In this document: positions 1 through 64,000 of the stretch, piece after piece
Numbering within the stretch: position 1 is the first letter of the stretch
Layout of the letters: the number at the start of each line of letters is the position of its first letter
Translations under genes and position numbers: made by a program
Source: a virus
Reading direction: 5' to 3' (one strand)
DNA: 64,000 bases
IMG/VR virus record: IMGVR_UViG_3300025168_000044
Location: 26,957 to 90,956 of that record
The notes under the pieces: model-generated
Database searches by the model: none
What the model saw: the letters and a program-made list of their open reading frames with translations, nothing else
Told to the model about the DNA's origin: nothing

Positions 1-29
1 AATACTTTGCATTCTTGTAATTCTTTCAT
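1..29 (-). CDS. Truncated CDS at left edge
   Basis: An ATG at 29 on the minus strand opens a frame (MKELQECKV...) that runs off the left end. It overlaps the TGA stop of the upstream 63-residue gene as an ATGA junction, the coupling used throughout this genome. Only nine codons are visible, so no function can be given. It shows that the leftward operon starting at 488 continues beyond the window. Confidence 0.5.
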
Positions 30-217
30 CTTTTACCCATCACTGCCTGTAACTGCTGAGACAAGCTGGCTTCTTTCCCCTTTCTTGTTGCCGCTTCCGC
101 CGCTATTGCCCTTTCGGTGCTAAGAATGCGCACTAACGTCTCAAACGTCTGCTCTAGGGAATGCAGACGTTGCGATTGCTTTTCAAGGGCATCTAGTAAG
201 GCTTCCTCATTACTCAC
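26..217 (-). CDS. Small coiled-coil protein, unknown function
   Basis: A 63-residue protein starting with GTG. A GGAG lies seven bases upstream of the start, and the start overlaps the stop of the HTH gene before it, so the two are translationally coupled. The N-terminal half is a probable coiled coil (about residues 3-45) and the end is basic. Residues 42-50 (AATRKGKEA) are encoded by 27 bases identical to a segment of the 699-residue late protein (17278-17304). I recognise no family. Position suggests an early or lysogeny-control accessory gene. Confidence 0.6.
   Translation of the reverse strand: MSNEEALLDALEKQSQRLHSLEQTFETLVRILSTERAIAAEAATRKGKEASLSQQLQAVMGKR
68..94. repeat. 27-bp exact direct repeat, copy 1 (copy 2 at 17278-17304)
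   Basis: Twenty-seven identical bases occur here and at 17278-17304. Both copies are read in the same frame on the minus strand as AATRKGKEA, inside otherwise unrelated proteins. Identity of this length is not expected by chance in 64 kb, so the segment was copied or recombined. Confidence 0.85.
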
Positions 218-488
218 TGGACAGCTCCGCTTGGATATTCATCATCTCTTTCTGATATCGTTTATTCCACGCGTCCCGCATGTGCTTGGTGTTTTCAAAC
301 CTCTTGATCGCAGGCCATTTCTTACAAAACATAAGGATCTTATCCCTTTCAGGCTTTGTAAAAACAGTGGAAGGCCCGATCTTTTTCCCTTTTGGGATTC
401 TCCCATCCCTACGCCATTTGCGCAGTGTCTGACGCGAGAAACCTGTTTCTTCTGATAAATCGGCAACTGAATATAGAGTCTGAGACAA
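210..488 (-). CDS. MerR/excisionase-like HTH protein
   Basis: A 92-residue protein with an N-terminal winged-helix/MerR-type reader: VADLSEETGFSRQTLRKWRR at about residues 8-27, then a short wing (IPKGKKIG). The rest is a basic helix. This size and motif fit phage excisionases, small DNA-binding regulators and some terminase small subunits. A separate TerS is present at 45.2 kb, so a regulator or recombination directionality factor next to the integrase is more likely. The start codon is TTG, preceded by AAGG. It is divergent from the repressor and first in the leftward operon, as expected for a cro/xis-like gene. Confidence 0.7.
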   Translation of the reverse strand: MSQTLYSVADLSEETGFSRQTLRKWRRDGRIPKGKKIGPSTVFTKPERDKILMFCKKWPAIKRFENTKHMRDAWNKRYQKEMMNIQAELSSE

Positions 489-704
489 GATCGCCTTGTA
501 CTTTATGGCTTAAATGCTAATAGCCTGAGTAATGATTGCGTTGTTCTCTAATCGTATTGACTATGATCAGAACAAGGCGTATCAGTTATAAAAATTAATT
601 TATACGCAAGATATGCTCATGAACCTAGCAAGTCAACAGTAATTTTAAAAATTGCAACCGTGCTTCAAATACAGACTTGCATTTATATACATTAAAAGGA
701 ATTT
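489..704. promoter_or_regulatory. Divergent lysogeny control region with operator-like repeats
   Basis: No gene lies between the leftward HTH gene and the rightward repressor. CGCCTTGT at 492-499 recurs inverted as ACAAGGCG at 572-579. ACAAG/CTTGT flank the HTH gene start (485-499). GCGTAT at 577-582 pairs with ATACGC at 602-607. These dyads lie where a CI/Cro-type switch would hold its operators, but binding is an inference. Confidence 0.5.
557..585 (+). promoter_or_regulatory. Candidate sigma-70 promoter for repressor/integrase
   Basis: TTGACT at 557-562 and TATCAG at 580-585 are 17 bases apart, facing the repressor gene at 705. The operator-like ACAAGGCG (572-579) falls inside the spacer, which would suit autoregulation. 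The -10 box is only a partial match. Confidence 0.4.
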
Positions 705-1319
705 ATGGGTTTTTCTCTTTCAACGAAATGCAGAAGTGGTTTAAGAAAGGCGTTAAAAGTAGAAGGACATTCGCAAAAAAAGGCAGCTGAGGTAACGGGT
801 TTAAATCCAGAAGATGTAAGTAGGCTGCTAAGTGGTTCTGCAGGGGTGGGTGCCGAAAGAGGGAAAATTTTGTGCGATTATTACAGTGTTCCACTAGAAA
901 TTCGTCTCGAAGACGAAGAAACGACTAATTATACTGAAGTACCTTTATATGATCGGCCAATTGTCATGAACAACGGGAAAACAAACCTTGTAGAGACTGT
1001 TGAACTGCCGGAAGCATGGATGCCAAAAAGCGCAGACTCATCTGTCGGGTTAGTAAAAATGGTTGGGGATTCAATGGCGCCTACATTTAATGTCGGAGAC
1101 ATTATTGGGGTGCAGTTTGGGAGTGGTTTCATTGCCAATGGCATGTATGCATGCCGTGTACATGACACCGTCATGATTGCTAAACTGCAAAGGAAGTTTA
1201 ATAGCTTCCGTATCATTTTTGATAACCCACAGTACGAGGACCTTGATTGCAACGATAGCATGAGGGCAGAAGACTTTGAAATTATTGGAAAAGTTAACTA
1301 CGCCGCTAAATTTTTTTAA
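705..1319 (+). CDS. S24 (LexA/CI-like) phage repressor
   Basis: A 204-residue transcriptional repressor. Residues about 8-50 form a HTH (QKKAAEVTGLNPEDVSRLLS). Residues about 78-200 form a peptidase S24/LexA-type domain with Ser123 in GDSMAPTF and Lys160 in MIAKLQRK. The 37-residue spacing equals that of the LexA Ser/Lys dyad. I see no Ala-Gly pair in the linker (about 51-100) where self-cleavage would be expected, so it may dimerise through this domain without classic cleavage. The start has AAAAGGA upstream. The integrase follows 18 bases later, so the two probably share a transcript. It probably maintains lysogeny by acting on the 489-704 region. Confidence 0.88.
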   Translation: MGFSLSTKCRSGLRKALKVEGHSQKKAAEVTGLNPEDVSRLLSGSAGVGAERGKILCDYYSVPLEIRLEDEETTNYTEVPLYDRPIVMNNGKTNLVETVELPEAWMPKSADSSVGLVKMVGDSMAPTFNVGDIIGVQFGSGFIANGMYACRVHDTVMIAKLQRKFNSFRIIFDNPQYEDLDCNDSMRAEDFEIIGKVNYAAKFF

Positions 1320-1337
1320 CTTAAACTCAGGACGCAC

Positions 1338-2546
1338 ATGCCACGGAATCAGGTCCCTTACTTTGTGGAGCGAGGGAGTATCTTCGCACGGTTATATGAG
1401 TATCAGGACTCTGGGCAAAGAGCCCCCACAGTAAAAATGTGTTCAACAGAGCAAAGGGATTTTGATCCGTCAGGCAAACGCCGCACTAAAGCACAGGAGG
1501 AAAAGTTTTTGCGGGGGTGTTTAATTGAAGCTACTAAAAAGTTCATTGAAAGAAAGGGAGGAGAAAAAAAGACTGAATCAACGAAGTACAGATGGCTCCA
1601 TGTTGTGCAACTTTTTCTGGATTCTAAAGCACTGACGGATCACAAGGGGGCCTCTACGCAAAAGGGGTATGCTGTTGCTACCCAGCATTTTTATGATTGT
1701 GTTGGAGACATTGACATCTCTGAGATAAAGCTTTTGCACGGGCAGAAATTTGCCGCTCACTTAATTAAAAGGGATGTGGGGCCGTACACCATCAACAGTT
1801 ACATTACGCAAGTAAAAGCCGTCTTGAATTGGGCAGAGGAAAATGAAATTATCTATAAGGCTCCTAAATTTAAAAAGGTTAGAGAGCCTGAGAAAAAACC
1901 GTCTTTTTATTCAATGGAGGCCATTCACAAACTACAAAAGTATATAGAAGAGCTCATAAATAGTGACCCCAAATGGAAGGCTGATCGTATGCAGCATCTT
2001 CGGGCTATGTTTATGATGTGGGGAACGGGATGCAGGGTAGGAGAAGCTATGTATTTACCACTGAAGCGCATTAACCTTGAAACAGGCCAAATCTGGATTG
2101 CTCCAGTTAAAAACGACTTTGATACGGTTATCTGGCGCCCCAAAAAAGATATAGAAAGATATTATCCAATGGGCGATAGCCTAATTGAATTTTTGCAAAA
2201 AGATTCGGCTCTAAGACCGCCTAAAGAAAAATTTTACCTAGACAGTGGGTATGGGACTCCACGGTATCGGGCGGCAACCACTCTGGCTCATGCTTTTAAA
2301 AAGTATCAGATAAAACTTGGGATCGCTGGCCCCACAGGTAGACGCCCCAAGGCTAATCACGGCTTTAGAGCTACTACTGCGACCTTAATGTTACGAGGTG
2401 GGGTTGACTCCTATGTCGCAATGAAAACCATAGGGCACAAAAAGATTTCCACAACTGAACATTATATGAGCGAGGACCTTGATTTACGGAAAAAGGCCAT
2501 CAATGTTGTTGATCAGCAGTACAAGGATAAAAAAACCGACCCTTAA
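1338..2546 (+). CDS. int: Tyrosine-type site-specific integrase
   Basis: A 402-residue tyrosine recombinase that would catalyse attP x attB strand exchange. A SAM-like core-binding domain spans about residues 80-175, with YTINSYITQVKAVLNWAEEN typical of its last helix. The catalytic domain follows at about 185-400: Arg233 (GTGCRVGEA), His341 and Arg344 (HGFRATTA), His367 (IGHKK) and nucleophile Tyr376 (STTEHYM). All signature residues are present, so it should be active. AGGA precedes the ATG. About 0.8 kb downstream is a tRNA-Asn 3' half that looks like its attachment site. Confidence 0.95.
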   Translation: MPRNQVPYFVERGSIFARLYEYQDSGQRAPTVKMCSTEQRDFDPSGKRRTKAQEEKFLRGCLIEATKKFIERKGGEKKTESTKYRWLHVVQLFLDSKALTDHKGASTQKGYAVATQHFYDCVGDIDISEIKLLHGQKFAAHLIKRDVGPYTINSYITQVKAVLNWAEENEIIYKAPKFKKVREPEKKPSFYSMEAIHKLQKYIEELINSDPKWKADRMQHLRAMFMMWGTGCRVGEAMYLPLKRINLETGQIWIAPVKNDFDTVIWRPKKDIERYYPMGDSLIEFLQKDSALRPPKEKFYLDSGYGTPRYRAATTLAHAFKKYQIKLGIAGPTGRRPKANHGFRATTATLMLRGGVDSYVAMKTIGHKKISTTEHYMSEDLDLRKKAINVVDQQYKDKKTDP

Positions 2547-2573
2547 ATTTTTGTTTAGGAGATAACCTAGGGC

Positions 2574-2897
2574 ATGATTTTAGAACCACATCCTGGCTTA
2601 AAAAACTCGTCAAAGGCCCATCGGTTTAAGAAGTGTCTTGTCGGCGAACAGTTTGGACGGTGGAAGGTTTTGTTAAGGGCTCCTGACATAGACTATCACA
2701 TAGTCTACTGGTGCCAATGCCAGTGCGGATTCATTGGCAGAGTACAAAAAAGGTCTTTAGCTTCTGGCAAAAGTAGGAGCTGCGGATGTTTAAAAAGTGA
2801 ACTGAATCGTAAAGAGTTCAAGTTTAGATGGGAAAATGGCTTTCATAAAAATGGGAAGCTAACTCCTATAAAAAAAAGTAGCCCAGAATCCGATTGA
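2574..2897 (+). CDS. SCGC zinc-cluster protein (copy A)
   Basis: A 107-residue basic protein. The core is FGRWKVL, then WCQCQCG, then LASGKSRSCGC (about residues 26-66), a five-cysteine cluster likely to bind zinc. Similar modules occur beside AP2 and HNH domains in phage nucleases and regulators, but no catalytic domain is attached here. A paralogue on the other strand (39866-40171) matches at about 71 of 101 aligned positions by my count. TAGGAGA lies upstream of the start. Role unknown; nucleic-acid binding is an inference. Confidence 0.75.
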   Translation: MILEPHPGLKNSSKAHRFKKCLVGEQFGRWKVLLRAPDIDYHIVYWCQCQCGFIGRVQKRSLASGKSRSCGCLKSELNRKEFKFRWENGFHKNGKLTPIKKSSPESD

Positions 2898-2908
2898 AAG
2901 GTTATCTG

Positions 2909-2936
2909 AGCGGATCGGGTCCCTGATCCTACCGCT
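2909..2936. terminator. Nested inverted repeat between convergent genes
   Basis: GGATC (2912-2916) pairs with GATCC (2925-2929), and the outer AGCGG (2909-2913) can pair with CCGCT (2932-2936). It sits exactly between convergent stop codons and could act in both directions, but there is no U-run, so terminator function is uncertain. Confidence 0.35.
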
Positions 2937-3306
2937 TCCAAAAACGTGTGATACCCCGTACACCAAATGCTGCTGCCACAACTGTGGCAAACATGGCTTT
3001 ATACCAATCAGGTACGGCCTCTAAATTTTGAAACCCTACCCGAACCAGCTCCTCGCAACCAGGAACCCAGCACAGGATTAGCGGGATTGACAGCACAATA
3101 GTCAGGTACTCGTCTTTCCAGCTCGACTCTGAATTCCGCATCGCCGCCAGATCCCAATCGCTTTCGCTTAAAGATTTTCGCTCAAAAACTCTTGCCTCAG
3201 CAATCTTGTAAGCAACTTCTGCTTGTGCCTTGGCTTTGCTTTTTTCTTGGTGATTGTCGATGAAGCCAGTGGCTAAGTCAAAAACTTTGGGGATCAATGA
3301 CCACAT
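2929..3306 (-). CDS. Holin-like membrane protein (3TM GTA-type)
   Basis: A 125-residue protein. An amphipathic, alanine-rich helical N-terminus (1-50) is followed by SDWDLAAMRNSESSWKDEY and then two clear hydrophobic segments (about 68-85 and 100-118) before a basic end (FWKR). The pattern of a helical lead, an RN..SWKDE motif and membrane segments ending in a basic tail resembles the 3TM holin family of gene transfer agents and phages. A holin would let the endolysin (27828-28205) reach the cell wall. Its distance from that gene, at the far end of the late region, is unusual. Another inner-membrane protein is possible. Confidence 0.6.
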   Translation of the reverse strand: MWSLIPKVFDLATGFIDNHQEKSKAKAQAEVAYKIAEARVFERKSLSESDWDLAAMRNSESSWKDEYLTIVLSIPLILCWVPGCEELVRVGFQNLEAVPDWYKAMFATVVAAAFGVRGITRFWKR

Positions 3307-3377
3307 TTTATTACCGATGAAATGCCGATAAATTTAGGAAATTGCTCTGAGGCTGTCCTAAATGCTGGCCTTGCATA

Positions 3378-3425
3378 TGACTGTTAATCAATGGGTCCCT
3401 GGTTCGAGTCCAGGTTGGGGAGCCA
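3378..3425 (+). other. attP: attP: tRNA-Asn 3' half (integrase attachment core)
   Basis: This matches the 3' half of a bacterial tRNA-Asn: anticodon loop CTGTTAA (3381-3387, anticodon GTT), T stem-loop CCTGG-TTCGAGT-CCAGG (3398-3414), 3' acceptor strand TTGGGGA, discriminator G and CCA (3423-3425). The expected 5' half is missing: upstream bases cannot form the acceptor or D arms, and anticodon-stem pairing fails after three pairs. Phages that integrate into tRNA genes carry exactly such a fragment so that the host gene is rebuilt. With the integrase next door, this is best read as attP, or one att end of a prophage. It is not a working tRNA. Confidence 0.85.
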
Positions 3426-3472
3426 ACAAAATCAGGCACTTAGCTACTCTTGAGGGGTGTAAAATTAAAAAC

Positions 3473-3503
3473 CGTGAAAAACCGGCGCAGTAAATATGCG
3501 GCC
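3473..3503 (-). terminator. Possible terminator after the giant late gene
   Basis: On the minus strand GGC(C)GCA pairs with TGCGCC around an AT loop, followed by GGTTTTTC. It lies 28 bases past the stop of the 4521-residue gene. The bulged stem and short U-run make it a moderate call. The hexamer ACCGGC appears three times here (3481, 3510 and 3520 regions), so integrase arm-type sites are an alternative reading. Confidence 0.4.
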
Positions 3504-3530
3504 TGAAAGACCGGCCAATCACCGGCAAAA

Positions 3531-6500
3531 TTAATCAGTAATTGTGGCTGGGAGAGGCCGAGCAGTTCCCAGCAACTTTTCGTACTGTTTCATAATCGCT
3601 TTGGTAAAGTATTCGTTCTTTTCCCTTATTCGCTCAATTTTTTCTTCATCACTTAAATTTTGATTGCCAGCAATTTTTTGTGATTCTCTTACTTGTCGTG
3701 ATTTTAATTGACCGAGCTTATAGCTTTGCAGTTCAATGTTTCGGCGTTGAGCATTTAGTGGATCTACACTGTAAAGGTTGGCCCCTGCAAAGGTGCGCCC
3801 CAAAGATTGGCCCAGTGTGCGCTTAGGCTGGCCTTCACTGTCTACTAAAGTGCTTTCATCATATAACATTGGGATCATCCCTTCTGCTGACAAAGCATCA
3901 ATGAGCTGCCTGATCACGCCGCCCGTGGAGGGTATGGGCACATCACTATCTGAGGTAATATATTTATGTGCCTCATCAATCATGCCTCGCAAAATTGCAG
4001 GCTGAAGCTGGTTAGATAACCAAACCGATCTTTGTACATCCTGGTCTTCTTCTGGCAAATAATCGTCAATGAACTTCCGTTTAGTAAAAGGATCTACACC
4101 TGTTCGGTAGCCTGCTACTAGATTCAACAAAAAGCTTTGAAGAATACCTGATTGAGCTGCGGCGCTGTCAACATTACCTCGGCTTAATTCTTCTGCCGCT
4201 CTGGTATACATGCCCCAAGGGATGTAGTACGTCTGATCAATGAGTTGAAAGCGGTCCATGCTGTCTTTAAATGGGAACAAGGCCAGCGATGGGTTCTTTT
4301 CTGCCCATTCACCTCTAGCTTTTTTGAGCGCCTCGACTGAATCTTCTTCATCCTCTTCAAACATTTCCTCTATGGTTTGCTTAAAGCCAAACTGTATTAT
4401 TTTGCTGAGAGTATTAAAGAGCTTGTACTGCCATGCTAGCAACAGCAAGGATCGACGGCCTACCCCTGCAGGGTCGCGTTTTAAAGCTCTTGGGAAAGTT
4501 TCCAGAACCTTAGCAGTATAGGTTATAAAGGCAGCCCCTAGCGGAGAGGTTCTTGTGGTGCGAACCCACGGGCGCACCAGCGAGTAATCAAACAAAGCAT
4601 CCTCTGCCAGCCTGACCGCTTCCTCCTCACTTAGCCCCTTTTCTTCCATTGCATACATGACCACGCTCATCTTATCCATGAACTCCATGTTCTGGTAGAT
4701 AAAGCCTCCCTTGTCTACAATGTACTTGTTCCAAAGGTTTGCTAGATGCAGGTAGTAAATTTCGGCTGCAGAAAAGTCCTTGAATTCTTCAATAGGCAGC
4801 CCTGTCATTTCTGACAGCTCTCGCTTTTCGGCTGGAGAAAGTTTATTCTTTTGCGTCTTGAGCTTGATTTGAAACTCAGCAACTTCCTGCCGAATGCGTT
4901 TTAGCTCCTGATTAGAAAACGTCCCAACACCTAAGCCATACTTTTCAAAAATCTCCTTATACTGCCGGTCTTTTTGATTGGCATCATTACTGAGCAAACT
5001 CTGAACAGCTCGGATATTATAGCTTAAAGCATTTACACCCAATTTCCTTGTGTTGATAGGGAATGGTGGCATTCCTGTGATCACATACATCCAGAGCTTG
5101 TTGGAAACAAAGTTCCTAGCCATCGACGGTGGGTTGAGGGCTACACTGAACAGCTTTTGGTAGCGCTGGTACTTTGCCGCAACACTGTCATCGCCAAAAA
5201 GAAACTTTGTCATGAAGTCATCTTTGCCTGGCTCAATTTGCGTGAAGCCTACGATGTCATCATAAATCTCCTGCTTCACCCACATCCCACGAAGAGCCCC
5301 ATAGCGTTTGTCCTTTGGCATCTTTGCCCAGCCTTCAAAAGCAGTGGCACTTTCATCAGTGGGTAACCCCATTCGGCCCAATGCTTCTCGCTTGTAGTCA
5401 TCCATGCGCTTGGTCAGGGTGTAAAGAGCCTGCTGGTACTTTGCGCTTTTCGTTGGAGCAATCTGGTCTCGGATCCTTTGGGCTTCTTCACTCAGGTAGC
5501 TGGCTGTCACATCGTAGCCTCGCATCCCTATAATTGGATCCAAGACTTTCAGCATTTCAACCAAGGCAGCTGTTTCTAAATTGTTCGATAGCCATGATGC
5601 AGCAGCTCGTTGCTTTTCATTAGCCTGAATGGGTTGTTGTTGATCTAATGCCAGCACCACAATTGGTTCCAACCCCTTAGCCCTTCGCTTTAAGCGCCGT
5701 TGGTTTCTGAAAGGCCGGTCAGGGTCTGTGCGCTCCAGCTCTGTTTGGAGGCGAGTAAACTGGCTGCGGATATAGCTCCATAGCTTTTGCTCTGCCAAGG
5801 CGGCTTCCACCTGAGCAGGTTGGCCGGTATCAGTTTCCAACATCGACTGCTGCCCAGCAGAAATTGCTCTTTGGTCATCAACATTCTGAGAAAGTTTAGC
5901 GCTGGTCCCAGAAATCCAATCGCCGAAGATATCAAGGACACTGAGCAAGTTCGATGGGATAATCTGAGGTTCCAACTCATGCAAACGGAGGTTTTGTGAT
6001 AGCTGAATAGCCTCCTCCTGCGTCATTTGATTTGCATCCAGCATCTCATTGATGATCTGTTGCATCTCATCATGGAGACTAAAGCCCGTAAATTGATCCT
6101 GCAAAGTCCAGGCAGGGTTTTCTGCCAAAGATTGAAAGTATTCGAGCAAGGCAATGTCACGGCCCACGGTTCCAACACTTTGAGCTGCTAAGAATGCGGG
6201 ATCTTTCACAATGCCCAAAATCTCTTGGACTAATAAATCTGTTGGGTTGTCCCCAGTGAGCTTCCTGCGATTGGTGTAGTTCAACGGTGAGGGCTTGCGG
6301 CCAGTGGATAGAACCGCATTGACTTCATCGGGTAGGAGGTACTTCAAATAAACTTGAGGCAAATACTTGAAGCGATACTTCTCATAGGACTCTTGGGGAA
6401 TCTGCCCAAGGTCTACCAGCTGCTGCCCTAAGTCATCAATCTCATCTCTGGTCTTGACCGCTATCGCACGATCACTCTCAATGGTCACAGATTCTTCAGG

Positions 6501-9500
6501 CAACCCCTGCGTCAGCATCTCGTAAATTTCAGTCGGGGTTTCAGCTGTGCGGATACCATCATAGATTTCCCGCTGAACGCGCTCGGCCTTCTGGATCTTA
6601 CCTTTTGCCAAATTTCTAAGTGTCAGCAGCTCGTCACGATGCTTGACATAAGCAAAGGGGTCAACAAAGCCGCTTACCCCGCTGGCAATCCGCTTGATGC
6701 GGTAAATCAGCTTGGCTGGGTCAAACAGGTTTTCAAAGAAATTGATATTGGTAAATTTTTTACCAAGGCTTTGCTTCTCTTCTTCATTGAGAGGCCGTCT
6801 ACCTCTGGGTCTGAGGCTAAACAGCTCATCTCGCTTTGTATCAATCACTCGGTAATCCTCATTGGTAAAGAGGATCCCACGGTTAATTTCAGGTTCAATC
6901 TTTGGAATGGAGGGTAGTGCGTTCAGCTGCGTTTCATATTCGGCAAATGAAGCCAGATTTGCCGAGTTGGTTTCCGAAACCGTCCTTTTATTTATGCCAA
7001 CATTGACATCACTGGCAACTGCCTCATAGTTCTTGGCGATCTTGCCTAGATGGTTTGGATAGCGCTGGTCATAAAATAGCCTTGTGCCTTCTTGAGCACC
7101 TGCTGCAGTAAGATTGTTACGAATGGTTTGATCGCCAGAGGATAAAACTATGCCATCGTAGCCTTCTCGCGCAGCCAGCTTCGTAATGAACTCCAAGCCT
7201 CGACGCCACCAGTTTTCCTGCAGAAAGTTTGGAGGCACACCCGAATTGTTCCGTTTGTCTTTAATTTCACCTACTTTATCCGACAGAGCCTTAATCTCAG
7301 AGTCTGCTGCTGCAAATAAATCAGCTGCTCTTGCATCATATGGTGCTGCATCATCCTGTCGGCCCATTTCATTGATAATGGCCCTGTTTAATCTGCCAAT
7401 GTCTTGATTGACAATGGCCCCATTACCATAGACTGCTCTGATTTGATCCAAAGTTAGTGGATTACTATCCCTCAGCATATGCTGGACAAAATCCTCAGAG
7501 TCTACAAATTTGTCAAAGAATGTGCGTATTGTGCGTAGCCGAAAAACATCCTGCATTTTCGCCACATCCCAAGGGTTCATTCGCTGATACCTTAAAACTT
7601 CTTCATCTGTGAGAGGCTTCAAGTTTTCATTCAATTGAAAAAATTCATCAGCATCAATTCTGTCACGGCCTTGCTCTACTATAAATCTTCTTTCGCCTTC
7701 AATAAAGTTTGGGCCAGACTCTGCCTCATACGGTGCACCCCTAGTCATTACCGCACTTTGAAAGTACGGGTTACTAAACTCGTAGGAAAACAATTCGGTT
7801 AAAATAACATTCGCAGATTTTTCAAATTGTGAATTGCTTGACAAAGATATGTCCCTTGCAGCAGCAAGTTTCCTGTCTAGTTCGTTTTCGGCATTTTCTC
7901 GAGCATTTTGAATATCTTGATCTGAAGGTCTTGGCGCAATTCGGTTGTCAACATACTCCTGGTACACTTGGCCTAGATTGTTAAAAAGTTCCTGCTGCCT
8001 AAGTTTAATAGAAGTTTCCGTTTGGATTTGATCTTCTAACAACTGTTTGCTTTCTCCAGAACTTAGAGGCTCATTGCCGAATTTTCTTCCTTGCTGGAAA
8101 CGGTCAGATTGCAGTTGATCCATAAATAAAACTTTTTCACCATCTGAAGTCCTGCGATCCTGCACCAAAAAGAAGAAAAGCGAATTGGGAACTGGGAAAT
8201 GGTCCCCTTGGATGGTGTAATCATACTTGGGTTGGTTCTGTTCCATATTTTTATGGACAAGCACGATTTGCCGGTAGTTACTGCCCCCAGGTTCCTGACT
8301 TAAAACGTACTCTGATTCCGCAGAAGTATGCACAAGCACTTCAGGGATAGCCGCATTTTTGGCTACTTCTTCCACAACGATGGGCCGGTTGGGGTTGCCA
8401 TCGACAAACGTCTCTTTATCACCAAACAGCGTTTGCACTTCTTGCGTAGGGCGGCGGCTCATTGCCACCCGCTTGCTTCGAGCCATGTCAATCAGCCGGT
8501 CATACGCGTTCCCTGCTGGCATTCCGTCATAAATGTATTGTTGCCGGTGTTTGCCTCGGGCCTTGAGGAATTTGCTTTCACTTGCAAAGTCGGCGCGTAC
8601 CGGCTCAGGGGGCAGATCCTGCAGAACCTCAACGAGCTTGCTTTCAAACATCGGGCGGTCTACGTTACGCCTTTCGCCGGTCTTTGGATCCGTCACCTTA
8701 ATGCCAGCAACTAAAGGCTGATCGACAATGTTGCTTGGATCAAAAGTGCGCCTTAGCGAAAATAATTTTCCTCCTTCGTCAACAGGCTTCGTTAAGTTCC
8801 TTTGGTCTGTGGGCAATCCCTTTACAGCATTTTTAGCCAAAACCAGCGCACCTACCTGAATAACTTCATCAGCGGTATTTAGAGGCATCCCATCAGTTTT
8901 GTCATAAAACCAAGAGTACCTATGTGGCTTATACCCAACTTGAGTCCAAGTGCTACCATCGGCATCACGGTAAGTAGCCTTCCCTAGCGGGTTGTCCATT
9001 ATGCTGACGGCTTGATTATATAAAGCTTCGGGGTCTTCATTGACAAATGTCCCATTGATTAAGGCAAAAGGAGATTTGGCCGCCTCCCCCATTGCTACCT
9101 GCAATGCTTTCTTGGCAATGTTGTCAGCTCCAAAAGTCACATCAGTGATCTTGGCTGCCTTGCCATAGCCTATTGGTGCCCCGCTGCTATCGTGAATTGT
9201 TGGGGTGTATACTCCATAAGACTTATAGCTTGGAATGTCTAAACGCAGCCCAACGCGAATCCCGTCAATTATAAATTTTGTAAGACCTATAAGACCCTTG
9301 TTACCTTTTAGTTTATTGCTATCAAGGGCGTTTACATGGTCGCTCCAAGGCCGTATGGACGGCGTGCTTTCTAGTGGTACTATTGGGTCAAATTCCCTTA
9401 CGGCTGCTAAATATTTTTGTTGAGCTGCAAGCATCTTCGCTTCTGTTTCGTATTGGGCCTGTCCATACTTTCTTGCTGCCTCAATCAATTGTGGCGATGG

Positions 9501-12500
9501 GTCTTCAAGAAATTTCCCTTTGTTTGCGGACTTCCACGCAGTAACTGCTTCTTCAGATGTGTCTGCAGCAGCAAGGTTCCGTTCGTAGCTAGGGGCGCCT
9601 TCAACACCTACCTGGGGCTTGCGCCTTAGCGAGAACAACGCCCCCTGGCTTGGGTCTTCCAGCACAGACTCATCAACAGAAAAAAAGTTCTCAACTAGCT
9701 TTTCATAGCCTAGTGGAGATTCATCTACTAAGTCTGTTGCATACAGTTTTAAATGCTCATAGAACTTATCAAACTTCTTGCGCATTGAAGTAATGCTGGC
9801 CTTGCGAGTATTGCCCCGCATACTGCGCACCAGTATTCTTTGAGCCTTATCCTTAAAAGGCATCAATTCCCCGATGTTGCTAAAATCTTCAGCAGCAGCA
9901 GGGTTTTTTTCTAGGTCGTTATATACTGCTTCTGCTTCTCGCCAATCTTGATAGATCCTATCTGTCAACCCTTGCAGCTCTTGCTTTAGGTTTTGATTCA
10001 GCTGCATCGCATCAACGGCTTGTAGCAAGTTTAGGCGTTTGGGCACACTATCTCTTAGAGCGCCAACTTGTGCTGGGATTTCAGTAGCAAGTGAGATTTG
10101 GTCAACCAGCTCCTTGGGGTACGCTTTGGTAAAGAGTGCTAGTGTAAAAATCTTTTCACCCTCTTTTGTAAGCCCTCCATCTTCAGTAAAGTAAAGTTTG
10201 TATTCAGTGGCGTTTGGCACAAGCGCTTGAATCCGCTCTCGCACACCTTTTCTGGTGATTGCTAACCCATCTTCAGTAATAAGGCTTTGGACATCAATGC
10301 TGTTCATCTGGTTGCCCAGATCCCTTGCCTTCTCTGCCAGAGACAGCACCTCGACTTGGGGCTTGTTCTCAATGTTTGCAATTTTTTCAATAGTGCCTTG
10401 GGGCAGATCCTCGGTAAAGCGCCGCACCATGATAAGCCGTGTGCCATTGGCCTTGGCTTCATTGATCCGCTCCAACACGGTGCTAGGGCTAAAGCCTAAG
10501 CCTTCTGCTCTTTCCAGCAGTTCGTCCTCGTAGTTTTGCCAGAACTGGCTTTCTCGCTGGTTCTCTTGATTTGTGGCTTGTTCAGCAAGATACTTTAGGG
10601 CTCTAGAGCGATTATTGCCACTGAGGACTGCGCCCTGGTTGTTGATGATGGGGGCTCCCATGCCAGGGTCAGGGCTGTTTCCTAAGAAGCGAGTCTCGTC
10701 AGGCTCCCCGATAATCTCACGCAGCTTGGGATCTGCCTGCAAAGAAGTCCGGTCCCTAGGCTGCACTCCAGCAGCTCTGGCAAAATCTGGGTTGATGGAG
10801 CCATCCAACTCATTGCTAATAAATATGTCATCGACATTGACCAAAGCCACCTGAGCTGGGGCATTTTCACTGACTGCTGCAATGTCTCTTGGGATATTGG
10901 CCTCAACGCCGCCATCGACTTGGACAGGAGTGGGGGTGATTGTGGGGGGGGTTAAAGCTAGCGGTTGTTCTGTGGGATTAACAAACGCTGATAATATTGC
11001 TTCTCTGCCACGTTGGACAATGCTGAAAACTTCTTGCTTAAGTTCTTTTTTGCCGCTTGGCAATAAAGGTGAAACACTACTGTCAGCCAAAACATTAAAG
11101 TCCTCAGCTCCTCGACGTTTTGCAATGATTTCACCTACACGGGAATAAGCCGATTGCATTACTTCTGGAGAATCCAAGTTTACTTCAAGGTTCTTACCTG
11201 ATAAATACATCCCAACAGCATCTCCCCTAAAATCTAGCTCAAATGTTTCCAAAATAGCGTTGGCAAGCTCATCATCCCGAAGAGCATTGCGAACACTTTG
11301 CTCTATAGGTTGCCTACCCATTTCATACTCAACCCGATCCATTGCAATGCGGCTATCAAGCAGAGACTTAGCCTTTTGAAGATCCTTTTTGTTAATTGTT
11401 TTTTCAATTTCATTAATACGAACATCTTCATTCAGTTGTTTTGCTACTTCGTATTCTGATTTTTTTGCAAACCAATCACTCCCATATTTAGCAACCATTT
11501 GGTCATCAAAATCATCAATGCTTTGTTGAAGAGTTTTACCTTCTGCTTGCAGTTTAGCTAATTTTTTCTCACTTTTAGTTCGATAAAAACCAGCGGTAAA
11601 ATTGGTTGGCTTAAGCTCTTCCTCTATATTGAACAATTCAACGGCACGGCGTAACAGCTGAATTTGAGCCTGCCTTTGCTCTTCGCTGTCTCTTTCAACC
11701 CGCTGACCATTTACCCTAATTTTACTTTCATAATACCCTGTTAAATAGGCATCAAACGCCAAATTCCCAATTGCTTTTGGAGTAGTAAACTCAGCAAGGT
11801 CAAAATTAAGCAGGGCTGTGTAGTTTGTCCCACTTGCTTTTTCTATGCTTTTTGCTTTTGCAACTTCATACCTTATAGAGTTTTGATGTGCAGCATCCAT
11901 TGGCTCCAGCACCACATCAAGCTGTCCATCCTGCAGACTCAAGCGACCGACCGCCTCGGTTTTGCCAAACAGCCCTGTTGGCATAATGTTGCGCAACCTC
12001 ACCAGCTCAGAGTTGTTTTGTTCAGAAACTAAAATTTCTGCAATTTGCGGGGCTACCGGACGGCCTTGCGGATCAACAACAGGGTCATCCCCTAGATGTG
12101 TATTGAATTCAGCAATCAGCTCTTCTGGACTTAGCAGGTAGTTAAAAAACTTTACATCAGGTTTTTCTTCCTGCTGCATGGCTGCATCCACTTTAGATCG
12201 CAAGCCTGGATAAAGAAAATCTTCAATCTGTTGCAGCTCTTCATCAATGTCAGGTAATTGATTAATGCGATCACCGACAAGACTATGAGTGGCATGACCC
12301 AATTCATGCAGAATGACATGAGCAATTTCTGTGTTGTCAGCATCCAGTGCAAAATCTAGATCAAGGCCAACTCCACCATTAAAATGCGCTCCGTTCCAAG
12401 TATAACTTCTTTCATGCAGCCGAATGTTCCCTAATTGGTTGCCATAGCGGTCCACAACCTTCTGTTCAGGATTTTCAACAACTGGCTTGGTTTCATTGTA

Positions 12501-15500
12501 TTCAATTTCTTGGAACTTGCGTTCTCTCCTCGTTGGGCTCGAAAGAGTATCTTCCTCGTTACCACCACTAATCCTTACGTTTGTTTCAACTGCGTCTTCT
12601 TCAAGCTCTGGCTGGTTACGCCGATCAATAAGCGTAGGTGTACGATCCAGCATAAAAATGTTCCTGACCTCATCTTGGTCAAGACCTGCTAGGGAGTCAT
12701 CGGTTTCACGGCCATTGGTCCCCTCCATCTCACTCGGGACTTCTGGCGCGGGAGGCATGACCACAGCTGGAGACTCTGGGCTGACGCCGCTGGCTGCCTC
12801 CTCCTCTTGCAGAGCTTCAAGCTGCCGGTCAAATTGCTCTTGATAGGCTCTGATTTCTGCATCAGTAGCTTCAGCATCCAAAGGCTCCAACGTTGTTGTT
12901 GGCTCCTGAGCAACTGGCTGTATTTCTGGTGGTGGAGTGCGCTCAAGGCTTTCTATGTCAACGCTGGATTCTGGAACTGCCTGCTGCTCTGCTTCTGCCA
13001 GAGTTGGTGCTGCCCTCTCTGGCAACTCCACAGTGAATGGGAAGTCATCATTCTCAAAGACTTCTTTCAGCAGACGGCTTTGATCTCTAGTGCTAAGATC
13101 CTCAAACTTTTTACCTTTGGCAATTCGCTTACCCGCTGTGCTGACTTTGCCTGCTGGAGTCTTTATTGCTGCCCCAACCAGCTCTCTCGTAGCATCTGGC
13201 AAACTGGCAAACCAAGGCTTAATTGCCTCCTCCTGCTCAACTCGTAGCATCTCCTTCGTAGCCCTTGCCGTTGGAGCTGCAGCTTTTACTGGCTCAACAG
13301 CAGGAGGCTCTGCCAGAACTGGGGCCTCTTGAGCTAGACTGGTATCGGATTCCGGCACTTCTGGTGCAACAGCTTCAGGCATTTCTAGGGCTTCTTCCTG
13401 CTCTACCAACTCCTCAAAAGTTCGGCCTTCTGGCAATTTCTTTTCAACCACACTTCTAAACAGCCTTGCACCATCAGAATCTTCTTTACCATCGCGTTTT
13501 AGTTGTAGGTATTTTCTGAAAGTCTTCCACGCTGATTCTGGTAAATTAATAATTTCTGGAGGCGCAACCTCTGGTAGCGTTGCCTCTTCCACAACAGGAC
13601 CAGGGGCTGGTTTTGAAGCCACTTCCTCTTCAATGGCATTCGGCAAGGTTTTGAGGTCAGGGGCTTCTGGTGGGTCAAGTCGGTCATCATTGGCAACCAG
13701 CAGTTTAAGGTTGTCTGTTGGCACATTCCGCTCAACTCTGCCCGTTTCGGTCATGAGCATGTCTACAGAACCATCCTCATTAGTTTCGAGGATTACCCCA
13801 GCCATCCCACTTTTTTCAGCAACATCATCCAAGCCTATCATCTCGCCGCTTTGATAAGTTGGAGCTGCAGGCTCAACTTGTTCTGTGAGGATTGCATTGC
13901 CATCTGAAGTTTCCTCAATATCCACATCCTCTAAAGGTAGTGACCCACCTCTCGGAGCTGGCTGTGGGCGCTCTGGCAAAACTGTTTCTTGGCTGGTCAG
14001 TGGGGGGATAGTCAGGTCTTCTGTTGGCTCCGTTGTTACCTCTGGCTCTGCCCTGCCAAAGAGGCGGCTGGCTTCTTCCTGCAACGGCGTTTGCGGCGCT
14101 ACATCTGCGCCTATTTGATCGCCAAGTGTCGCAGGTGTCGCAACTGTCGCAACTGTCGCAGACTCTTCACTGCCAATCTGATCGCCCTCTTGAGCTGGAG
14201 CCTCTTGAGCTGGAGCCTCTGGTGGAGGAGTTGTTTCGGGTGGTTTCTGTTTGGTGGCCCGTGGTGGCTGACGTTTCTTTCCACCGTCTGTTTGCTGTTT
14301 AACGATTTCAGCAAATAAACTTCTCAGCTCAATTTCAGATGCCTTAGCAATGTTGCCTCGACTCTCTGCCAGCTTCTGCCGAAGACCCGCCTGCCACTGT
14401 GCCTTGAGCTGCCCTTTTTCCGCATACTTGTTGACAATCCATTCCTCTGTTGCCGTCAGGTCATTGGCATTGGGGTAGCGTTCCTGGCGGAAGGCGTCAA
14501 TCTCTTCCCCAAAAGTGATATACATCCTTTGAAGCAAGGAATCCCGATCCTCATCACTCATGATGTCGCGCAGTCCTTGATGACCTACATACTCATGCTC
14601 AATGACTTCAACAGCTCTAATCGCCATCCGTTCAACAGGGGAGAGCTTAAACTCTTTACCTTGGCTTAGAAAACCCGTGATGTTTAATCCTGAGACAAAA
14701 TCTGGGCGGGGTTCTAGGGATCCTGAAGCAATGTTTTCTGCAATAAAAGTGATTGTCTGAGTGCCCTTGTCAAAATAGCCTTCCGCCTGAGAATTGATCT
14801 GAGCCTTTGGGAATAGCGCTTGTGCTTCTTCCACAGTTCCAACCACCTTGACCTTCCCAGCTTGGACCCGATCTCTCAACGACTTATTGCTTTTTGCCAG
14901 AAGCTTAATTGCAAACTGCAAAACTTGGGGGGTAGCAACAATCTCTTGAGCATTTCGGTTAGTCAGCTCATTAAAAGTTTCTTGTTGCCCTTTTGAAATA
15001 GGTTCGGCTTCTAGTGAGCCAGATGGAACACTATCTTGTCTGGTTTCAACCTGTTCCCCTGCGAAGATGCCGCCTTCCTCGGTCTGGGTTACCCCAGATT
15101 CAATGTCAAAATTTGGATCCAACAAATTGGGCTCAGGAGTAGGCCCTTCTGCTTGCCCACTCAGCATCCCTTCAGCCCCTTGCAGCTCCTCTTGCCTTAC
15201 CGCATCCCCAAATAAAGTATCCAACAAGTTGGGCTGGCCTTCCCCAAACGCCCCCTCATCTGATTGATTTGGCATTTTATATTTGTCATACCATGCTCTC
15301 AGGCTTTGCTCTTTTGCTGCGACTGCCTCTGCAGAATTGGCAATCTTTTGGCCCAAACGCCGTTGCCTAACCGTTTCAAACTGCTGCTGCATCCCATCGG
15401 GGCCTTCCAGCATGTACTGGCCCGATGTAACAAACCCAGAGATAGTTCCGCCAGCAGCAGCTTCCATTGCTGCCGACTTAATGGCTTCCATATCATCCCA

Positions 15501-17096
15501 AAGGTGAGCTTCTTCATTAGTAATGTCATCACCTAGCACTTCCTTTAGAGCAACCTGCATCCCGTCTCTGACTGCCTTGTAGTCAAAGAATCCAGTAATC
15601 CCTTCTGTAAATGCGTCATAGGCTACGTTTTTAGCCATGAACTCTGAAAGACTTGCTGCATTTCGGATAGTATAAATGCTTGCGGCATCTGCGAGTGAAG
15701 CCAAATTAAAAACAAGGCTTTTCCCATCCTTACCATCAATTTTAAATGCGCTGTCTGGCGCTTTATCTGTATCCACAACTCTATATAGATACATCCGGTT
15801 ATCACTAACCTCTCGAACCAAAGTGCTTTCGGCTCTCATCATTGCAGTTTGCAACGCTTCATCATCAGGATACCGCAACCGTAATTTGTCACGAATGGCC
15901 TTACGGCGAGGATCTAGCGGGACATTTTCGTTAAAAAGTAATTTTAATTCTGCAACCCCAGAACCAACATTTTGGCTGGTGGCGGCATCTAAGGAGCCAG
16001 TGACTACACCACTTTTGGCAGCTAAGGGCCCAGCAAAAGACGCAATTGCTCCAACCGTCAACCCTTGGACAAGAGCTGGGGTAGAACTAGGAAGCGTTTG
16101 GGAAAATTCGCCAAGAATAAAGTTTTTGCCTTGAAAGGGAGTAAGCTGATCTCCCGTAAATTCATCATACTTTTGGCGCTCCTCTGAAGTCACTTCCTGC
16201 TGGGTTGCAATTTTTTTCGCAATGGCAGCCAGCTCATTGGTAAAGGTTTGCGGCTTCCAGCTTTCTCCTAATTCTCTAATGTCCAGCAAAAGCGCGTCAG
16301 AAACTAAATTGGTGTCTATGCCTAGCTGAGATAATGTATCACTGCCATAAAGCGCTCGGCTGGATGCGCCAACTAGCAAATCACCAAAGGCACTAGCAGT
16401 TGCAGTGGGAACATTTTTTAAGCCAATGCCCAAGTTCTGCAGCTCTTCCTTTGCAACCTGAAGCGCTCTCTGGTTTTCTTGCTCTACAAAGGCTTCATCC
16501 TCTTTCCGCACAGCTGGTGGAAGGACCTGTTCTAGATTCCGCAACTTTCCCAACTGGATCCGCTCGGCTTCCATTGCTTGCAGCTGATTTGCGCCTTCGA
16601 GTTGGGCATCAGGCTGAGGTTGGATAACTGCTGGAGTTAGGGCAAATGGCCCAGTGTTCGGGGCAGCAAACAACTTAGGTGAAGAAGAGTCAGGAGGGGG
16701 GACAGGTGGTGGTTCCAGATTTTGCTTAGGGGCTGGCGGGGCTTCTGCAGAAAATTGCTGAAAATAGTCAGGGATTTGCTGAGAGGCCGGATCAAATTCT
16801 AGGTTCAGCTCTGGTTGAGGGAACTCCAAGTTGGTAGGTTCTAAATCCCCAACAGCTTCAAATAAATCAAGAAGTTGTAACGCTTGTTGGGCGCTTGTGC
16901 CATCACGCAAGAAGTTTTCAAACAGTTCAACCCGTTTTTCATCACTTGTCTGATTACTTTGCAGAATTTCTTCAGGCATCCGCAACGGCCCAGGTGGGGC
17001 AATCTTTGGGGTGTCAATGCCAAGGTAATCAATATTGGTTTCCCTGTCAGATCTAGCATAGAAAGGGGCAAATTGGTTGCTGCCAAATTGAGCCAT
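3531..17096 (-). CDS. Giant polyvalent virion protein (two zincin motifs, ParB/DdrB-like domain)
   Basis: A 4521-residue protein in one uninterrupted frame. Visible order: Pro-rich N-terminus (1-200); helical part with hydrophobic stretches (about 330-560); zincin-like motif EHEYVGHQGLR (about 833); long Pro/Glu/Ala linkers (about 930-1480); second zincin motif HELGHATHSL (about 1594) with a later EELIAEF; ParB/DdrB-like GAPIINNQGAVLSGNNRSRA (about 2146); VLFMDQLQSDRFQQGRK (about 2990) paired with AAREGYDGIVLSSGDQ (about 3300), as in large polyvalent proteins; a C-terminal helical domain with NPPSMARNFVSN (about 3985). LFSLR occurs three times at domain edges. Such proteins are thought to be packaged, enter the host with the DNA and counter defences. 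It is last in the late operon, after two internal-type proteins. Exact domain limits and activities are inference. Confidence 0.85.
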   Translation of the reverse strand: MAQFGSNQFAPFYARSDRETNIDYLGIDTPKIAPPGPLRMPEEILQSNQTSDEKRVELFENFLRDGTSAQQALQLLDLFEAVGDLEPTNLEFPQPELNLEFDPASQQIPDYFQQFSAEAPPAPKQNLEPPPVPPPDSSSPKLFAAPNTGPFALTPAVIQPQPDAQLEGANQLQAMEAERIQLGKLRNLEQVLPPAVRKEDEAFVEQENQRALQVAKEELQNLGIGLKNVPTATASAFGDLLVGASSRALYGSDTLSQLGIDTNLVSDALLLDIRELGESWKPQTFTNELAAIAKKIATQQEVTSEERQKYDEFTGDQLTPFQGKNFILGEFSQTLPSSTPALVQGLTVGAIASFAGPLAAKSGVVTGSLDAATSQNVGSGVAELKLLFNENVPLDPRRKAIRDKLRLRYPDDEALQTAMMRAESTLVREVSDNRMYLYRVVDTDKAPDSAFKIDGKDGKSLVFNLASLADAASIYTIRNAASLSEFMAKNVAYDAFTEGITGFFDYKAVRDGMQVALKEVLGDDITNEEAHLWDDMEAIKSAAMEAAAGGTISGFVTSGQYMLEGPDGMQQQFETVRQRRLGQKIANSAEAVAAKEQSLRAWYDKYKMPNQSDEGAFGEGQPNLLDTLFGDAVRQEELQGAEGMLSGQAEGPTPEPNLLDPNFDIESGVTQTEEGGIFAGEQVETRQDSVPSGSLEAEPISKGQQETFNELTNRNAQEIVATPQVLQFAIKLLAKSNKSLRDRVQAGKVKVVGTVEEAQALFPKAQINSQAEGYFDKGTQTITFIAENIASGSLEPRPDFVSGLNITGFLSQGKEFKLSPVERMAIRAVEVIEHEYVGHQGLRDIMSDEDRDSLLQRMYITFGEEIDAFRQERYPNANDLTATEEWIVNKYAEKGQLKAQWQAGLRQKLAESRGNIAKASEIELRSLFAEIVKQQTDGGKKRQPPRATKQKPPETTPPPEAPAQEAPAQEGDQIGSEESATVATVATPATLGDQIGADVAPQTPLQEEASRLFGRAEPEVTTEPTEDLTIPPLTSQETVLPERPQPAPRGGSLPLEDVDIEETSDGNAILTEQVEPAAPTYQSGEMIGLDDVAEKSGMAGVILETNEDGSVDMLMTETGRVERNVPTDNLKLLVANDDRLDPPEAPDLKTLPNAIEEEVASKPAPGPVVEEATLPEVAPPEIINLPESAWKTFRKYLQLKRDGKEDSDGARLFRSVVEKKLPEGRTFEELVEQEEALEMPEAVAPEVPESDTSLAQEAPVLAEPPAVEPVKAAAPTARATKEMLRVEQEEAIKPWFASLPDATRELVGAAIKTPAGKVSTAGKRIAKGKKFEDLSTRDQSRLLKEVFENDDFPFTVELPERAAPTLAEAEQQAVPESSVDIESLERTPPPEIQPVAQEPTTTLEPLDAEATDAEIRAYQEQFDRQLEALQEEEAASGVSPESPAVVMPPAPEVPSEMEGTNGRETDDSLAGLDQDEVRNIFMLDRTPTLIDRRNQPELEEDAVETNVRISGGNEEDTLSSPTRRERKFQEIEYNETKPVVENPEQKVVDRYGNQLGNIRLHERSYTWNGAHFNGGVGLDLDFALDADNTEIAHVILHELGHATHSLVGDRINQLPDIDEELQQIEDFLYPGLRSKVDAAMQQEEKPDVKFFNYLLSPEELIAEFNTHLGDDPVVDPQGRPVAPQIAEILVSEQNNSELVRLRNIMPTGLFGKTEAVGRLSLQDGQLDVVLEPMDAAHQNSIRYEVAKAKSIEKASGTNYTALLNFDLAEFTTPKAIGNLAFDAYLTGYYESKIRVNGQRVERDSEEQRQAQIQLLRRAVELFNIEEELKPTNFTAGFYRTKSEKKLAKLQAEGKTLQQSIDDFDDQMVAKYGSDWFAKKSEYEVAKQLNEDVRINEIEKTINKKDLQKAKSLLDSRIAMDRVEYEMGRQPIEQSVRNALRDDELANAILETFELDFRGDAVGMYLSGKNLEVNLDSPEVMQSAYSRVGEIIAKRRGAEDFNVLADSSVSPLLPSGKKELKQEVFSIVQRGREAILSAFVNPTEQPLALTPPTITPTPVQVDGGVEANIPRDIAAVSENAPAQVALVNVDDIFISNELDGSINPDFARAAGVQPRDRTSLQADPKLREIIGEPDETRFLGNSPDPGMGAPIINNQGAVLSGNNRSRALKYLAEQATNQENQRESQFWQNYEDELLERAEGLGFSPSTVLERINEAKANGTRLIMVRRFTEDLPQGTIEKIANIENKPQVEVLSLAEKARDLGNQMNSIDVQSLITEDGLAITRKGVRERIQALVPNATEYKLYFTEDGGLTKEGEKIFTLALFTKAYPKELVDQISLATEIPAQVGALRDSVPKRLNLLQAVDAMQLNQNLKQELQGLTDRIYQDWREAEAVYNDLEKNPAAAEDFSNIGELMPFKDKAQRILVRSMRGNTRKASITSMRKKFDKFYEHLKLYATDLVDESPLGYEKLVENFFSVDESVLEDPSQGALFSLRRKPQVGVEGAPSYERNLAAADTSEEAVTAWKSANKGKFLEDPSPQLIEAARKYGQAQYETEAKMLAAQQKYLAAVREFDPIVPLESTPSIRPWSDHVNALDSNKLKGNKGLIGLTKFIIDGIRVGLRLDIPSYKSYGVYTPTIHDSSGAPIGYGKAAKITDVTFGADNIAKKALQVAMGEAAKSPFALINGTFVNEDPEALYNQAVSIMDNPLGKATYRDADGSTWTQVGYKPHRYSWFYDKTDGMPLNTADEVIQVGALVLAKNAVKGLPTDQRNLTKPVDEGGKLFSLRRTFDPSNIVDQPLVAGIKVTDPKTGERRNVDRPMFESKLVEVLQDLPPEPVRADFASESKFLKARGKHRQQYIYDGMPAGNAYDRLIDMARSKRVAMSRRPTQEVQTLFGDKETFVDGNPNRPIVVEEVAKNAAIPEVLVHTSAESEYVLSQEPGGSNYRQIVLVHKNMEQNQPKYDYTIQGDHFPVPNSLFFFLVQDRRTSDGEKVLFMDQLQSDRFQQGRKFGNEPLSSGESKQLLEDQIQTETSIKLRQQELFNNLGQVYQEYVDNRIAPRPSDQDIQNARENAENELDRKLAAARDISLSSNSQFEKSANVILTELFSYEFSNPYFQSAVMTRGAPYEAESGPNFIEGERRFIVEQGRDRIDADEFFQLNENLKPLTDEEVLRYQRMNPWDVAKMQDVFRLRTIRTFFDKFVDSEDFVQHMLRDSNPLTLDQIRAVYGNGAIVNQDIGRLNRAIINEMGRQDDAAPYDARAADLFAAADSEIKALSDKVGEIKDKRNNSGVPPNFLQENWWRRGLEFITKLAAREGYDGIVLSSGDQTIRNNLTAAGAQEGTRLFYDQRYPNHLGKIAKNYEAVASDVNVGINKRTVSETNSANLASFAEYETQLNALPSIPKIEPEINRGILFTNEDYRVIDTKRDELFSLRPRGRRPLNEEEKQSLGKKFTNINFFENLFDPAKLIYRIKRIASGVSGFVDPFAYVKHRDELLTLRNLAKGKIQKAERVQREIYDGIRTAETPTEIYEMLTQGLPEESVTIESDRAIAVKTRDEIDDLGQQLVDLGQIPQESYEKYRFKYLPQVYLKYLLPDEVNAVLSTGRKPSPLNYTNRRKLTGDNPTDLLVQEILGIVKDPAFLAAQSVGTVGRDIALLEYFQSLAENPAWTLQDQFTGFSLHDEMQQIINEMLDANQMTQEEAIQLSQNLRLHELEPQIIPSNLLSVLDIFGDWISGTSAKLSQNVDDQRAISAGQQSMLETDTGQPAQVEAALAEQKLWSYIRSQFTRLQTELERTDPDRPFRNQRRLKRRAKGLEPIVVLALDQQQPIQANEKQRAAASWLSNNLETAALVEMLKVLDPIIGMRGYDVTASYLSEEAQRIRDQIAPTKSAKYQQALYTLTKRMDDYKREALGRMGLPTDESATAFEGWAKMPKDKRYGALRGMWVKQEIYDDIVGFTQIEPGKDDFMTKFLFGDDSVAAKYQRYQKLFSVALNPPSMARNFVSNKLWMYVITGMPPFPINTRKLGVNALSYNIRAVQSLLSNDANQKDRQYKEIFEKYGLGVGTFSNQELKRIRQEVAEFQIKLKTQKNKLSPAEKRELSEMTGLPIEEFKDFSAAEIYYLHLANLWNKYIVDKGGFIYQNMEFMDKMSVVMYAMEEKGLSEEEAVRLAEDALFDYSLVRPWVRTTRTSPLGAAFITYTAKVLETFPRALKRDPAGVGRRSLLLLAWQYKLFNTLSKIIQFGFKQTIEEMFEEDEEDSVEALKKARGEWAEKNPSLALFPFKDSMDRFQLIDQTYYIPWGMYTRAAEELSRGNVDSAAAQSGILQSFLLNLVAGYRTGVDPFTKRKFIDDYLPEEDQDVQRSVWLSNQLQPAILRGMIDEAHKYITSDSDVPIPSTGGVIRQLIDALSAEGMIPMLYDESTLVDSEGQPKRTLGQSLGRTFAGANLYSVDPLNAQRRNIELQSYKLGQLKSRQVRESQKIAGNQNLSDEEKIERIREKNEYFTKAIMKQYEKLLGTARPLPATITD

Positions 17097-17097
17097 G

Positions 17098-19197
17098 TTA
17101 TTGCCCCCTATTATTTAGCGCCTGTTGAAGCATTTGTTGAAAAAGGGGGTTGCTTGAAAGTAATCCTAATGCCTTGGGGTCATTCATTACTCTATCTACA
17201 AGCCCCTCAAACGCATTATTGGTATAACCGGCTCCGCGCACATTTGCCAAATTGCCATTAGCAGAGCCTGCAGCTGGGGCTTCTTTCCCCTTTCTTGTTG
17301 CCGCCGCCTTCTTCAACTTTGCCTCATTTTTTTCGGCTGTATTTTGTTCGGTGCGATTACGTTCTAAAAGTCGTTGATTTATTGCAGAATCTTTTGTTAA
17401 ATCAGGTAAGGTTTGTTGGAGATTGTATTGGTTAACAAGAGTTCCGTTTTCTCTCAAAACTTGGTTATAGTTCATCCCTACCCCCCCTATAGGAGCAAGG
17501 GTTTCTTGGTCAAGCCTGAGAACATTCTCTAAATTAGATTGATTTTCTTGCCCACCACCTTGGGTACGTTGCCTACCCCCAATTGAGGTTCTTAGATTAG
17601 GTTCCCCTTGAGGACGGCTAACGGGAGCTTCGATTGTATTTCCTTGCCCTGCAGCTTGATCAGCGCTGGGGCTAGAAAAATCAAATTTGAGTAGATTACT
17701 GAGAAACCCATATTCTTGAGTGTCTGGTGGTGGCTCCAGCTTTTGCTTAGGGGCTGGTTCTGGGGCTGCTTGTAAACTTAAACGCTTTAGTGGGTTTTGG
17801 GGCAGCTGTTCTATTGCAGCATTTATAGAATTCCGTGCCCGTTCAACTGCTTCATTAGACGGTTCATACAATGCTATGTAGGAATCCAACAACCCTTGCA
17901 AAACTTCAGGTGATTGGGCAACTGATTGCCCTAAAATGTCTGTTTTCTCTTTGTCAATCTGAGCGACTTTTGAAATAAACAGTTTGTCATTGGTATTTTG
18001 ATTATCACTCTTAAGAACACTCAACAAATCTTGGGCTAAATCTTCGTCCATATCAGCATTTTGAGCTGCTACCAAAAATTGTTCATCAGACATTTTGTCT
18101 GTGCCAACTAAAGATTTTGCATTTTCTAACACCTTCTTTGCTTGTTCTAGCCTTGGTGCAGTTTCTAACTCAAACTTTTTTAGATTTACCTCAATGGAAA
18201 ACCGTAGTTGTGCATCTGCGCTGAGTCTCTCATAATCCTCACTTGCCACCAAAGCTGGGAAACTTTGCGCCAGCTTTTTATACTCATCTTTTGTGGTAAC
18301 CTTACCTAGCATGTCTTGAAAGGGTTTTAGATTTTCGCGGTCCCGCTTCAGTTCATTGTTTTCTGCAGTATCCACAGCAGCCTCAAATCTAAAATTGTCT
18401 CTTGTAATTGCTACTTTTGCAGCATTGGCTTCCCTTTCAATTTGCGCACGATCCTTTGCAAATTTCCTTTTGATACTAGGAGGAGCGTTGTCATACGCAG
18501 CTAATGCGCTTTCAGCATCCCCGCCATTTATGAAAGAGGTAATAGCGTTTTGCACTTTTGCAACTTGGGTTGAATAATCAAAAGGGTTGTTGCCGCCGAC
18601 TGCTTCCGTTGCTTGCTGTTCTAGCTTTTGGAAATCAAGCATGTAGCTTGGATTGTCATCGCCTAGTTCATACTTTGTCCGATGGGAAGAATTTAACTGG
18701 TCAATCATGCTGGTTGTGGCCGCTGGAGCCATGTCTCTTGCTTCAGCAACTTTCAGCAGATTATTCAGGTTGGTGGTGTAGTCATTTTGCTGCTTTGCCA
18801 GCTCTCGCTCTTGAAAAGCCCCATAGGCGCCCATCACTTGAGGGGCTACTTGGTTGATCGTTTCAAAACTGCTTGGCTGCGTGTAGGGCATCCCTGTCAA
18901 CTCTTGCTCGTTGTAAGGTTTGACCATACTGTTAGCACCACTTCCCAAGGTACTGCCAAGCTGGTAGCCCATCGCCATGGTTGCAGGGTTGTATCCCGTA
19001 GCCATTCCAGCCACAGCTGCTCCTGCCACTCCACCCAGAGTGCCAACCAACCCCCGATTGCTTCTAGCGTTTGAGGCTGCTCTCCGAGCTGCTGCAGCTT
19101 CCTCTTGTTGCCGTTTGATTTCACGGCGTTGCTTGCGATTGGCTAAAGCGTTGCCAAAATTCATTAACGATTGTCCGTAATTAGGGAAACTAGCCAT
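17098..19197 (-). CDS. Probable internal virion protein, coiled-coil
   Basis: A 699-residue protein. The basic N-terminus (KQRREIKRQQEEAAAARR, about 23-40) is followed by a small Gly/Ala-rich hydrophobic segment (LVGTLGGVAGAAVAGMATGY, about 50-69). Long charged helices run to about residue 470, then a low-complexity Pro/Gln-rich tail. It contains APKQKLEPPP, closely matching APKQNLEPPP in the giant protein, and AATRKGKEA, shared to the base with the 63-residue gene at 26-217. It sits one base from the giant gene and two from the 876-residue gene, in the slot of internal or ejection proteins in short-tailed phages. No enzyme motif is seen. Confidence 0.6.
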   Translation of the reverse strand: MASFPNYGQSLMNFGNALANRKQRREIKRQQEEAAAARRAASNARSNRGLVGTLGGVAGAAVAGMATGYNPATMAMGYQLGSTLGSGANSMVKPYNEQELTGMPYTQPSSFETINQVAPQVMGAYGAFQERELAKQQNDYTTNLNNLLKVAEARDMAPAATTSMIDQLNSSHRTKYELGDDNPSYMLDFQKLEQQATEAVGGNNPFDYSTQVAKVQNAITSFINGGDAESALAAYDNAPPSIKRKFAKDRAQIEREANAAKVAITRDNFRFEAAVDTAENNELKRDRENLKPFQDMLGKVTTKDEYKKLAQSFPALVASEDYERLSADAQLRFSIEVNLKKFELETAPRLEQAKKVLENAKSLVGTDKMSDEQFLVAAQNADMDEDLAQDLLSVLKSDNQNTNDKLFISKVAQIDKEKTDILGQSVAQSPEVLQGLLDSYIALYEPSNEAVERARNSINAAIEQLPQNPLKRLSLQAAPEPAPKQKLEPPPDTQEYGFLSNLLKFDFSSPSADQAAGQGNTIEAPVSRPQGEPNLRTSIGGRQRTQGGGQENQSNLENVLRLDQETLAPIGGVGMNYNQVLRENGTLVNQYNLQQTLPDLTKDSAINQRLLERNRTEQNTAEKNEAKLKKAAATRKGKEAPAAGSANGNLANVRGAGYTNNAFEGLVDRVMNDPKALGLLSSNPLFQQMLQQALNNRGQ

Positions 19198-19199
19198 AT

Positions 19200-21830
19200 T
19201 TAATCGTTAGCTATGATGTTGTTAGTCGCATTGGAAATATCAATGTCTCCAGAAGTTTGAGCCGAAGAGCCGGTCAATGTGTTGATATTGTTGAGAATGC
19301 TTTGCCCATAATTAGTCACCAGAGGGCTCATCGTGATGTACGGATTGGTGGCTGCCAGCTGATTCGTTAGGTAGTTCCCAACATTACCCACCCCAGCATT
19401 TGCAAAGTTGATTGCCTGCCCCCCTGCAGCCAATTGGCTATTTGCCGCATTGGCGCTGATCCCTGCTGATGTGTTGTATAATTCCGCTTGTTGAATAGCA
19501 GCTCCTGCTTGTTGTCCTAAAAGCCCAACACCTTGCATCAAAGCGTTGGCTTTGTTGCTGATTAGATTGCCTTCAGAAAGTAAAGTATTGATTCCCATGC
19601 CATAAGCTGTACCTCGACCTGCTAGGCTGCGTTCGACACCACCGAGCAAGGAGGCTGAATTGCTCATGGCCTGAGCGCCCATGTTGAAGCTGTCAATTGC
19701 AGCTTGCCGTCTGGCTTGTTGAAGCGAGTTAGTTCGGTTGTTCTCCAACTCCATTAGAGCAGAAGTATACGCTGGTGAGTTCGGGCTCATCCCGCTTTGA
19801 GCAAATTGCGTATTGAGGGTTTCTCGAACGCCTTGTGCGCTCTGCTGCACTTGATCAGCAGCATCACTGTAAAGGAGATCCAGATAATTACGATACGGCG
19901 TAGGGCTACGAGATTCATTAAACATTTCACGATATTGAGCGCCTACTTCATCATAGTCACTAGCCAGATCCTGAGTCAGAGATTCGTAAGGCCGCAGACG
20001 GTTGATTACTTCTTGATAATCCTGAGCAATCCCCCCTTCGCCTGGAGTAGAGCCGACCAGCTGCGTTTCATATTCGGCAAATCTGGCTTCAAAGGATTGG
20101 GGATTATAGACGGGGTTGCCATCTGAATCCGTGGTGTAGGCGCCAAAGCGATCACCAATGTCCGCAATCGCTTGCCCCATGTCGCGCATGTTATCAATGT
20201 CCTGCTCTGCTAGATCAATTGCGCCGCCTTCATCCAGCAGTTCACTGACCACATTTTCTACACGATCATAAACTGTGGATTCCTCAATGACATTGCCCTC
20301 AGAATCCACTTCAATAGGTTGGCCGTTAAAGGTGTAGCTCTCTGCCGTTGCTGTGGATCCATCCGTTTGCAGGGTATTTCCTGTTGAATCCTGAAAGGTC
20401 CCATCGCCTTGCTGGGTATAGGTTGTTTGATCAATGACAACGCTGGCCCCCTGAGAAAACTGAGCAAATTCGGTATACCCAGATTCTGGTGTAATAATAC
20501 CTACCTCATCTTCACCAACAGCTTTTCCTTTGGATGTAATGCCAACAAAATTTCCATCGGCATCATAGACAAATTGCCCATATCCATCCCCACCCATTTC
20601 TTTAACAAATGAACTGGGGTCACGGTTATAGCTTGTTCTAAGAGAAGGGATTTCTACACCTAAATCTGTCGTTTTAGCAGGGGATTGTTCTTCCGTAGGG
20701 GGTGTGTCACTAACAGTAAACCCTGCTGGCAGGTTGTTCATATCTAACTGCCCAGCAATCGGATTGTTAATCTGAGCGTCAGGAAACAACTCTTGAAGTT
20801 GAGGCAACCCCTCTGGAGTCACAGGGTCAATTGGTTTTTGCCCAGGCACCAGCTCATAACCTTCTGCTAGGGTTTCCCCATCTGCCCCATAAATGCTTTC
20901 GCCTGTTTTAACCTTGATGCTGCCATCAGCTGCACTAGAGAGCTTGCTAAACACGCCGCCCTCTCTTGCCCCATTATCACCTGTTGGGGTACCAAAAAGA
21001 TGATTCATTATGCCATCACGGATCCCAGCATTCTTTGCGTATTCCTTGCTGAGTATGCCAGTGCCATCATAGCCAGACAGCACGTTGTACGGCGTTTCCG
21101 TTGGCTCAAAAGATCCTGTTGTCTCATTGAAGTTGGCATAAACCATTTGTCCTTGGCCGTTGTCCATTAAAATGGTTTCTTCCCCACCACCACTTGGCTG
21201 ATAAACGTATACGCCTCGGTCTTCATCAAAAACAAAGGTGTCGCTATACGCTTGGTCAATTTCTTCTTTTGAAAGCTGGCTGTATTCAGCCTTGCCCAGC
21301 AGCATCTGCGACATATACTGAATCTGGGCTATCGTTTTTGGCGAAAGCCGAATCTGGCTATCCTCAAAGGTTGAGTTCATCCATTCGTTAAAAGCCTCTA
21401 GCGGGTCTTCAGCTTCCACGACCTGAGTGACAAACTCTTCCGCTTCCGCTTCTGTTACCCCACCACTATCACTGGTGGTGGTTGTGGAATTATTAAGGGT
21501 TTCGCCTGTTTTTGGATCTACCCCACCACCACCAAGGTTAATTGGCGTCCCTTGAGTAATGAACTCTGAAATTTGTTGAAGAACTCCTTTTTCTTCCTCT
21601 TCATCCTCCTCTGTGGTCTGACTGTTTACAATGATGTCCCCAAGGCTTTTCTCTGGGTCATCATTGTACTCCCGTAGCCCTGTCATTGGGTTCCGACCAC
21701 CAGAGCCGCCTAGGCGTTTGAGCATTTGGGCTTCTTCAGGATTGATGTGCGCAAGGATGGTGTCTCCCCCTCGCCCCATTTGTTCAGCTTGCTTAAGCAC
21801 GCTTTTCATCCCTGAGCTGTAAGCATTCAT
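19200..21830 (-). CDS. Probable internal/ejection virion protein
   Basis: An 876-residue acidic protein. Near the N-terminus is GDTILAHINPEEAQMLKRLG (about 22-41), followed by GGSGGRNPMTGL, a motif I know from late structural or internal proteins of marine podoviruses. The middle (about 180-560) is Gly/Asp/Ser-rich and probably beta-structured. The C-terminal third is helical and Asn/Ala/Gln-rich (FAQSGMSPNSPAYTSALMEL, SLLGGVERSLAG). It carries FAEYETQL, encoded by 25 bases identical to a segment of the giant gene. The ATG overlaps the stop of the preceding gene as ATGA. Role inferred from position and motif only. Confidence 0.6.
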   Translation of the reverse strand: MNAYSSGMKSVLKQAEQMGRGGDTILAHINPEEAQMLKRLGGSGGRNPMTGLREYNDDPEKSLGDIIVNSQTTEEDEEEEKGVLQQISEFITQGTPINLGGGGVDPKTGETLNNSTTTTSDSGGVTEAEAEEFVTQVVEAEDPLEAFNEWMNSTFEDSQIRLSPKTIAQIQYMSQMLLGKAEYSQLSKEEIDQAYSDTFVFDEDRGVYVYQPSGGGEETILMDNGQGQMVYANFNETTGSFEPTETPYNVLSGYDGTGILSKEYAKNAGIRDGIMNHLFGTPTGDNGAREGGVFSKLSSAADGSIKVKTGESIYGADGETLAEGYELVPGQKPIDPVTPEGLPQLQELFPDAQINNPIAGQLDMNNLPAGFTVSDTPPTEEQSPAKTTDLGVEIPSLRTSYNRDPSSFVKEMGGDGYGQFVYDADGNFVGITSKGKAVGEDEVGIITPESGYTEFAQFSQGASVVIDQTTYTQQGDGTFQDSTGNTLQTDGSTATAESYTFNGQPIEVDSEGNVIEESTVYDRVENVVSELLDEGGAIDLAEQDIDNMRDMGQAIADIGDRFGAYTTDSDGNPVYNPQSFEARFAEYETQLVGSTPGEGGIAQDYQEVINRLRPYESLTQDLASDYDEVGAQYREMFNESRSPTPYRNYLDLLYSDAADQVQQSAQGVRETLNTQFAQSGMSPNSPAYTSALMELENNRTNSLQQARRQAAIDSFNMGAQAMSNSASLLGGVERSLAGRGTAYGMGINTLLSEGNLISNKANALMQGVGLLGQQAGAAIQQAELYNTSAGISANAANSQLAAGGQAINFANAGVGNVGNYLTNQLAATNPYITMSPLVTNYGQSILNNINTLTGSSAQTSGDIDISNATNNIIAND

Positions 21831-22612
21831 CTCGTTTCCTCGGTTTGTTGTGACATGGTTCGTTGTTCCAAATCGCTTAGGGTCCTATCCGTTTCAACAA
21901 CAAAAACTTTACCTGCTGTTGGATTGAGTACCCGATATTGCAGGACAAAGCCTACGGTCCCGCTCGGGAAGTATAGTTTCTCTGTCTTGGTTGCTGTTGA
22001 GGTCAGATTGTAGACTTTGTCGATGGCAACCCCGTCCAGATACCATTGGAGCTCGACAGAGCCCCGATAGGTGATCTGAAACTCAGCATGAGTCCTGATC
22101 CCTCTATAAAATCTGGGAGGCAAGGCTCTTGGAATAGCCCAAAGGATTTCCGCATCCGCAGCAGAATCGGCTGTATTGTGAATGTGGGGTACAAACCCAT
22201 AGCTAATTGGGTCAAAATAAAGCCGAAGGGTTTCCGTCACTTCAGTGGTGGAAGCCTCTTTTTTTGTTGCGACGGTATACAGTGTATCTTTAGCGTTTCC
22301 ATCTACATAAACTTGAGGGCGTAAAGTACCAGCTCCTCGGAAACCAATCTCGTAGTAGTGGAAAAGCTGCTGCTCTAGGAAGCTCTCCACCGGCACGGTT
22401 TCAAATACATAATTAAGCAGTGAAGTAGATGAGCTTGAGAGATGGCCGATATAGCCAGAGGTAGCCACTGGCAGAGTCAGGCGCCGCCCCCGAAAACTAT
22501 TATGGTTTGGAAGGTTCACCGCTGTCATGATATTTAAGCCATCAACACTCACAGTGATTGTCGGTGCCCCCACATACTCAACTCTCAAAGCGGTGAATAA
22601 AACCCGATTCAT
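21827..22612 (-). CDS. Beta-rich structural protein, unknown
   Basis: A 261-residue protein. It alternates hydrophobic and polar residues throughout and contains repeated jelly-roll-like strands (IRTHAEFQITYRGSVELQWY). It overlaps genes on both sides by four bases (ATGA), so it belongs to the late structural operon. I recognise no family. A tail or virion-decoration protein is plausible. Confidence 0.6.
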   Translation of the reverse strand: MNRVLFTALRVEYVGAPTITVSVDGLNIMTAVNLPNHNSFRGRRLTLPVATSGYIGHLSSSSTSLLNYVFETVPVESFLEQQLFHYYEIGFRGAGTLRPQVYVDGNAKDTLYTVATKKEASTTEVTETLRLYFDPISYGFVPHIHNTADSAADAEILWAIPRALPPRFYRGIRTHAEFQITYRGSVELQWYLDGVAIDKVYNLTSTATKTEKLYFPSGTVGFVLQYRVLNPTAGKVFVVETDRTLSDLEQRTMSQQTEETR

Positions 22613-22806
22613 GAGAATTCGTTTGTCAACGCAGTCTTAATCGCTGCAAGATCGGCGTTACTGCTACTTGTGATGATCTCCACAATCTTGTCAACCTGTG
22701 CTTGTAGATTCGCTGTGTTGTCATAAGTCTGCCGAAATGACTCACGGATTTTTGGATCTTCTACCAAAAAATATTGTTCGTAATTGCTGTTTTTTTGTTG
22801 TGCCAT
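22609..22806 (-). CDS. Small helical late protein
   Basis: A 65-residue protein (MAQQKNSNYEQYFLVEDPKI...). It is helical and heptad-like in the middle (LQAQVDKIVEIITSS), which suggests oligomerisation. It is coupled by ATGA overlap to the downstream gene and starts one base after the 1275-residue gene. No known family. Confidence 0.6.
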   Translation of the reverse strand: MAQQKNSNYEQYFLVEDPKIRESFRQTYDNTANLQAQVDKIVEIITSSSNADLAAIKTALTNEFS

Positions 22807-22807
22807 A

Positions 22808-25800
22808 TTAGCTCGTTATCACTTCATATTCGGTATCAATCCAATCAACCTTGCCTGTTGACCAGTTGATTTCCACACTCCAAGTGTCTGCCACAGGCAG
22901 CCCGTAAAGCGTATTGGCCGTGTTCGTTGTGGGGAGATGCACTCTCGCTGGCTCAGAGCGCGTACCGCTCTCAATCGTGACTGTAACCGGAGTTGCTACT
23001 GCGGGATCGGCTGTATCAAAGAAAACAGCCTTCCCATCTAGAAAGACTTGTACCGTCCCACTACCCGTACCATTGATGGTCACATTGCGCACTAGCTTCA
23101 GACTGCCAAATGCCCCGCCGTCAAACTCTCTGGATTTATAATTAAACCCAAGACGGCTACTCCCACCTCGAATCACACCTCTGCGGGAAAAAAGCTGATT
23201 TACAGATGAGCGGTAATACAAAACAGGAGGGAGCGTTTGGCCTGAATTATTTGCAGGAGTTGTGCTGCTGCCCTCTTTTAAATCTATGCGGCTGATTGGG
23301 AACCCTTGTAGCGAAAAATCGACGGCAAAGCCTGTTTCTGTCCCATCCACGACATAGTAAACATCTTCAAATTGCGCAGCATGGAGCTGTGACCCAGTAG
23401 CCAGACCTAGTGTAGCTAACCGGCCTCGCGTGATATTGACTACAGATTCTCCGTTATAGGCACAAATCCCTGTTTGTGAAACCCAGACTAAATACTGCCC
23501 GACCTGAGCGATGGTCCGTTCTTGGTTTTTGGGTAATCCCTCTGTTGAAGCCAATTTTGATTTGCGCATTTGATCGTGGCGGCTACCTGTGACTCTAAAA
23601 ACCCCTGAGCCTGTCCAGACAATTAACTCACCTGGGTAGCTGTGCAAACCAGTAATACTGCTTTCAAACTCAACGTATCCAGCCAGCGGCCAGTTACGAG
23701 GGTTGTTGTACTCGCTGACAAAAAGGAAAGAGTCAGACTTGTTTACATTTAAACCCCCATATCTAGCGGCTGGCGTGGATTCGGTCCCGACTGCAAAAAA
23801 GAAGTTGTTGCTCTCTTTTAAAAACCGCAAATACGTTGGAGCTGCTGTCTGAGTTGCCCCGCTAGTTAACCCCCCAGTGGTTAATCCTGTTGCAAAAATG
23901 TCTAGAAAGTCGCTGGTCCCTGTGATCGCACCTGAATTTACTCCATTGCCGTTGCGATCAAACACATCAAAACACCGCACAACAGCATAAGTATCATCCA
24001 CTTCAGAGCTAGTGTTTGTGCCAGTAATTACTTTTTTCTCCAACCAAAAGTCTGCAGCTAAAAATCGCTTATTTGCCCCAGGATTAGGCGTTGATCCGGT
24101 TTGTGCAACCAGCGTAATAGTTGGGGCAGCATTGCCAGCAAACGTGATCCCGACGGTGTTGGCCTTGGCGGGCGAATTGCTACCAACAGTCACAAAAGTG
24201 TCTTGGTAAGCGTAGAATTTGAGCCGATACGCTTCACCTGTTTCCAAGTTAGAAAAGCTGACTTGTTTGCTGGTAGCGCCAGTATTGCTCGCATCATAGG
24301 CAAAAGTTACTGCCGGTCTATTTTGATAAGTTGAACCGGCAAAGACACTTTCTGGAGCAATGTAGCCAAGATCAACTGTAGCCGTGTTGTCACGCCTCTC
24401 CAGTTTGTAAGCTACCAAGGGCGTTGTCGAATTTATGGAGGTGTGAAGATCCGGCAGAGCAATCGTGAAGTTTAAGCGTTGGGGGCTGTTGAGCAAATTC
24501 AGCGAATTGCTTAGAACAAGGGGTTCTTGAGTGGTTACTTGCGTATAATCTGCACTGAGTTGAGGGAGGTAGTTGCTTTGGCGCACACTGCGCAAAAAAT
24601 AACCATGCCCCGTCAGGGTAAATGCACGGTTTGCTGCCAGCCAGTTGTAGCCTCTTGCCGTGTCCTCATCTTCTGAACCGACATCGCTGTCAGACGCATA
24701 GACTTTGTAGAGCTTGCGACGGGCGTCATCGTAGGTAAAAGCCGGTGTGGTGGGGATAGAAGCTACTGCTGGGATTAAATCTGTACGGTCACTATATGTG
24801 TAATTTGTGATCGTATCTGTGAGATTACTATATGTGTAAGTGGCATTGGTTGTGAAACTGTCCGTATGAAGGCTATAGGTGTAGTTTGTATTTGTGCTGG
24901 CTGTAGTTCTGTTAGTTAAATTATAATAATGAACTGTTGCTACGTCTCCAGTAGCAAAATTGCTTTGATCGTATGTCGTAAGACCAAAGCTACCAATATT
25001 GTAACTGTACGTTCCGTCAGAAACCTGCGTAGGGCGGCTACTTGAATTATTGTAGAAATAATTTGCTACCGCAGGGTTTGTGACATCTGCGGCGAAAACA
25101 ACCACACTATTCCACCAAACACGAACCCACCAAAGGTCTGATGTATCATAATAGTAATATCCGTAGATTTTTGTAGTCACCCCAGCGCTTGTTGATTGTG
25201 AAATAAGACCGGCTCTTACAAAAAAGTAACCTGCATAGGCTGAGTTATTATATCCAGTTGTACTACTGTTCATATAACAGGACGTAGAATTTTTGGCTTG
25301 GGTTCCGGCTGCGACAGACGCACCAAGTTCAGACGAGGAAGTCGTGAGCCCCGTGAACGACCGAAGAAGCGTAGAGTTAAAATAAAGTGTGAGGCTGCCG
25401 TAGGCGCCCGTGCCACTACTTGTCTCTTCTGTTTTCCAGTAAAATCCGCTGGATATCCCACCAGTTTGCATAACTAATTTTTTCAGGAATATCCATTTGT
25501 AATCGTATCCTATGCCTGTTGTCGCACTTGAAGGGGGTGTTTCTGTTGTACCCCCACTTGTCCCTGTCCCGAGCCGTGTGTAGAAATTATTGTAAGCAAT
25601 TGAATTTCCAGCACCATCTTGGAGAGCTGACCCAGTATATGTGGTTGGAGCATAATAATAAGTGGCCCCATTGCGCGTATAGGTATTAAAAGTGTAGTTA
25701 TCCATCCCAGAGCGGGAGTCTGAGAAATTTGTCCCTGGGGCATACACAGGGGTAAATTGGCTGACCGATGAAGAGCTTAATGTGACCGTGGAGCCAGCAG

Positions 25801-26635
25801 ACCCGCCCGTTGGTTCTTGAATAGCCACCTGCCCTGCCTCTTGATAAAAAGTGTCCCCATCATGGTACCACTCAATCTTATTTCTAGCGGTATCTACTTG
25901 GCCTGTAGTAGTATACGGGGGAGTGAATTGAAAAGCGGTAGTAGACAATACCGAAAAAGTCTGCGTTGTACTGCCAGTTGCATTTTGAATTTTACCGTTG
26001 TCTGGGTGCTGAAAGTAGGTAATATTATTTTTAGTCCAAGCGACTCTTCCTCTAGCTGTGTCTGTAGAGCCTTGTTGATAAACTGGATCAAATTCACTAG
26101 CGTTGCTAGTCGTTACCGTAACGGTCTGTGCTGAAGTCCCTGTCGAGCCGGTGACTTGGCTGACAAGAATTTCTGAAGTGGCAAGGTTTTCAGAAGTTGC
26201 AGTTGCATTAGTGGCACTAAAAGTTGAAGTTCCTGGCGAGTTGAAATTAATTGTCTCCGCTTGCTGGGCACCATCTCGAAAAACCCTGAGTTGCCCATCG
26301 CTATGCCCAACTCCAAACGTCACATATAAGTCTTTGTTCCATAAGGAAAAATCCGTTGAGTTTGCATAGTAAGGCGTGGTTGAAGGGACACCCGTGTCAT
26401 CTTGAGAATAGATACTTACCCAACGCCCAGCAAAGAGAATATCGCTTAAGTTCCCGGGCTCATAAAAATAACTACCGCCAGCTTTTTCAGCAGTATTGAG
26501 CTGTTCACGGCCTTCCAGCCTCACTAATGCCAAATCAACATTGCTCATATCTTGGCCTTGCGTTTCGCCAATCGTATGGCCGCTAATCTTGTTGTTCAGG
26601 CCCCCGCGAAAATCGACAATGATGCTTTTAGCCAT
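22808..26635 (-). CDS. Large nozzle/propeller-like tail protein
   Basis: A 1275-residue protein. The N-terminus (IIVDFRGGLNNKI, then QGQDMSNVDLALVRLEGREQ) is of the kind that opens podoviral nozzle (gp10/gp12-like) proteins: a gene-list-like strand, then R.EG. The central 120-650 is Ser/Thr/Gly/Tyr-rich with many short repeats (YTYS, TNYTYS), typical of beta appendages. The C-terminal part has blade-like segments: SFLFVSEYNNPRNWP (about 966) and GICAYNGESVVNITRG (about 1055-1070). A second, shorter protein of this style is at 33146-34882, so this one may be a distal tail or receptor-facing paralogue. Function is inferred from fold-like pattern only. Confidence 0.55.
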   Translation of the reverse strand: MAKSIIVDFRGGLNNKISGHTIGETQGQDMSNVDLALVRLEGREQLNTAEKAGGSYFYEPGNLSDILFAGRWVSIYSQDDTGVPSTTPYYANSTDFSLWNKDLYVTFGVGHSDGQLRVFRDGAQQAETINFNSPGTSTFSATNATATSENLATSEILVSQVTGSTGTSAQTVTVTTSNASEFDPVYQQGSTDTARGRVAWTKNNITYFQHPDNGKIQNATGSTTQTFSVLSTTAFQFTPPYTTTGQVDTARNKIEWYHDGDTFYQEAGQVAIQEPTGGSAGSTVTLSSSSVSQFTPVYAPGTNFSDSRSGMDNYTFNTYTRNGATYYYAPTTYTGSALQDGAGNSIAYNNFYTRLGTGTSGGTTETPPSSATTGIGYDYKWIFLKKLVMQTGGISSGFYWKTEETSSGTGAYGSLTLYFNSTLLRSFTGLTTSSSELGASVAAGTQAKNSTSCYMNSSTTGYNNSAYAGYFFVRAGLISQSTSAGVTTKIYGYYYYDTSDLWWVRVWWNSVVVFAADVTNPAVANYFYNNSSSRPTQVSDGTYSYNIGSFGLTTYDQSNFATGDVATVHYYNLTNRTTASTNTNYTYSLHTDSFTTNATYTYSNLTDTITNYTYSDRTDLIPAVASIPTTPAFTYDDARRKLYKVYASDSDVGSEDEDTARGYNWLAANRAFTLTGHGYFLRSVRQSNYLPQLSADYTQVTTQEPLVLSNSLNLLNSPQRLNFTIALPDLHTSINSTTPLVAYKLERRDNTATVDLGYIAPESVFAGSTYQNRPAVTFAYDASNTGATSKQVSFSNLETGEAYRLKFYAYQDTFVTVGSNSPAKANTVGITFAGNAAPTITLVAQTGSTPNPGANKRFLAADFWLEKKVITGTNTSSEVDDTYAVVRCFDVFDRNGNGVNSGAITGTSDFLDIFATGLTTGGLTSGATQTAAPTYLRFLKESNNFFFAVGTESTPAARYGGLNVNKSDSFLFVSEYNNPRNWPLAGYVEFESSITGLHSYPGELIVWTGSGVFRVTGSRHDQMRKSKLASTEGLPKNQERTIAQVGQYLVWVSQTGICAYNGESVVNITRGRLATLGLATGSQLHAAQFEDVYYVVDGTETGFAVDFSLQGFPISRIDLKEGSSTTPANNSGQTLPPVLYYRSSVNQLFSRRGVIRGGSSRLGFNYKSREFDGGAFGSLKLVRNVTINGTGSGTVQVFLDGKAVFFDTADPAVATPVTVTIESGTRSEPARVHLPTTNTANTLYGLPVADTWSVEINWSTGKVDWIDTEYEVITS

Positions 26636-26911
26636 TTAGCACTCCCACCGCTTCCGGCTCCAGAAATTTGCACTTAACTTATTATTTCCCAAGGGTTTGC
26701 TCCTAGCACAATAGCTCTTCTTAGCCTTTGCATTGTTTTTGCGCACTGGTAAATTTGGGTCTCCAAATCGTACTAAACGCACTTGATCGCCTGACTTAGC
26801 AAGAACGGCATATTCCTTTTTGCCTCCTGAAGTCCGAACCGGCGAATTGTATTTCTTGAAAGTAATTCCGCCCCGAGTCATCTTGCTGGATTTACTTTTT
26901 TCTTTTGGCAT
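26636..26911 (-). CDS. Small basic FGDPN-family protein (copy 1)
   Basis: A 91-residue protein, strongly Lys/Arg-rich. PVRTSGGKKEYAVL, VRFGDPNLPVRK and an aromatic/basic end (FWSRKRWEC) align with the 80-residue protein at 45671-45913 (NFGDPNMKIRK, YWSCKNW). The family is common in marine phages and has no function I can name. AAAGGGG precedes the ATG, and the gene overlaps its upstream neighbour by 20 bases. DNA or nucleoid binding in the virion is a guess based on charge. Confidence 0.75.
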   Translation of the reverse strand: MPKEKSKSSKMTRGGITFKKYNSPVRTSGGKKEYAVLAKSGDQVRLVRFGDPNLPVRKNNAKAKKSYCARSKPLGNNKLSANFWSRKRWEC

Positions 26912-27167
26912 GAGCCCCTTTTTTTGTGGCTACATTTGTTGGTTTTCCACCAATTGCTTGAGCTTTTGAGCGTTTACGGCGTACTGCCGATTGCTTTTCA
27001 GAATCACTCATTTTAGAAGCTTTAGAACTTGGGACACATTTCGGGTATCCTTTAGAGCTGGTAGATGCTTTCTTGCGACCACATGGCGGGTGAGAGCCAT
27101 CTTTCTTTTTACGAGAGATGTCTACCCATTTCTGTTTATGCCAACTGTCTAACCCTCCTTTTGCCAT
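26892..27167 (-). CDS. Small basic DSWHKQKWVDISRKK protein
   Basis: A 91-residue protein. The start chosen is the ATG at 27167 (MAKGGLDSWHKQKWVDISRK), because it overlaps the stop of the upstream gene as TAATG; a longer frame to 27203 would add 12 unconserved residues. DGSHPPCGR and YPKCVPSSKA suggest a small metal site, followed by a very basic tail (AVRRKRSKAQ). This small-protein type is frequent in marine phages. Function unknown. Confidence 0.7.
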   Translation of the reverse strand: MAKGGLDSWHKQKWVDISRKKKDGSHPPCGRKKASTSSKGYPKCVPSSKASKMSDSEKQSAVRRKRSKAQAIGGKPTNVATKKGAHAKRKK

Positions 27168-27337
27168 TACTTGCCTTTCTTTTTCTTGGGCTTTTTCGAC
27201 CAAGTGCCGCCCATTTCCTTGTATCTCTTACTTGCGTAGCTGTTTGAGTATGCGCTTGGTACCACTTTGTACTTCCGTTTTGCTTCCGCTTGGGCTTTGG
27301 CCCAGAGACTCGGATTGTTGGGCTTGTTTTCGCTCAT
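27167..27337 (-). CDS. Small basic PSAYSNSYASKRYK protein
   Basis: A 56-residue protein. Core: PSLWAKAQAEAKRKYKVVPS and YSNSYASKRYKEMGGTW, ending in KKPKKKKGK. The stop overlaps the ATG of the next gene (TAATG). The pattern (aromatic core, G-G-T-W, lysine tail) recurs in marine phage small proteins. It overlaps the 82-residue frame at 27228-27476 by 110 bases in another frame. Confidence 0.7.
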   Translation of the reverse strand: MSENKPNNPSLWAKAQAEAKRKYKVVPSAYSNSYASKRYKEMGGTWSKKPKKKKGK

Positions 27338-27476
27338 TTTCTACCGCTTTTTGCAAAGGTTTTTTGTTGAGGCTGGGCTCAGGGATGTAGTCCTCCAAAT
27401 GAGGGTCCCAGCGACACCAGCCGTACTCTGGGGACCACATCGTTTGAATACGCTTTGCTGTGCGGCCATACCTCAC
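27228..27476 (-). CDS. Possible 82-residue protein overlapping its neighbour
   Basis: Starts with GTG overlapping the stop of the preceding gene as TAGTG, the same coupling style as its neighbours. The N-terminal half (RIQTMWSPEYGWCRWDPHLE) looks like a real protein, while the C-terminal half overlaps the 56-residue gene in a different frame and is Ser/Gln/Lys-rich. Either both frames are used or only part of this one is real. Confidence 0.45.
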   Translation of the reverse strand: MRYGRTAKRIQTMWSPEYGWCRWDPHLEDYIPEPSLNKKPLQKAVENERKQAQQSESLGQSPSGSKTEVQSGTKRILKQLRK

Positions 27477-27649
27477 TACTGCTCCTTGGCCTTTTTTTTG
27501 GCTGTAGCTGACAGATCCTTCATGTGAAAAAGCGGCTTACTACTTGCCGTGTGCGTTGCACCAGTATGTAAAGCCCCATCTTTCATCTTATGCGTAGGTC
27601 CGTTATAGGCTTTGCCTGTCCGAAAGTAGTGTTTAGCTCCAGCAGCCAT
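27476..27649 (-). CDS. Small HYFRTG protein (copy 1)
   Basis: A 57-residue protein beginning MAAGAKHYFRTGKAYNGPTH. The start at 27649 was chosen because it overlaps the stop of the upstream 27-residue gene (TGATG) and because the paralogue at 46418-46597 (MALGVKHYFRNGTVYTG...) begins at the same point. HTG.THT.SSK.LFH.KDLS is conserved in both. Histidine-rich and basic. Unknown function. Confidence 0.7.
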   Translation of the reverse strand: MAAGAKHYFRTGKAYNGPTHKMKDGALHTGATHTASSKPLFHMKDLSATAKKKAKEQ

Positions 27650-27732
27650 CAGTACCCCTTCTTCTTTTTCACCACTTTTTTTTTCTTGGCAACCGGCTTT
27701 TTCGACATTGGCTTTTTCTTCATACCGTACAT
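27649..27732 (-). CDS. 27-residue lysine-rich peptide
   Basis: MYGMKKKPMSKKP... ends VVKKKKGY; about half of the residues are lysine. A strong AGGAG stands seven bases upstream of the ATG, and the stop overlaps the next start (TGATG), so translation is well supported despite its size. Possible DNA-compacting peptide; no known family. Confidence 0.6.
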   Translation of the reverse strand: MYGMKKKPMSKKPVAKKKKVVKKKKGY

Positions 27733-27775
27733 AACAGCTCCTAGTTAAATTGGTGAGGGCTTTTGGGCTCGCTGC

Positions 27776-27807
27776 AGGCAGACCCCTCTGCCTTTGGCTT
27801 ACGCCAA
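27776..27807 (-). other. Two tandem hairpins between lysis and small-gene blocks
   Basis: AGGCAGA-CCCC-TCTGCCT (27776-27793) is a perfect 7-bp stem with a 4-base loop. TTGGC-TTAC-GCCAA (27794-27807) directly adjoins it. They lie in the 95-base gap before the lysine-rich peptide gene. There is no U-run, so RNA processing or mRNA stabilisation is as likely as termination. Confidence 0.5.
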
Positions 27808-27827
27808 GAGAACCCAGCCCCCATGTG

Positions 27828-28205
27828 TTAATAAGTCCAAACAGTTGGCCGATAACGATCACTGTCCTCAGCTTCCAAATCATCAATGTGGAGGAAACGC
27901 CCTCCAGCCACCCCTATGCCAAGCATCCCGTATTTCAGGGCCAATTTGAGCAGTAGGTGCATGTCCCCACCACGGCATGACAGATCAGCAGCCCTGCCTG
28001 TCGTATGAGGCCCTGTTCGGCTTTTAGTCCCACTCACTTTTTCGTTGTGATCAGGGCACCGATAGCCCGAATTTATTTTGATTGGCTTCTGATATTCACT
28101 GCGAATGCACTGCAGCTTATCAATAAATTTATCGCTCATCAGGTTTCCCCCACAGCCACATTTGCATATAAACTCAGTTGCACTGAAATTGATTGTATCC
28201 TTCAT
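27828..28205 (-). CDS. M15-type peptidase endolysin
   Basis: A 125-residue single-domain zinc peptidase predicted to cleave peptidoglycan cross-bridges or stems (L,D- or D,D-peptidase). Zinc ligands fit the M15_3 pattern: His67 and Asp74 in GPHTTGRAADL, and His106 in RFLHIDDL. NSGYRCPDHN (about 45-54) is the usual preceding strand. The N-terminal CKCGCGG may add a small metal knuckle. No signal peptide, so release needs a holin. It overlaps the downstream end of the membrane coiled-coil gene as ATGA. Confidence 0.88.
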   Translation of the reverse strand: MKDTINFSATEFICKCGCGGNLMSDKFIDKLQCIRSEYQKPIKINSGYRCPDHNEKVSGTKSRTGPHTTGRAADLSCRGGDMHLLLKLALKYGMLGIGVAGGRFLHIDDLEAEDSDRYRPTVWTY

Positions 28206-28546
28206 TTGCTGTTCTTTGTTTCTTGCTGCATGATGATTTTAAGCTCATTGATGCTGGTGTGAAGATCCTGCAAAACTTTAGTTGTATTTTCCATAATACC
28301 CATCAGGCTTTGATAGCTCGACTTCTGGAGCTCCAAGACTCTGATGTCGCTAGCAGTGTCTTTTTCGTCAAATCTCTTACGTTCTTCAGATGCCTCCAAC
28401 CGTAGTTTCTCCCGCTCAAGCTGGTGTTCTTGCTCTTTTCGATCAAATGTCTGGTTTAGAAAGCGGATGTACCAAAAGGCGCAACCGAGAACTAACGTTG
28501 ATGTCCCAAGTTGTTGGGCCATTTCGACAAACCCTGCATCAATCAT
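28202..28546 (-). CDS. Membrane-anchored coiled-coil lysis protein (spanin/holin-like)
   Basis: A 114-residue protein starting at the ATG at 28546, which has GGAG seven bases upstream and follows the previous stop directly; a longer frame to 28585 would overlap that gene. One transmembrane helix (STLVLGCAFWYIRFL, about 16-30) is followed by a long charged coiled coil (about 33-110). This fits an inner-membrane spanin or a BhlA-type holin-associated protein. The four-base overlap with the endolysin gene supports a lysis cassette. Confidence 0.6.
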   Translation of the reverse strand: MIDAGFVEMAQQLGTSTLVLGCAFWYIRFLNQTFDRKEQEHQLEREKLRLEASEERKRFDEKDTASDIRVLELQKSSYQSLMGIMENTTKVLQDLHTSINELKIIMQQETKNSK

Positions 28547-28547
28547 A

Positions 28548-29096
28548 TCAAGACTCCGGCCAACGATTAATAATAGCCCTTCCAACTAAATTACGATTCT
28601 CTTCGTCATACTTTGCGTCGAATAGAGCCTTAAACTCTTCTAGAGTAGTAGTGCCTTTAATAGCAGTTTCTATTGAGTTACATGCTGCTCTAACAGATGC
28701 TCTATAGTCTAAAGTCTCTTGTGGTACTGCTTTATTATTTTCCTGATTACGGATAATCATCCAGTCTGTTGGAGTTAATTTAGAACTACAAGTAGCTTTG
28801 GCTTTTGCAATATGTTTGGTCTTTAATCCCTGTTGAATCTGCGGATTACCTTCAACGTCTAAAACAGCGTTACCTTCTTCATCTACTACTTTAACATCCT
28901 CTAAATTTCTAGCGTTATTAGCTGACCAGTAGAACCTGTTATCATAAGATTCTGGAACTACTTGCTCTTGCCAAGTAAGTCCCATGTCACGCTTAAACTC
29001 GTCTGTCCACCTAGTCCAAACACTAGGATGCATTACTCCATTATCATCTGTCCAACTTCTGCCTGCTAGTATCGTAACACCATTGTATTGCCACAT
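28548..29096 (-). CDS. Tail-fibre-associated protein, unknown
   Basis: A 182-residue protein. The C-terminal region (LTPTDWMIIRNQENNKAVP, then YRASVRAACNSIETAIKG) resembles small proteins that close tail-fibre operons in marine phages and are thought to help fibre assembly. VVDEEGNAVLDVEGNPQIQQ (about 70-89) is a short linker. It follows the LamG-like fibre gene by nine bases. From about here rightward base composition becomes clearly AT-rich. Confidence 0.6.
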   Translation of the reverse strand: MWQYNGVTILAGRSWTDDNGVMHPSVWTRWTDEFKRDMGLTWQEQVVPESYDNRFYWSANNARNLEDVKVVDEEGNAVLDVEGNPQIQQGLKTKHIAKAKATCSSKLTPTDWMIIRNQENNKAVPQETLDYRASVRAACNSIETAIKGTTTLEEFKALFDAKYDEENRNLVGRAIINRWPES

Positions 29097-29105
29097 ATTT
29101 TCACT

Positions 29106-29846
29106 CTAGGTTAATGTTAAATCGTTACTACCAGCAGAATCGTCACCGATATTAGAAGAGTTCGTAAATTTTAAATAGAAGCCATTAGTTCCATAATTAG
29201 TAATCCCAGAAAAATCCGTTTTTGGCTGATACACAGAATCAACGGTTTGCGCAAAATCACTCGGACTATATACAAAACCGTCAATATAATGGACATCACT
29301 TAATTCGACATGGCAATAACCGGAACTGCCATAAGGATTTCTGCCAATAACAAATGTGTTAATGCCGGAATCTGTTTTATTTAATGCGTAAAATGTGTGA
29401 TTCGCCGGGGGATAAGTGTTTCCTGTGCCAGTTGGACCCGTTATATTTACGTTGTCAACAAATATTTTAACACGATTAGTATCAAGCGTTTGCGTATAAT
29501 CAATTGACATAACTATATGATACAAAGTGCCTGCGACTGGCCCAGCAGTTGATCTTTTGTAGTAGGTATAAGTGTTTCTTTCAATCAACCACCATGTCCC
29601 TGCACCCTGACGCACTAGCATAGTGTCATCAGTACCGTCCCCTTGGCCGAATAATGTATGATCACCAGTAGCAGAAATAGTGACGAATTTAACCCAAGCA
29701 CTAAACGTCATTTTTTGCGTAGATCCAGCAGTAGTTACAGTCCGCGATAAAAAATTACTAGTACCGTTTAAAGTGAGAATTTCGTTGCTATCAAACCCAG
29801 ACCACGGGCCACTGCTGCTATGTACTGTTCCTTGTATAATGCTCAT
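29106..29846 (-). CDS. LamG/concanavalin-like tail fibre protein
   Basis: A 246-residue protein. The fold pattern is that of a concanavalin A-like (LamG) domain: MTFSAWVKF, TLFGQGDGTDDTMLV, WWLIERNTYTYY, LYHIVMSIDYTQTLDTNRVK and KIFVDNVNI, then VHYIDGFVYSPSDF, a strand pattern common at the ends of marine phage fibres. Likely carbohydrate or receptor binding at the virion tip. It overlaps the next fibre gene by one base. Confidence 0.7.
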   Translation of the reverse strand: MSIIQGTVHSSSGPWSGFDSNEILTLNGTSNFLSRTVTTAGSTQKMTFSAWVKFVTISATGDHTLFGQGDGTDDTMLVRQGAGTWWLIERNTYTYYKRSTAGPVAGTLYHIVMSIDYTQTLDTNRVKIFVDNVNITGPTGTGNTYPPANHTFYALNKTDSGINTFVIGRNPYGSSGYCHVELSDVHYIDGFVYSPSDFAQTVDSVYQPKTDFSGITNYGTNGFYLKFTNSSNIGDDSAGSNDLTLT

Positions 29847-30754
29847 TATTCTAACTTCCCACTAACAACAACATATACAAGAGTACCGTCACAAATATAA
29901 CTAAGCCAATAAGTACCTGTTGCTGATATTGTTGTAGCATCTCCAGACTTTATTTTTACAACACTTGTATTTACTGAAACAGTGTAATTACTGCCATTTA
30001 CAAAAATTATATTGCCTGACTGACCTGCTGCTGCGGATACATTCGTAAATGTAAATCCTGACGAAGTAATATGAGCAGTTGGAGTACATTTAAAATTATT
30101 AGTTACTGCCAAGTCAAAAGAACCACCATTTGTAGTTGAATTTGCTGTAACCGTACCTCTATTTGCTGCAGTAAATGTCTGATCTGCAGTTAAGTCAGCA
30201 AGATCAGCATTATAGGCTTGAACGTCTGTTCCAATAGCTAACCCAAGTGTAGTACGTTGGTCTGAAGCAGTAGCATCAGCTAGCAATGCTCTTCCTACTG
30301 CAGTCAAATCAGCAACTGCATAAGTATCTAAATCAGTAGCATAAATCATTTTATTTGCTGCAGTAGTTAACCCACTAATAGAAGTTAGTCCTGCATCTAA
30401 TGGCTGAACGTCAGCTTCTTTTGCTAATCTTACCCAACTAGTTCCATGAGCAAAATAAGCATTGAAATCACTTACTCCTCCAACAACGTCTGTTTCGTCT
30501 GCATGAACATGAGCAAATCTACCATGATTAGCACTTGCTGTAGGTAATAAACTATAACTAGAGTACAGTGGAGGTGCTATTTTTTCATCATGTATAGCTG
30601 CTCCAGAAGATACACTAGCATTTACTACTGCATTTGAAGCTAACTTATCAGCAGTTACTGCATCATCAGCTAGATCTACTTCTACAATAATACCGTCTGC
30701 AATATCTGCTGAAGTTAAAGGTGAAGCTGCTGGGGTTTTTCCTATATAAGCCAT
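29846..30754 (-). CDS. Tail fibre protein
   Basis: A 302-residue protein beginning MAYIGKTPAASPLTSADIAD, then DLADDAVTADKLASNAV, a sequence found at the base of many marine phage fibres. The middle has LDAGLTSISGLTTAANKMIY and Ala/Thr-rich repeats typical of trimeric shafts. The C-terminal end is beta-rich. One-base overlap with genes on both sides. Confidence 0.75.
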   Translation of the reverse strand: MAYIGKTPAASPLTSADIADGIIVEVDLADDAVTADKLASNAVVNASVSSGAAIHDEKIAPPLYSSYSLLPTASANHGRFAHVHADETDVVGGVSDFNAYFAHGTSWVRLAKEADVQPLDAGLTSISGLTTAANKMIYATDLDTYAVADLTAVGRALLADATASDQRTTLGLAIGTDVQAYNADLADLTADQTFTAANRGTVTANSTTNGGSFDLAVTNNFKCTPTAHITSSGFTFTNVSAAAGQSGNIIFVNGSNYTVSVNTSVVKIKSGDATTISATGTYWLSYICDGTLVYVVVSGKLE

Positions 30755-31086
30755 TATGTAGACTCCAATACTGATACAATTACATCTGCTGAAGATGCTG
30801 TATTTGAGGTAATAGTTATTTTATCTCCAGTTTCTAGCACTACTTTCTGATCTCCTCCAATTAGTACAAGAGAAGATCCTGTGCCTATAGGTGCTGCTTT
30901 GACTATAAAGGGAGTAGCAGAAGCACTAGAATCTGTAATAGTTGCATCTATTGTAATAGAAGAACTATGCCTGTTAGCTACTGTAGCACCAATGACAGTA
31001 GCAGTTACTCCACTTCCAGCAGTGTATACATCCTCTCCTGTCGTACCTACTGAAACTTTTACTGCATTTTTAAATACATTAGCCAT
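30754..31086 (-). CDS. Small beta-sandwich virion protein
   Basis: A 110-residue protein, almost entirely beta-prone (SVGTTGEDVYTAGSGVTATV, ITDSSASATPFIVKAAPI). Similar small proteins lie between fibre genes in marine T7-like and T4-like phages and are virion or fibre components. The operon is tightly packed on both sides. Confidence 0.65.
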   Translation of the reverse strand: MANVFKNAVKVSVGTTGEDVYTAGSGVTATVIGATVANRHSSSITIDATITDSSASATPFIVKAAPIGTGSSLVLIGGDQKVVLETGDKITITSNTASSADVIVSVLEST

Positions 31087-31089
31087 AAA

Positions 31090-33108
31090 TTATCCTAAAG
31101 CAATTGCAAATGATACTGCTTCATCTGTAGTTCCTAAATTAGTTCTAGCTGTGGCAGCATTAGTTAAGTCACTTAAATTATTTGTTTTATCTAGAATATT
31201 AGTTAGTCCTGTTGCTCCTTGTTCCCAAGAAGACCCATTATAGACTTTTAACTTACTGACTGCAGTATCAAAAACTAAGTCTCCTGCATCTAAAGAAGAA
31301 GTAGGTTCGCCACTCTGTATTCTATATCTAGTAGCAAAAGTATTTACGTTAGTAATATTAGTAGCTACTGCTGCTACATTTGCAGCATTGGCAATTGTAT
31401 TCCAAGCAGTATTTCCTAAGTCATATACTCTCAGAGAATTTAGAGTAGTATCCCAATACAAAGCACCGTCTAGCAGAGTACTACCGTCATTGTCTACTGA
31501 AGGAGCAGAAGACTTACTTCCTAAGTATCTGTCATCGAAACTGTCTAATGCAGTTTCTGCAGCAGTTTTTGCAGTTTCTGCAGCAGTTTTAGCCGCTACT
31601 GCTGAAGCAGCTTCTGCTTGAGTATTAATAAGGGCAGTTGAAACAGCAAGAGCAGAAGCTGCAGCATTATTTTCAGAAGTAGAAGCAGCAAGAGCAGAAG
31701 CTGCAGCATTATTTTCAGAAGTAGAAGCAGCTTGTTCTGAAGCAGCAGCAGCAGCAGCAGAGGCAGTAGCATTTGCTGCAGTAGCAACCTGCCCGTCTAC
31801 ATATGTTCTATTGGTTAGATCATTTCCTGTAGAAGGAGCAGCAGAAGAAGTAATTTTATGTGTACCCATGTCTATAGCTGATGCCATAGTCTGAGCATTT
31901 GCGCTGGTCTTACTTAGAAAATTTGTATCTACATAAATTTTTGTGGTGGCATGTAAAGTAGAACTAGGAAAAGCTACAGTAGATCCCCCACTTATTGTAG
32001 CTGCTGGTAAAGTCAATGCTCCTGTTAAAGTACCACCAGAAAAAGGAAGTTTAGCATCTAAAAGATTATTAACTGAGACAGAGAAAGTAGGATCATCATT
32101 TATAGAAGTAGCTAACTCCTTTAAAGTATCTAATGCTGGTGGCGCAAGGGCTACTAGAGTTGCAACTGCATCATCTACATATTTTCTAGTGGCAGCATCA
32201 TTGGGGTTTTGAGGAGCAGTAAGATTTGTAATTGTTTTGCCAGTGTTAGCATCACTGGTCATGTCCAAAATACCAGTAATGGTGACATTGTTAAATGTAG
32301 AAGTTCCAGTAGCAGTAGAAATATTACCAGAAACGTCCCCAGTTAATGGGCCTGACAAAGTTTCACCTACCCCAGAAGCATTTACAGATCCGGTTAAATC
32401 TCCTACGAAAGAACTAGTCGCAGTAATATTTGTAGCATGTATATCAGTAGCTGTAATTGCTGCTGCTACTGCTGCTCCTATTATCGTTCCGTCTATATTT
32501 CCAGCACCAATATCTACGTTTGATAATTCAGCAGTTCCAGAAGTCTGCTTTATAGCAGCAGTAGTCATTTCTCCAGTAAAAGAAGAAGTTGCATCTACTG
32601 CCAGAATATCTACGTTGGCTGTACCGTCTAAATGAAGATCTTTAAACTCTAGAGTAGAAGATCCTATGTCTACCGTATCATCTGCAGAAGGGAGAAGCTG
32701 TGTTCCATTATTTGATACGGATAATACTTCTTGCCAAGTTGCTACTCCAGTATTGTTTGACGAATTAACAGAAGCATCTACACAAATAAAGTATTTATTT
32801 GTAGTTACATTTATCCAAATAGAACCTACATTGTAGCCTTGATTTGCAGAGTTTGCTGGTTGAGGATTACCAGTAGCTGTAGTGTTGTTTAGTCCTGACA
32901 CTCCCCCATTTGATGAAGGAAGAAAACCAGAAATAGAAGTAGTTAAATTTATAAGTGGGCCTTCTCCTGTTGTATTCCCATTATGGCTATGCCCTGTAGA
33001 TTTTTGAAATGCTAGTGCTAATTGATTAAACTCACTATTCAAGGGACTAGAAGTAATATTAGCACCAGGAATAATCGTTGCGGCAGACTTTCTTATATAT
33101 CCAGCCAT
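31090..33108 (-). CDS. Major tail fibre protein with alanine-rich coiled coil
   Basis: A 672-residue protein. The N-terminus (about 1-110: NSEFNQLALAFQKSTGHSHN, QGYNVGSIWINVTTNKYF) is the fibre attachment part seen in marine podoviruses. It is followed by DTVDIGSSTLEFKDLHLDG and beta-helical repeats. A trimeric Ala/Ser/Thr coiled coil is at about 440-530, with two exact 42-bp repeats. A short C-terminal globular end follows (ALYWDTTLNSLRVYD, LVFDTAVSKLKVY). Adsorption fibre. A later CDS begins three bases downstream. Confidence 0.8.
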   Translation of the reverse strand: MAGYIRKSAATIIPGANITSSPLNSEFNQLALAFQKSTGHSHNGNTTGEGPLINLTTSISGFLPSSNGGVSGLNNTTATGNPQPANSANQGYNVGSIWINVTTNKYFICVDASVNSSNNTGVATWQEVLSVSNNGTQLLPSADDTVDIGSSTLEFKDLHLDGTANVDILAVDATSSFTGEMTTAAIKQTSGTAELSNVDIGAGNIDGTIIGAAVAAAITATDIHATNITATSSFVGDLTGSVNASGVGETLSGPLTGDVSGNISTATGTSTFNNVTITGILDMTSDANTGKTITNLTAPQNPNDAATRKYVDDAVATLVALAPPALDTLKELATSINDDPTFSVSVNNLLDAKLPFSGGTLTGALTLPAATISGGSTVAFPSSTLHATTKIYVDTNFLSKTSANAQTMASAIDMGTHKITSSAAPSTGNDLTNRTYVDGQVATAANATASAAAAAASEQAASTSENNAAASALAASTSENNAAASALAVSTALINTQAEAASAVAAKTAAETAKTAAETALDSFDDRYLGSKSSAPSVDNDGSTLLDGALYWDTTLNSLRVYDLGNTAWNTIANAANVAAVATNITNVNTFATRYRIQSGEPTSSLDAGDLVFDTAVSKLKVYNGSSWEQGATGLTNILDKTNNLSDLTNAATARTNLGTTDEAVSFAIALG
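31644..31727 (-). repeat. Two 42-bp tandem repeats in the fibre coiled coil
   Basis: Two near-identical 42-base units (14 codons, reading ASTSENNAAASALA) lie in tandem, with a partial third copy after 31728. Length variation by slippage here would change fibre length without shifting frame. Confidence 0.75.
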
Positions 33109-33145
33109 TTTTACTTACCTTTTATTTTTGTATTCATTATTTTCA

Positions 33146-34882
33146 TTATCTTCTTCCTGCTACAGAAAATTCAAACACCATTCCTTGTATGGAATAAGGA
33201 TCAAATGCACCTAGCGTAACAAAAGTAAGCTGTACAGCATAGCCACTTCCTTGTATGGAAGTAGTAATAATTGGTTTATCTGTACCACCATAAACAACAT
33301 TTGTTACTCCGTAATCCACACCTAATGCTCCGTATTTTACTGGAGCACCAGCAGAGTCTTGAGAATATGCTGCTGGATTTGTAACTCTAGGATCATCCCA
33401 GTCATAAGTAAGTCCCATTTGCATTGTCAATGGGCCTTCTGCTCTGACAAAAGCATTTACTTTTCTAAAAACTTTTCTAGTCTCTGTATCTCCTAAGTCA
33501 AAATAAGGAGTAGAATATACAGATAAGATATCTTCGCCATTAAATGTTTTACCTGACTCTTGTTGATAAACTTTACCGTCATAATCTCCATGTATCACTA
33601 ATTCTTGAGTAATATTTAGACTACTTGCAGTAGTAGTTTTGATGTACGCAGAGTCACAACATGAGGCTCTTATGCCTAGCAAAGTACCAAACTCCCAACC
33701 TAGTTTCTGATCTGCAGATCTTAATCCGCCAATAACTCCAAAAGAAGAAGGTACAGTAGTAGTGTCATTCCCAATAAAAAATCTTACTTGAGATTTAGAT
33801 CTGATGACTACTGCATTCAGAGTAGTTAAGTCAAATGTAACCGATAAATCTCCTAAGACCTGTTGAATATTTTTGGATATTGTTTCTATTTCAACGTCAC
33901 CAATTCTACTTGTTCCAGCTACAGGTCTAAATCCGTCTGGAGAAAGAAATATTAAATCTCCTCCAATTTCTACTACACTGTCTCTGGCTACACATCCTAC
34001 ATTAGCAGTTACATTATCAATTACAAACCCTGCAGTAACATCTGGTGTGGCTTTTTTAATGGCATTATCACCAAAAATAAATAGATTTGTACGGAACGGT
34101 TTAAATTGAACTACATCAAAACCTACTACTACTTGTCCTGCTCCAGGTGATGTATCAAATTGAAGTGGATCACTAGCAGCAGAATACGCTACTACTGCCG
34201 AATTTGAAGTGTCACCAGACAAAAATAAATGATTTTCAAAATTATCTACTAAAGCAGGTTTATCTAAACAATTAGGCCCACCTGGACTATTAGTACCTCC
34301 ACTATTATTTTTTAGTACTATTTCCCAACTTGTACCGTTAAAAATTATTGCTGGGTTAACTCCGTCTACAAAAACTATTCTATTACCGTCTCCAAAATTA
34401 AATTTAGTAAATCTTACTTTATTTACTGTAGTAGTTCCGTCTGTAGTTAGTCTGGTCAGAGGAGTAACAGAGGAAGCATTTACGTCATGACCTGCACCAC
34501 TTCTTGTAGTAGTTAAAGAATATTTGACCCAATGGTTATTAACTACAGATCTATAAAAACTATATGTGTCTGTTGTAGGATCTTTTCTGGCAGCAATAAT
34601 AATATTTCCTAAAGTAGGATCATCGTATAAAGCTGTACAGAGTACTGGCCCTCTTGCTGTTGTTGTTGCTCCTTTTACTTCTGAATAATTGGTCGATGCA
34701 CTAGTGCCAGCATTATACTCAGTAAATCCTTCTATTCTTCTGTACCCACCAAAAAGACTTACTTCGTAGTTTACTAACCTAGTTGCAGCACCTGGGTTAT
34801 TATCAGATAAATCCAGATGATTTTCATTGGAGTTTAATCCTCCGTTACAAATTACTTTGTATGACTGTATTTGGTCAGGCAT
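33146..34882 (-). CDS. Tail nozzle protein (gp10/gp12-like)
   Basis: A 578-residue protein. The opening NGGLNSNENHLDLSDNNPGA, then NYEVSLFGGYRRIEGF, is characteristic of podoviral nozzle/DNA-stabilisation proteins. Propeller blades are seen around AASDPLQF (about 228), TNLFIFGDNAIKK and GDLIFLSPDGFRPV (about 306). It directly follows the adaptor gene, the usual order (capsid, adaptor, nozzle, fibre). It closes the portal channel and forms the tail tip. Confidence 0.75.
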   Translation of the reverse strand: MPDQIQSYKVICNGGLNSNENHLDLSDNNPGAATRLVNYEVSLFGGYRRIEGFTEYNAGTSASTNYSEVKGATTTARGPVLCTALYDDPTLGNIIIAARKDPTTDTYSFYRSVVNNHWVKYSLTTTRSGAGHDVNASSVTPLTRLTTDGTTTVNKVRFTKFNFGDGNRIVFVDGVNPAIIFNGTSWEIVLKNNSGGTNSPGGPNCLDKPALVDNFENHLFLSGDTSNSAVVAYSAASDPLQFDTSPGAGQVVVGFDVVQFKPFRTNLFIFGDNAIKKATPDVTAGFVIDNVTANVGCVARDSVVEIGGDLIFLSPDGFRPVAGTSRIGDVEIETISKNIQQVLGDLSVTFDLTTLNAVVIRSKSQVRFFIGNDTTTVPSSFGVIGGLRSADQKLGWEFGTLLGIRASCCDSAYIKTTTASSLNITQELVIHGDYDGKVYQQESGKTFNGEDILSVYSTPYFDLGDTETRKVFRKVNAFVRAEGPLTMQMGLTYDWDDPRVTNPAAYSQDSAGAPVKYGALGVDYGVTNVVYGGTDKPIITTSIQGSGYAVQLTFVTLGAFDPYSIQGMVFEFSVAGRR

Positions 34883-34894
34883 TAGTACTAATCA

Positions 34895-35632
34895 TCAAAT
34901 ATAACTGGATGCTGAAATTCTTTTTGCAGCTAAAACTCTAGTGTCTGTAATATGATCATACTTATTTATCAAGATACTTTGGATGTTTTTTATCCCCTGC
35001 TGAAAGACACTCAAAGCTAGTCCTGCTGCTTCGTTATTGTCCCTAAACATATACATATAGTAAAGAGCACCTTCTACAATTGTAGGATCATATTGAGAAG
35101 GTATTCTTGTCTCAGCAGTAGCACCATTAGCTGTGTCATTTACTAAATCATCAGAGATTAGGAAGTACCTAAAGTTTACTGTGTAGGCTTTATCGGGGGA
35201 AGGAGTTACACCAAAACCTGTACCGTGTTTAGGAAAAACAAATTGAGGAATACTTACTCCAGTAGTTTCTGAAGAAGAGTCTATATCTCTGTGTCTGTTG
35301 TAGTACTCATCCCTTTCCATATATCTTAAAGTAACAAAAGAAGATCCTAACGTACTGTCTTTCTTTATCTGAAAACTGTTCCAGTCTGCAACTTTTAGAT
35401 TTGTAGGCCAAGAGTATTCTTCTTGACCTATAGTTAGAACTTGATCTGCATTTGTAGCGTTAAAAGGCCATTCAAATTCTGCTTGATTAATTTGCCTAAT
35501 AGAATTTTGTACAGAGTCTTTGGCTAAAGCCTGTACACCTAAGACTGTAGTAAAAGCAGCTTCTGCAATTTCTACCTCATTTAATCTTCTAAGTACTTGA
35601 TTTGTAAGATGTAAAAAAGTAGATCCAGACAT
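34895..35632 (-). CDS. Head-tail adaptor (T7 gp11-like)
   Basis: A 245-residue protein. The helical N-terminus STFLHLTNQVLRRLNEVEIA, a VQNSIRQINQAEFEWPFN helix and a beta part (YSWPTNLKVADWNSFQI, TVNFRYFLISD) are the pattern of T7 tail tubular protein A and related adaptors that sit under the portal. It lies between the major capsid protein and nozzle genes. Well supported by order and length. Confidence 0.8.
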   Translation of the reverse strand: MSGSTFLHLTNQVLRRLNEVEIAEAAFTTVLGVQALAKDSVQNSIRQINQAEFEWPFNATNADQVLTIGQEEYSWPTNLKVADWNSFQIKKDSTLGSSFVTLRYMERDEYYNRHRDIDSSSETTGVSIPQFVFPKHGTGFGVTPSPDKAYTVNFRYFLISDDLVNDTANGATAETRIPSQYDPTIVEGALYYMYMFRDNNEAAGLALSVFQQGIKNIQSILINKYDHITDTRVLAAKRISASSYI

Positions 35633-35685
35633 TGCTCTTATGCTTTAAATTGTAATTCAGTTTAGTTTGACTGGCAGTAGTGAAG

Positions 35686-35720
35686 CCCGTCCAGATCTAG
35701 AGGGAGTAGACTAGGACGGG
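35686..35720 (-). other. Inverted repeat after the capsid gene
   Basis: CCCGTCC (35686-35692) and GGACGGG (35714-35720) form a GC-rich 7-bp stem with a 21-base loop, in the 137-base gap between the major capsid gene and the adaptor gene. Downstream of a highly expressed capsid gene this could be a partial terminator or an mRNA stabiliser. No U-run follows. Confidence 0.45.
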
Positions 35721-35769
35721 GCAAGTACTGAAATGCCCTACCAGAAAAAGACATTCCAGCACATTTACA

Positions 35770-36861
35770 TTAAGAGGACAGATTATAGTGAGCAGTAAAA
35801 ATAGCTTCTGGGCGTAGTATTTTACGTCCGTATAGCTGCATACCCCTAACTGTATCTGAGAAAGTATCATGTGACCGATAACTTTCTGTCTTAGCTAGTT
35901 GTTGTGCTGTACTTACTGCAGACATATGACCTGCTACCACTACTCCAAAGTTGGTCTGAGAACCTGCTGAAGCAGTTGCTGGGCCAGTTCCTCTAAAAGG
36001 CAAGTTATTGGACTTATAGGTTTTAAATCCTCTAATCAACCCTTCTCCTACTCGACCATTCCTAATTTCAGATCCACCACCAAAGTCACGGTCTACAAAC
36101 TTTGAAGATTCGTCCATTAGAATTTCGTAGAATACTGGGTCAGCAACAAACCAACGGTCTGCTGTATCTACATTAGCTGAATCCATTAAACGTCCAAAAC
36201 GATTTAGAAGTTCTAGAGGAGAAGTAATTGCGGAACTTCCTCCGTCTGCTTTAATGGGAATAGATGTCAAAGCATCTACTGTAGGTGAAGCAGTGGTACT
36301 TCCTGCGCCACCACCAGACGAGTGGAAAGTAGTAATGTTCAGTCTGTTAGCAGCTAGTAGTTCTGTATTTCCAGCAGAAGAATTAGCTTTTGTACCTGGA
36401 ATATCCGCAGTTTCTCTAATAACCCACTTACTACCGTCGTACTTATACCCAGACAAATACCCTAGTACCTCTGAATCAAAAGCATCTCGCAACTTATAAG
36501 CTGCACGGTCTGTTGCTAGATCCATAAAGTTGATATGGCTATGAGCTACTTCAATGTCATCAATTTTGAAAAGGTAGTAGTTAGCTTGATCAATTGTCAT
36601 GGTAAAATCTAGATCAGTCAGAGTCGTAATCCCAGCAGTTACGTCTGTACCCCTAGCGTAAGTTGAAATGGTGATATCCGGTTCTTTGATAATACGGACA
36701 CTGTCACCAAAATTAGAAATTTCACCCATGTAATCGGTATTGGTAATATCTTCACATATAGAAGATTTACGAAATTCTTTCTGGGCTTTTTGAGAGAAAA
36801 TTACTGGTGAAAAATTACCAGTGTTTAAATTAGTGTAACTACTTGCTTTTGCAAACGCCAT
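35770..36861 (-). CDS. Major capsid protein (HK97 fold)
   Basis: A 363-residue protein. The N-arm FSPVIFSQKAQKEFRKSSIC, then VRIIKEPDITISTYARGTD, and a spine helix region (MDLATDRAAYKLRDAFDSEV, about 115-135) fit podoviral coat proteins. MILDESSKF-type P-domain and RDFGGGSEIRNGRVGEG loops follow. It sits between the scaffold and adaptor genes with larger gaps on each side (266 and 137 bases), typical of a strongly expressed gene with its own controls. Confidence 0.88.
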   Translation of the reverse strand: MAFAKASSYTNLNTGNFSPVIFSQKAQKEFRKSSICEDITNTDYMGEISNFGDSVRIIKEPDITISTYARGTDVTAGITTLTDLDFTMTIDQANYYLFKIDDIEVAHSHINFMDLATDRAAYKLRDAFDSEVLGYLSGYKYDGSKWVIRETADIPGTKANSSAGNTELLAANRLNITTFHSSGGGAGSTTASPTVDALTSIPIKADGGSSAITSPLELLNRFGRLMDSANVDTADRWFVADPVFYEILMDESSKFVDRDFGGGSEIRNGRVGEGLIRGFKTYKSNNLPFRGTGPATASAGSQTNFGVVVAGHMSAVSTAQQLAKTESYRSHDTFSDTVRGMQLYGRKILRPEAIFTAHYNLSS

Positions 36862-36943
36862 GTAGACCTTTAGCCTTATTATTATGTAATGACTGATTCA
36901 AAATGAAACTAAGGAGAATGCTAGATCTGAGAAGAGGCTACAA

Positions 36944-37043
36944 AAGTAACTTAGGTAGATTTGTGTCTGGTTCACAAATGGCTAAGATTTGCAGGTAATC
37001 TTCAAGTAAAAGAAACTGCATCTCTATTGACTAAGTTACTTAG
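36944..37043. repeat. Inverted repeats upstream of the capsid gene
   Basis: AAGTAACTTAG (36944-36954) is the exact reverse complement of CTAAGTTACTT (37031-37041). The second copy is itself an odd-length palindrome, CTAAGTTACTTAG (37031-37043). Both lie in the capsid leader (36862-37127), where no gene is seen, and may form a long-range hairpin or protein sites. Confidence 0.6.
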
Positions 37044-37127
37044 AAGTGGGACTGCAGAGGAAAAAGCAGAAGGTTCTAAGTAATTTACAAATTAATTAAG
37101 TATATAACTTTGTACTAAACACATATA

Positions 37128-37934
37128 TTATCGGGCTGATCCTGTCAAGTCATAATCGAAAGTTCCTTCTCTCATAGACTGCATAATAGCATCCTCATGC
37201 TGCTCATATTCTCTTGAGGACATACTTTGCACCATACTTTCAGAAAATTTCATTCTATTTGTACTAGGAGGATTAGCGGAAGATGTAGACCTATTAACAG
37301 ACCTTGCCGCAGATTTAGTAGAATTTTTCATGCTGCTTTTCCTGCCCCTACCTGTACTGATTCCTGTGTCTACTTTATACAGGTCAATTGCTCTGGAAGC
37401 AGCTTTAGCATCTGTCTGGTTTTTATATAAAGAGTCTTGAATATTCTGAGGTTGTTCAGTTACCCACTCATGAAAATTAGAGTCTGCTCTAATCTCATCA
37501 AAGTCAGGATGAATACTTCGTAACTCATTCTCAGCTTTTTCTTTTCCTACTTGTACTTGTAGTTCTTTAACCTTTACAAATTGTTGTTCTGACTGAGCAA
37601 ATACTTCATGTGCTCTTTTCTGAGCTATAGTATCTATGATTTTAGCTACGTCAGGATATCTCTCAGCCCATGCAGTTATCTCTTCTTCTGTCTTAGGAAA
37701 CTTAATTTGTTTTCTAGTAGCAGAATCTAACTGGCCTTGTAGTTCATTGACTTGCTGTTGATGTTGGTTGACAGTCTGCTGCATATGCCTACGCAGATCA
37801 CCATACCTTTTTTTAAAAGTATCTTCTTCATTAGCTGGATTAGCTGAACCTCCTTGCTCTTGTGCTAAATCTTCAGAGTAAGTAGTCTCATCCCCCTCTA
37901 ATTCTTCTCTATATTGATTCTGGTATCTAGCCAT
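37128..37934 (-). CDS. Capsid scaffolding protein
   Basis: A 268-residue, acidic, highly helical protein: QTVNQHQQQVNELQGQLD coiled coil (about 52-70), TEEEITAWAERYPDVAKIID (about 82-101), and the Ser/Arg-rich C-terminal region of many scaffolds (SMKNSTKSAARSVNRSTSSA) ending in a helix-loop-helix. It immediately precedes the capsid gene, as in other short-tailed phages. It assembles the procapsid and then leaves. Confidence 0.8.
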   Translation of the reverse strand: MARYQNQYREELEGDETTYSEDLAQEQGGSANPANEEDTFKKRYGDLRRHMQQTVNQHQQQVNELQGQLDSATRKQIKFPKTEEEITAWAERYPDVAKIIDTIAQKRAHEVFAQSEQQFVKVKELQVQVGKEKAENELRSIHPDFDEIRADSNFHEWVTEQPQNIQDSLYKNQTDAKAASRAIDLYKVDTGISTGRGRKSSMKNSTKSAARSVNRSTSSANPPSTNRMKFSESMVQSMSSREYEQHEDAIMQSMREGTFDYDLTGSAR

Positions 37935-37960
37935 ATCTAGTATCTCTGTAAATTTATAAT

Positions 37961-39850
37961 TTATTTAACAAAAGAAACGCTTTGACTAGGTTTATACGGC
38001 ATAAACATAGACATTCGTTTTGTAGTAACTTCCATTTCTGGTTCTTCTACTTCATTCCCCTCCTCTGTTGTGTAGGTCTGTGCTTCTTCATCATCTTCAT
38101 CATCTTCATCGTCTTTATTGTCTACATACTGTTGAGCTTCTTCCTCTTCCTCAATAGTCTGTATCTGGCCTTCATCCATCATAGACATTAGTCCTGCTTT
38201 AGCTTCCATACGGAGACTGTCCAAGAATTTAAGTCCATGATATCGTACAGCATCTGCTGGCATGACGTATTCACCGTCCGAAAGCATTACAGGTAGATCA
38301 TCTCGTACATTTTCTGCGTTAGATCCTGGTGGTATTTCATTACCTGAAACAGGATCTGTACCTACCATGTCACTCATATTCAGCGTATTCATCATACTCA
38401 TATCTACTCCCATTATTTTCTTCATCATACAAGAAGGACATCCACATCCGTCAGACATATCTCCTGTCATTAATCCGCCATGTGCCATTTTTGGCAATAA
38501 GTTATTACTTCTTTTTTCTGCTGCAGCTACAGCTTCTTCTACAGAATCATATACAGGTAATTTTTCTCCTGTAACTGGATCTTTTGGGCCATTTTTTCTT
38601 ACAAAGTCTTCTAAGTCTGCTTGTTTAGTTGGTTTTCCTTCTGCATCTATGGAAGCTATATTGATCCATTTACCGTTGTCTAATTGGAACGTGATACTTA
38701 CTTCTGAGTACAGATTACCTTCCTCATCTTCACGGATACGTCTACCTTTGTTAGACTGTTGACCTACATAGTCTACTAGCCCACCCTCATTAAATTTTTC
38801 TAGAGTATTTTCCTTCATCTTATCTGGAGCAGAAGCGGAACCGTTTACTTCTATATAGTCATACAAAGGATGTTCGTTTCCATTTACTCTAACATAACTT
38901 ATTATATTTCCTAAAACTACATCCCCTACTGTAACAGGTTTTAAATTTGGTTGAGGAAGTTCTTCTACTACTTCACCAGTTTTCTTTTTTCTTTTATCTT
39001 TTTTTGTTAGTTGATTCATTCGTACTGGCCCTACCATCTGCATATCTAAAGTATAGTAATGGTCGCCTTTACCTTTGGAACCGTCTGGCCTAGTAAAAAT
39101 TGCTTGTTTTTTACCTTGCACAGCAGCAATTGGGTGATCTGCTGTTCTAAAATCTCCATTTTCTAATTTAACTTTAAATTTGTCTGGTTGAAGCAAATTT
39201 GTTTGTACCTTTGATCCTTTTTTTCCTGTGTTTTGTTTATAATTTTGCTCCATTTCTTCTACAGTTAAAGTAGGGCCACTGTAAGGATTTGCTCTTGCTA
39301 CAGCTTTATTTTGTCCTTCAGAATACTTATAGCTTGTGCGTGGAGAAACATATAAGTTTTGAAAAGTCTCGTTTGTAACGTCTTTTGGAGTTCTACCCAT
39401 CATCACAAAATTACCGTATTCCATATCTACATCTATACCAGCATTTTTAAATCGTTCAGAAAACTCATCTCCTTTGTATCCTATTGACGCAGGATTAAAA
39501 AATTTGCCTGGGGAGGGCATTATGCTTTGCGCAGTATCAGATGTAGTGGCTCTTTCCATTCTAGGAGTTAAATCCTCTAATACCTCTGGGTCAGAAAATC
39601 TTACAATTGCATCTGATTTTGGAACAATACGTTTTTTACCTTTTATTGGAGTAAAGTACTCACTAAACATAGGTAAAAAAGAAAAAGAATCATCTTCTTT
39701 GGAACGGTTATCTAGTTCTTCTGTAACTTGATCAATGTTATCAGCAGTAAGAGGAACAAGACCTTCTATGTCATCAGATCCAATATTTAATTCTGGAGGA
39801 TTAACAAGACTGTCTAGAAAAGTTTTTCCTATAATCTTTTTTTTACTCAT
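37961..39850 (-). CDS. Structural-operon protein with metal knuckle, unknown
   Basis: A 629-residue protein. A probable beta domain (about 200-330) precedes a Met/Gly-rich part with CGCPSCMMKK (about 468), then DDLPVMLSDGEYVMPADAVR (about 515-534), a sequence seen near portal and scaffold genes in marine podoviruses. An acidic Asp/Glu run is near the C-terminus (about 575-600), then a basic tail. It lies between portal-side small genes and the scaffold. Exact role unknown. Confidence 0.6.
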   Translation of the reverse strand: MSKKKIIGKTFLDSLVNPPELNIGSDDIEGLVPLTADNIDQVTEELDNRSKEDDSFSFLPMFSEYFTPIKGKKRIVPKSDAIVRFSDPEVLEDLTPRMERATTSDTAQSIMPSPGKFFNPASIGYKGDEFSERFKNAGIDVDMEYGNFVMMGRTPKDVTNETFQNLYVSPRTSYKYSEGQNKAVARANPYSGPTLTVEEMEQNYKQNTGKKGSKVQTNLLQPDKFKVKLENGDFRTADHPIAAVQGKKQAIFTRPDGSKGKGDHYYTLDMQMVGPVRMNQLTKKDKRKKKTGEVVEELPQPNLKPVTVGDVVLGNIISYVRVNGNEHPLYDYIEVNGSASAPDKMKENTLEKFNEGGLVDYVGQQSNKGRRIREDEEGNLYSEVSITFQLDNGKWINIASIDAEGKPTKQADLEDFVRKNGPKDPVTGEKLPVYDSVEEAVAAAEKRSNNLLPKMAHGGLMTGDMSDGCGCPSCMMKKIMGVDMSMMNTLNMSDMVGTDPVSGNEIPPGSNAENVRDDLPVMLSDGEYVMPADAVRYHGLKFLDSLRMEAKAGLMSMMDEGQIQTIEEEEEAQQYVDNKDDEDDEDDEEAQTYTTEEGNEVEEPEMEVTTKRMSMFMPYKPSQSVSFVK

Positions 39851-39865
39851 GTTTACGTTTGCTGT

Positions 39866-40171
39866 TTATTTTCTCTCAGAGATTAATTTGCCGTTTTTAT
39901 GAAGTCCATTATCCCATTTATATTTAAACTCTTTAGAATTTAATTCGCTTTTGTAGCACCCACAAGACTTGCTCCGTCCAGAAGCCAACGACCTTTTTTC
40001 TACTCTGGCAGTGTATCCACACACGCATTTGCACCAGTAGACTATGTGGTGATCTTTGTTTGGTGCACGAAGCAAAACTTCCCACCTCCCAAATCTTTCT
40101 CCAACAAAGCACTTTTTTGTTCTATGTGCTTTTCTAGGATCTTTTATACCTGAGTGAGGTTCTAAAATCAT
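39866..40171 (-). CDS. SCGC zinc-cluster protein (copy B)
   Basis: A 101-residue paralogue of the protein at 2574-2897. The start MILEPHSGIK matches that of copy A and lies just past the previous stop, so the ATG at 40171 was chosen over one at 40225. Cysteine pattern WCKCVCG and LASGRSKSCGC is intact. Inserted between small structural genes and the 629-residue gene; no nuclease domain. Its placement far from copy A and on the other strand suggests a mobile or moonlighting small regulator. Confidence 0.75.
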   Translation of the reverse strand: MILEPHSGIKDPRKAHRTKKCFVGERFGRWEVLLRAPNKDHHIVYWCKCVCGYTARVEKRSLASGRSKSCGCYKSELNSKEFKYKWDNGLHKNGKLISERK

Positions 40172-40172
40172 A

Positions 40173-40427
40173 CTACCTTTTATGCTCGTAAGGATTACTG
40201 TGTTCTCTAGTATTTTGTAGTACACTTTCTTTCAGAACCGCACATAATCTAGCTTCCATGATCTTACCTTGCACTAAAGCAAAGTTGTCTTCTCCCTTAG
40301 TATTTTCCAATTGATTACGCAGAGTTTCTATTCTCCAGTTTACATACCTTTGGAGAAGAGGATACAACTCACTGTTAACTAGTGGAAGTAATTCTTTCCA
40401 GTCTTGTTGTGTCTTTAATCCACTCAT
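40173..40427 (-). CDS. Small helical protein in head operon
   Basis: An 84-residue protein: DWKELLPLVNSELYPLLQRY, then WRIETLRNQLENTKGEDNFA. This all-helical small protein type is common between portal and scaffold genes in marine podoviruses. Function not known; its stop lies one base before the zinc-cluster gene start. Confidence 0.65.
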   Translation of the reverse strand: MSGLKTQQDWKELLPLVNSELYPLLQRYVNWRIETLRNQLENTKGEDNFALVQGKIMEARLCAVLKESVLQNTREHSNPYEHKR

Positions 40428-40479
40428 AATACTACTCCCTCTGTAGTAGATGTGTACGTTAGATTATCGTAAACTACAA

Positions 40480-40869
40480 TTATTTACGATACTTAGCTAC
40501 TTTTTTACTAATCTTCTTGGGTAAAGGAACATTCTGCTTACCCTTACTGTCTCCAGCCTTTTTACTACTATTGGCAGCAGACTTTTCTCCTTTAGACAAA
40601 GATTTCCATGCCTTGTCTGGTAAGTATCTTTTCTTACCTTCAGATTTAGATCCGTCTGAAGTACGCCACTTTTGTTTACTCCATTTAGATAAAGAGTTTT
40701 TAGAAGATTTACTTCCTTTATAACCTCCACCAGCATCTTTGTATTTCTTAACTGCCAGTTGAGCTTTTCTACCAGACCATTCTCCTGAGTCTCCACCTTT
40801 ACTACCTGACTTTACTTGGGAAACTATTCTTTTCCATAAAGAAGGGTTAGTTTTTGTTGATGTAGCCAT
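40480..40869 (-). CDS. DUF5872-like basic protein
   Basis: A 129-residue basic protein: NPSLWKRIVSQVKSGSKGGD, GRKAQLAVKKYKDAGGGYKG, SLSKWSKQKWRTSDG and KRYLPDKAWKSLSKGEKSAA. These segments are those of the DUF5872 family as I recall it, frequent in phages and environmental genomes and without a known function. Other lysine-rich small genes cluster at 26.6-27.7 and 45.7-47.1 kb. Confidence 0.75.
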   Translation of the reverse strand: MATSTKTNPSLWKRIVSQVKSGSKGGDSGEWSGRKAQLAVKKYKDAGGGYKGSKSSKNSLSKWSKQKWRTSDGSKSEGKKRYLPDKAWKSLSKGEKSAANSSKKAGDSKGKQNVPLPKKISKKVAKYRK

Positions 40870-40906
40870 AATTGAATAGTGAGTATTAATTATTAATTAC
40901 TAGTAA

Positions 40907-43051
40907 CTAGTTAGGTTGTTGTGGCTGAAGAGCAGCTAGAGCAGCAGCTTCAGCAGCTTGAGCAGATCCTCCTCCTTCACCTGTAAAGCCTGACTCTTCT
41001 GGTACTGGAGGTTCACCTCCTGCTACTGGAGGTACTGGAATTTGAGCCTGTTGCTGTTGTTGAGGAGGTGGAGGCATTAAAGCAGCTAATTCAGCCATTA
41101 GTACAGCTTGTTTTTTAGCTGCATTTGGATCATTGAGTATTTTACCTTCGTCTAGATCCATTGATGCCGCTATTTCCTTGATAATGTAATCATACTTTAC
41201 GAATGGAGTCATCATAGGATTAGCTGTCATCTGCATAAACTGAAGTAAACGCTGAGATCTTACTTCATTCCGCATTAGACTCTCAGTACCCTTTGCAGAT
41301 ATCTCGTATACTCCTTTACTGTATATCTTGTCAAAATTAAATTGCATATTAAAAGAGAATAATGCTTTAGCTAAAGGATTTAGGAGATAATCATCTACAT
41401 TTCGTACAATAGACTTAATATTCTGTGCTGCTGCTCCCATTAACATGCTCATGCCGGAAGCAGTTCTACCTACGCCTTGTATTCCTGACATTCCATGTGA
41501 GTACGAAGGCATACCTGTAGCTTCATCTGTCAGTTGTCTGGCCTTGTCAAACATCATTAGACATTCGTTGGTTACATTAGGGAATTTAGTTCCAAATATA
41601 GCTTGCCCTGGTGCTCCAGCTTGCCTTCTGAATACCTTGCCTGGGTATATATCTAAGCCTTGGCCTGGTACTAAGTTAGTTTCATCTATTTCTATTAGTA
41701 AGTTGGAAGATAAAGCAGCATTATCTACTGCCATTCTCATAAACCCATTCATAATCTCCTGAGTATCGTCCATGTTCTCAGCCAGACCTACTCCAAAGAA
41801 AGAATATGGGTTTATTTCATAAGGTACAGCATGGTAGGGGATTTTATTAGGAGTAAATGGGTTTAATACAAGTCTAAGGATCTCTCCATTACAGACCCAA
41901 GTGTTAATCTGCACTTGATCTTTGTTCTTCATCTCTTTAGGAAGAGTCAAGTTAGCCTCTACAGCTAATTCTGTGTCCATTACTCCCCAATACTCCAGAA
42001 CCTCATACCTGTTAATTCGATAATGAGACTGATTATCTTCTAAAGCAGATTCCCAATGTTCTTGAGAGTAGTTAACTCCTTTTTCTATAGCTATTTCAAT
42101 AGCCTCATCTCTGAAAAAAGGTCTATTTTTCAATGCCCTTAACTGAGTTTTAGACATTCTATGTCTTTCAATGGCGTATTCAGCATCTTCCATGCTCCTA
42201 GAGTCTGGATCTGGGTAGAAATTCCAAATAGACACAGACTCTATTTTAGGTATGGTTTTAATCTCAGGGGAATACTTACCTGTTTTATCCCACTTAGGGT
42301 ATTCTCTGTCAAAAGCAAATGGGCCTTTTAAAACTCCAGTACCAAAAAGAGACATATCAAATACACAATTACGCAGATGAGTAGAAGCGTTACTTTCTTC
42401 TAGTTGGTCATGGATATTCTTTTCCATTAACTCTGCAGTTTTCTGTGCTGGATGAAATACTGCAGAAGCTGGGCTACTACCTACTCCTTTTCGTAAAGAT
42501 TCTTCACTTATTTCCTCTACTTCTTTTTTTACAATACCTAATCTAGTCTGAATATCTGCTCTATTTAGAGTATTAGGTACTATTTTAATTTTATTTTTTT
42601 TCTGTTCTTTCTTCAGTGCGTCTTCATTTGGATCAAAATAAATTGAACTTTCTGCGCCTAAAGGAAGATTAGGAACATCAATACCAATAGGAAATTTAGA
42701 TCCAGCAAAAAGTACATCTACAATTTGAGCATATGCAGCTAGAACTTTGGTCTTAGTAATTTTTACAAATATCTTACTTTTTTCTTTTTCAGTAAACTGC
42801 ACATCTGGGCCGTACAAGCCTCTGTAGTTCTTATAGGCTTTTAACCACCTAGACTCATCTTGCTCCCTCCAGCGTTTTGATCTTTCAAATTTATACCGCA
42901 CAAACTCTTCTAAAGCGTATAACTCTTGGTCTTCATCAAAATTATCTTCTCCTCCTTGTTTATCCTTTAAGTAAGAAGATTCTTCATTCTCTGCATTACC
43001 TGCAGAATTACTGTCTAATCCGTCATTCTGTGTTGCTGACATTAAAGCCAT
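40907..43051 (-). CDS. Portal (head-tail connector) protein
   Basis: A 714-residue protein. FERSKRWREQDESRWLKAYK (about 54-73), the long helical stem region and the Pro/Gln-rich C-terminal tail (PPPPQQQQQAQIPVPP, about 665-680) match large podoviral portals of the HMO-2011/cyanopodovirus kind. VSIWNFYPDPDSRSMEDAEY (about 268-287) is a portal hallmark. It follows terminase directly and forms the dodecameric vertex ring for packaging. Confidence 0.85.
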   Translation of the reverse strand: MALMSATQNDGLDSNSAGNAENEESSYLKDKQGGEDNFDEDQELYALEEFVRYKFERSKRWREQDESRWLKAYKNYRGLYGPDVQFTEKEKSKIFVKITKTKVLAAYAQIVDVLFAGSKFPIGIDVPNLPLGAESSIYFDPNEDALKKEQKKNKIKIVPNTLNRADIQTRLGIVKKEVEEISEESLRKGVGSSPASAVFHPAQKTAELMEKNIHDQLEESNASTHLRNCVFDMSLFGTGVLKGPFAFDREYPKWDKTGKYSPEIKTIPKIESVSIWNFYPDPDSRSMEDAEYAIERHRMSKTQLRALKNRPFFRDEAIEIAIEKGVNYSQEHWESALEDNQSHYRINRYEVLEYWGVMDTELAVEANLTLPKEMKNKDQVQINTWVCNGEILRLVLNPFTPNKIPYHAVPYEINPYSFFGVGLAENMDDTQEIMNGFMRMAVDNAALSSNLLIEIDETNLVPGQGLDIYPGKVFRRQAGAPGQAIFGTKFPNVTNECLMMFDKARQLTDEATGMPSYSHGMSGIQGVGRTASGMSMLMGAAAQNIKSIVRNVDDYLLNPLAKALFSFNMQFNFDKIYSKGVYEISAKGTESLMRNEVRSQRLLQFMQMTANPMMTPFVKYDYIIKEIAASMDLDEGKILNDPNAAKKQAVLMAELAALMPPPPQQQQQAQIPVPPVAGGEPPVPEESGFTGEGGGSAQAAEAAALAALQPQQPN

Positions 43052-43080
43052 AGTTTTTCTCTTATTCTCTATTATTAATA

Positions 43081-45198
43081 CTAGTATCCAAATGTTCTAG
43101 ATGAGGGTGACCAAGATTCTTTAGAACTTTTCTCGTACATACCCCAGTCATCAAATGGTGACGAGGATCTGGGCCTTGACATAATTCCGTATCTTATAGA
43201 GTCATAGGCGTGATCTGAGGCAAATCTAGGATCTATATCGTCTGTACCTTTAGGATCTGTAGGTATGACAGGTAGATCTGCTATGATTTGTCTGCAGGTA
43301 TTAAAAAAGATTATTCCTGATATTTCTTCTATTTCATTTTCTTCTTCTGTCTCTACCTCTTCTACTCTTAATAATTCATGTAATCTATTTCTTCCTGCTA
43401 CTCTAGCACCATTAGTTCTGTCTGAAGGTCTCCACCTACATCCCATGCTTATCATTTCTTCAGCTATAGACGGCCCTATTTGTCCTCGTTGATGCCAGCA
43501 AGAAGAGTCTAATATTCCGTAGTCTACGTTATCATCTTCTTCTAGATCTAATATCTTTTCAGCCAATTGTTTAGCTGTATGGTGAGAAACGTATAACTCT
43601 CTGTAAACATACAATGTTTCATATTGTGGGTCAATAGCGAACCAATGTACGGCAGAATGAGAAGAGTAGCCAAAGTCACAGGATCTAAACTTCCTCCAGC
43701 TATACGGAATATCAAAAGGAGTAGTTACATGAGTAGAGTGTCTAAATTCCTTAAATGCTGCTCCATCAGCTATAGCCCAGTCTCCTTCCAGTAACTGCCT
43801 CCTCTGCATTTCTGGCAAAGAAAGAAGATTAGCCTCATAAGATCCTTCTTCATATAGATAAGGATTATCTTTCAGAGTAGCTGGAATAAACTTTCTATAA
43901 AAAAGAGGTTCACCAGACTTAGCATGAGCCTTAGGGTACGCGAGTACTTTACCTGTATCTATGTCTGTAGCTGCAAATGCTTCATTGAAAGGTGCTGGAT
44001 CAATAAACATTCTCTTAACCCATTGATGCCCTGGGCCACCTGGGTTAGATGTTGCTCTCATGTATATAGGTAAGTCAGGTGCTGTAGTTCTTAGTCTACT
44101 CCTCATGTAATTCCATGAAAAAGGAGTAGCATGCTGAGTTAGCTCATCAAAGCCTATATAGGAAAAGGCTTGTCCTTGGTAACGCAATACATCTTCTTCT
44201 CTTTCTAAGTATGTCATCCAGAGTCTAGCGCCAGAAGGAAATACCCATTGACTTTTCTTTTCCTGCCATTTTGAACCTGGGTAAGCTAGGGGATATAATT
44301 CCTGACTTTTCCAGACTAGTTCTCTTAGCTCATCATTAGTTCTTCTTAGAATTAAGCCATTGAACTGTTTATGCCCGAAATAGCGCATAGGATCTGCCAA
44401 TAAACCAAAACTCTTTCCTCCTCCTGCTGCTCCTCCATACAGTACTTCTCTCTCAGGTGCTGCCAGAAACTCAGTCTGTGGACCTTGATTAGGCTGAAAT
44501 ACAATATTTTTATTTAGTAGTTCCTGTGATTTATTATTTGGAGTAGGAGTATCATCAGCCAGATCTTTAGAAGTTATTACTTTATCTGAAGAGTCTAATC
44601 TTTCTTGTATATCATCCAGTAGTTGTTGTTCTTGCTTCTCTAATCTTTCTTTTTTCTTTTTATTCTCTATCTCTACTTTCTTTAAATTAGTAGGATCTTT
44701 GTGCCATATTTGTCTATCCTCATAAACTCTATTGTTTATATTTCTGAGAGTATGAGGGGATAAAGTCTTCCCGTATTCTAAGAATGATTTTTGAGATGAT
44801 GCCCATTTAGCTGCATCTACTAATGATACTTGCAGATAGTCCAGACTGTCTATGGCTTGTTCTAGTATTGTTATCTGGGGCCAGTGAGGAGCATAGACAT
44901 TAGGGAAGTAGTAATTATCATCGATTGGAATTTTTGAAGATGCTTTTAATTTCTCTAGATCTTCTAGAGACAGTTGATCAAGTAATTGATCTAGAGGAAG
45001 GTAGCCTACAGGACAGTTCAAGATGGTGGTAGCATACATGCAAGTGAGATTCTTCCATGCATCTACATATTTAATGTATCTAGGTATAGGATAAGAGATT
45101 AAATATACTTTTTCAAATAACTGTTTTAATTCTTTTTTTCTTTTATCCTTATTCTCTTTTTTTTGTTGAGGAGTGAGTCTTTCTGTAGCCAAAATCAA
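43081..45198 (-). CDS. terL: Terminase large subunit
   Basis: A 705-residue packaging ATPase-nuclease. Walker A GGAAGGGKS (255-263), Walker B FSYIGFDE (345-352), coupling motif TSNPGGPGHQW (383-393). The RNase H-like nuclease starts at CDFGYSSHSAVHW (Asp508), with Asp564 in GILDSSCW and a late acidic site in ASDHAYDSIRYG. An N-terminal extension of about 230 residues is helical and unusual in length, perhaps binding the small subunit. ATGA overlap with terS. Confidence 0.95.
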   Translation of the reverse strand: MILATERLTPQQKKENKDKRKKELKQLFEKVYLISYPIPRYIKYVDAWKNLTCMYATTILNCPVGYLPLDQLLDQLSLEDLEKLKASSKIPIDDNYYFPNVYAPHWPQITILEQAIDSLDYLQVSLVDAAKWASSQKSFLEYGKTLSPHTLRNINNRVYEDRQIWHKDPTNLKKVEIENKKKKERLEKQEQQLLDDIQERLDSSDKVITSKDLADDTPTPNNKSQELLNKNIVFQPNQGPQTEFLAAPEREVLYGGAAGGGKSFGLLADPMRYFGHKQFNGLILRRTNDELRELVWKSQELYPLAYPGSKWQEKKSQWVFPSGARLWMTYLEREEDVLRYQGQAFSYIGFDELTQHATPFSWNYMRSRLRTTAPDLPIYMRATSNPGGPGHQWVKRMFIDPAPFNEAFAATDIDTGKVLAYPKAHAKSGEPLFYRKFIPATLKDNPYLYEEGSYEANLLSLPEMQRRQLLEGDWAIADGAAFKEFRHSTHVTTPFDIPYSWRKFRSCDFGYSSHSAVHWFAIDPQYETLYVYRELYVSHHTAKQLAEKILDLEEDDNVDYGILDSSCWHQRGQIGPSIAEEMISMGCRWRPSDRTNGARVAGRNRLHELLRVEEVETEEENEIEEISGIIFFNTCRQIIADLPVIPTDPKGTDDIDPRFASDHAYDSIRYGIMSRPRSSSPFDDWGMYEKSSKESWSPSSRTFGY

Positions 45199-45677
45199 TT
45201 CACTGATTTTATAGGGTTAGAAGTTTTGGGAGGTAGAATAAATATTCCTCCAGTATCAGTAGTATTTATTTCTATGGAAGCAGGTTTGGAAACTCCTACT
45301 CTATCCAGAATCTCTTTAGAGGCACTTACTACATTCTTAGCGCCTAGCATGGTTGGATCATCCAATACATTGACTAGTCTACTGGTAGCTTTAGGTGCAT
45401 TCAAAGCTAGTAGAAGTTTAGTTCTTTCAATAATTTCATCTTTCAGAACTGATACTACAGAAGTAATAGAAGTAGATTTGTGATACCCTGCTAATTCCAT
45501 TGCTCTTCTGATATTACCTCCATTCTCAGGGTCTGTTAACTCATCTAAGAATTTCAGTTGTTTCTCTGTATACTCTTTGCCCTTAGTCTTCTGTAAACCA
45601 AAAGGAGAATTTTTAGGTAGAGAATATACTTGATCTGTTTCTTCTATCTCTTCTGCATCATTCTTCATATTCACCAA
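45195..45677 (-). CDS. terS: Terminase small subunit
   Basis: A 160-residue protein. KGKEYTEKQLKFLDELTDPE, then GNIRRAMELAGYHKSTSITS, is the HTH of DNA-recognition subunits, followed by helices for ring formation (about 85-130). It ends with a tail that overlaps terL by four bases. Binds the packaging site and activates TerL. Confidence 0.88.
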   Translation of the reverse strand: MVNMKNDAEEIEETDQVYSLPKNSPFGLQKTKGKEYTEKQLKFLDELTDPENGGNIRRAMELAGYHKSTSITSVVSVLKDEIIERTKLLLALNAPKATSRLVNVLDDPTMLGAKNVVSASKEILDRVGVSKPASIEINTTDTGGIFILPPKTSNPIKSVN

Positions 45678-45913
45678 TTCTTACAAGACCAGTATCGGGC
45701 TTTAGTTTTAGGGCCAGAATTATCACAGTTGTGTCTGGCACGGAATGATTTACGTCTGGCAGGATCTGATTTTCTAATTTTCATGTTAGGGTCACCAAAA
45801 TTAACTTTGATGATCTTGCCTGTCTTAGGGTTTTTTACATAGACACTAAACTTCTTAGGGCCATTAGGAGTACGAACAGGTTTATTCAGAGTTTTATTCT
45901 TATACTTACTCAT
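45671..45913 (-). CDS. Small basic FGDPN-family protein (copy 2)
   Basis: An 80-residue protein: PVRTPNGPKKFSVYVKNPKT, VNFGDPNMKIRK, RRKSFRARHNCDNSG and YWSCKNW. It is the paralogue of the 91-residue protein at 26636-26911. Two or three cysteines may bind metal. Common in cyanophage and pelagiphage genomes, function unknown. It starts one base before the previous stop (TAG/ATG junction). Confidence 0.8.
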   Translation of the reverse strand: MSKYKNKTLNKPVRTPNGPKKFSVYVKNPKTGKIIKVNFGDPNMKIRKSDPARRKSFRARHNCDNSGPKTKARYWSCKNW

Positions 45914-46150
45914 CTACAATGCATCTCCTTCATCTATAAATTCTGTGCTTGTATTTTCTAGAAGAGACTGAATCTTTTCCAAGTACAGAGAAGCATCCAT
46001 TAGCTCTTCTTGAAGATGAGTACACCAATGAGCTAATTCCAAATCTTTTCTGTCAAGAGAAGTTCCGTACTTCTTTATACCTTTATTACTTCTTTCTCTG
46101 TATTTATCAATTAAAGATTCTACTACAGAGTCTTTTCCCTCGTAGTCCAT
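45914..46150 (-). CDS. Small MazG-like/unknown helical protein
   Basis: A 78-residue protein with KGIKKYGTSLDRKDLELAHW and HLQEELMDASLYLEKIQSLL. The EExxDAxxYLxK pattern resembles the metal-binding helix of short MazG/all-alpha NTP pyrophosphatase relatives of phages. Full MazG signatures are not all visible, so nucleotide clean-up is an inference. Confidence 0.6.
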   Translation of the reverse strand: MDYEGKDSVVESLIDKYRERSNKGIKKYGTSLDRKDLELAHWCTHLQEELMDASLYLEKIQSLLENTSTEFIDEGDAL

Positions 46151-46398
46151 ATTTCTATTTTTACTCCGTTATTTACAAACTCTATTTTATAATCTGAAAA
46201 TCTATTAGCTAGATAAATATCGTAGTTAGAGAAACAAAAAAGGACATACTCTTCTCTAGTAGCCCTGTTCATGCCTTCTACAGTATTTGTAGCGTAGTCA
46301 ATACATAAATTAAATATATTAGTGCTTAATTCTTCTGAGGAACTGAAAAGATTTAGCACGTCTCTTTCCAATTCCTCAAAAGGGATGTTAATAAACAT
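46123..46398 (-). CDS. Small unknown protein
   Basis: A 91-residue acidic protein (FEELERDVLNLFSSSEELST..., EEYVLFCFSNYDIYLANRFS). It overlaps the next gene by 28 bases. No family recognised. Confidence 0.5.
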   Translation of the reverse strand: MFINIPFEELERDVLNLFSSSEELSTNIFNLCIDYATNTVEGMNRATREEYVLFCFSNYDIYLANRFSDYKIEFVNNGVKIEIWTTREKTL

Positions 46399-46417
46399 AC
46401 TTGTACAGGATACCTAC

Positions 46418-46597
46418 TTAATCCTTCTTTTTTTGTATAGAAGATTTAACTTTTTCAGATAAGTCTTTAAAATGGAATAAGCGTTTACTGGAAGGAGTAT
46501 GTTTTACTCCTGTGTGCAATTGTCCATTAGGCATTTTATGAAACTTACCTGTGTATACAGTTCCATTTCTAAAATAATGTTTTACCCCTAGAGCCAT
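46418..46597 (-). CDS. Small HYFRNG protein (copy 2)
   Basis: A 59-residue protein beginning MALGVKHYFRNGTVYTGKFH, the paralogue of the 57-residue protein at 27476-27649 (MAAGAKHYFRTGKAYNG...). The shared part is KHYFR.G, HKM..G.LHTG, H..SSK.LFH.KDLS, with histidines and basic residues. It fits exactly between its neighbours. Confidence 0.7.
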   Translation of the reverse strand: MALGVKHYFRNGTVYTGKFHKMPNGQLHTGVKHTPSSKRLFHFKDLSEKVKSSIQKKKD

Positions 46598-46605
46598 AGT
46601 CCTTC

Positions 46606-47058
46606 CTATGTATTCCTGTCCTTCTTCATAGCAGCAGCTTTCTTCTTAGCCATGTCTGCTCTGACTTGCCTCATATCTCCTTTCTTCAGATCCTTCTCTG
46701 ATTTTGAAGCTGTTGAAGCTACACCTCCATCCTTCATTTTCTTCTTCTTACCACCATACATAGCACCACCACCCATCATTCCTTTCGTATCTTTCATATT
46801 TTTATTTTCTTTTTCATCCTCAGTGCCTACTACCTTACTACTCCTAATCTTGCCTACCATACCTCCAGTAGCCATTTTAACAGTCTTAGCAGTACTCTTA
46901 CCTGCAGCAGGAATAGATGCTCCAGCTTTAGCGTTAGTCATTTTAGCCATACCCCCTGCTTTCATCTTTGTAGAAGCTACTTTCTTAGCTGCTGCCTTAC
47001 CTTTCTTCGTATAAGGGAATTTCATTGTTTTCCCTGACTTAGTTTTTACCATTGGCAT
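46606..47058 (-). CDS. Lysine-rich basic protein at head of late operon
   Basis: A 150-residue protein opening VKTKSGKTMKFPYTKKGKAA. It is extremely Lys/Met/Gly-rich (KMKAGGMAKMTNAKAG, then MYGGKKKKMKDGG). AAAGGA lies eight bases before the ATG. It is the first gene of the leftward late operon. Charge suggests DNA condensation or binding, but no fold is evident. Confidence 0.7.
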   Translation of the reverse strand: MPMVKTKSGKTMKFPYTKKGKAAAKKVASTKMKAGGMAKMTNAKAGASIPAAGKSTAKTVKMATGGMVGKIRSSKVVGTEDEKENKNMKDTKGMMGGGAMYGGKKKKMKDGGVASTASKSEKDLKKGDMRQVRADMAKKKAAAMKKDRNT

Positions 47059-47677
47059 AATACAGATCCTTTATTCAGATACATAAATAATTAGGCAATT
47101 AAATAATTAAATTTACTCTAACCCTACAGATTCACCACTAAATAAATAAAATAAAAAAATCAATCCATAAATTATTATTACAGTATATATACTTAATACT
47201 TACAGTATGTATATATTATGTTCCTTAGTAGTACATTTAATTATTTGTATATATACTTAATACTTACAGTATGTATATATTATGTTTCTTAGTAGTACAT
47301 TTAATTATTTGTATATAGATATATATAATATATTAATTAAAATTAATTAAAAAAAATATATTTACATATTGATTGAAATATGATATTAATACTTTATCTT
47401 TAGTACTTGAAGAGATAATGTCTTATCTCTGAATAGTACGGTAGTTGTACTTTTTATTAATTTAATTTTATATCAGCTTCAACTTAGTCTTCCTTTTATT
47501 CTTTTTGTTTTTATTATTTATTTAATTCTTTTTAAATTATCTGCTAGCTATTATAAATTATTTACTAGCTATTTAACTAATATCAATATGATTCTGAGTA
47601 TAAACAGTTATAGGCTTGTAATAAAAAGATACTTAACTAGACATACACATATTTATAATAATCTTAAATCTTAATCA
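47059..47677. promoter_or_regulatory. Divergent AT-rich control region (late operon / thyX)
   Basis: About 620 bases without a gene, between the leftward late operon and rightward thyX, and extremely AT-rich. It holds the 64-bp tandem repeat at 47183-47310 and is the best place for the late promoter and possibly a replication origin. I cannot assign a single promoter with confidence. Confidence 0.5.
47183..47310. repeat. Two 64-bp tandem repeats
   Basis: Units 47183-47246 and 47247-47310 differ at one base, and a partial third copy begins at 47311. Each contains the near-palindrome ATACTTACAGTATGTAT. Their position between divergent transcription units suggests iterons or operator clusters. 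Confidence 0.85.
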
Positions 47678-48331
47678 ATGCCTACACAAAAAAATAAAGT
47701 AGAATTATTAGAATATGCTGGATCTGATATATCTCATGCCAGAGCAGCATGGGCTTCTACTAATCAAGAAGTTACTCCAGATAAAATAAAAAGAATAGCT
47801 AAACTACTAAAGTTTCTAGCTGATAATGAACATGGAACTCCCTTTGAACATTCTATGTTATCTTTCCATATACAAGGAGATATAGCTTCTCACATCCATT
47901 GCTTGAAACATAGAACTGGAGTTTCTATAAATACTGAATCTGCTAGGTACAAAGAAATGAAAGATGATCTTTTTTACCTACCGGAAGAATTTTCCTACCA
48001 AAATAATGATGATTTACCTGACTCACCTAGCTTGACAGGCTTAGTAGAAGATCTACACACTCTGTATCACCAGATGCTTACTTTTCTAGTAGAGGATAAA
48101 AAAATAAATAGAAGTAGAGCCAAAGAAGTAGCTAGGTACATTTTGCCTTACTCCCATCAACTCAGGTGGGTAATGACCTTCAATTTCAGATCCTTTATGC
48201 ATTTCCAGAAACTAAGAAATTCAGAACATGCTCAGGTAGAAATAAAAGAAATAGCTGAGAATATGCTGGATCTAGTTAAATATCAGACTGATAGCAAATT
48301 TACTCACTCTCTAAAAGCATTTAATTTATAA
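47678..48331 (+). CDS. thyX: Flavin-dependent thymidylate synthase ThyX
   Basis: A 217-residue enzyme converting dUMP to dTMP with FAD and methylene-tetrahydrofolate. The signature is KHRTGVSINTESARY (77-91), a version of RHRX7S in which Lys replaces the first Arg and one residue is inserted. GTPFEHSMLSFHIQGDI (53-69) supplies the usual FAD-site strand. It supplies thymine nucleotides for the phage DNA, together with the NrdA at 61418. It is a lone rightward gene between two long AT-rich gaps; no strong Shine-Dalgarno is seen. Confidence 0.92.
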   Translation: MPTQKNKVELLEYAGSDISHARAAWASTNQEVTPDKIKRIAKLLKFLADNEHGTPFEHSMLSFHIQGDIASHIHCLKHRTGVSINTESARYKEMKDDLFYLPEEFSYQNNDDLPDSPSLTGLVEDLHTLYHQMLTFLVEDKKINRSRAKEVARYILPYSHQLRWVMTFNFRSFMHFQKLRNSEHAQVEIKEIAENMLDLVKYQTDSKFTHSLKAFNL

Positions 48332-49005
48332 TAATTTATAGTAATAAATAATATAACTTATTATCATCCTATTCACTATATAGTTTTCTAGTATAGAAAT
48401 ACTAAAATTATGTACTGGTTGTATACGGTAACGTATACCCCCCACCTGTCACATCCCACTGGAAATCATTGACGATTTTTTTCTCACAAGATTTTTCTCA
48501 TAAAACAAGAAAAATATATCGCATAATAAATTTATTCTTTCGTAAGAAACTTAATTTTTCATGATAAAAACCATGAGAAAAATAATTGGCTATAAGTTTG
48601 ATAATATATGATATGGAACTCATAACCACATACTAAATATCTTTTAAATGTGCATAAAAAAAGATTTGTTCTTCCTTATTTAGACTTTAGTTTTAAATTG
48701 CCTAGCGCTTAGATGAAAAATTTGCCTAGCAGGGAGATTGCTTGCGTGAACAAATAGTCTAATCCTTACCTAGACAAAAACTAATCCACTACCGATCTTC
48801 TACCTTATAACTATAAGTTATAACATTATATCTTCAGACTATAACTAGCAAAGGATTGACTGGGAAAACTAGATAGATTAAAAAATAGAGTTTTTGTTCT
48901 GATCTCAATAAAAAAAGAATATTTATTTGATTAGTATTAAATAGTCAATGAAAGGAGCAAGACAAGGCGGGAATAGATAGGCAAGTAGTAAACTATCAGC
49001 AGGAC
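48332..49005. promoter_or_regulatory. Long intergenic region after thyX
   Basis: About 670 bases without a convincing gene. Contents: the palindrome at 48421-48438; a weak stem AAATC/GATTT followed by U-residues (48463-48482) that could end thyX transcription; several TTTTCTCAT/ATGAGAAAA motifs (48482-48590); and an AT-rich filler. Regulatory or non-coding RNA use is possible. Confidence 0.4.
48421..48438. promoter_or_regulatory. Perfect palindrome, operator-like
   Basis: GTATACGgtaaCGTATAC has 7-bp arms around a 4-base spacer, about 90 bases past thyX. Size and symmetry suit a dimeric repressor site; the partner is unknown. Confidence 0.5.
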
Positions 49006-49052
49006 AAAAAAAAGCCTAGTATGATAGACTTGAACATCCAAAATACTAGGCT
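49006..49052 (-). terminator. Strong intrinsic terminator of accessory operon
   Basis: On the minus strand AGCCTAGTAT and ATACTAGGCT form a perfect 10-bp stem (49043-49052 / 49013-49022) with a 20-base loop, followed by eight U. It lies 23 bases after the stop of the 79-residue gene. Confidence 0.85.
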
Positions 49053-49074
49053 AGATAATTAATTAGTTATTTAC

Positions 49075-49314
49075 TTATTTTAGTCCATACTTTGTTGAAT
49101 GTGAAAGTTTGCCTCCTTCATTTTCGAAAATCTGTTTTTCGACATAATCATCAAATAACTCATAAACTTTCTGCCTGTTACCTTTAAAGCCAAACTTTTT
49201 CTTGATGCAAGCATAAGCGGATTGACTAAATTTTAATCCTTTAATTTCTGATTTTAGTTGTTGGCGCAATACTACTAATGAATAGATTTTGATATCGTTG
49301 CCCTCCAGAATCAT
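49075..49314 (-). CDS. Small unknown protein, accessory operon
   Basis: A 79-residue basic protein (IKGLKFSQSAYACIKKKFGF...). An excellent AAAGGAGG precedes the ATG, which overlaps the previous stop (ATGA). No family known. Last gene before the strong terminator. Confidence 0.65.
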   Translation of the reverse strand: MILEGNDIKIYSLVVLRQQLKSEIKGLKFSQSAYACIKKKFGFKGNRQKVYELFDDYVEKQIFENEGGKLSHSTKYGLK

Positions 49315-49682
49315 ATTGCCTCCTTTGATAGTACTTTTTGATTAGCCAAACTCTTTGGCTTGACCAATCTTAAATCTTCTAGATGTTGAATAGGATCAAA
49401 AGATTTGCTATTGATTGTCTTTACAATCTTACTCTCCAAAAAAGCAGTGTAATCAGTAGACTTTTCAACTTCCTTTTCTAAAGAAGTTTTAACTAAATCT
49501 AGTTTTAACTTACTATCACAATCATTTATCCTAGAAGGATAAAGATTGAGCAAATCTTTTACAGTCATATTCAATAGCTCATCTTTGTCTGGACTATCAC
49601 AGATAGATGAAACTTCCTTATACATATTTTCTGAGCTATTTCTGATGACAAATAAGTTAAGTAATTCGTTAGTAATGATCAT
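49311..49682 (-). CDS. Unknown protein, accessory operon
   Basis: A 123-residue helical protein (MIITNELLNLFVIRNSSENM..., KDLLNLYPSRINDCDSKLKL). No recognisable domain. It follows the terminator behind the DUF932-like gene, so it probably depends on read-through or an own promoter. Confidence 0.6.
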   Translation of the reverse strand: MIITNELLNLFVIRNSSENMYKEVSSICDSPDKDELLNMTVKDLLNLYPSRINDCDSKLKLDLVKTSLEKEVEKSTDYTAFLESKIVKTINSKSFDPIQHLEDLRLVKPKSLANQKVLSKEAI

Positions 49683-49723
49683 TTTGATTTTCTTGTTTAA
49701 GGATTGAGAATAAAAACAAACAA

Positions 49724-49761
49724 AAAAATCTGGTAGACAATAAAAATTACTATCTACCAGA
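49724..49761 (-). terminator. Intrinsic terminator after DUF932-like gene
   Basis: TCTGGTAGA (49729-49737) pairs with TCTACCAGA (49753-49761), a perfect 9-bp stem with a 15-base loop. On the minus strand it is followed by seven T. It sits 11 bases past the stop of the 340-residue gene. Confidence 0.8.
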
Positions 49762-49771
49762 CAAAAAAAGT

Positions 49772-50794
49772 TTAAGCTATGTACGTTACTTCGGCTAGTT
49801 CATTCCTCACGTCGACAGGTAATAAAGATAACCAAATAGTAGAGTTTTGGATTTGACTTACTTTAACCTGCTTGTCATAAGTTGAAGCAGATTGATGGTC
49901 TTTATCCGTCTCTTTTAAAGCAACAAGTTTTTCATGACTAGCCCAGAAAGTTAATGCCGAATTTAAATCGTACAAAGTAATATTGCCATTACCAGTACGA
50001 GTCAAAGATTCTGCCCTGGCTTGCTCTTTTATCAGTTCCCCAGTTCTCGACAAACCTGATTTGCTCTTTCTAGACTCTTTTTTTGCAGTATCGGCAAACC
50101 CTGCATTTTTTAAAATCTCGCTGATTAGTTGATCGTCGACTATTACATCAACTTCAGATCTGATTTTTTTCATAGCTATAGCAAACTCGTATCTAGAGTT
50201 TAGTAGGAACAAGTCAATTGAATGACCTAACAAGCTAAGATTTGTATTTTCGTAGTGTTTACCTCCCACCACTGCTTTCGGGCTTTGGATCATCATTCCG
50301 TTAGTGCAGACTAGATCCAGAATCTTACTAACTATAGTTGTTTTTATAGTGCCAAAACCTGTTGATAGTTGAAGAACAAATCTAGATTGTGTAGTAAGGT
50401 TAGCTAACACTAAATCTTCAGCCATTCTAGGAAAGTGAATCTCCCAAGATAAGTTCGTTGAATCAAAGGCAGAATATTCCTTAACTTGAATATCCTGTAA
50501 TTCTTCGGAAGTGAAGTGCATAGGAAGATAGTCTTGGAAAGTCTTTAAAAGATCCTCCGCTTGTAGACAATGAAACTTCGGGCCTACTGTCTGCCATATC
50601 CTATTTTGATCTAGATTATTCCCTTTCTGGTCAAATCGATTTAACGTAAACCGATCCTTCTCTACACGTCCGTCGTAATGAATGATAGGAGTAATTTCTT
50701 TCTCGACATTAAAGACCGTCTTCTCTGAGCACTGGCCCAAAATATCAATCATCTCCTTTTTCTTACCTACGAATTGTCCTTTTTCGTTTCTCAT
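49772..50794 (-). CDS. DUF932-like phage/plasmid protein
   Basis: A 340-residue protein. FTLNRFDQKGNNLDQNRIWQ, KTTIVSKILDLVCTNGMMIQ and VVGGKHYENTNLSLLG follow the order of DUF932 (TIGR03299-like) proteins: an N-terminal beta part, a strand with CTNG, then a helical C-terminus (LYDLNSALTFWASHEKLVAL). The family is common on phages and plasmids and is often discussed with anti-restriction genes, but no mechanism is known. It is flanked by terminators on both sides, so it is expressed as its own short unit. Confidence 0.6.
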   Translation of the reverse strand: MRNEKGQFVGKKKEMIDILGQCSEKTVFNVEKEITPIIHYDGRVEKDRFTLNRFDQKGNNLDQNRIWQTVGPKFHCLQAEDLLKTFQDYLPMHFTSEELQDIQVKEYSAFDSTNLSWEIHFPRMAEDLVLANLTTQSRFVLQLSTGFGTIKTTIVSKILDLVCTNGMMIQSPKAVVGGKHYENTNLSLLGHSIDLFLLNSRYEFAIAMKKIRSEVDVIVDDQLISEILKNAGFADTAKKESRKSKSGLSRTGELIKEQARAESLTRTGNGNITLYDLNSALTFWASHEKLVALKETDKDHQSASTYDKQVKVSQIQNSTIWLSLLPVDVRNELAEVTYIA

Positions 50795-50818
50795 CGTTAT
50801 TTTCCTTTATAGGATTGT

Positions 50819-50840
50819 AAAAAATGGGCATACCTTGCCC
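50819..50840 (-). terminator. Attenuator/terminator ahead of DUF932-like gene
   Basis: On the minus strand GGGCA and TGCCC (50836-50840 / 50826-50830) form a GC-rich stem with a 5-base loop, then ATTTTTT. It stands 25 bases before the 340-residue gene and after the DUF7227-like gene, so it can stop or attenuate transcription between them. A second small stem (TGTGC/GCACA) follows at about 50843-50858. Confidence 0.5.
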
Positions 50841-50990
50841 GTTGTGCTTACATGCACAAAATCAATACTACTTTATCTAGTAAATAAATCAATAGAAAAA
50901 TATATTGATCTAATTTACTTAATAAAATCAAGCACAAACAGCCAAAAAGTTATAAACCCGATTATAGCATAAAAGTGAAGCATAATATTT

Positions 50991-51803
50991 TTATACTCCC
51001 TGGCTAGCTAAATTATTGATATTTTTTAGGTAATTCTTTTTTGTTCTTTCAATGATTGGAATTGCTATCGACTTAGCCTTACTTCCCTTACTTCCACGGC
51101 ACAAACCGCAAGATTTGCACGTTATATCTTTGCGATAACTTTCTGGGCAAACTATTTCATTATCCCAGTCTATTTGATTTAGATCAGTTATCGTTCTATA
51201 AGTTCTCAAATCATTACTCCAAGCTATTTTGGCTTGTTCTAAATTATCGCAACTTATCATACAAAAATCAGCTAAATATCTATTTTTATTTATTATTTCA
51301 TTATTATCATCTAGGATCTGGTGGGAATAGCCAGTATGATTCTTAATATTATAATTTTCAATTAAATCCAGCCAAACTTCTTTCGGAACTGCGCCTGGGT
51401 CACCATAACTACCGATACGCAAACTCTCCCCAAACAACATAATTTGAAGATCTTCTTCTGTTAGATAAGAGTATTTTCCTCGTTTATATGCTCGATAAAT
51501 AGTATTTAAAAATAAAAGATTAACGTAGCAAGAACGTTCTTCAGCAGTTCCTTTCTTACTGTTTAAATCTACAAAACCTCTGTGCATGCAACTTTTACAA
51601 ACTGAATAATCCTCACCAATCTTGCTTGCTACAGTTGGAGCAACATCCTGTAAAATGATATTAGTTTGGAGCATATCTCCAGTCTTACTATTACTAGATC
51701 TGTTTATTTTACCAGATAAAATAACTACAATCGGTTTACCATCTACCAGACTTTTTCCCTCGTATATAATACCGGCATTTTTTACTTGTGAACTAGATTT
51801 CAT
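50991..51803 (-). CDS. DUF7227-like zinc-rich phage protein
   Basis: A 270-residue protein. GKSLVDGKPIVVILSGKINR, SSNSKTGDMLQTNIIL, SVCKSCMHRGF, SCYVNLLF, GSYGDPGAVPKEVWLDL and ITCKSCGLCRGSKG are the ordered signatures of this broadly spread phage/plasmid family, with two CxxC-type pairs likely to bind zinc. The start MKSSSQVKNAG (51803) was chosen for its AAGGA eight bases upstream; a longer frame adds a hydrophobic, poorly conserved start. Function unknown. It is the first gene of the leftward accessory unit. Confidence 0.7.
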   Translation of the reverse strand: MKSSSQVKNAGIIYEGKSLVDGKPIVVILSGKINRSSNSKTGDMLQTNIILQDVAPTVASKIGEDYSVCKSCMHRGFVDLNSKKGTAEERSCYVNLLFLNTIYRAYKRGKYSYLTEEDLQIMLFGESLRIGSYGDPGAVPKEVWLDLIENYNIKNHTGYSHQILDDNNEIINKNRYLADFCMISCDNLEQAKIAWSNDLRTYRTITDLNQIDWDNEIVCPESYRKDITCKSCGLCRGSKGSKAKSIAIPIIERTKKNYLKNINNLASQGV

Positions 51804-52013
51804 TTTGATCTTCCTTAAATAATTAAAAAATAAGAACAACAAAACCAACCAAGAAAAAACACTTAGTCAATTTTTATTCCTTAATTTTCTAGTTTAAATA
51901 AGGAGAATAAAAAATTTAGTTTATCCAAGGAAAATAAAACGAAAGAAAATCTACTCACAAAATGATAGTTTTCTCATATAAATTTACTCACTTTAAAATA
52001 AATTTATTTTTCT

Positions 52014-52097
52014 ATGAGAAAGTAATTTTCTTCTTTTATGAGAAAGTAATTTTCTTCTTTTATGAGAAAGTAATTTTCTTCTTTTATGAGAAAAATC
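52014..52097. repeat. 3.5 copies of a 24-bp tandem repeat
   Basis: Units start at 52014, 52038, 52062 and a half unit at 52086. The repeat begins ATGAGAAAGTAATTTTCTTC. The ATGAGAAA/TTTCTCAT core recurs inverted at about 51971 and in the thyX downstream gap. It looks like an iteron or binding array. Confidence 0.85.
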
Positions 52098-52185
52098 TTC
52101 TGAATTTTTTGGAGGAATTTCTAGAGGAGCAGAGAGAGAGTAAGTATAGTAAGAACTAACTTAACTAGAGAAGGGTATTAATGAA

Positions 52186-52205
52186 TCTGACGCGCAAGTA
52201 AAAAA
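52186..52205. promoter_or_regulatory. TCTGACGYGCAAGT motif, copy 1
   Basis: TCTGACGCGCAAGTAAAAA, nearly identical to 52498-52516 and close to 54048-54066. Two copies are intergenic, one lies in the primase gene. A promoter element, origin box or transcript 5' element is possible. Confidence 0.5.
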
Positions 52206-52239
52206 TTAAAAACTTTACTGACTAACTGATTGAAGAAAA

Positions 52240-52273
52240 CCTCAGTATCTAAAGAGGATAAAAGATACTGAGG
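52240..52273. other. 10-bp inverted repeat, possible small RNA hairpin
   Basis: CCTCAGTATC (52240-52249) and GATACTGAGG (52264-52273) are perfect arms with a 14-base loop. A short U-rich stretch follows on the minus strand only. No gene ends here, so a non-coding RNA or DNA-binding site is as likely as a terminator. Confidence 0.5.
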
Positions 52274-52454
52274 CAGGAAAATTATGAACTGACAAACCTT
52301 GGATGAACTTTAATCTTCTTAGCGACTAGGAAGGATAAGTCTCTGATATGAAGAAGATATTATTGTTTGCATTTGTCAGTCAAATCAAAATGAAATGACA
52401 ATATGAACTCAGTCAGACACAACTGCAAGCATTATTTTTAATTTATTTTTGTAC

Positions 52455-52482
52455 TTGACATGGTCTTTTCTATCTATATAGT
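52455..52482 (+). promoter_or_regulatory. Early sigma-70 promoter for replication operon
   Basis: A consensus TTGACA (52455-52460) and TATAGT (52477-52482) are 16 bases apart, 50 bases before the first replication-operon gene. The expected start of transcription (about 52489) places the second TCTGACGTGCAAGT motif at the RNA 5' end. Confidence 0.65.
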
Positions 52483-52497
52483 ACTGTATATTTTTCA

Positions 52498-52517
52498 TCT
52501 GACGTGCAAGTAAAAAT
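52498..52517. promoter_or_regulatory. TCTGACGYGCAAGT motif, copy 2
   Basis: TCTGACGTGCAAGTAAAAA follows the early promoter and ends 15 bases before the first start codon of the replication operon, where it could act on the leader RNA or as an operator. Confidence 0.5.
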
Positions 52518-52531
52518 AAATATAAATAAAA

Positions 52532-53344
52532 ATGGATCACAAAAATATTATATATAGACCCTATGTTGGAGATGTACCTATAGGGGAAGCTCATCAATCA
52601 CTTATGAGAAAACAAAGGGCTAATGAAGAAAAAGATCAAATTGATTTTCAAATTTCAAATATAGATTTAACTAACACAGATATATCTCAAATTGATAGAG
52701 CCACTGCTAAATCAATTATTGAACGCTATGAATATCTTCAATGTATGCCAGCAATATCGTTATTTCATTTTGGAATAACATTTAAAACATCTGCTGGGCC
52801 TAAACTGGGAGGTGTTCTAGTTTATAGTTATGATTATGCAAAAAATTTAGGTCATTGGGATAAGTATGGATACACAGATAACATGCTTCTGTTGGCTAGA
52901 GGGGTTTGTATCTGGTGGACACCAAAGAACACAGCTTCATTCTTTATTTCTCGTGTGAATAAATGGATACAGAAAAATACAGAGTACCGAGTTGTTACAG
53001 CAACTGTAGATACTATGGCAGGAGAGATAGGAACCATTTATCAATCATTGAACTGGGATTACATAGGTTCAATGAGAAGGGCAAACCCTAACGTAAAAAA
53101 TGGTAAAAAGCGTTTTGCAGTTCTTATTGATGGTAAATTGTATGGTTCAAGGTCTATTAGGGCAATTGTGGGAAATCAGCGTAAAGATGATATTTTAGCC
53201 AAGTTCCCTACTGCTCAGTTTGTGGGGCAAACAGAAAAAGAAAGATACTTTACATTCCTTGGAAAAAAGATAGAGCGTAAAAATTTGCGTAAAAGCATCG
53301 AACATTTAATTATTCCTTATCCAAAAAGAAATGAACTACTCTGA
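52532..53344 (+). CDS. Mom-like GNAT-fold protein (possible DNA modifier)
   Basis: A 270-residue protein. The central region (about 60-190) follows the GNAT/Mom pattern: LGGVLVYSYDYAKNL, then NMLLLARGVCIWWTPKNTAS, FFISRVNKWI, VVTATVDTMAGEIGTIYQSL and NWDYIGSMRR, where the G.IYQ..NW.Y.G strand is typical of Mom-like phage acyltransferases. Mom of phage Mu modifies adenines against restriction; here that is inference. It is first in the replication operon and overlaps the primase start by 14 bases. Confidence 0.55.
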   Translation: MDHKNIIYRPYVGDVPIGEAHQSLMRKQRANEEKDQIDFQISNIDLTNTDISQIDRATAKSIIERYEYLQCMPAISLFHFGITFKTSAGPKLGGVLVYSYDYAKNLGHWDKYGYTDNMLLLARGVCIWWTPKNTASFFISRVNKWIQKNTEYRVVTATVDTMAGEIGTIYQSLNWDYIGSMRRANPNVKNGKKRFAVLIDGKLYGSRSIRAIVGNQRKDDILAKFPTAQFVGQTEKERYFTFLGKKIERKNLRKSIEHLIIPYPKRNELL

Positions 53345-54209
53345 AATAGATAAAATAATCAAAAATTTCAGACTCACTCAAATGGACTATGGAAGATTTG
53401 ATTGTCCAATCTGTAAAGGAAGACGTACACTTACAGTAAGTGTATCTGAGGCAGACGATTCAGTAGTGTATAATTGCTTTAAGGCAATTTGTCAGGTGAG
53501 AGGAAAGATAAGTCTAGATAATAAGAGACACAATCTGACTAGAGTTGCTAGTTTCTTAAACAAAGAAGAATTTAACTCAAATACAGTAAAAATTAAAAAT
53601 GAAGTTCCTTTAGTGTTAGGGCATATAGGAAATCATCAAGAAAAGATAAAATTTTTAGAGAAGTATAATTTAGATTATAAAATATTAAACAATCTACGAT
53701 TACAAATCAGTTATGATCCAAGAAAACATAGAATATTATTTCAGAATAAATATTTATACAATAATTTTGCGATGGGTAGAACTTTATTTGACAGAATAAA
53801 ACCTAAATGGTTAGTCTATGGAGAAAAACCTTCTTTATTTATAGTTGATAGTAGGGTTAAACCTAAAGAATCTTACAAAAGTGTAGTGCTAGTGGAGGAT
53901 GTATTGTCAGCTATTAAATTAACTTACCTGACTGATTCACTGGGAGTTTCTTTGCTAGGCACTAGCCTATCAGACAATGCAATTTTGAGCTTACAACAAT
54001 TGATAAAAGAGAGATTCTGGATAAATTCTATTTTTGTCTGTTTAGATTCTGACGCACAAGTGAAAAATTTGGGATTAGAAGCAAAGATAAAAGTCTATTT
54101 TCCTAATAAGAAAGTAGATTCGATTCATCTTAACAACCTTACTCTACATGGAGGAAAAGATATAAAAGATTTAGATGATAATACAATTAAAAATTTACTG
54201 GCTATATAA
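53331..54209 (+). CDS. DNA primase (zinc finger plus TOPRIM)
   Basis: A 292-residue protein with the primase half of T7 gp4 arrangement. The N-terminal zinc finger has Cys25, Cys28 (DCPICKG), Cys49 and Cys54. The TOPRIM part has VVLVEDVLSAIKL (about 182-194) and IFVCLDSDAQ (about 232-241). The helicase is on a separate gene downstream (54568), not fused as in T7. Makes RNA primers for lagging-strand synthesis. The 14-base overlap with the preceding gene implies coupled translation. Confidence 0.82.
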   Translation: MNYSEIDKIIKNFRLTQMDYGRFDCPICKGRRTLTVSVSEADDSVVYNCFKAICQVRGKISLDNKRHNLTRVASFLNKEEFNSNTVKIKNEVPLVLGHIGNHQEKIKFLEKYNLDYKILNNLRLQISYDPRKHRILFQNKYLYNNFAMGRTLFDRIKPKWLVYGEKPSLFIVDSRVKPKESYKSVVLVEDVLSAIKLTYLTDSLGVSLLGTSLSDNAILSLQQLIKERFWINSIFVCLDSDAQVKNLGLEAKIKVYFPNKKVDSIHLNNLTLHGGKDIKDLDDNTIKNLLAI

Positions 54210-54229
54210 TAAAGAGAGGTAAGACAAAA

Positions 54230-54544
54230 ATGAAATGTAGAGCGATATTGAACATAGACTTTTTTATGCCAGGACGTTGGGATAATAATCAGAGTGAAGA
54301 GTTGAAAGATTTTAGGAGATATTTAGAAGATCAACTAGATGATATTGTCAACAAACAAATATCTGATCCTTCATCTCCTTTTAAATTTTTGTACGAAATA
54401 GAAGAGGAAAGAAACGTAGTAGTTAGAGAAAGGCGAGGTAGGGGAACAGATTTAAAGGAATGGACTTTAGTCAAGCATCCTGTACGAAGTAAAATTGTAA
54501 GAAAAGAAAAGAAAAAAATATATAAACAAAGATGTAAATACTAA
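54230..54544 (+). CDS. Small basic protein in replication operon
   Basis: A 104-residue protein with an RNIDF/MPGRWDN-like start, an acidic middle (SEELKDFRRYLEDQLDDIVN) and a very basic end (VRSKIVRKEKKKIYKQRC). It lies between primase and helicase genes. No family recognised; nucleic-acid binding is possible. Confidence 0.55.
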   Translation: MKCRAILNIDFFMPGRWDNNQSEELKDFRRYLEDQLDDIVNKQISDPSSPFKFLYEIEEERNVVVRERRGRGTDLKEWTLVKHPVRSKIVRKEKKKIYKQRCKY

Positions 54545-54567
54545 CGTTTAAGGATGAATGAGGGAAA

Positions 54568-55836
54568 ATGTCTGAGATTCAAAACGTAGAAATTAATCTA
54601 CTGTCTAGATTATTAAACAAGCAAAACTACTTAGCTGTCAAAAATTACTTATCTAAAGAATTGTTTAGTGAAGACTTACACGATCTTTATGGTTTGATTA
54701 TCGAAGGGTACGAAACTCACCCAACTCTAGAAGGATTAGACATTCAAGGGTTGACTGCACTAAACAAGATAAAAGATCCTTATCAGAGTTTAAGCAAGTT
54801 AAGACTTTTTGAAAATATCCTTTTTGAATTAAATGATACCAATATAAATACTGAAAGTAATTCTTTAGCCAATACGGAACTTCTCGTTTCGTATGTAAGA
54901 AGTTTAAACCATCAGTTATTGGGGCAACAGATAGCTTCACTAGGCATGAGCTTTGCGAAAGGAAGTACAGATTCAATAGATGAAGTTACTGAGTTATTAA
55001 ATAAGTACAATAATCTAGAAGATTTTCTGGATGAGTTTGGGGAAGAGACTACTCAAGACATTGATAAACTATTAGAAGAGAGTAGTAACACTAATAGATT
55101 ACAATTCAACTTAGAGTCTTTAGCTAGAAATGTATATGGGATAGGTAGAGGGGAATTTGGTGCTATTTTTGCTCTGCCAGAGACTGGTAAATCAGCTTTT
55201 GCCCTACATCTATGCTTTGGGGAAAATGGGTTTGCTGAACAAGGTAATAGAGTTTTGTATTTAGGTAATGAAGAGAGAACGAGCAGAATGATGCTTAGAG
55301 CAATTTCTTGTTATACAGGAATGACGAGGGATGAGTTGGAGTTGAATGTAGAAGAAGCTAGGGAAAAGTTTAGTCAAATATCTGCGAATGTAATAATGAA
55401 GGATATACAGGATTGGACTTTACCTAAAATAGAGAAATACATAAATAAAATTGAACCTGCTGTAGTAGTGTTAGACCAAGGGGATAAAGTTACCATGCAT
55501 GGGCAGTATTCAGCTTCACATGAAAGACTAAGAGAATTATTTAAATCACTAAGAGAGTTAGCTAAAAGAACTAATGTGGCGTTACTAACTGTATCTCAAG
55601 CATCTGCTGACGCTAGAGGTAGAACTAGACTTACAGCTATGGATATGGAAGGAAGCAAAATCGGTAAATCAGCAGAAACGGATCTTATAATAGGCATAGC
55701 TAAAGCTAATAATGACAATGAAGATAATGAGGAGGATACAACGAGATTCATAACTGTCAGTAAAAATAAGATATCAGGTTGGCATGGAACTATCGTTGTC
55801 AACATCAATTCAGAATTGAGTCAATATGGAGTTTGA
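54568..55836 (+). CDS. DnaB-like replicative helicase
   Basis: A 422-residue protein. A helical N-terminal part (1-170) precedes a RecA-fold motor: IGRGEFGAIFALPETGKSAF with the P-loop ALPETGKS (202-209, Gly207-Lys208-Ser209, Pro in place of the usual Gly at the first position), NEERTSRMMLR (motif H1a) and VVVLDQGDKV (Walker B). LTVSQASADARGR is the usual sensor region. ATP-driven 5'-3' unwinding at the fork, paired with the separate primase. Confidence 0.85.
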   Translation: MSEIQNVEINLLSRLLNKQNYLAVKNYLSKELFSEDLHDLYGLIIEGYETHPTLEGLDIQGLTALNKIKDPYQSLSKLRLFENILFELNDTNINTESNSLANTELLVSYVRSLNHQLLGQQIASLGMSFAKGSTDSIDEVTELLNKYNNLEDFLDEFGEETTQDIDKLLEESSNTNRLQFNLESLARNVYGIGRGEFGAIFALPETGKSAFALHLCFGENGFAEQGNRVLYLGNEERTSRMMLRAISCYTGMTRDELELNVEEAREKFSQISANVIMKDIQDWTLPKIEKYINKIEPAVVVLDQGDKVTMHGQYSASHERLRELFKSLRELAKRTNVALLTVSQASADARGRTRLTAMDMEGSKIGKSAETDLIIGIAKANNDNEDNEEDTTRFITVSKNKISGWHGTIVVNINSELSQYGV

Positions 55837-55839
55837 TTT

Positions 55840-56469
55840 ATGCCAGAAAAACTTAGCAGATTTGCATATGATCCTAAATTTTCTTTAAATGATGAGACTA
55901 AAATTACAGTTAATTTTACTAAAGAAGATTTACACAAAATTGAACAATATTCTAATAACGTGGTTGAGTTCCACGATAAGCTACAAACAGGTTGGAAAAA
56001 TAAACCTTCATTAAAAGAATCTCTAGAAGTTGGATATAGAGGCGAAATAGCTTTTTCTAAAATATTTAATTTGCCAATGAACGATCAGCTTACATTTGGA
56101 GATAATGGAGTTGATTTTTGGTTTTATGGATTGTCCGTTGACGTAAAGACAATTTCTAAGTCAGATCATAAGTTAATGTTTTCATCTCTTGAAGCCATTA
56201 AAGCAGACATAATAGTTTTGTTTTTTAGCTACTCAATAGAATCTGCGAGTATGTTGGGCTTTACTACTAAGGATGATCTACTTAACGATCTTCTACCTAA
56301 AGATTATTTTGTAGAACTAGACATGGGGTTTGGGCCTAGATACTGCTTAGACAAGAAGTTCTTAAAATCTGTAAAAGAGTTACTGTATCATGATCTAGTT
56401 CTAAGGAACTCAGGCGCTATTTCAATCAGTCAAAAAAATGGAGATAAGTTTATATATGAACCTATTTAA
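55840..56469 (+). CDS. PD-(D/E)XK nuclease-like protein
   Basis: A 209-residue protein. YRGEIAFSKIF (about 63-73) supplies a Glu, DNGVDFWFYGLSVDVKT (about 87-103) an Asp and a DxK pair, the layout of PD-(D/E)XK nucleases. It starts three bases after the helicase stop and precedes PolA, so a recombination or repair role in replication is likely. Substrate unknown. Confidence 0.6.
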   Translation: MPEKLSRFAYDPKFSLNDETKITVNFTKEDLHKIEQYSNNVVEFHDKLQTGWKNKPSLKESLEVGYRGEIAFSKIFNLPMNDQLTFGDNGVDFWFYGLSVDVKTISKSDHKLMFSSLEAIKADIIVLFFSYSIESASMLGFTTKDDLLNDLLPKDYFVELDMGFGPRYCLDKKFLKSVKELLYHDLVLRNSGAISISQKNGDKFIYEPI

Positions 56470-56504
56470 ATTAACTTATTAAAATACTTATAGAACAAAT
56501 CAAA

Positions 56505-58754
56505 ATGAAACGATCAACATTCTACACAGAAAAATATAATATAGTGTTTAACTGTAATTTTCCTACTTTGGTCATTGACCTAGAGACTACAGTAAAAAGA
56601 GATAAGGAACGAGGAATTACAGATAACTCTCCGTATAACCCTGAGAATAAAATAGTTTCAATCCATTATTGTGTAGTAGAAAATACTGAAGAAGAAGTTT
56701 ATAAAATAAATGAACCAAAAAGTATTATCTTAAATCATAAAGATGTAGAAAAAGATCATTCATATTTTACGAAAGTGAATGAAGAGTTAAAAGAATTACA
56801 AAAAACAGTAAGTAGATGTCAGGTATGGTGCGCCCATAACAGTAAGTTCGATCTGTCATATATGAGGCAGACTCAAAACCTACCTACTATGCCTGTATTT
56901 TTGTGGGATACAATGGTTGTTGAGTACCTATTAGCTAGAGGCATGAGACTACCTTTATCCTTGGCTAAAACTGCTGTAAGGCGAAATGCCCCAAATAAAA
57001 AAAGTGATTTAGTCGATACATTATTCAAGAAAGGGGATGGCATAGGATTTGACGAAATTCCTTTAGATATTCTTCTGGAATATGCAGAACAAGATGTTTT
57101 GACTACAGCACATATTTACATAGAGCAGAGAAGATTGATGGAGGAACAGAGGAATGTAGGGTTACAGCCTCTGGTGTATATGTGTAATGAATTCGCTAAA
57201 ACATTACAAGGCATCGAAAGCAACGGTATACCTATAGATTTAAACAGACTCAAAGAAGTTGAAAAAAATTATGTAAAAGAGAAAGAAGAATTATTGATTG
57301 GCCTAAATGAAATGTCTAAATTTTTAATGGGAGATAAACCTGTTAATTTAAATTCTGGAGCAGACATATCAGAACTAATCTATTCAAGAAAAATAGTAGA
57401 CAAGCAATATCATAAAAGAATTTTTAATATCGGGTGTGATGATAAAGGAAAATCTTTGCGTCCACCGAAAATGAGTACTAAAGATTTTAGATACGAAATA
57501 AGATCAAATTTTAATGTTATAAAAAAACAAAAATCTCAGCACTGCTCAGACTGTAAAGGCAAAGGAAAGATTTTTAAAATTAAGAAAAACGGAGAAAGGT
57601 ACAAACGTGAAAATATATGTGGGGAATGTAACGGAGAAGGATTTATCTATAATGATACATCAGAAACTGCAGGACTGAAACTTAGCCCTGATAATCCTCA
57701 TGACTGTTCAGTTCATGGGTTTAAATCAGATAGAAAAACTATTGAGAAATTACTGACTAAGCTGGAGATTTGGGAAGATACTCCCAAAAAGGATGTAGCT
57801 AAAAGATTTTTATCTTCTTATATCAGATTATCTTCAATCAATACCTATCTAGAGAGTTTTGTTAAAGGTATTAAATACTGGACTAGATCTGCCTCTTCTC
57901 TACTCCATCCTAATTTTAACCAATGCATAACCAGAACTGGAAGACTGAGTAGTTCAAATCCTAACTTTCAGAATCAGCCGAAAGGTAGATTATTCCCCGT
58001 CAGGCAATGTGTAGTGAGTAGATGGGCTGATAGGGGAGGAAAGATTTTAGAAGCGGATTACTCAGGTCTAGAATTTAGGATTGCTGGTGAACTTTCCAAA
58101 GATCCTCAGATCATAAAAGATATTTTAGAAGGTAGAGATGTTCATAAGCAAACTGCATCAATCATTAACCAATGTAAAGAAGGAGATGTAACTAAACAGA
58201 TGCGGCAGGAAGCGAAAAAATATACTTTTGCTCCTCTTTACGGTGGTCAAGGCGCAGGTGAACCACCCCATATTGCAACCTATTTTAAGGAGTATTTTAA
58301 AATTTATGAACGATTAAGAGCATGGCATGACGAGTTACAGACTGAAGCTGTAAAGTTTGGTACTGTAACTACCCCGTCTGGAAGAGAGTTTTTCTTTCCA
58401 GACACTGTTCGATTATCTAATGGTGGGTCTTCAAACGCTACCAACATTAAAAATTATCCAGTTCAATCATTCGCTACGGCAGACATAGTTCCTCTTGCAG
58501 TTCATCGAATGAATTCAGCCTTAGATACGATGAATTCTCTCGTTATTATAACTGTACATGATTCTATTGTGATTGATGTGTACCCAGACGAATTGGATAA
58601 GATAATTGAACTTTTAGTTTTTACAATGACAGATCTTCCAGACGAATTTCTTGCTAGATTCAACTACTTAATATCTACTCCTTTAGATATTGAAATACAG
58701 ATTGGAGATAACTGGATGGAAATGGAAGAAATTACTATACCAGAAATAGTTTAA
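56505..58754 (+). CDS. polA: Family A DNA polymerase with DnaJ-type zinc finger
   Basis: A 749-residue replicative polymerase. 3'-5' exonuclease: Asp25/Glu27 (VIDLET), Asn112/Asp116 (HNSKFD), Asp197 (YAEQD). Residues about 345-382 form a zinc module: CSDCKGKGK (Cys347, Cys350) and CGECNGEGF (Cys372, Cys375), as in the DnaJ central domain. Polymerase: motif A DYSGLEFR (Asp518), O-helix R567-K571-F575-Y579, motif C VHDS (His685, Asp686). Residue 575 is the position of E. coli Phe762 and is Phe here, a state often linked to virulent phages. The same fusion is the hallmark of HMO-2011-type phages. No 5'-3' exonuclease domain. Confidence 0.95.
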   Translation: MKRSTFYTEKYNIVFNCNFPTLVIDLETTVKRDKERGITDNSPYNPENKIVSIHYCVVENTEEEVYKINEPKSIILNHKDVEKDHSYFTKVNEELKELQKTVSRCQVWCAHNSKFDLSYMRQTQNLPTMPVFLWDTMVVEYLLARGMRLPLSLAKTAVRRNAPNKKSDLVDTLFKKGDGIGFDEIPLDILLEYAEQDVLTTAHIYIEQRRLMEEQRNVGLQPLVYMCNEFAKTLQGIESNGIPIDLNRLKEVEKNYVKEKEELLIGLNEMSKFLMGDKPVNLNSGADISELIYSRKIVDKQYHKRIFNIGCDDKGKSLRPPKMSTKDFRYEIRSNFNVIKKQKSQHCSDCKGKGKIFKIKKNGERYKRENICGECNGEGFIYNDTSETAGLKLSPDNPHDCSVHGFKSDRKTIEKLLTKLEIWEDTPKKDVAKRFLSSYIRLSSINTYLESFVKGIKYWTRSASSLLHPNFNQCITRTGRLSSSNPNFQNQPKGRLFPVRQCVVSRWADRGGKILEADYSGLEFRIAGELSKDPQIIKDILEGRDVHKQTASIINQCKEGDVTKQMRQEAKKYTFAPLYGGQGAGEPPHIATYFKEYFKIYERLRAWHDELQTEAVKFGTVTTPSGREFFFPDTVRLSNGGSSNATNIKNYPVQSFATADIVPLAVHRMNSALDTMNSLVIITVHDSIVIDVYPDELDKIIELLVFTMTDLPDEFLARFNYLISTPLDIEIQIGDNWMEMEEITIPEIV

Positions 58755-58766
58755 ATATAGGTTAAT

Positions 58767-59681
58767 ATGCCAGAAAAATTAAGTGCTGATCAGATGAAAG
58801 ATCTTTCCGTTCCTGCTGAAATGTTGGAAGAAACGCTCAAAGCATTGGGAGCAGGTACTAAAAATATTGAGAGATTACCAAATCTTAAAGTTCAGTTAGC
58901 TAAAAAAGATGATCAAAATCGGAGAGTGCCAGAAGGACATTTCTTTCTAAAGCATCCACAGATTGAACCTGCGTACTCTCCAAGGGTAGTATTTCGGCCT
59001 TTATCAATGCTCTACCAATGGATTGACTATGATCAAGAGAATAACTCTGTGAAGAATAAAACTATCCTAGTTTCTAACTTCCAAGCAGAGCCTAGAGATC
59101 AGCTTGGTACAGTAAGATGTGGTAAACCTACTTCTAAAGTATTTAGAGATTTACCTAAATTTGAACAAAAGAAGTATGGGACTATTCGATGTTTCAGACA
59201 GTTGAGAGGAGTAGTGTCTTTTACTGGCACTACTGCAGATAAAGAAAAAGTAGAGTTCGATAGATCACCTTGCATCCTTCTGTTGAAAGGAAGTAATTTT
59301 ATTCCATTCGATAATCAGGTAGTCAATACACTACCTGCTAGTAGACTCTTCCATGAATTTAATGTTCAGCTTGAAGCTGAAGAAATGATTAATGGAGCAG
59401 TAACTTACTACGTCATTAAATTTACGCCTGATTATGCTAAACCTTTAGTTTTTGACCCAGAAACAGTCAAAACTATGACTATGTTCAAGGATATGATTCA
59501 AATGGAAAATGTTTCTATTGAAACGCAACATCAGAATAATTTGGCTAAGAATCAAGGTAAGCAGTATGGAACGAAAATTGATAAAGAAGAACAAGTACTT
59601 ACTGCGAAAATCATAAATCCTCATGGTGAGACTGAAGAGGAATATGATGATGATTCTTTAGATGATGACTTCAATAATTAA
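58767..59681 (+). CDS. Probable single-stranded DNA-binding protein
   Basis: A 304-residue protein just after PolA. A beta-rich core (about 60-240: PRVVFRPLSMLYQWIDYD, GTIRCFRQLRGVVSFTG) is followed by a strongly acidic tail (EEEYDDDSLDDDFNN), the usual partner-binding end of phage SSBs. No OB-fold motif is provable by eye, so the assignment rests on position and tail. Confidence 0.6.
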   Translation: MPEKLSADQMKDLSVPAEMLEETLKALGAGTKNIERLPNLKVQLAKKDDQNRRVPEGHFFLKHPQIEPAYSPRVVFRPLSMLYQWIDYDQENNSVKNKTILVSNFQAEPRDQLGTVRCGKPTSKVFRDLPKFEQKKYGTIRCFRQLRGVVSFTGTTADKEKVEFDRSPCILLLKGSNFIPFDNQVVNTLPASRLFHEFNVQLEAEEMINGAVTYYVIKFTPDYAKPLVFDPETVKTMTMFKDMIQMENVSIETQHQNNLAKNQGKQYGTKIDKEEQVLTAKIINPHGETEEEYDDDSLDDDFNN

Positions 59682-59703
59682 TTTTATTACTAATAATTTA
59701 TAA

Positions 59704-60027
59704 ATGAACCAGCAGAAGAATAGAGGGATTTTTCCTAAAACTTTTTTGACTAATAAGACAAAGAGAGAACTGGGGAAAGTTAGAGAATCTTGTGATCTGC
59801 TGGTACAACAGACTAGCCCATTTTTAGAAAAAGAATCTACAGACTTTGGTGAGATAGAAAAAGACAGTGAACACTATGAAGCTATAAAAAAATACATGGA
59901 GAAAGGAGGGACGATAAAAAAATATAAACCTTTACTACAAAAAATAGAAGTAGATCAAAATGTAGTAGACGAAAAAGATATAAAAGACATAAAAAATTTT
60001 AAATTAGGATTTCAGAAACTAGAATAA
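59704..60027 (+). CDS. Small unknown protein, replication operon
   Basis: A 107-residue lysine/glutamate-rich protein (KRELGKVRESCDLLVQQTSP..., MEKGGTIKKYKPLLQKIEVD). No known domain. It lies between the SSB-like gene and a nuclease gene. Confidence 0.55.
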   Translation: MNQQKNRGIFPKTFLTNKTKRELGKVRESCDLLVQQTSPFLEKESTDFGEIEKDSEHYEAIKKYMEKGGTIKKYKPLLQKIEVDQNVVDEKDIKDIKNFKLGFQKLE

Positions 60028-60032
60028 TTATT

Positions 60033-60938
60033 ATGATTTCTCTTATAGAAGTAAAAATAAAAAATGTACTAGAAAAGTTGAGCAACAATAAACATTCAGA
60101 GGTAGCACCAGAAGAAAAGATAGATAAGCTAATTGATGAAGCATGTGTAGAATTTAAGTTAGTACTTGAAAAACAATTCAAAAGGAAAAAAGAAAAGTTC
60201 AGACTACGTTCCTCAAATGTTGGAAAGCCTACTTGTCAATTACAGCTAGAGAAGAAAGAGTTACAAGAAGAAGAAATAAACCCACTTCCATACAATCATT
60301 TTACTAGAATGGTTTTGGGTGATCTATCTGAAATTATTGTTAATTTTATTATAAAACTTACTGACATAAAAATTACTGGGGCAAAAAATAAAATAAGATG
60401 GGATTTATTTGGTGGTAACAAGAAATATCCTGTTATTGAGGGGGAGAATGATATCGAACTGGAAGAGAAAGTTTATGACATAAAATCCTCCAGTCCTTGG
60501 GCCTATGAGAATAAATGGATGAAAGGATTTTCTGGAGTTGCAGGTACAGATAATTTTGGCTATATTGACCAACTTCTTTCTTACTCTTTACCTCAGAATA
60601 AAAGACCTGGAGGTTGGATTGTCTTAAATAAATCTACAGGAGAAATAACTGTAGTTGAATTTTCTATGTTAGAAACTGAGCAGAAACAAGAAGTTGCAAA
60701 AATAAAAGAAACTATAAAGTACATTACAGAGGATCATTCTTTTAAAAAATGTTTTGATGAACAGGATGAATATTTCTACAGAAAACCTACAGGCAATAAA
60801 AAATTGCCTGTAACCTGTAGTTTCTGTAGTTTTGTAAGACATTGCTGGCCGGATGCTCAGTATCTTCCTCAAGCCAGATCAAAAGCTCAAAATCCAAAAA
60901 TGGTTTGGTACACTCATTATACTGAAGAAGATGAATAA
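60033..60938 (+). CDS. RecB/Cas4-like PD-(D/E)XK exonuclease
   Basis: A 301-residue protein. EGENDIELEEKVYDIKSSSP (about 131-150) holds the nuclease core (Glu, Asp, D-I-K). TRMVLGDLSEIIVNFI is the preceding helix and CSFCSFVRHCWPDAQYL (about 267-283) a C-terminal Cys cluster, the arrangement of RecB/Cas4-type exonucleases, often with an iron-sulfur cluster. It probably degrades or recombines DNA, in line with a gp6-like job in T7. Confidence 0.72.
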   Translation: MISLIEVKIKNVLEKLSNNKHSEVAPEEKIDKLIDEACVEFKLVLEKQFKRKKEKFRLRSSNVGKPTCQLQLEKKELQEEEINPLPYNHFTRMVLGDLSEIIVNFIIKLTDIKITGAKNKIRWDLFGGNKKYPVIEGENDIELEEKVYDIKSSSPWAYENKWMKGFSGVAGTDNFGYIDQLLSYSLPQNKRPGGWIVLNKSTGEITVVEFSMLETEQKQEVAKIKETIKYITEDHSFKKCFDEQDEYFYRKPTGNKKLPVTCSFCSFVRHCWPDAQYLPQARSKAQNPKMVWYTHYTEEDE

Positions 60939-60947
60939 GGAGCAGGG

Positions 60948-61421
60948 ATGTTTTATGACTACAGAAAATTTAGAGGAATACAACATGGCTATAGGAGTGG
61001 GCTAGAAGATAAAATTGCTCAACAGTTAAAAAAAGCTAACATATCAGTAGAATACGAAACACTCTCAATAAAGTATACCGTACCTGCGATTATCAGAACT
61101 TACACTCCAGATTTTTTCCTACCTAACGGTATAGTCATTGAAAGCAAGGGAAGATTTACTACAGAAGATCGAAAAAAACATCTTCTGATAAAGAAACTAT
61201 TTCCAGAATTAGACCTGAGATTTGTATTCTACAATTCAAAATCTACTTTAAGAAAAGGGAGTAGAACTACTTATGCGGATTGGTGTGAGAAGAACAATTT
61301 TTTATATTGTGATAGATACATAGATGAAAATTGGTTGAATGAAAAAATTAATTTGAATTCGTTTAACTTAGCAATGAATTTTTTAAGAATAAAAAAACCA
61401 GTGAGGGGTAAGAAGAAATGA
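60948..61421 (+). CDS. Endonuclease I (T7 gp3-like Holliday resolvase)
   Basis: A 157-residue protein. GYRSGLEDKIAQQL carries Glu20, TYTPDFFLP Asp55, and VIESKGRF Glu65 and Lys67, the same four residues at the same positions as the T7 endonuclease I active site. It resolves four-way junctions and debranches DNA for packaging. Its stop overlaps the NrdA start. Confidence 0.9.
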   Translation: MFYDYRKFRGIQHGYRSGLEDKIAQQLKKANISVEYETLSIKYTVPAIIRTYTPDFFLPNGIVIESKGRFTTEDRKKHLLIKKLFPELDLRFVFYNSKSTLRKGSRTTYADWCEKNNFLYCDRYIDENWLNEKINLNSFNLAMNFLRIKKPVRGKKK

Positions 61422-63214
61422 TGTTGCGTAACGATATAAAAATGGATTTTAGCAGGGACTGTTTATTCGATGAATTAGGATTAGCTAGATTATCAGAATC
61501 TTATATGCTTCCAAGTGAAGAATCTCCTCAAGAAAGATTGGCTTATGTTTCTTCCAAGTTTGGTTCTAATCGTAAACATGCCCAACGATTGTACGATTAC
61601 TCTTCTAAGCATTGGCTTTCCTATTCCACTCCTATACTCAGTAACGGCAGATCTAGCAGGGGATTACCCATTTCCTGTTTTCTATCATATTTAGAGGATA
61701 CTGCAGAGGGTTTGGTAGATACTCTTAGTGAAGTAAATTGGTTAAGTATGTTAGGAGGAGGAGTAGGTATACACGTTAAAATCAGAGAAGTAGATGAAAA
61801 AAGTACTGGAGTAATGCCCCACCTTAAAGTCTATGATGCTTCTTCTTTGGCATACAGACAGGGCAGAACTAGGAGAGGATCTTACGCAGCATTTTTAGAT
61901 ATAGATCATCCTGATATTCTACAGTTCTTAGAAATGAGAAAATTTACTGGAGATCAAAATTATCGGACACATAACCTGCATCATGGAGTAAATATTTCCA
62001 ATAATTTCATGGAGCTTATCTTTAACTGCATGAAAGAAAAAAACTATGATGATTCTTGGGAATTAATTTCTCCTAATACTGGAGATACAATAGAGGTTGT
62101 ATCAGCTAAGTATTTGTGGATGAAGATTTTAGAAACGAGAATGGAAACTGGAGAACCTTTTTTAATATTTTTAGATACTGCAAACAGTAAACTACCCCAT
62201 TGGCTAAAAGAGAGGGAGTTGAAAATTAATGGGAGTAATTTATGTACTGAAATATTTCTTCCTACTTCTTCCGAAAGAACTGCAGTCTGCTGCTTATCCA
62301 GTTTAAATTTAGAATATTTTGATGATTGGAAAGATAATCCTGATTTTATCCTAGATGTGATGGAAATGCTGGATAATGTTATAGATAATTTTATAGAAAA
62401 TTCTCCTGCTGAAGTGGGTAGAGCAGCTTTTTCTGCTATGCGAGAAAGATCGATAGGAATTGGAGCATTAGGTTTTCATGCTTACTTACAAAAAAATTCA
62501 ATCCCCTTTGAAGGGATTGCCGCAGTATCTATAAACAGAAAAATTTTTAAGCATATTCATACCGCATGTATTGACGCAGATGAGATATTAGCTGACAGTA
62601 GAGGAGCATGTCCAGATGCTGCTGATGCTAAAGTCCATCGTAGATTTTCACACCATATGGCTATTGCCCCTAATGCTTCTAGTAGCTTAATTATGGGTAA
62701 CACCTCTCCTTCTGTAGAACCGTACAGAGCCAACGTCTACAGGCAAGATACTCTTAGCGGAGCATATATACAGAAAAATAAATTCTTAGAGAAATGGTTG
62801 ATAGAAAATAATTTAAATACTGAGAAGATTTGGAGCAGCATCATATCTAACTCAGGGTCAGTACAACATCTTGATATTCCTAGAAATATTAAAGAAATAT
62901 TTAAAACTGCCAATGAAATAAATCAGAAATGGGTAATTGAGTTAGCCAGTAACAGACAGGATTATATAGACCAAGGGCAGTCTATAAATTTATTTTTTGA
63001 TCCTGATGTAGACGTTCAGCAGTTACATGCCTGTCATGCTTTAGCTTGGAAGGCTGGATTAAAATCTTTGTATTACTGTAGAAGTGATAAATTAAGAAAA
63101 GCAGATAAAGTTGGAGAAAAAATAAAAAGAGAGAAGATACTTACACAAGAAGAAATAACTAAGTTAACTAATTTAGCTGAAGGAGAAGAAGTCTGCATAG
63201 CATGCGAGGGATAA
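61418..63214 (+). CDS. nrdA: Ribonucleotide reductase class I alpha subunit
   Basis: A 598-residue NrdA without an ATP cone. Cys87 (LPISCFLSYL) and Cys291 (AVCCLSSLNL) fit the redox pair, GSNLCTEIFLP gives Asn274, Cys276 and Glu278 of the thiyl site, SLYYCRS carries the radical-path tyrosine pair, and EEVCIACEG the C-terminal CxxC. It reduces ribonucleotides with a beta subunit, which is not in this window and may lie beyond its right end. Shorter than host enzymes, as in marine phage NrdA. It starts inside the previous stop (ATGATG). Confidence 0.93.
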   Translation: MMLRNDIKMDFSRDCLFDELGLARLSESYMLPSEESPQERLAYVSSKFGSNRKHAQRLYDYSSKHWLSYSTPILSNGRSSRGLPISCFLSYLEDTAEGLVDTLSEVNWLSMLGGGVGIHVKIREVDEKSTGVMPHLKVYDASSLAYRQGRTRRGSYAAFLDIDHPDILQFLEMRKFTGDQNYRTHNLHHGVNISNNFMELIFNCMKEKNYDDSWELISPNTGDTIEVVSAKYLWMKILETRMETGEPFLIFLDTANSKLPHWLKERELKINGSNLCTEIFLPTSSERTAVCCLSSLNLEYFDDWKDNPDFILDVMEMLDNVIDNFIENSPAEVGRAAFSAMRERSIGIGALGFHAYLQKNSIPFEGIAAVSINRKIFKHIHTACIDADEILADSRGACPDAADAKVHRRFSHHMAIAPNASSSLIMGNTSPSVEPYRANVYRQDTLSGAYIQKNKFLEKWLIENNLNTEKIWSSIISNSGSVQHLDIPRNIKEIFKTANEINQKWVIELASNRQDYIDQGQSINLFFDPDVDVQQLHACHALAWKAGLKSLYYCRSDKLRKADKVGEKIKREKILTQEEITKLTNLAEGEEVCIACEG

Positions 63215-63219
63215 CATAG

Positions 63220-63654
63220 ATGAGTAAATATAGACGTATATATCCACCGATTACACCAGACCAACATTTTACATATTGGAGAACATTATATAAGTCTCCT
63301 AAAGTTTTAGGAGGCCCGAATAGAACTTACTGGTACTGCCAATGTATCTGTAACTCAAAACATCATGTAAGAGCAGATCAATTAGTTAATGGTAAGTCAA
63401 AGTCTTGCGGATGTTTAAAGTCTGCTTACCTTTTTAATTGTGAAAATAAACAGTTCAATTGTTGGACTGTATTAAAAATAGATAAGATTATAAACACACA
63501 TAGGTATGCGTTATGTAGATGTGTATGTGGTTATGAAAGTCTAAGAAGATTATCGTCTATAAAACAAGGAGCATCCAAATCGTGTGGTTGCCAACCTAAG
63601 AACTACCCTAAAACAACGAAAAAGTGTGCTTACTATGGGAAGAAAATCACTTAA
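63220..63654 (+). CDS. Tandem SCGC zinc-cluster protein (copy C)
   Basis: A 144-residue protein with two copies of the zinc-cluster module: YWYCQCICNSKHH...GKSKSCGC (about 42-67) and ALCRCVCGYES...GASKSCGC (about 92-126). No catalytic domain. It follows nrdA by five bases, so it is part of the early operon. Binding of nucleic acid is inferred from relatives beside AP2/HNH domains. Confidence 0.75.
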   Translation: MSKYRRIYPPITPDQHFTYWRTLYKSPKVLGGPNRTYWYCQCICNSKHHVRADQLVNGKSKSCGCLKSAYLFNCENKQFNCWTVLKIDKIINTHRYALCRCVCGYESLRRLSSIKQGASKSCGCQPKNYPKTTKKCAYYGKKIT

Positions 63655-63991
63655 TGATTTAGCAGGAGAAGAATTTGAGCATTTAAAAGCTGTAGAAATA
63701 TCTCATGTGTGCAATAAAACGACATTTTGGAAATGTCTTTGTACTTTATGCGGGAACTACACTGTAGTTCAAAGAAGTAATCTAGTAAGCGGAAATTCTT
63801 CTTCTTGTGGATGTAGAAAAGGAAAAAATATTCTAATAGCGGAATTAGCAGGGTGCGCTCCAAGTGCCGTGTCCGCTATTTTGCGTAATAAATACAGAGG
63901 TGCAACGTGCGCCACTCGTAAAAAGACTGACAAGATAAAAGCTTTGGCTAAAGAACTTAATCATACGCCTTGGTACAACCTAAACACTTAA
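63635..63991 (+). CDS. SCGC zinc cluster fused to LacI-type HTH (copy D)
   Basis: A 118-residue protein. The start is the ATG at 63635 (MGRKSLNDLAG), giving a 20-base overlap with the previous gene; an upstream ATG would fall deeper inside it. The N-terminal half has FWKCLCTLCGNYTVVQR and LVSGNSSSCGC. The C-terminal half has LIAELAGCAPSAVSAILRNK, then ATRKK and ALAKELNHTPWYN, which fits a LacI-type HTH with its hinge helix. I know of no named protein of this architecture; a phage transcription regulator is likely. Confidence 0.7.
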   Translation: MGRKSLNDLAGEEFEHLKAVEISHVCNKTTFWKCLCTLCGNYTVVQRSNLVSGNSSSCGCRKGKNILIAELAGCAPSAVSAILRNKYRGATCATRKKTDKIKALAKELNHTPWYNLNT

Positions 63992-64000
63992 TATAAAACT

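Follow-up and report, generated by a model that had tools for sequence, protein, structure and literature searches.

A small open reading frame (ORF) at the extreme end of a viral contig raises the question of what a phage protein might do that joins a five-cysteine SCGC zinc module to a LacI-type helix-turn-helix (HTH). The contig is an IMG/VR record of 90,956 bp, of which we analysed positions 26957–90956, a stretch of 64,000 nucleotides referred to here as the window. The frame runs uninterrupted from an ATG at 63635 to a TAA at 63989–63991, and reproduces the protein quoted in the sequence-only reading that preceded this work. This protein, P0001, has cysteines at positions 26, 34, 36, 39, 58, 60, 74 and 92. 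Judged by terminase and DNA polymerase, the window phage is closest, among named phages, to Roseobacter phage CRP-3 with its relatives and to Puniceispirillum phage HMO-2011. The record also holds two phage structural gene sets, including two terminase/portal-like sets, one in G000 1–27000 (L009, L010) and one in window positions 3500–47000, and the protein of L009 3–1013 is 48% identical to that of window 29846–30754, with near-identical C-termini. These doubled sets could represent tandem prophages or a chimeric assembly. The features discussed below are collected in the table.

Table. Features of the SCGC+HTH locus and related genes in the window
Feature	Coordinates	Strand	Basis
P0001, 118 aa, module 3 and LacI-type HTH	63635..63991	+	Open frame; orthologs 50–55% identical
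SCGC module, residues 9–60 (C34, C36, C39, C58, C60)	63659..63814	+	phrog_374 match, nine-sequence alignment A5, model strands
LacI-type HTH, residues 60–112 (helices 60–72, 76–83, 95–107)	63812..63970	+	Pfam, PDB profile search, model
Short disordered tail and stop where the LacI hinge would be	63971..63991	+	PDB alignment, model
P0002, 144 aa, SCGC modules 1 and 2	63220..63654	+	Matches N-terminal half of single-ORF orthologs; phrog_374 E = 3e-20
Overlap of the P0002 and P0001 ORFs, 20 nt, +1 frame relation	63635..63654	+	ORF reading
Module-only SCGC protein, paralog, separate from the HTH gene	2574..2897	+	Related SCGC module
Module-only SCGC protein, paralog, separate from the HTH gene	39866..40168	-	Related SCGC module
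nrdA, ribonucleotide reductase large subunit	61418..63214	+	Pfam Ribonuc_red_lgC E = 1.8e-107; synteny

The fusion of an SCGC module to a LacI-type HTH in P0001 is real. Residues 3–65 match phrog_374 (HNH endonuclease) with an E value of 2.4e-14, and relatives of the protein exceed the Pfam cut-off for LacI, as detailed below. All nine members of the SCGC+HTH family match phrog_374 over the module and contain the CxC(x)xCG...SCGC arrangement, the five cysteines of which are residues 34, 36, 39, 58 and 60 of P0001. Across 11 diverse SCGC modules F14, C36, C39, G40, C58, G59 and C60 are invariant, and from the invariant cysteines we infer that the module binds zinc. The structure model predicts a beta-hairpin with a zinc knuckle (strands 17–26, 29–36 and 42–46). 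The CapR homology domain (PF21817) gives a sub-threshold match over the module (16–24 bits against a cut-off of 24.2) and rises above that cut-off in none of the family members tested; literature searches on this domain and on the SCGC motif returned nothing relevant and no role assigned to the module. The record encodes six SCGC modules in five genes: two in P0002, one in P0001, one in each module-only paralog and one in a gene left of the window. The two paralogs, encoded beside the integrase gene (2574–2897) and in the structural region (39866–40168), are alike, both beginning MILEPH, and look like duplicated stand-alone modules.

The SCGC module is widespread among phage nucleases. In our viral-contig sample an HNH-like motif was present in 60 of 172 dereplicated SCGC proteins, 22 of the 172 had almost nothing after the module, and a Pfam scan of 150 SCGC proteins found DUF2726 in 14, HNH_3 in nine and AP2 in four. 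Besides the 60 with the HNH-like motif, many of the 172 have DUF2726, another nuclease domain or AP2. These counts bear out the earlier remark that the module usually accompanies AP2 or HNH domains. LacI was found in only two or three of the 150 scanned, and three of the 172 have the LacI-type HTH. Since the module mostly accompanies domains that cut or bind DNA, and since a LacI-type HTH follows it in P0001, a role in DNA recognition is likely on the basis of domain content. The fusion had also been called new, which holds in part: searches of 50,697 named phages, of plasmids and, by exact pattern or profile scan, of GTDB genomes found none, within the limits set by a fixed spacing or by sequence similarity, but the exact module+HTH pattern is present in about 12 IMG/VR contigs. 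The module scans used fixed-spacing DNA patterns, which miss other spacings, because the 11 aligned modules vary too much for scanning with a single profile. Relatives with one module and the HTH occur in other phages, with their own start codons and in unrelated contexts. Six full-length-like matches (Listeria phage LM 4-14-1, Javan362, pYD6-A, Kharn, Klebsiella phage GArcari-2022b and a Variovorax plasmid) were opened and rejected as lacking the LacI-type HTH; by eye, most have AP2-like or HNH-like ends. The GArcari-2022b protein (L351 677–1477) appears by eye to combine the SCGC module with an HNH-like region and C-terminal HTH-like repeats, so that the nuclease is kept.

Orthologs of P0001 were sought by pattern scans of IMG/VR combined with ORF reading, and a profile scan then gave seven viral contigs (L254–L260) in which a single ORF of 240–243 residues encodes the same HTH preceded by three SCGC modules; modules and HTH together account for the full length of the protein. 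The last 118 residues of these proteins are 50–55% identical to P0001 and the first half is 47–50% identical to P0002. The module set is thus divided in the window, with modules 1 and 2 in P0002 and module 3 plus the HTH in P0001. The interval 63635–63991 is an open ORF, as first described, but covers only the second of two ORFs that are a single gene in relatives; similarly, the view that the protein has one SCGC module holds for P0001 but not for this longer gene.

One possible, though tentative, reading is that the two window ORFs are one three-module+HTH gene, either frameshifted by mutation or assembly error or expressed by a programmed +1 shift, and that there is no separate 118-residue protein. 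The single ORF at the same site and in the same order in seven contigs agrees with this, as do the +1 relation of the frames and the ATG at 63635, which has no Shine-Dalgarno sequence (-0.4 kcal/mol), whereas the start at 63220 has a good one (-6.4). An independent, identical contig (L263) stops at 63512, and so provides no check on the junction. However, modules 2 and 3 are separated by a linker of 73 nt in the window versus 39 in the single-ORF orthologs, a difference of 34 nt rather than of one base, and the ATG at 63635 lies exactly on the module boundary. The N-terminus of P0001, MGRKSLNDLAGEEF, is similar to those of the stand-alone one-module+HTH proteins, MPRKVDYSIVGESF, MKRDYSIIGEEF and MARRRDESIIGQQF (L342, L099 and L053), which makes an independent start at 63635 plausible, and free-standing T4 endonucleases with 20-nt overlaps are known. 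The frameshift reading concerns the form of the gene and is compatible with a nuclease-less DNA-binding protein.

The location of the gene is shared as well. The order polA, ..., endonuclease I, nrdA, SCGC+HTH gene, nrdB, MazG-like is conserved, with the SCGC+HTH gene lying just after nrdA in the window (5 nt separate the nrdA stop from the P0002 start) and in the seven contigs, and between nrdA and nrdB in relatives. We surveyed 82 loci that have both nrdA and nrdB, a number that includes some contigs more than once. In 22 relatives the gap is empty (at most 40 nt; 9–39 nt), and it measures 735–782 nt where the SCGC+HTH gene is present (L254–L260). Insertion between conserved genes, with an empty site in relatives, is a pattern of the free-standing (mob/seg) homing-endonuclease type. 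At other loci the gap is filled by different genes, thioredoxin-like and other ordinary cargo, so location alone is no proof of a homing origin; at one (L331 5517–6191) it holds a gene for a SegE-type GIY-YIG endonuclease (28.6 bits against a cut-off of 25). No sigma-70-type promoter was found on the coding strand in 62900–64000, and no group I intron or other known RNA in 58000–64000. Inside the P0002 ORF, at 63407–63425, is a terminator-like stem with a T-rich tail, which recalls the terminator within T4 mobE and may be due to chance (one found versus 0.5 expected). The reductase of the window phage is class I (nrdA/nrdB type, 61418–63214), and that of the nearest named phages, HMO-2011 and CRP-3, is cobalamin-dependent.

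The protein could also be a targeting subunit acting in trans, its HTH and zinc module guiding a separate nuclease, either another SCGC protein or endonuclease I, to homing sites. The SCGC module is common to nucleases, mobE of T4 acts in trans to mobilise a defunct element, and the gene for phage endonuclease I lies close by, at 60948–61421. We nevertheless consider this improbable, as endonuclease I is a standard phage gene that is found in HMO-2011 too, without an SCGC+HTH protein, and the stand-alone relatives sit in other contexts.

No Pfam match to a nuclease (HNH, GIY-YIG or PD-(D/E)XK) was obtained in the window ORFs or in the three-module orthologs; lacking a nuclease, the SCGC+HTH protein is not a homing endonuclease. 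The missing nuclease domain and the split gene in the window might suggest a functionless, decaying remnant of one, yet this is very improbable given that dN/dS is about 0.2 in modules and HTH, that the frames are open in three diverged lineages and that the same architecture recurs elsewhere. Pairwise dN/dS among the ortholog lineages L254, L258 and L259 is 0.18–0.22 for the whole protein and 0.17–0.30 for the HTH, compared with 0.05–0.06 for nrdA in the same lineages; very close pairs differ too little for such estimates, and window-to-ortholog pairs are saturated at silent sites. The SCGC+HTH protein is therefore maintained by purifying selection and evolves faster than the adjacent nrdA enzyme. 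Descent from a nuclease is suggested by the shared modules and by the gene location. As no nuclease-bearing sister with the same HTH turned up, an alternative is that the HTH joined a module-only protein.

The HTH that follows the module, its first helix beginning at the last module cysteine, is weakly supported by P0001 alone and solidly by its relatives. Residues 68–112 match Pfam LacI (PF00356) with E = 0.0045 and 17.2 bits, under the 27-bit cut-off, but two orthologs (L254 and L259; 28.0 and 29.0 bits) and two stand-alone relatives (L342 and L053; 32.4 and 27.3 bits) lie above it. A family profile, built from the nine-sequence alignment A5 and searched against the PDB, gave 28 matches at E ≤ 1, almost all of them heads of LacI-family proteins, among them FruR/Cra (the best, E = 1.7e-4), RbsR, CytR, LacI, CcpA and PurR, aligned over approximately residues 5–49. 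Structure prediction, which had been suggested as a check, agreed: the model of P0001 (mean pLDDT 76, pTM 0.56) has the beta-hairpin module followed by three helices with the HTH, and a fold search of the PDB ranks the FruR head and CcpA highest (probabilities 0.95 and 0.98, with weak E values of 0.4–0.5). With the 243-residue three-module model, the whole-chain fold search gave nothing useful; the FruR head appeared at rank 6 (probability 0.98). That the HTH similarity arose by chance, the C-terminus having another helical fold, can be dismissed in spite of the sub-threshold Pfam score of P0001 and the weak fold-search E values, because orthologs and relatives pass the cut-off and the PDB profile returns LacI heads.

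Two further parts of the sequence-only reading were not upheld. The alignment to LacI was said to run residue by residue, but there is an insertion of about four residues between helices 2 and 3 relative to LacI heads, somewhat as in FruR. It was also said to include hinge helices. The LacI hinge helix comprises residues ~50–58, and the match in P0001 stops at LacI residue ~49, a few residues before the end of the protein (...TPWYNLNT*), where residues 114–118 have pLDDT below 50 and form no helix. The hinge helix has no counterpart, since P0001 ends at that point, and we ruled it out from the end of the PDB alignment and the disordered tail of the model. No C-terminal sugar-binding-like regulatory domain is present either, as nothing comes after the HTH in the 118 residues. 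Having neither hinge nor regulatory domain, P0001 does not belong to the LacI/GalR family, and without a hinge or any known dimerisation domain it would not be expected to bind operators cooperatively as LacI does.

The operators proposed earlier were not supported. A perfect 7-4-7 palindrome at 48421–48438, GTATACGGTAACGTATAC, lies in a gap of about 740 bp downstream of the gene at 47678–48331; with one exact copy in the window and none in any of the fetched relatives, it was ruled out as a shared operator. The other candidate region, 489–704, is directly upstream of the gene for a CI-like S24 repressor (705–1319), which is the more likely user of those sites. We found no operator for the SCGC+HTH protein.

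The best reading of these comparisons is that P0001 carries module 3 and the putative DNA-reading head of a small, rare, nuclease-less phage family. We lean slightly towards a nuclease-less DNA-binding protein, co-opted from homing endonucleases as a regulator and working like the binding half of I-TevI; its DNA binding, its regulatory role and its descent from homing endonucleases are each matters that we infer. The gene may have arrived between nrdA and nrdB as a free-standing cassette of the homing-endonuclease type without a nuclease domain. The zinc module or modules could grip DNA beside the HTH, as zinc finger and HTH do in I-TevI, and the protein could act as a repressor or modulator of transcription, with a specific target on the phage genome that may lie in the early or nrd region. 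A broader reading, which we regard as unlikely, is that there is a class of homing-endonuclease-derived, nuclease-less DNA-binding regulators, linked in this phage to dNTP synthesis through the nrd genes, and that the window phage makes modules 1–2 and module 3 with the HTH as two proteins, with a frameshifted fusion as an option. The P0001 family may document a homing-endonuclease arm recruited as a regulator. A natural SCGC module joined to a well-understood DNA-reading head, with no nuclease, offers a clean test of DNA recognition by the module.

Compared with known systems, the SCGC+HTH head is nearest to those of FruR/Cra and RbsR, sharing the same three-helix head of PF00356 (LacI residues ~5–49) and, with FruR, an extended loop joining helices 2 and 3. 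In LacI proteins this head is N-terminal, whereas here it is C-terminal, directly after the zinc module, and is followed by neither hinge helix nor ligand-binding domain. The phrog_374 HNH endonucleases (for example L007, with three modules and an HNH-like end) have the same five-cysteine module, often in tandem, but in the SCGC+HTH proteins a LacI-type HTH replaces the HNH or other nuclease domain. The T4 GIY-YIG homing endonuclease I-TevI likewise uses a zinc module and an HTH as its DNA-binding arm, and doubles as an autorepressor (PMC2988022); the SCGC+HTH protein differs in having no catalytic domain, in the type of both zinc module and HTH, and in being free-standing rather than intron-encoded. 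Several free-standing endonucleases of T4 overlap the upstream ORF by 11–24 bp, and half lack a clear ribosome site (PMC2988022); the upstream-ORF overlaps of segC, mobA and mobC are like that between P0002 and P0001 (PMC2988022). T4 mobE, a free-standing HNH endonuclease gene between nrdA and nrdB, resembles the window gene in position, in that no promoter of its own was found and in a start codon overlapping the upstream ORF (PMC2988022), though the SCGC+HTH gene encodes no HNH domain, and its overlap is with the preceding SCGC ORF and not with nrdA.
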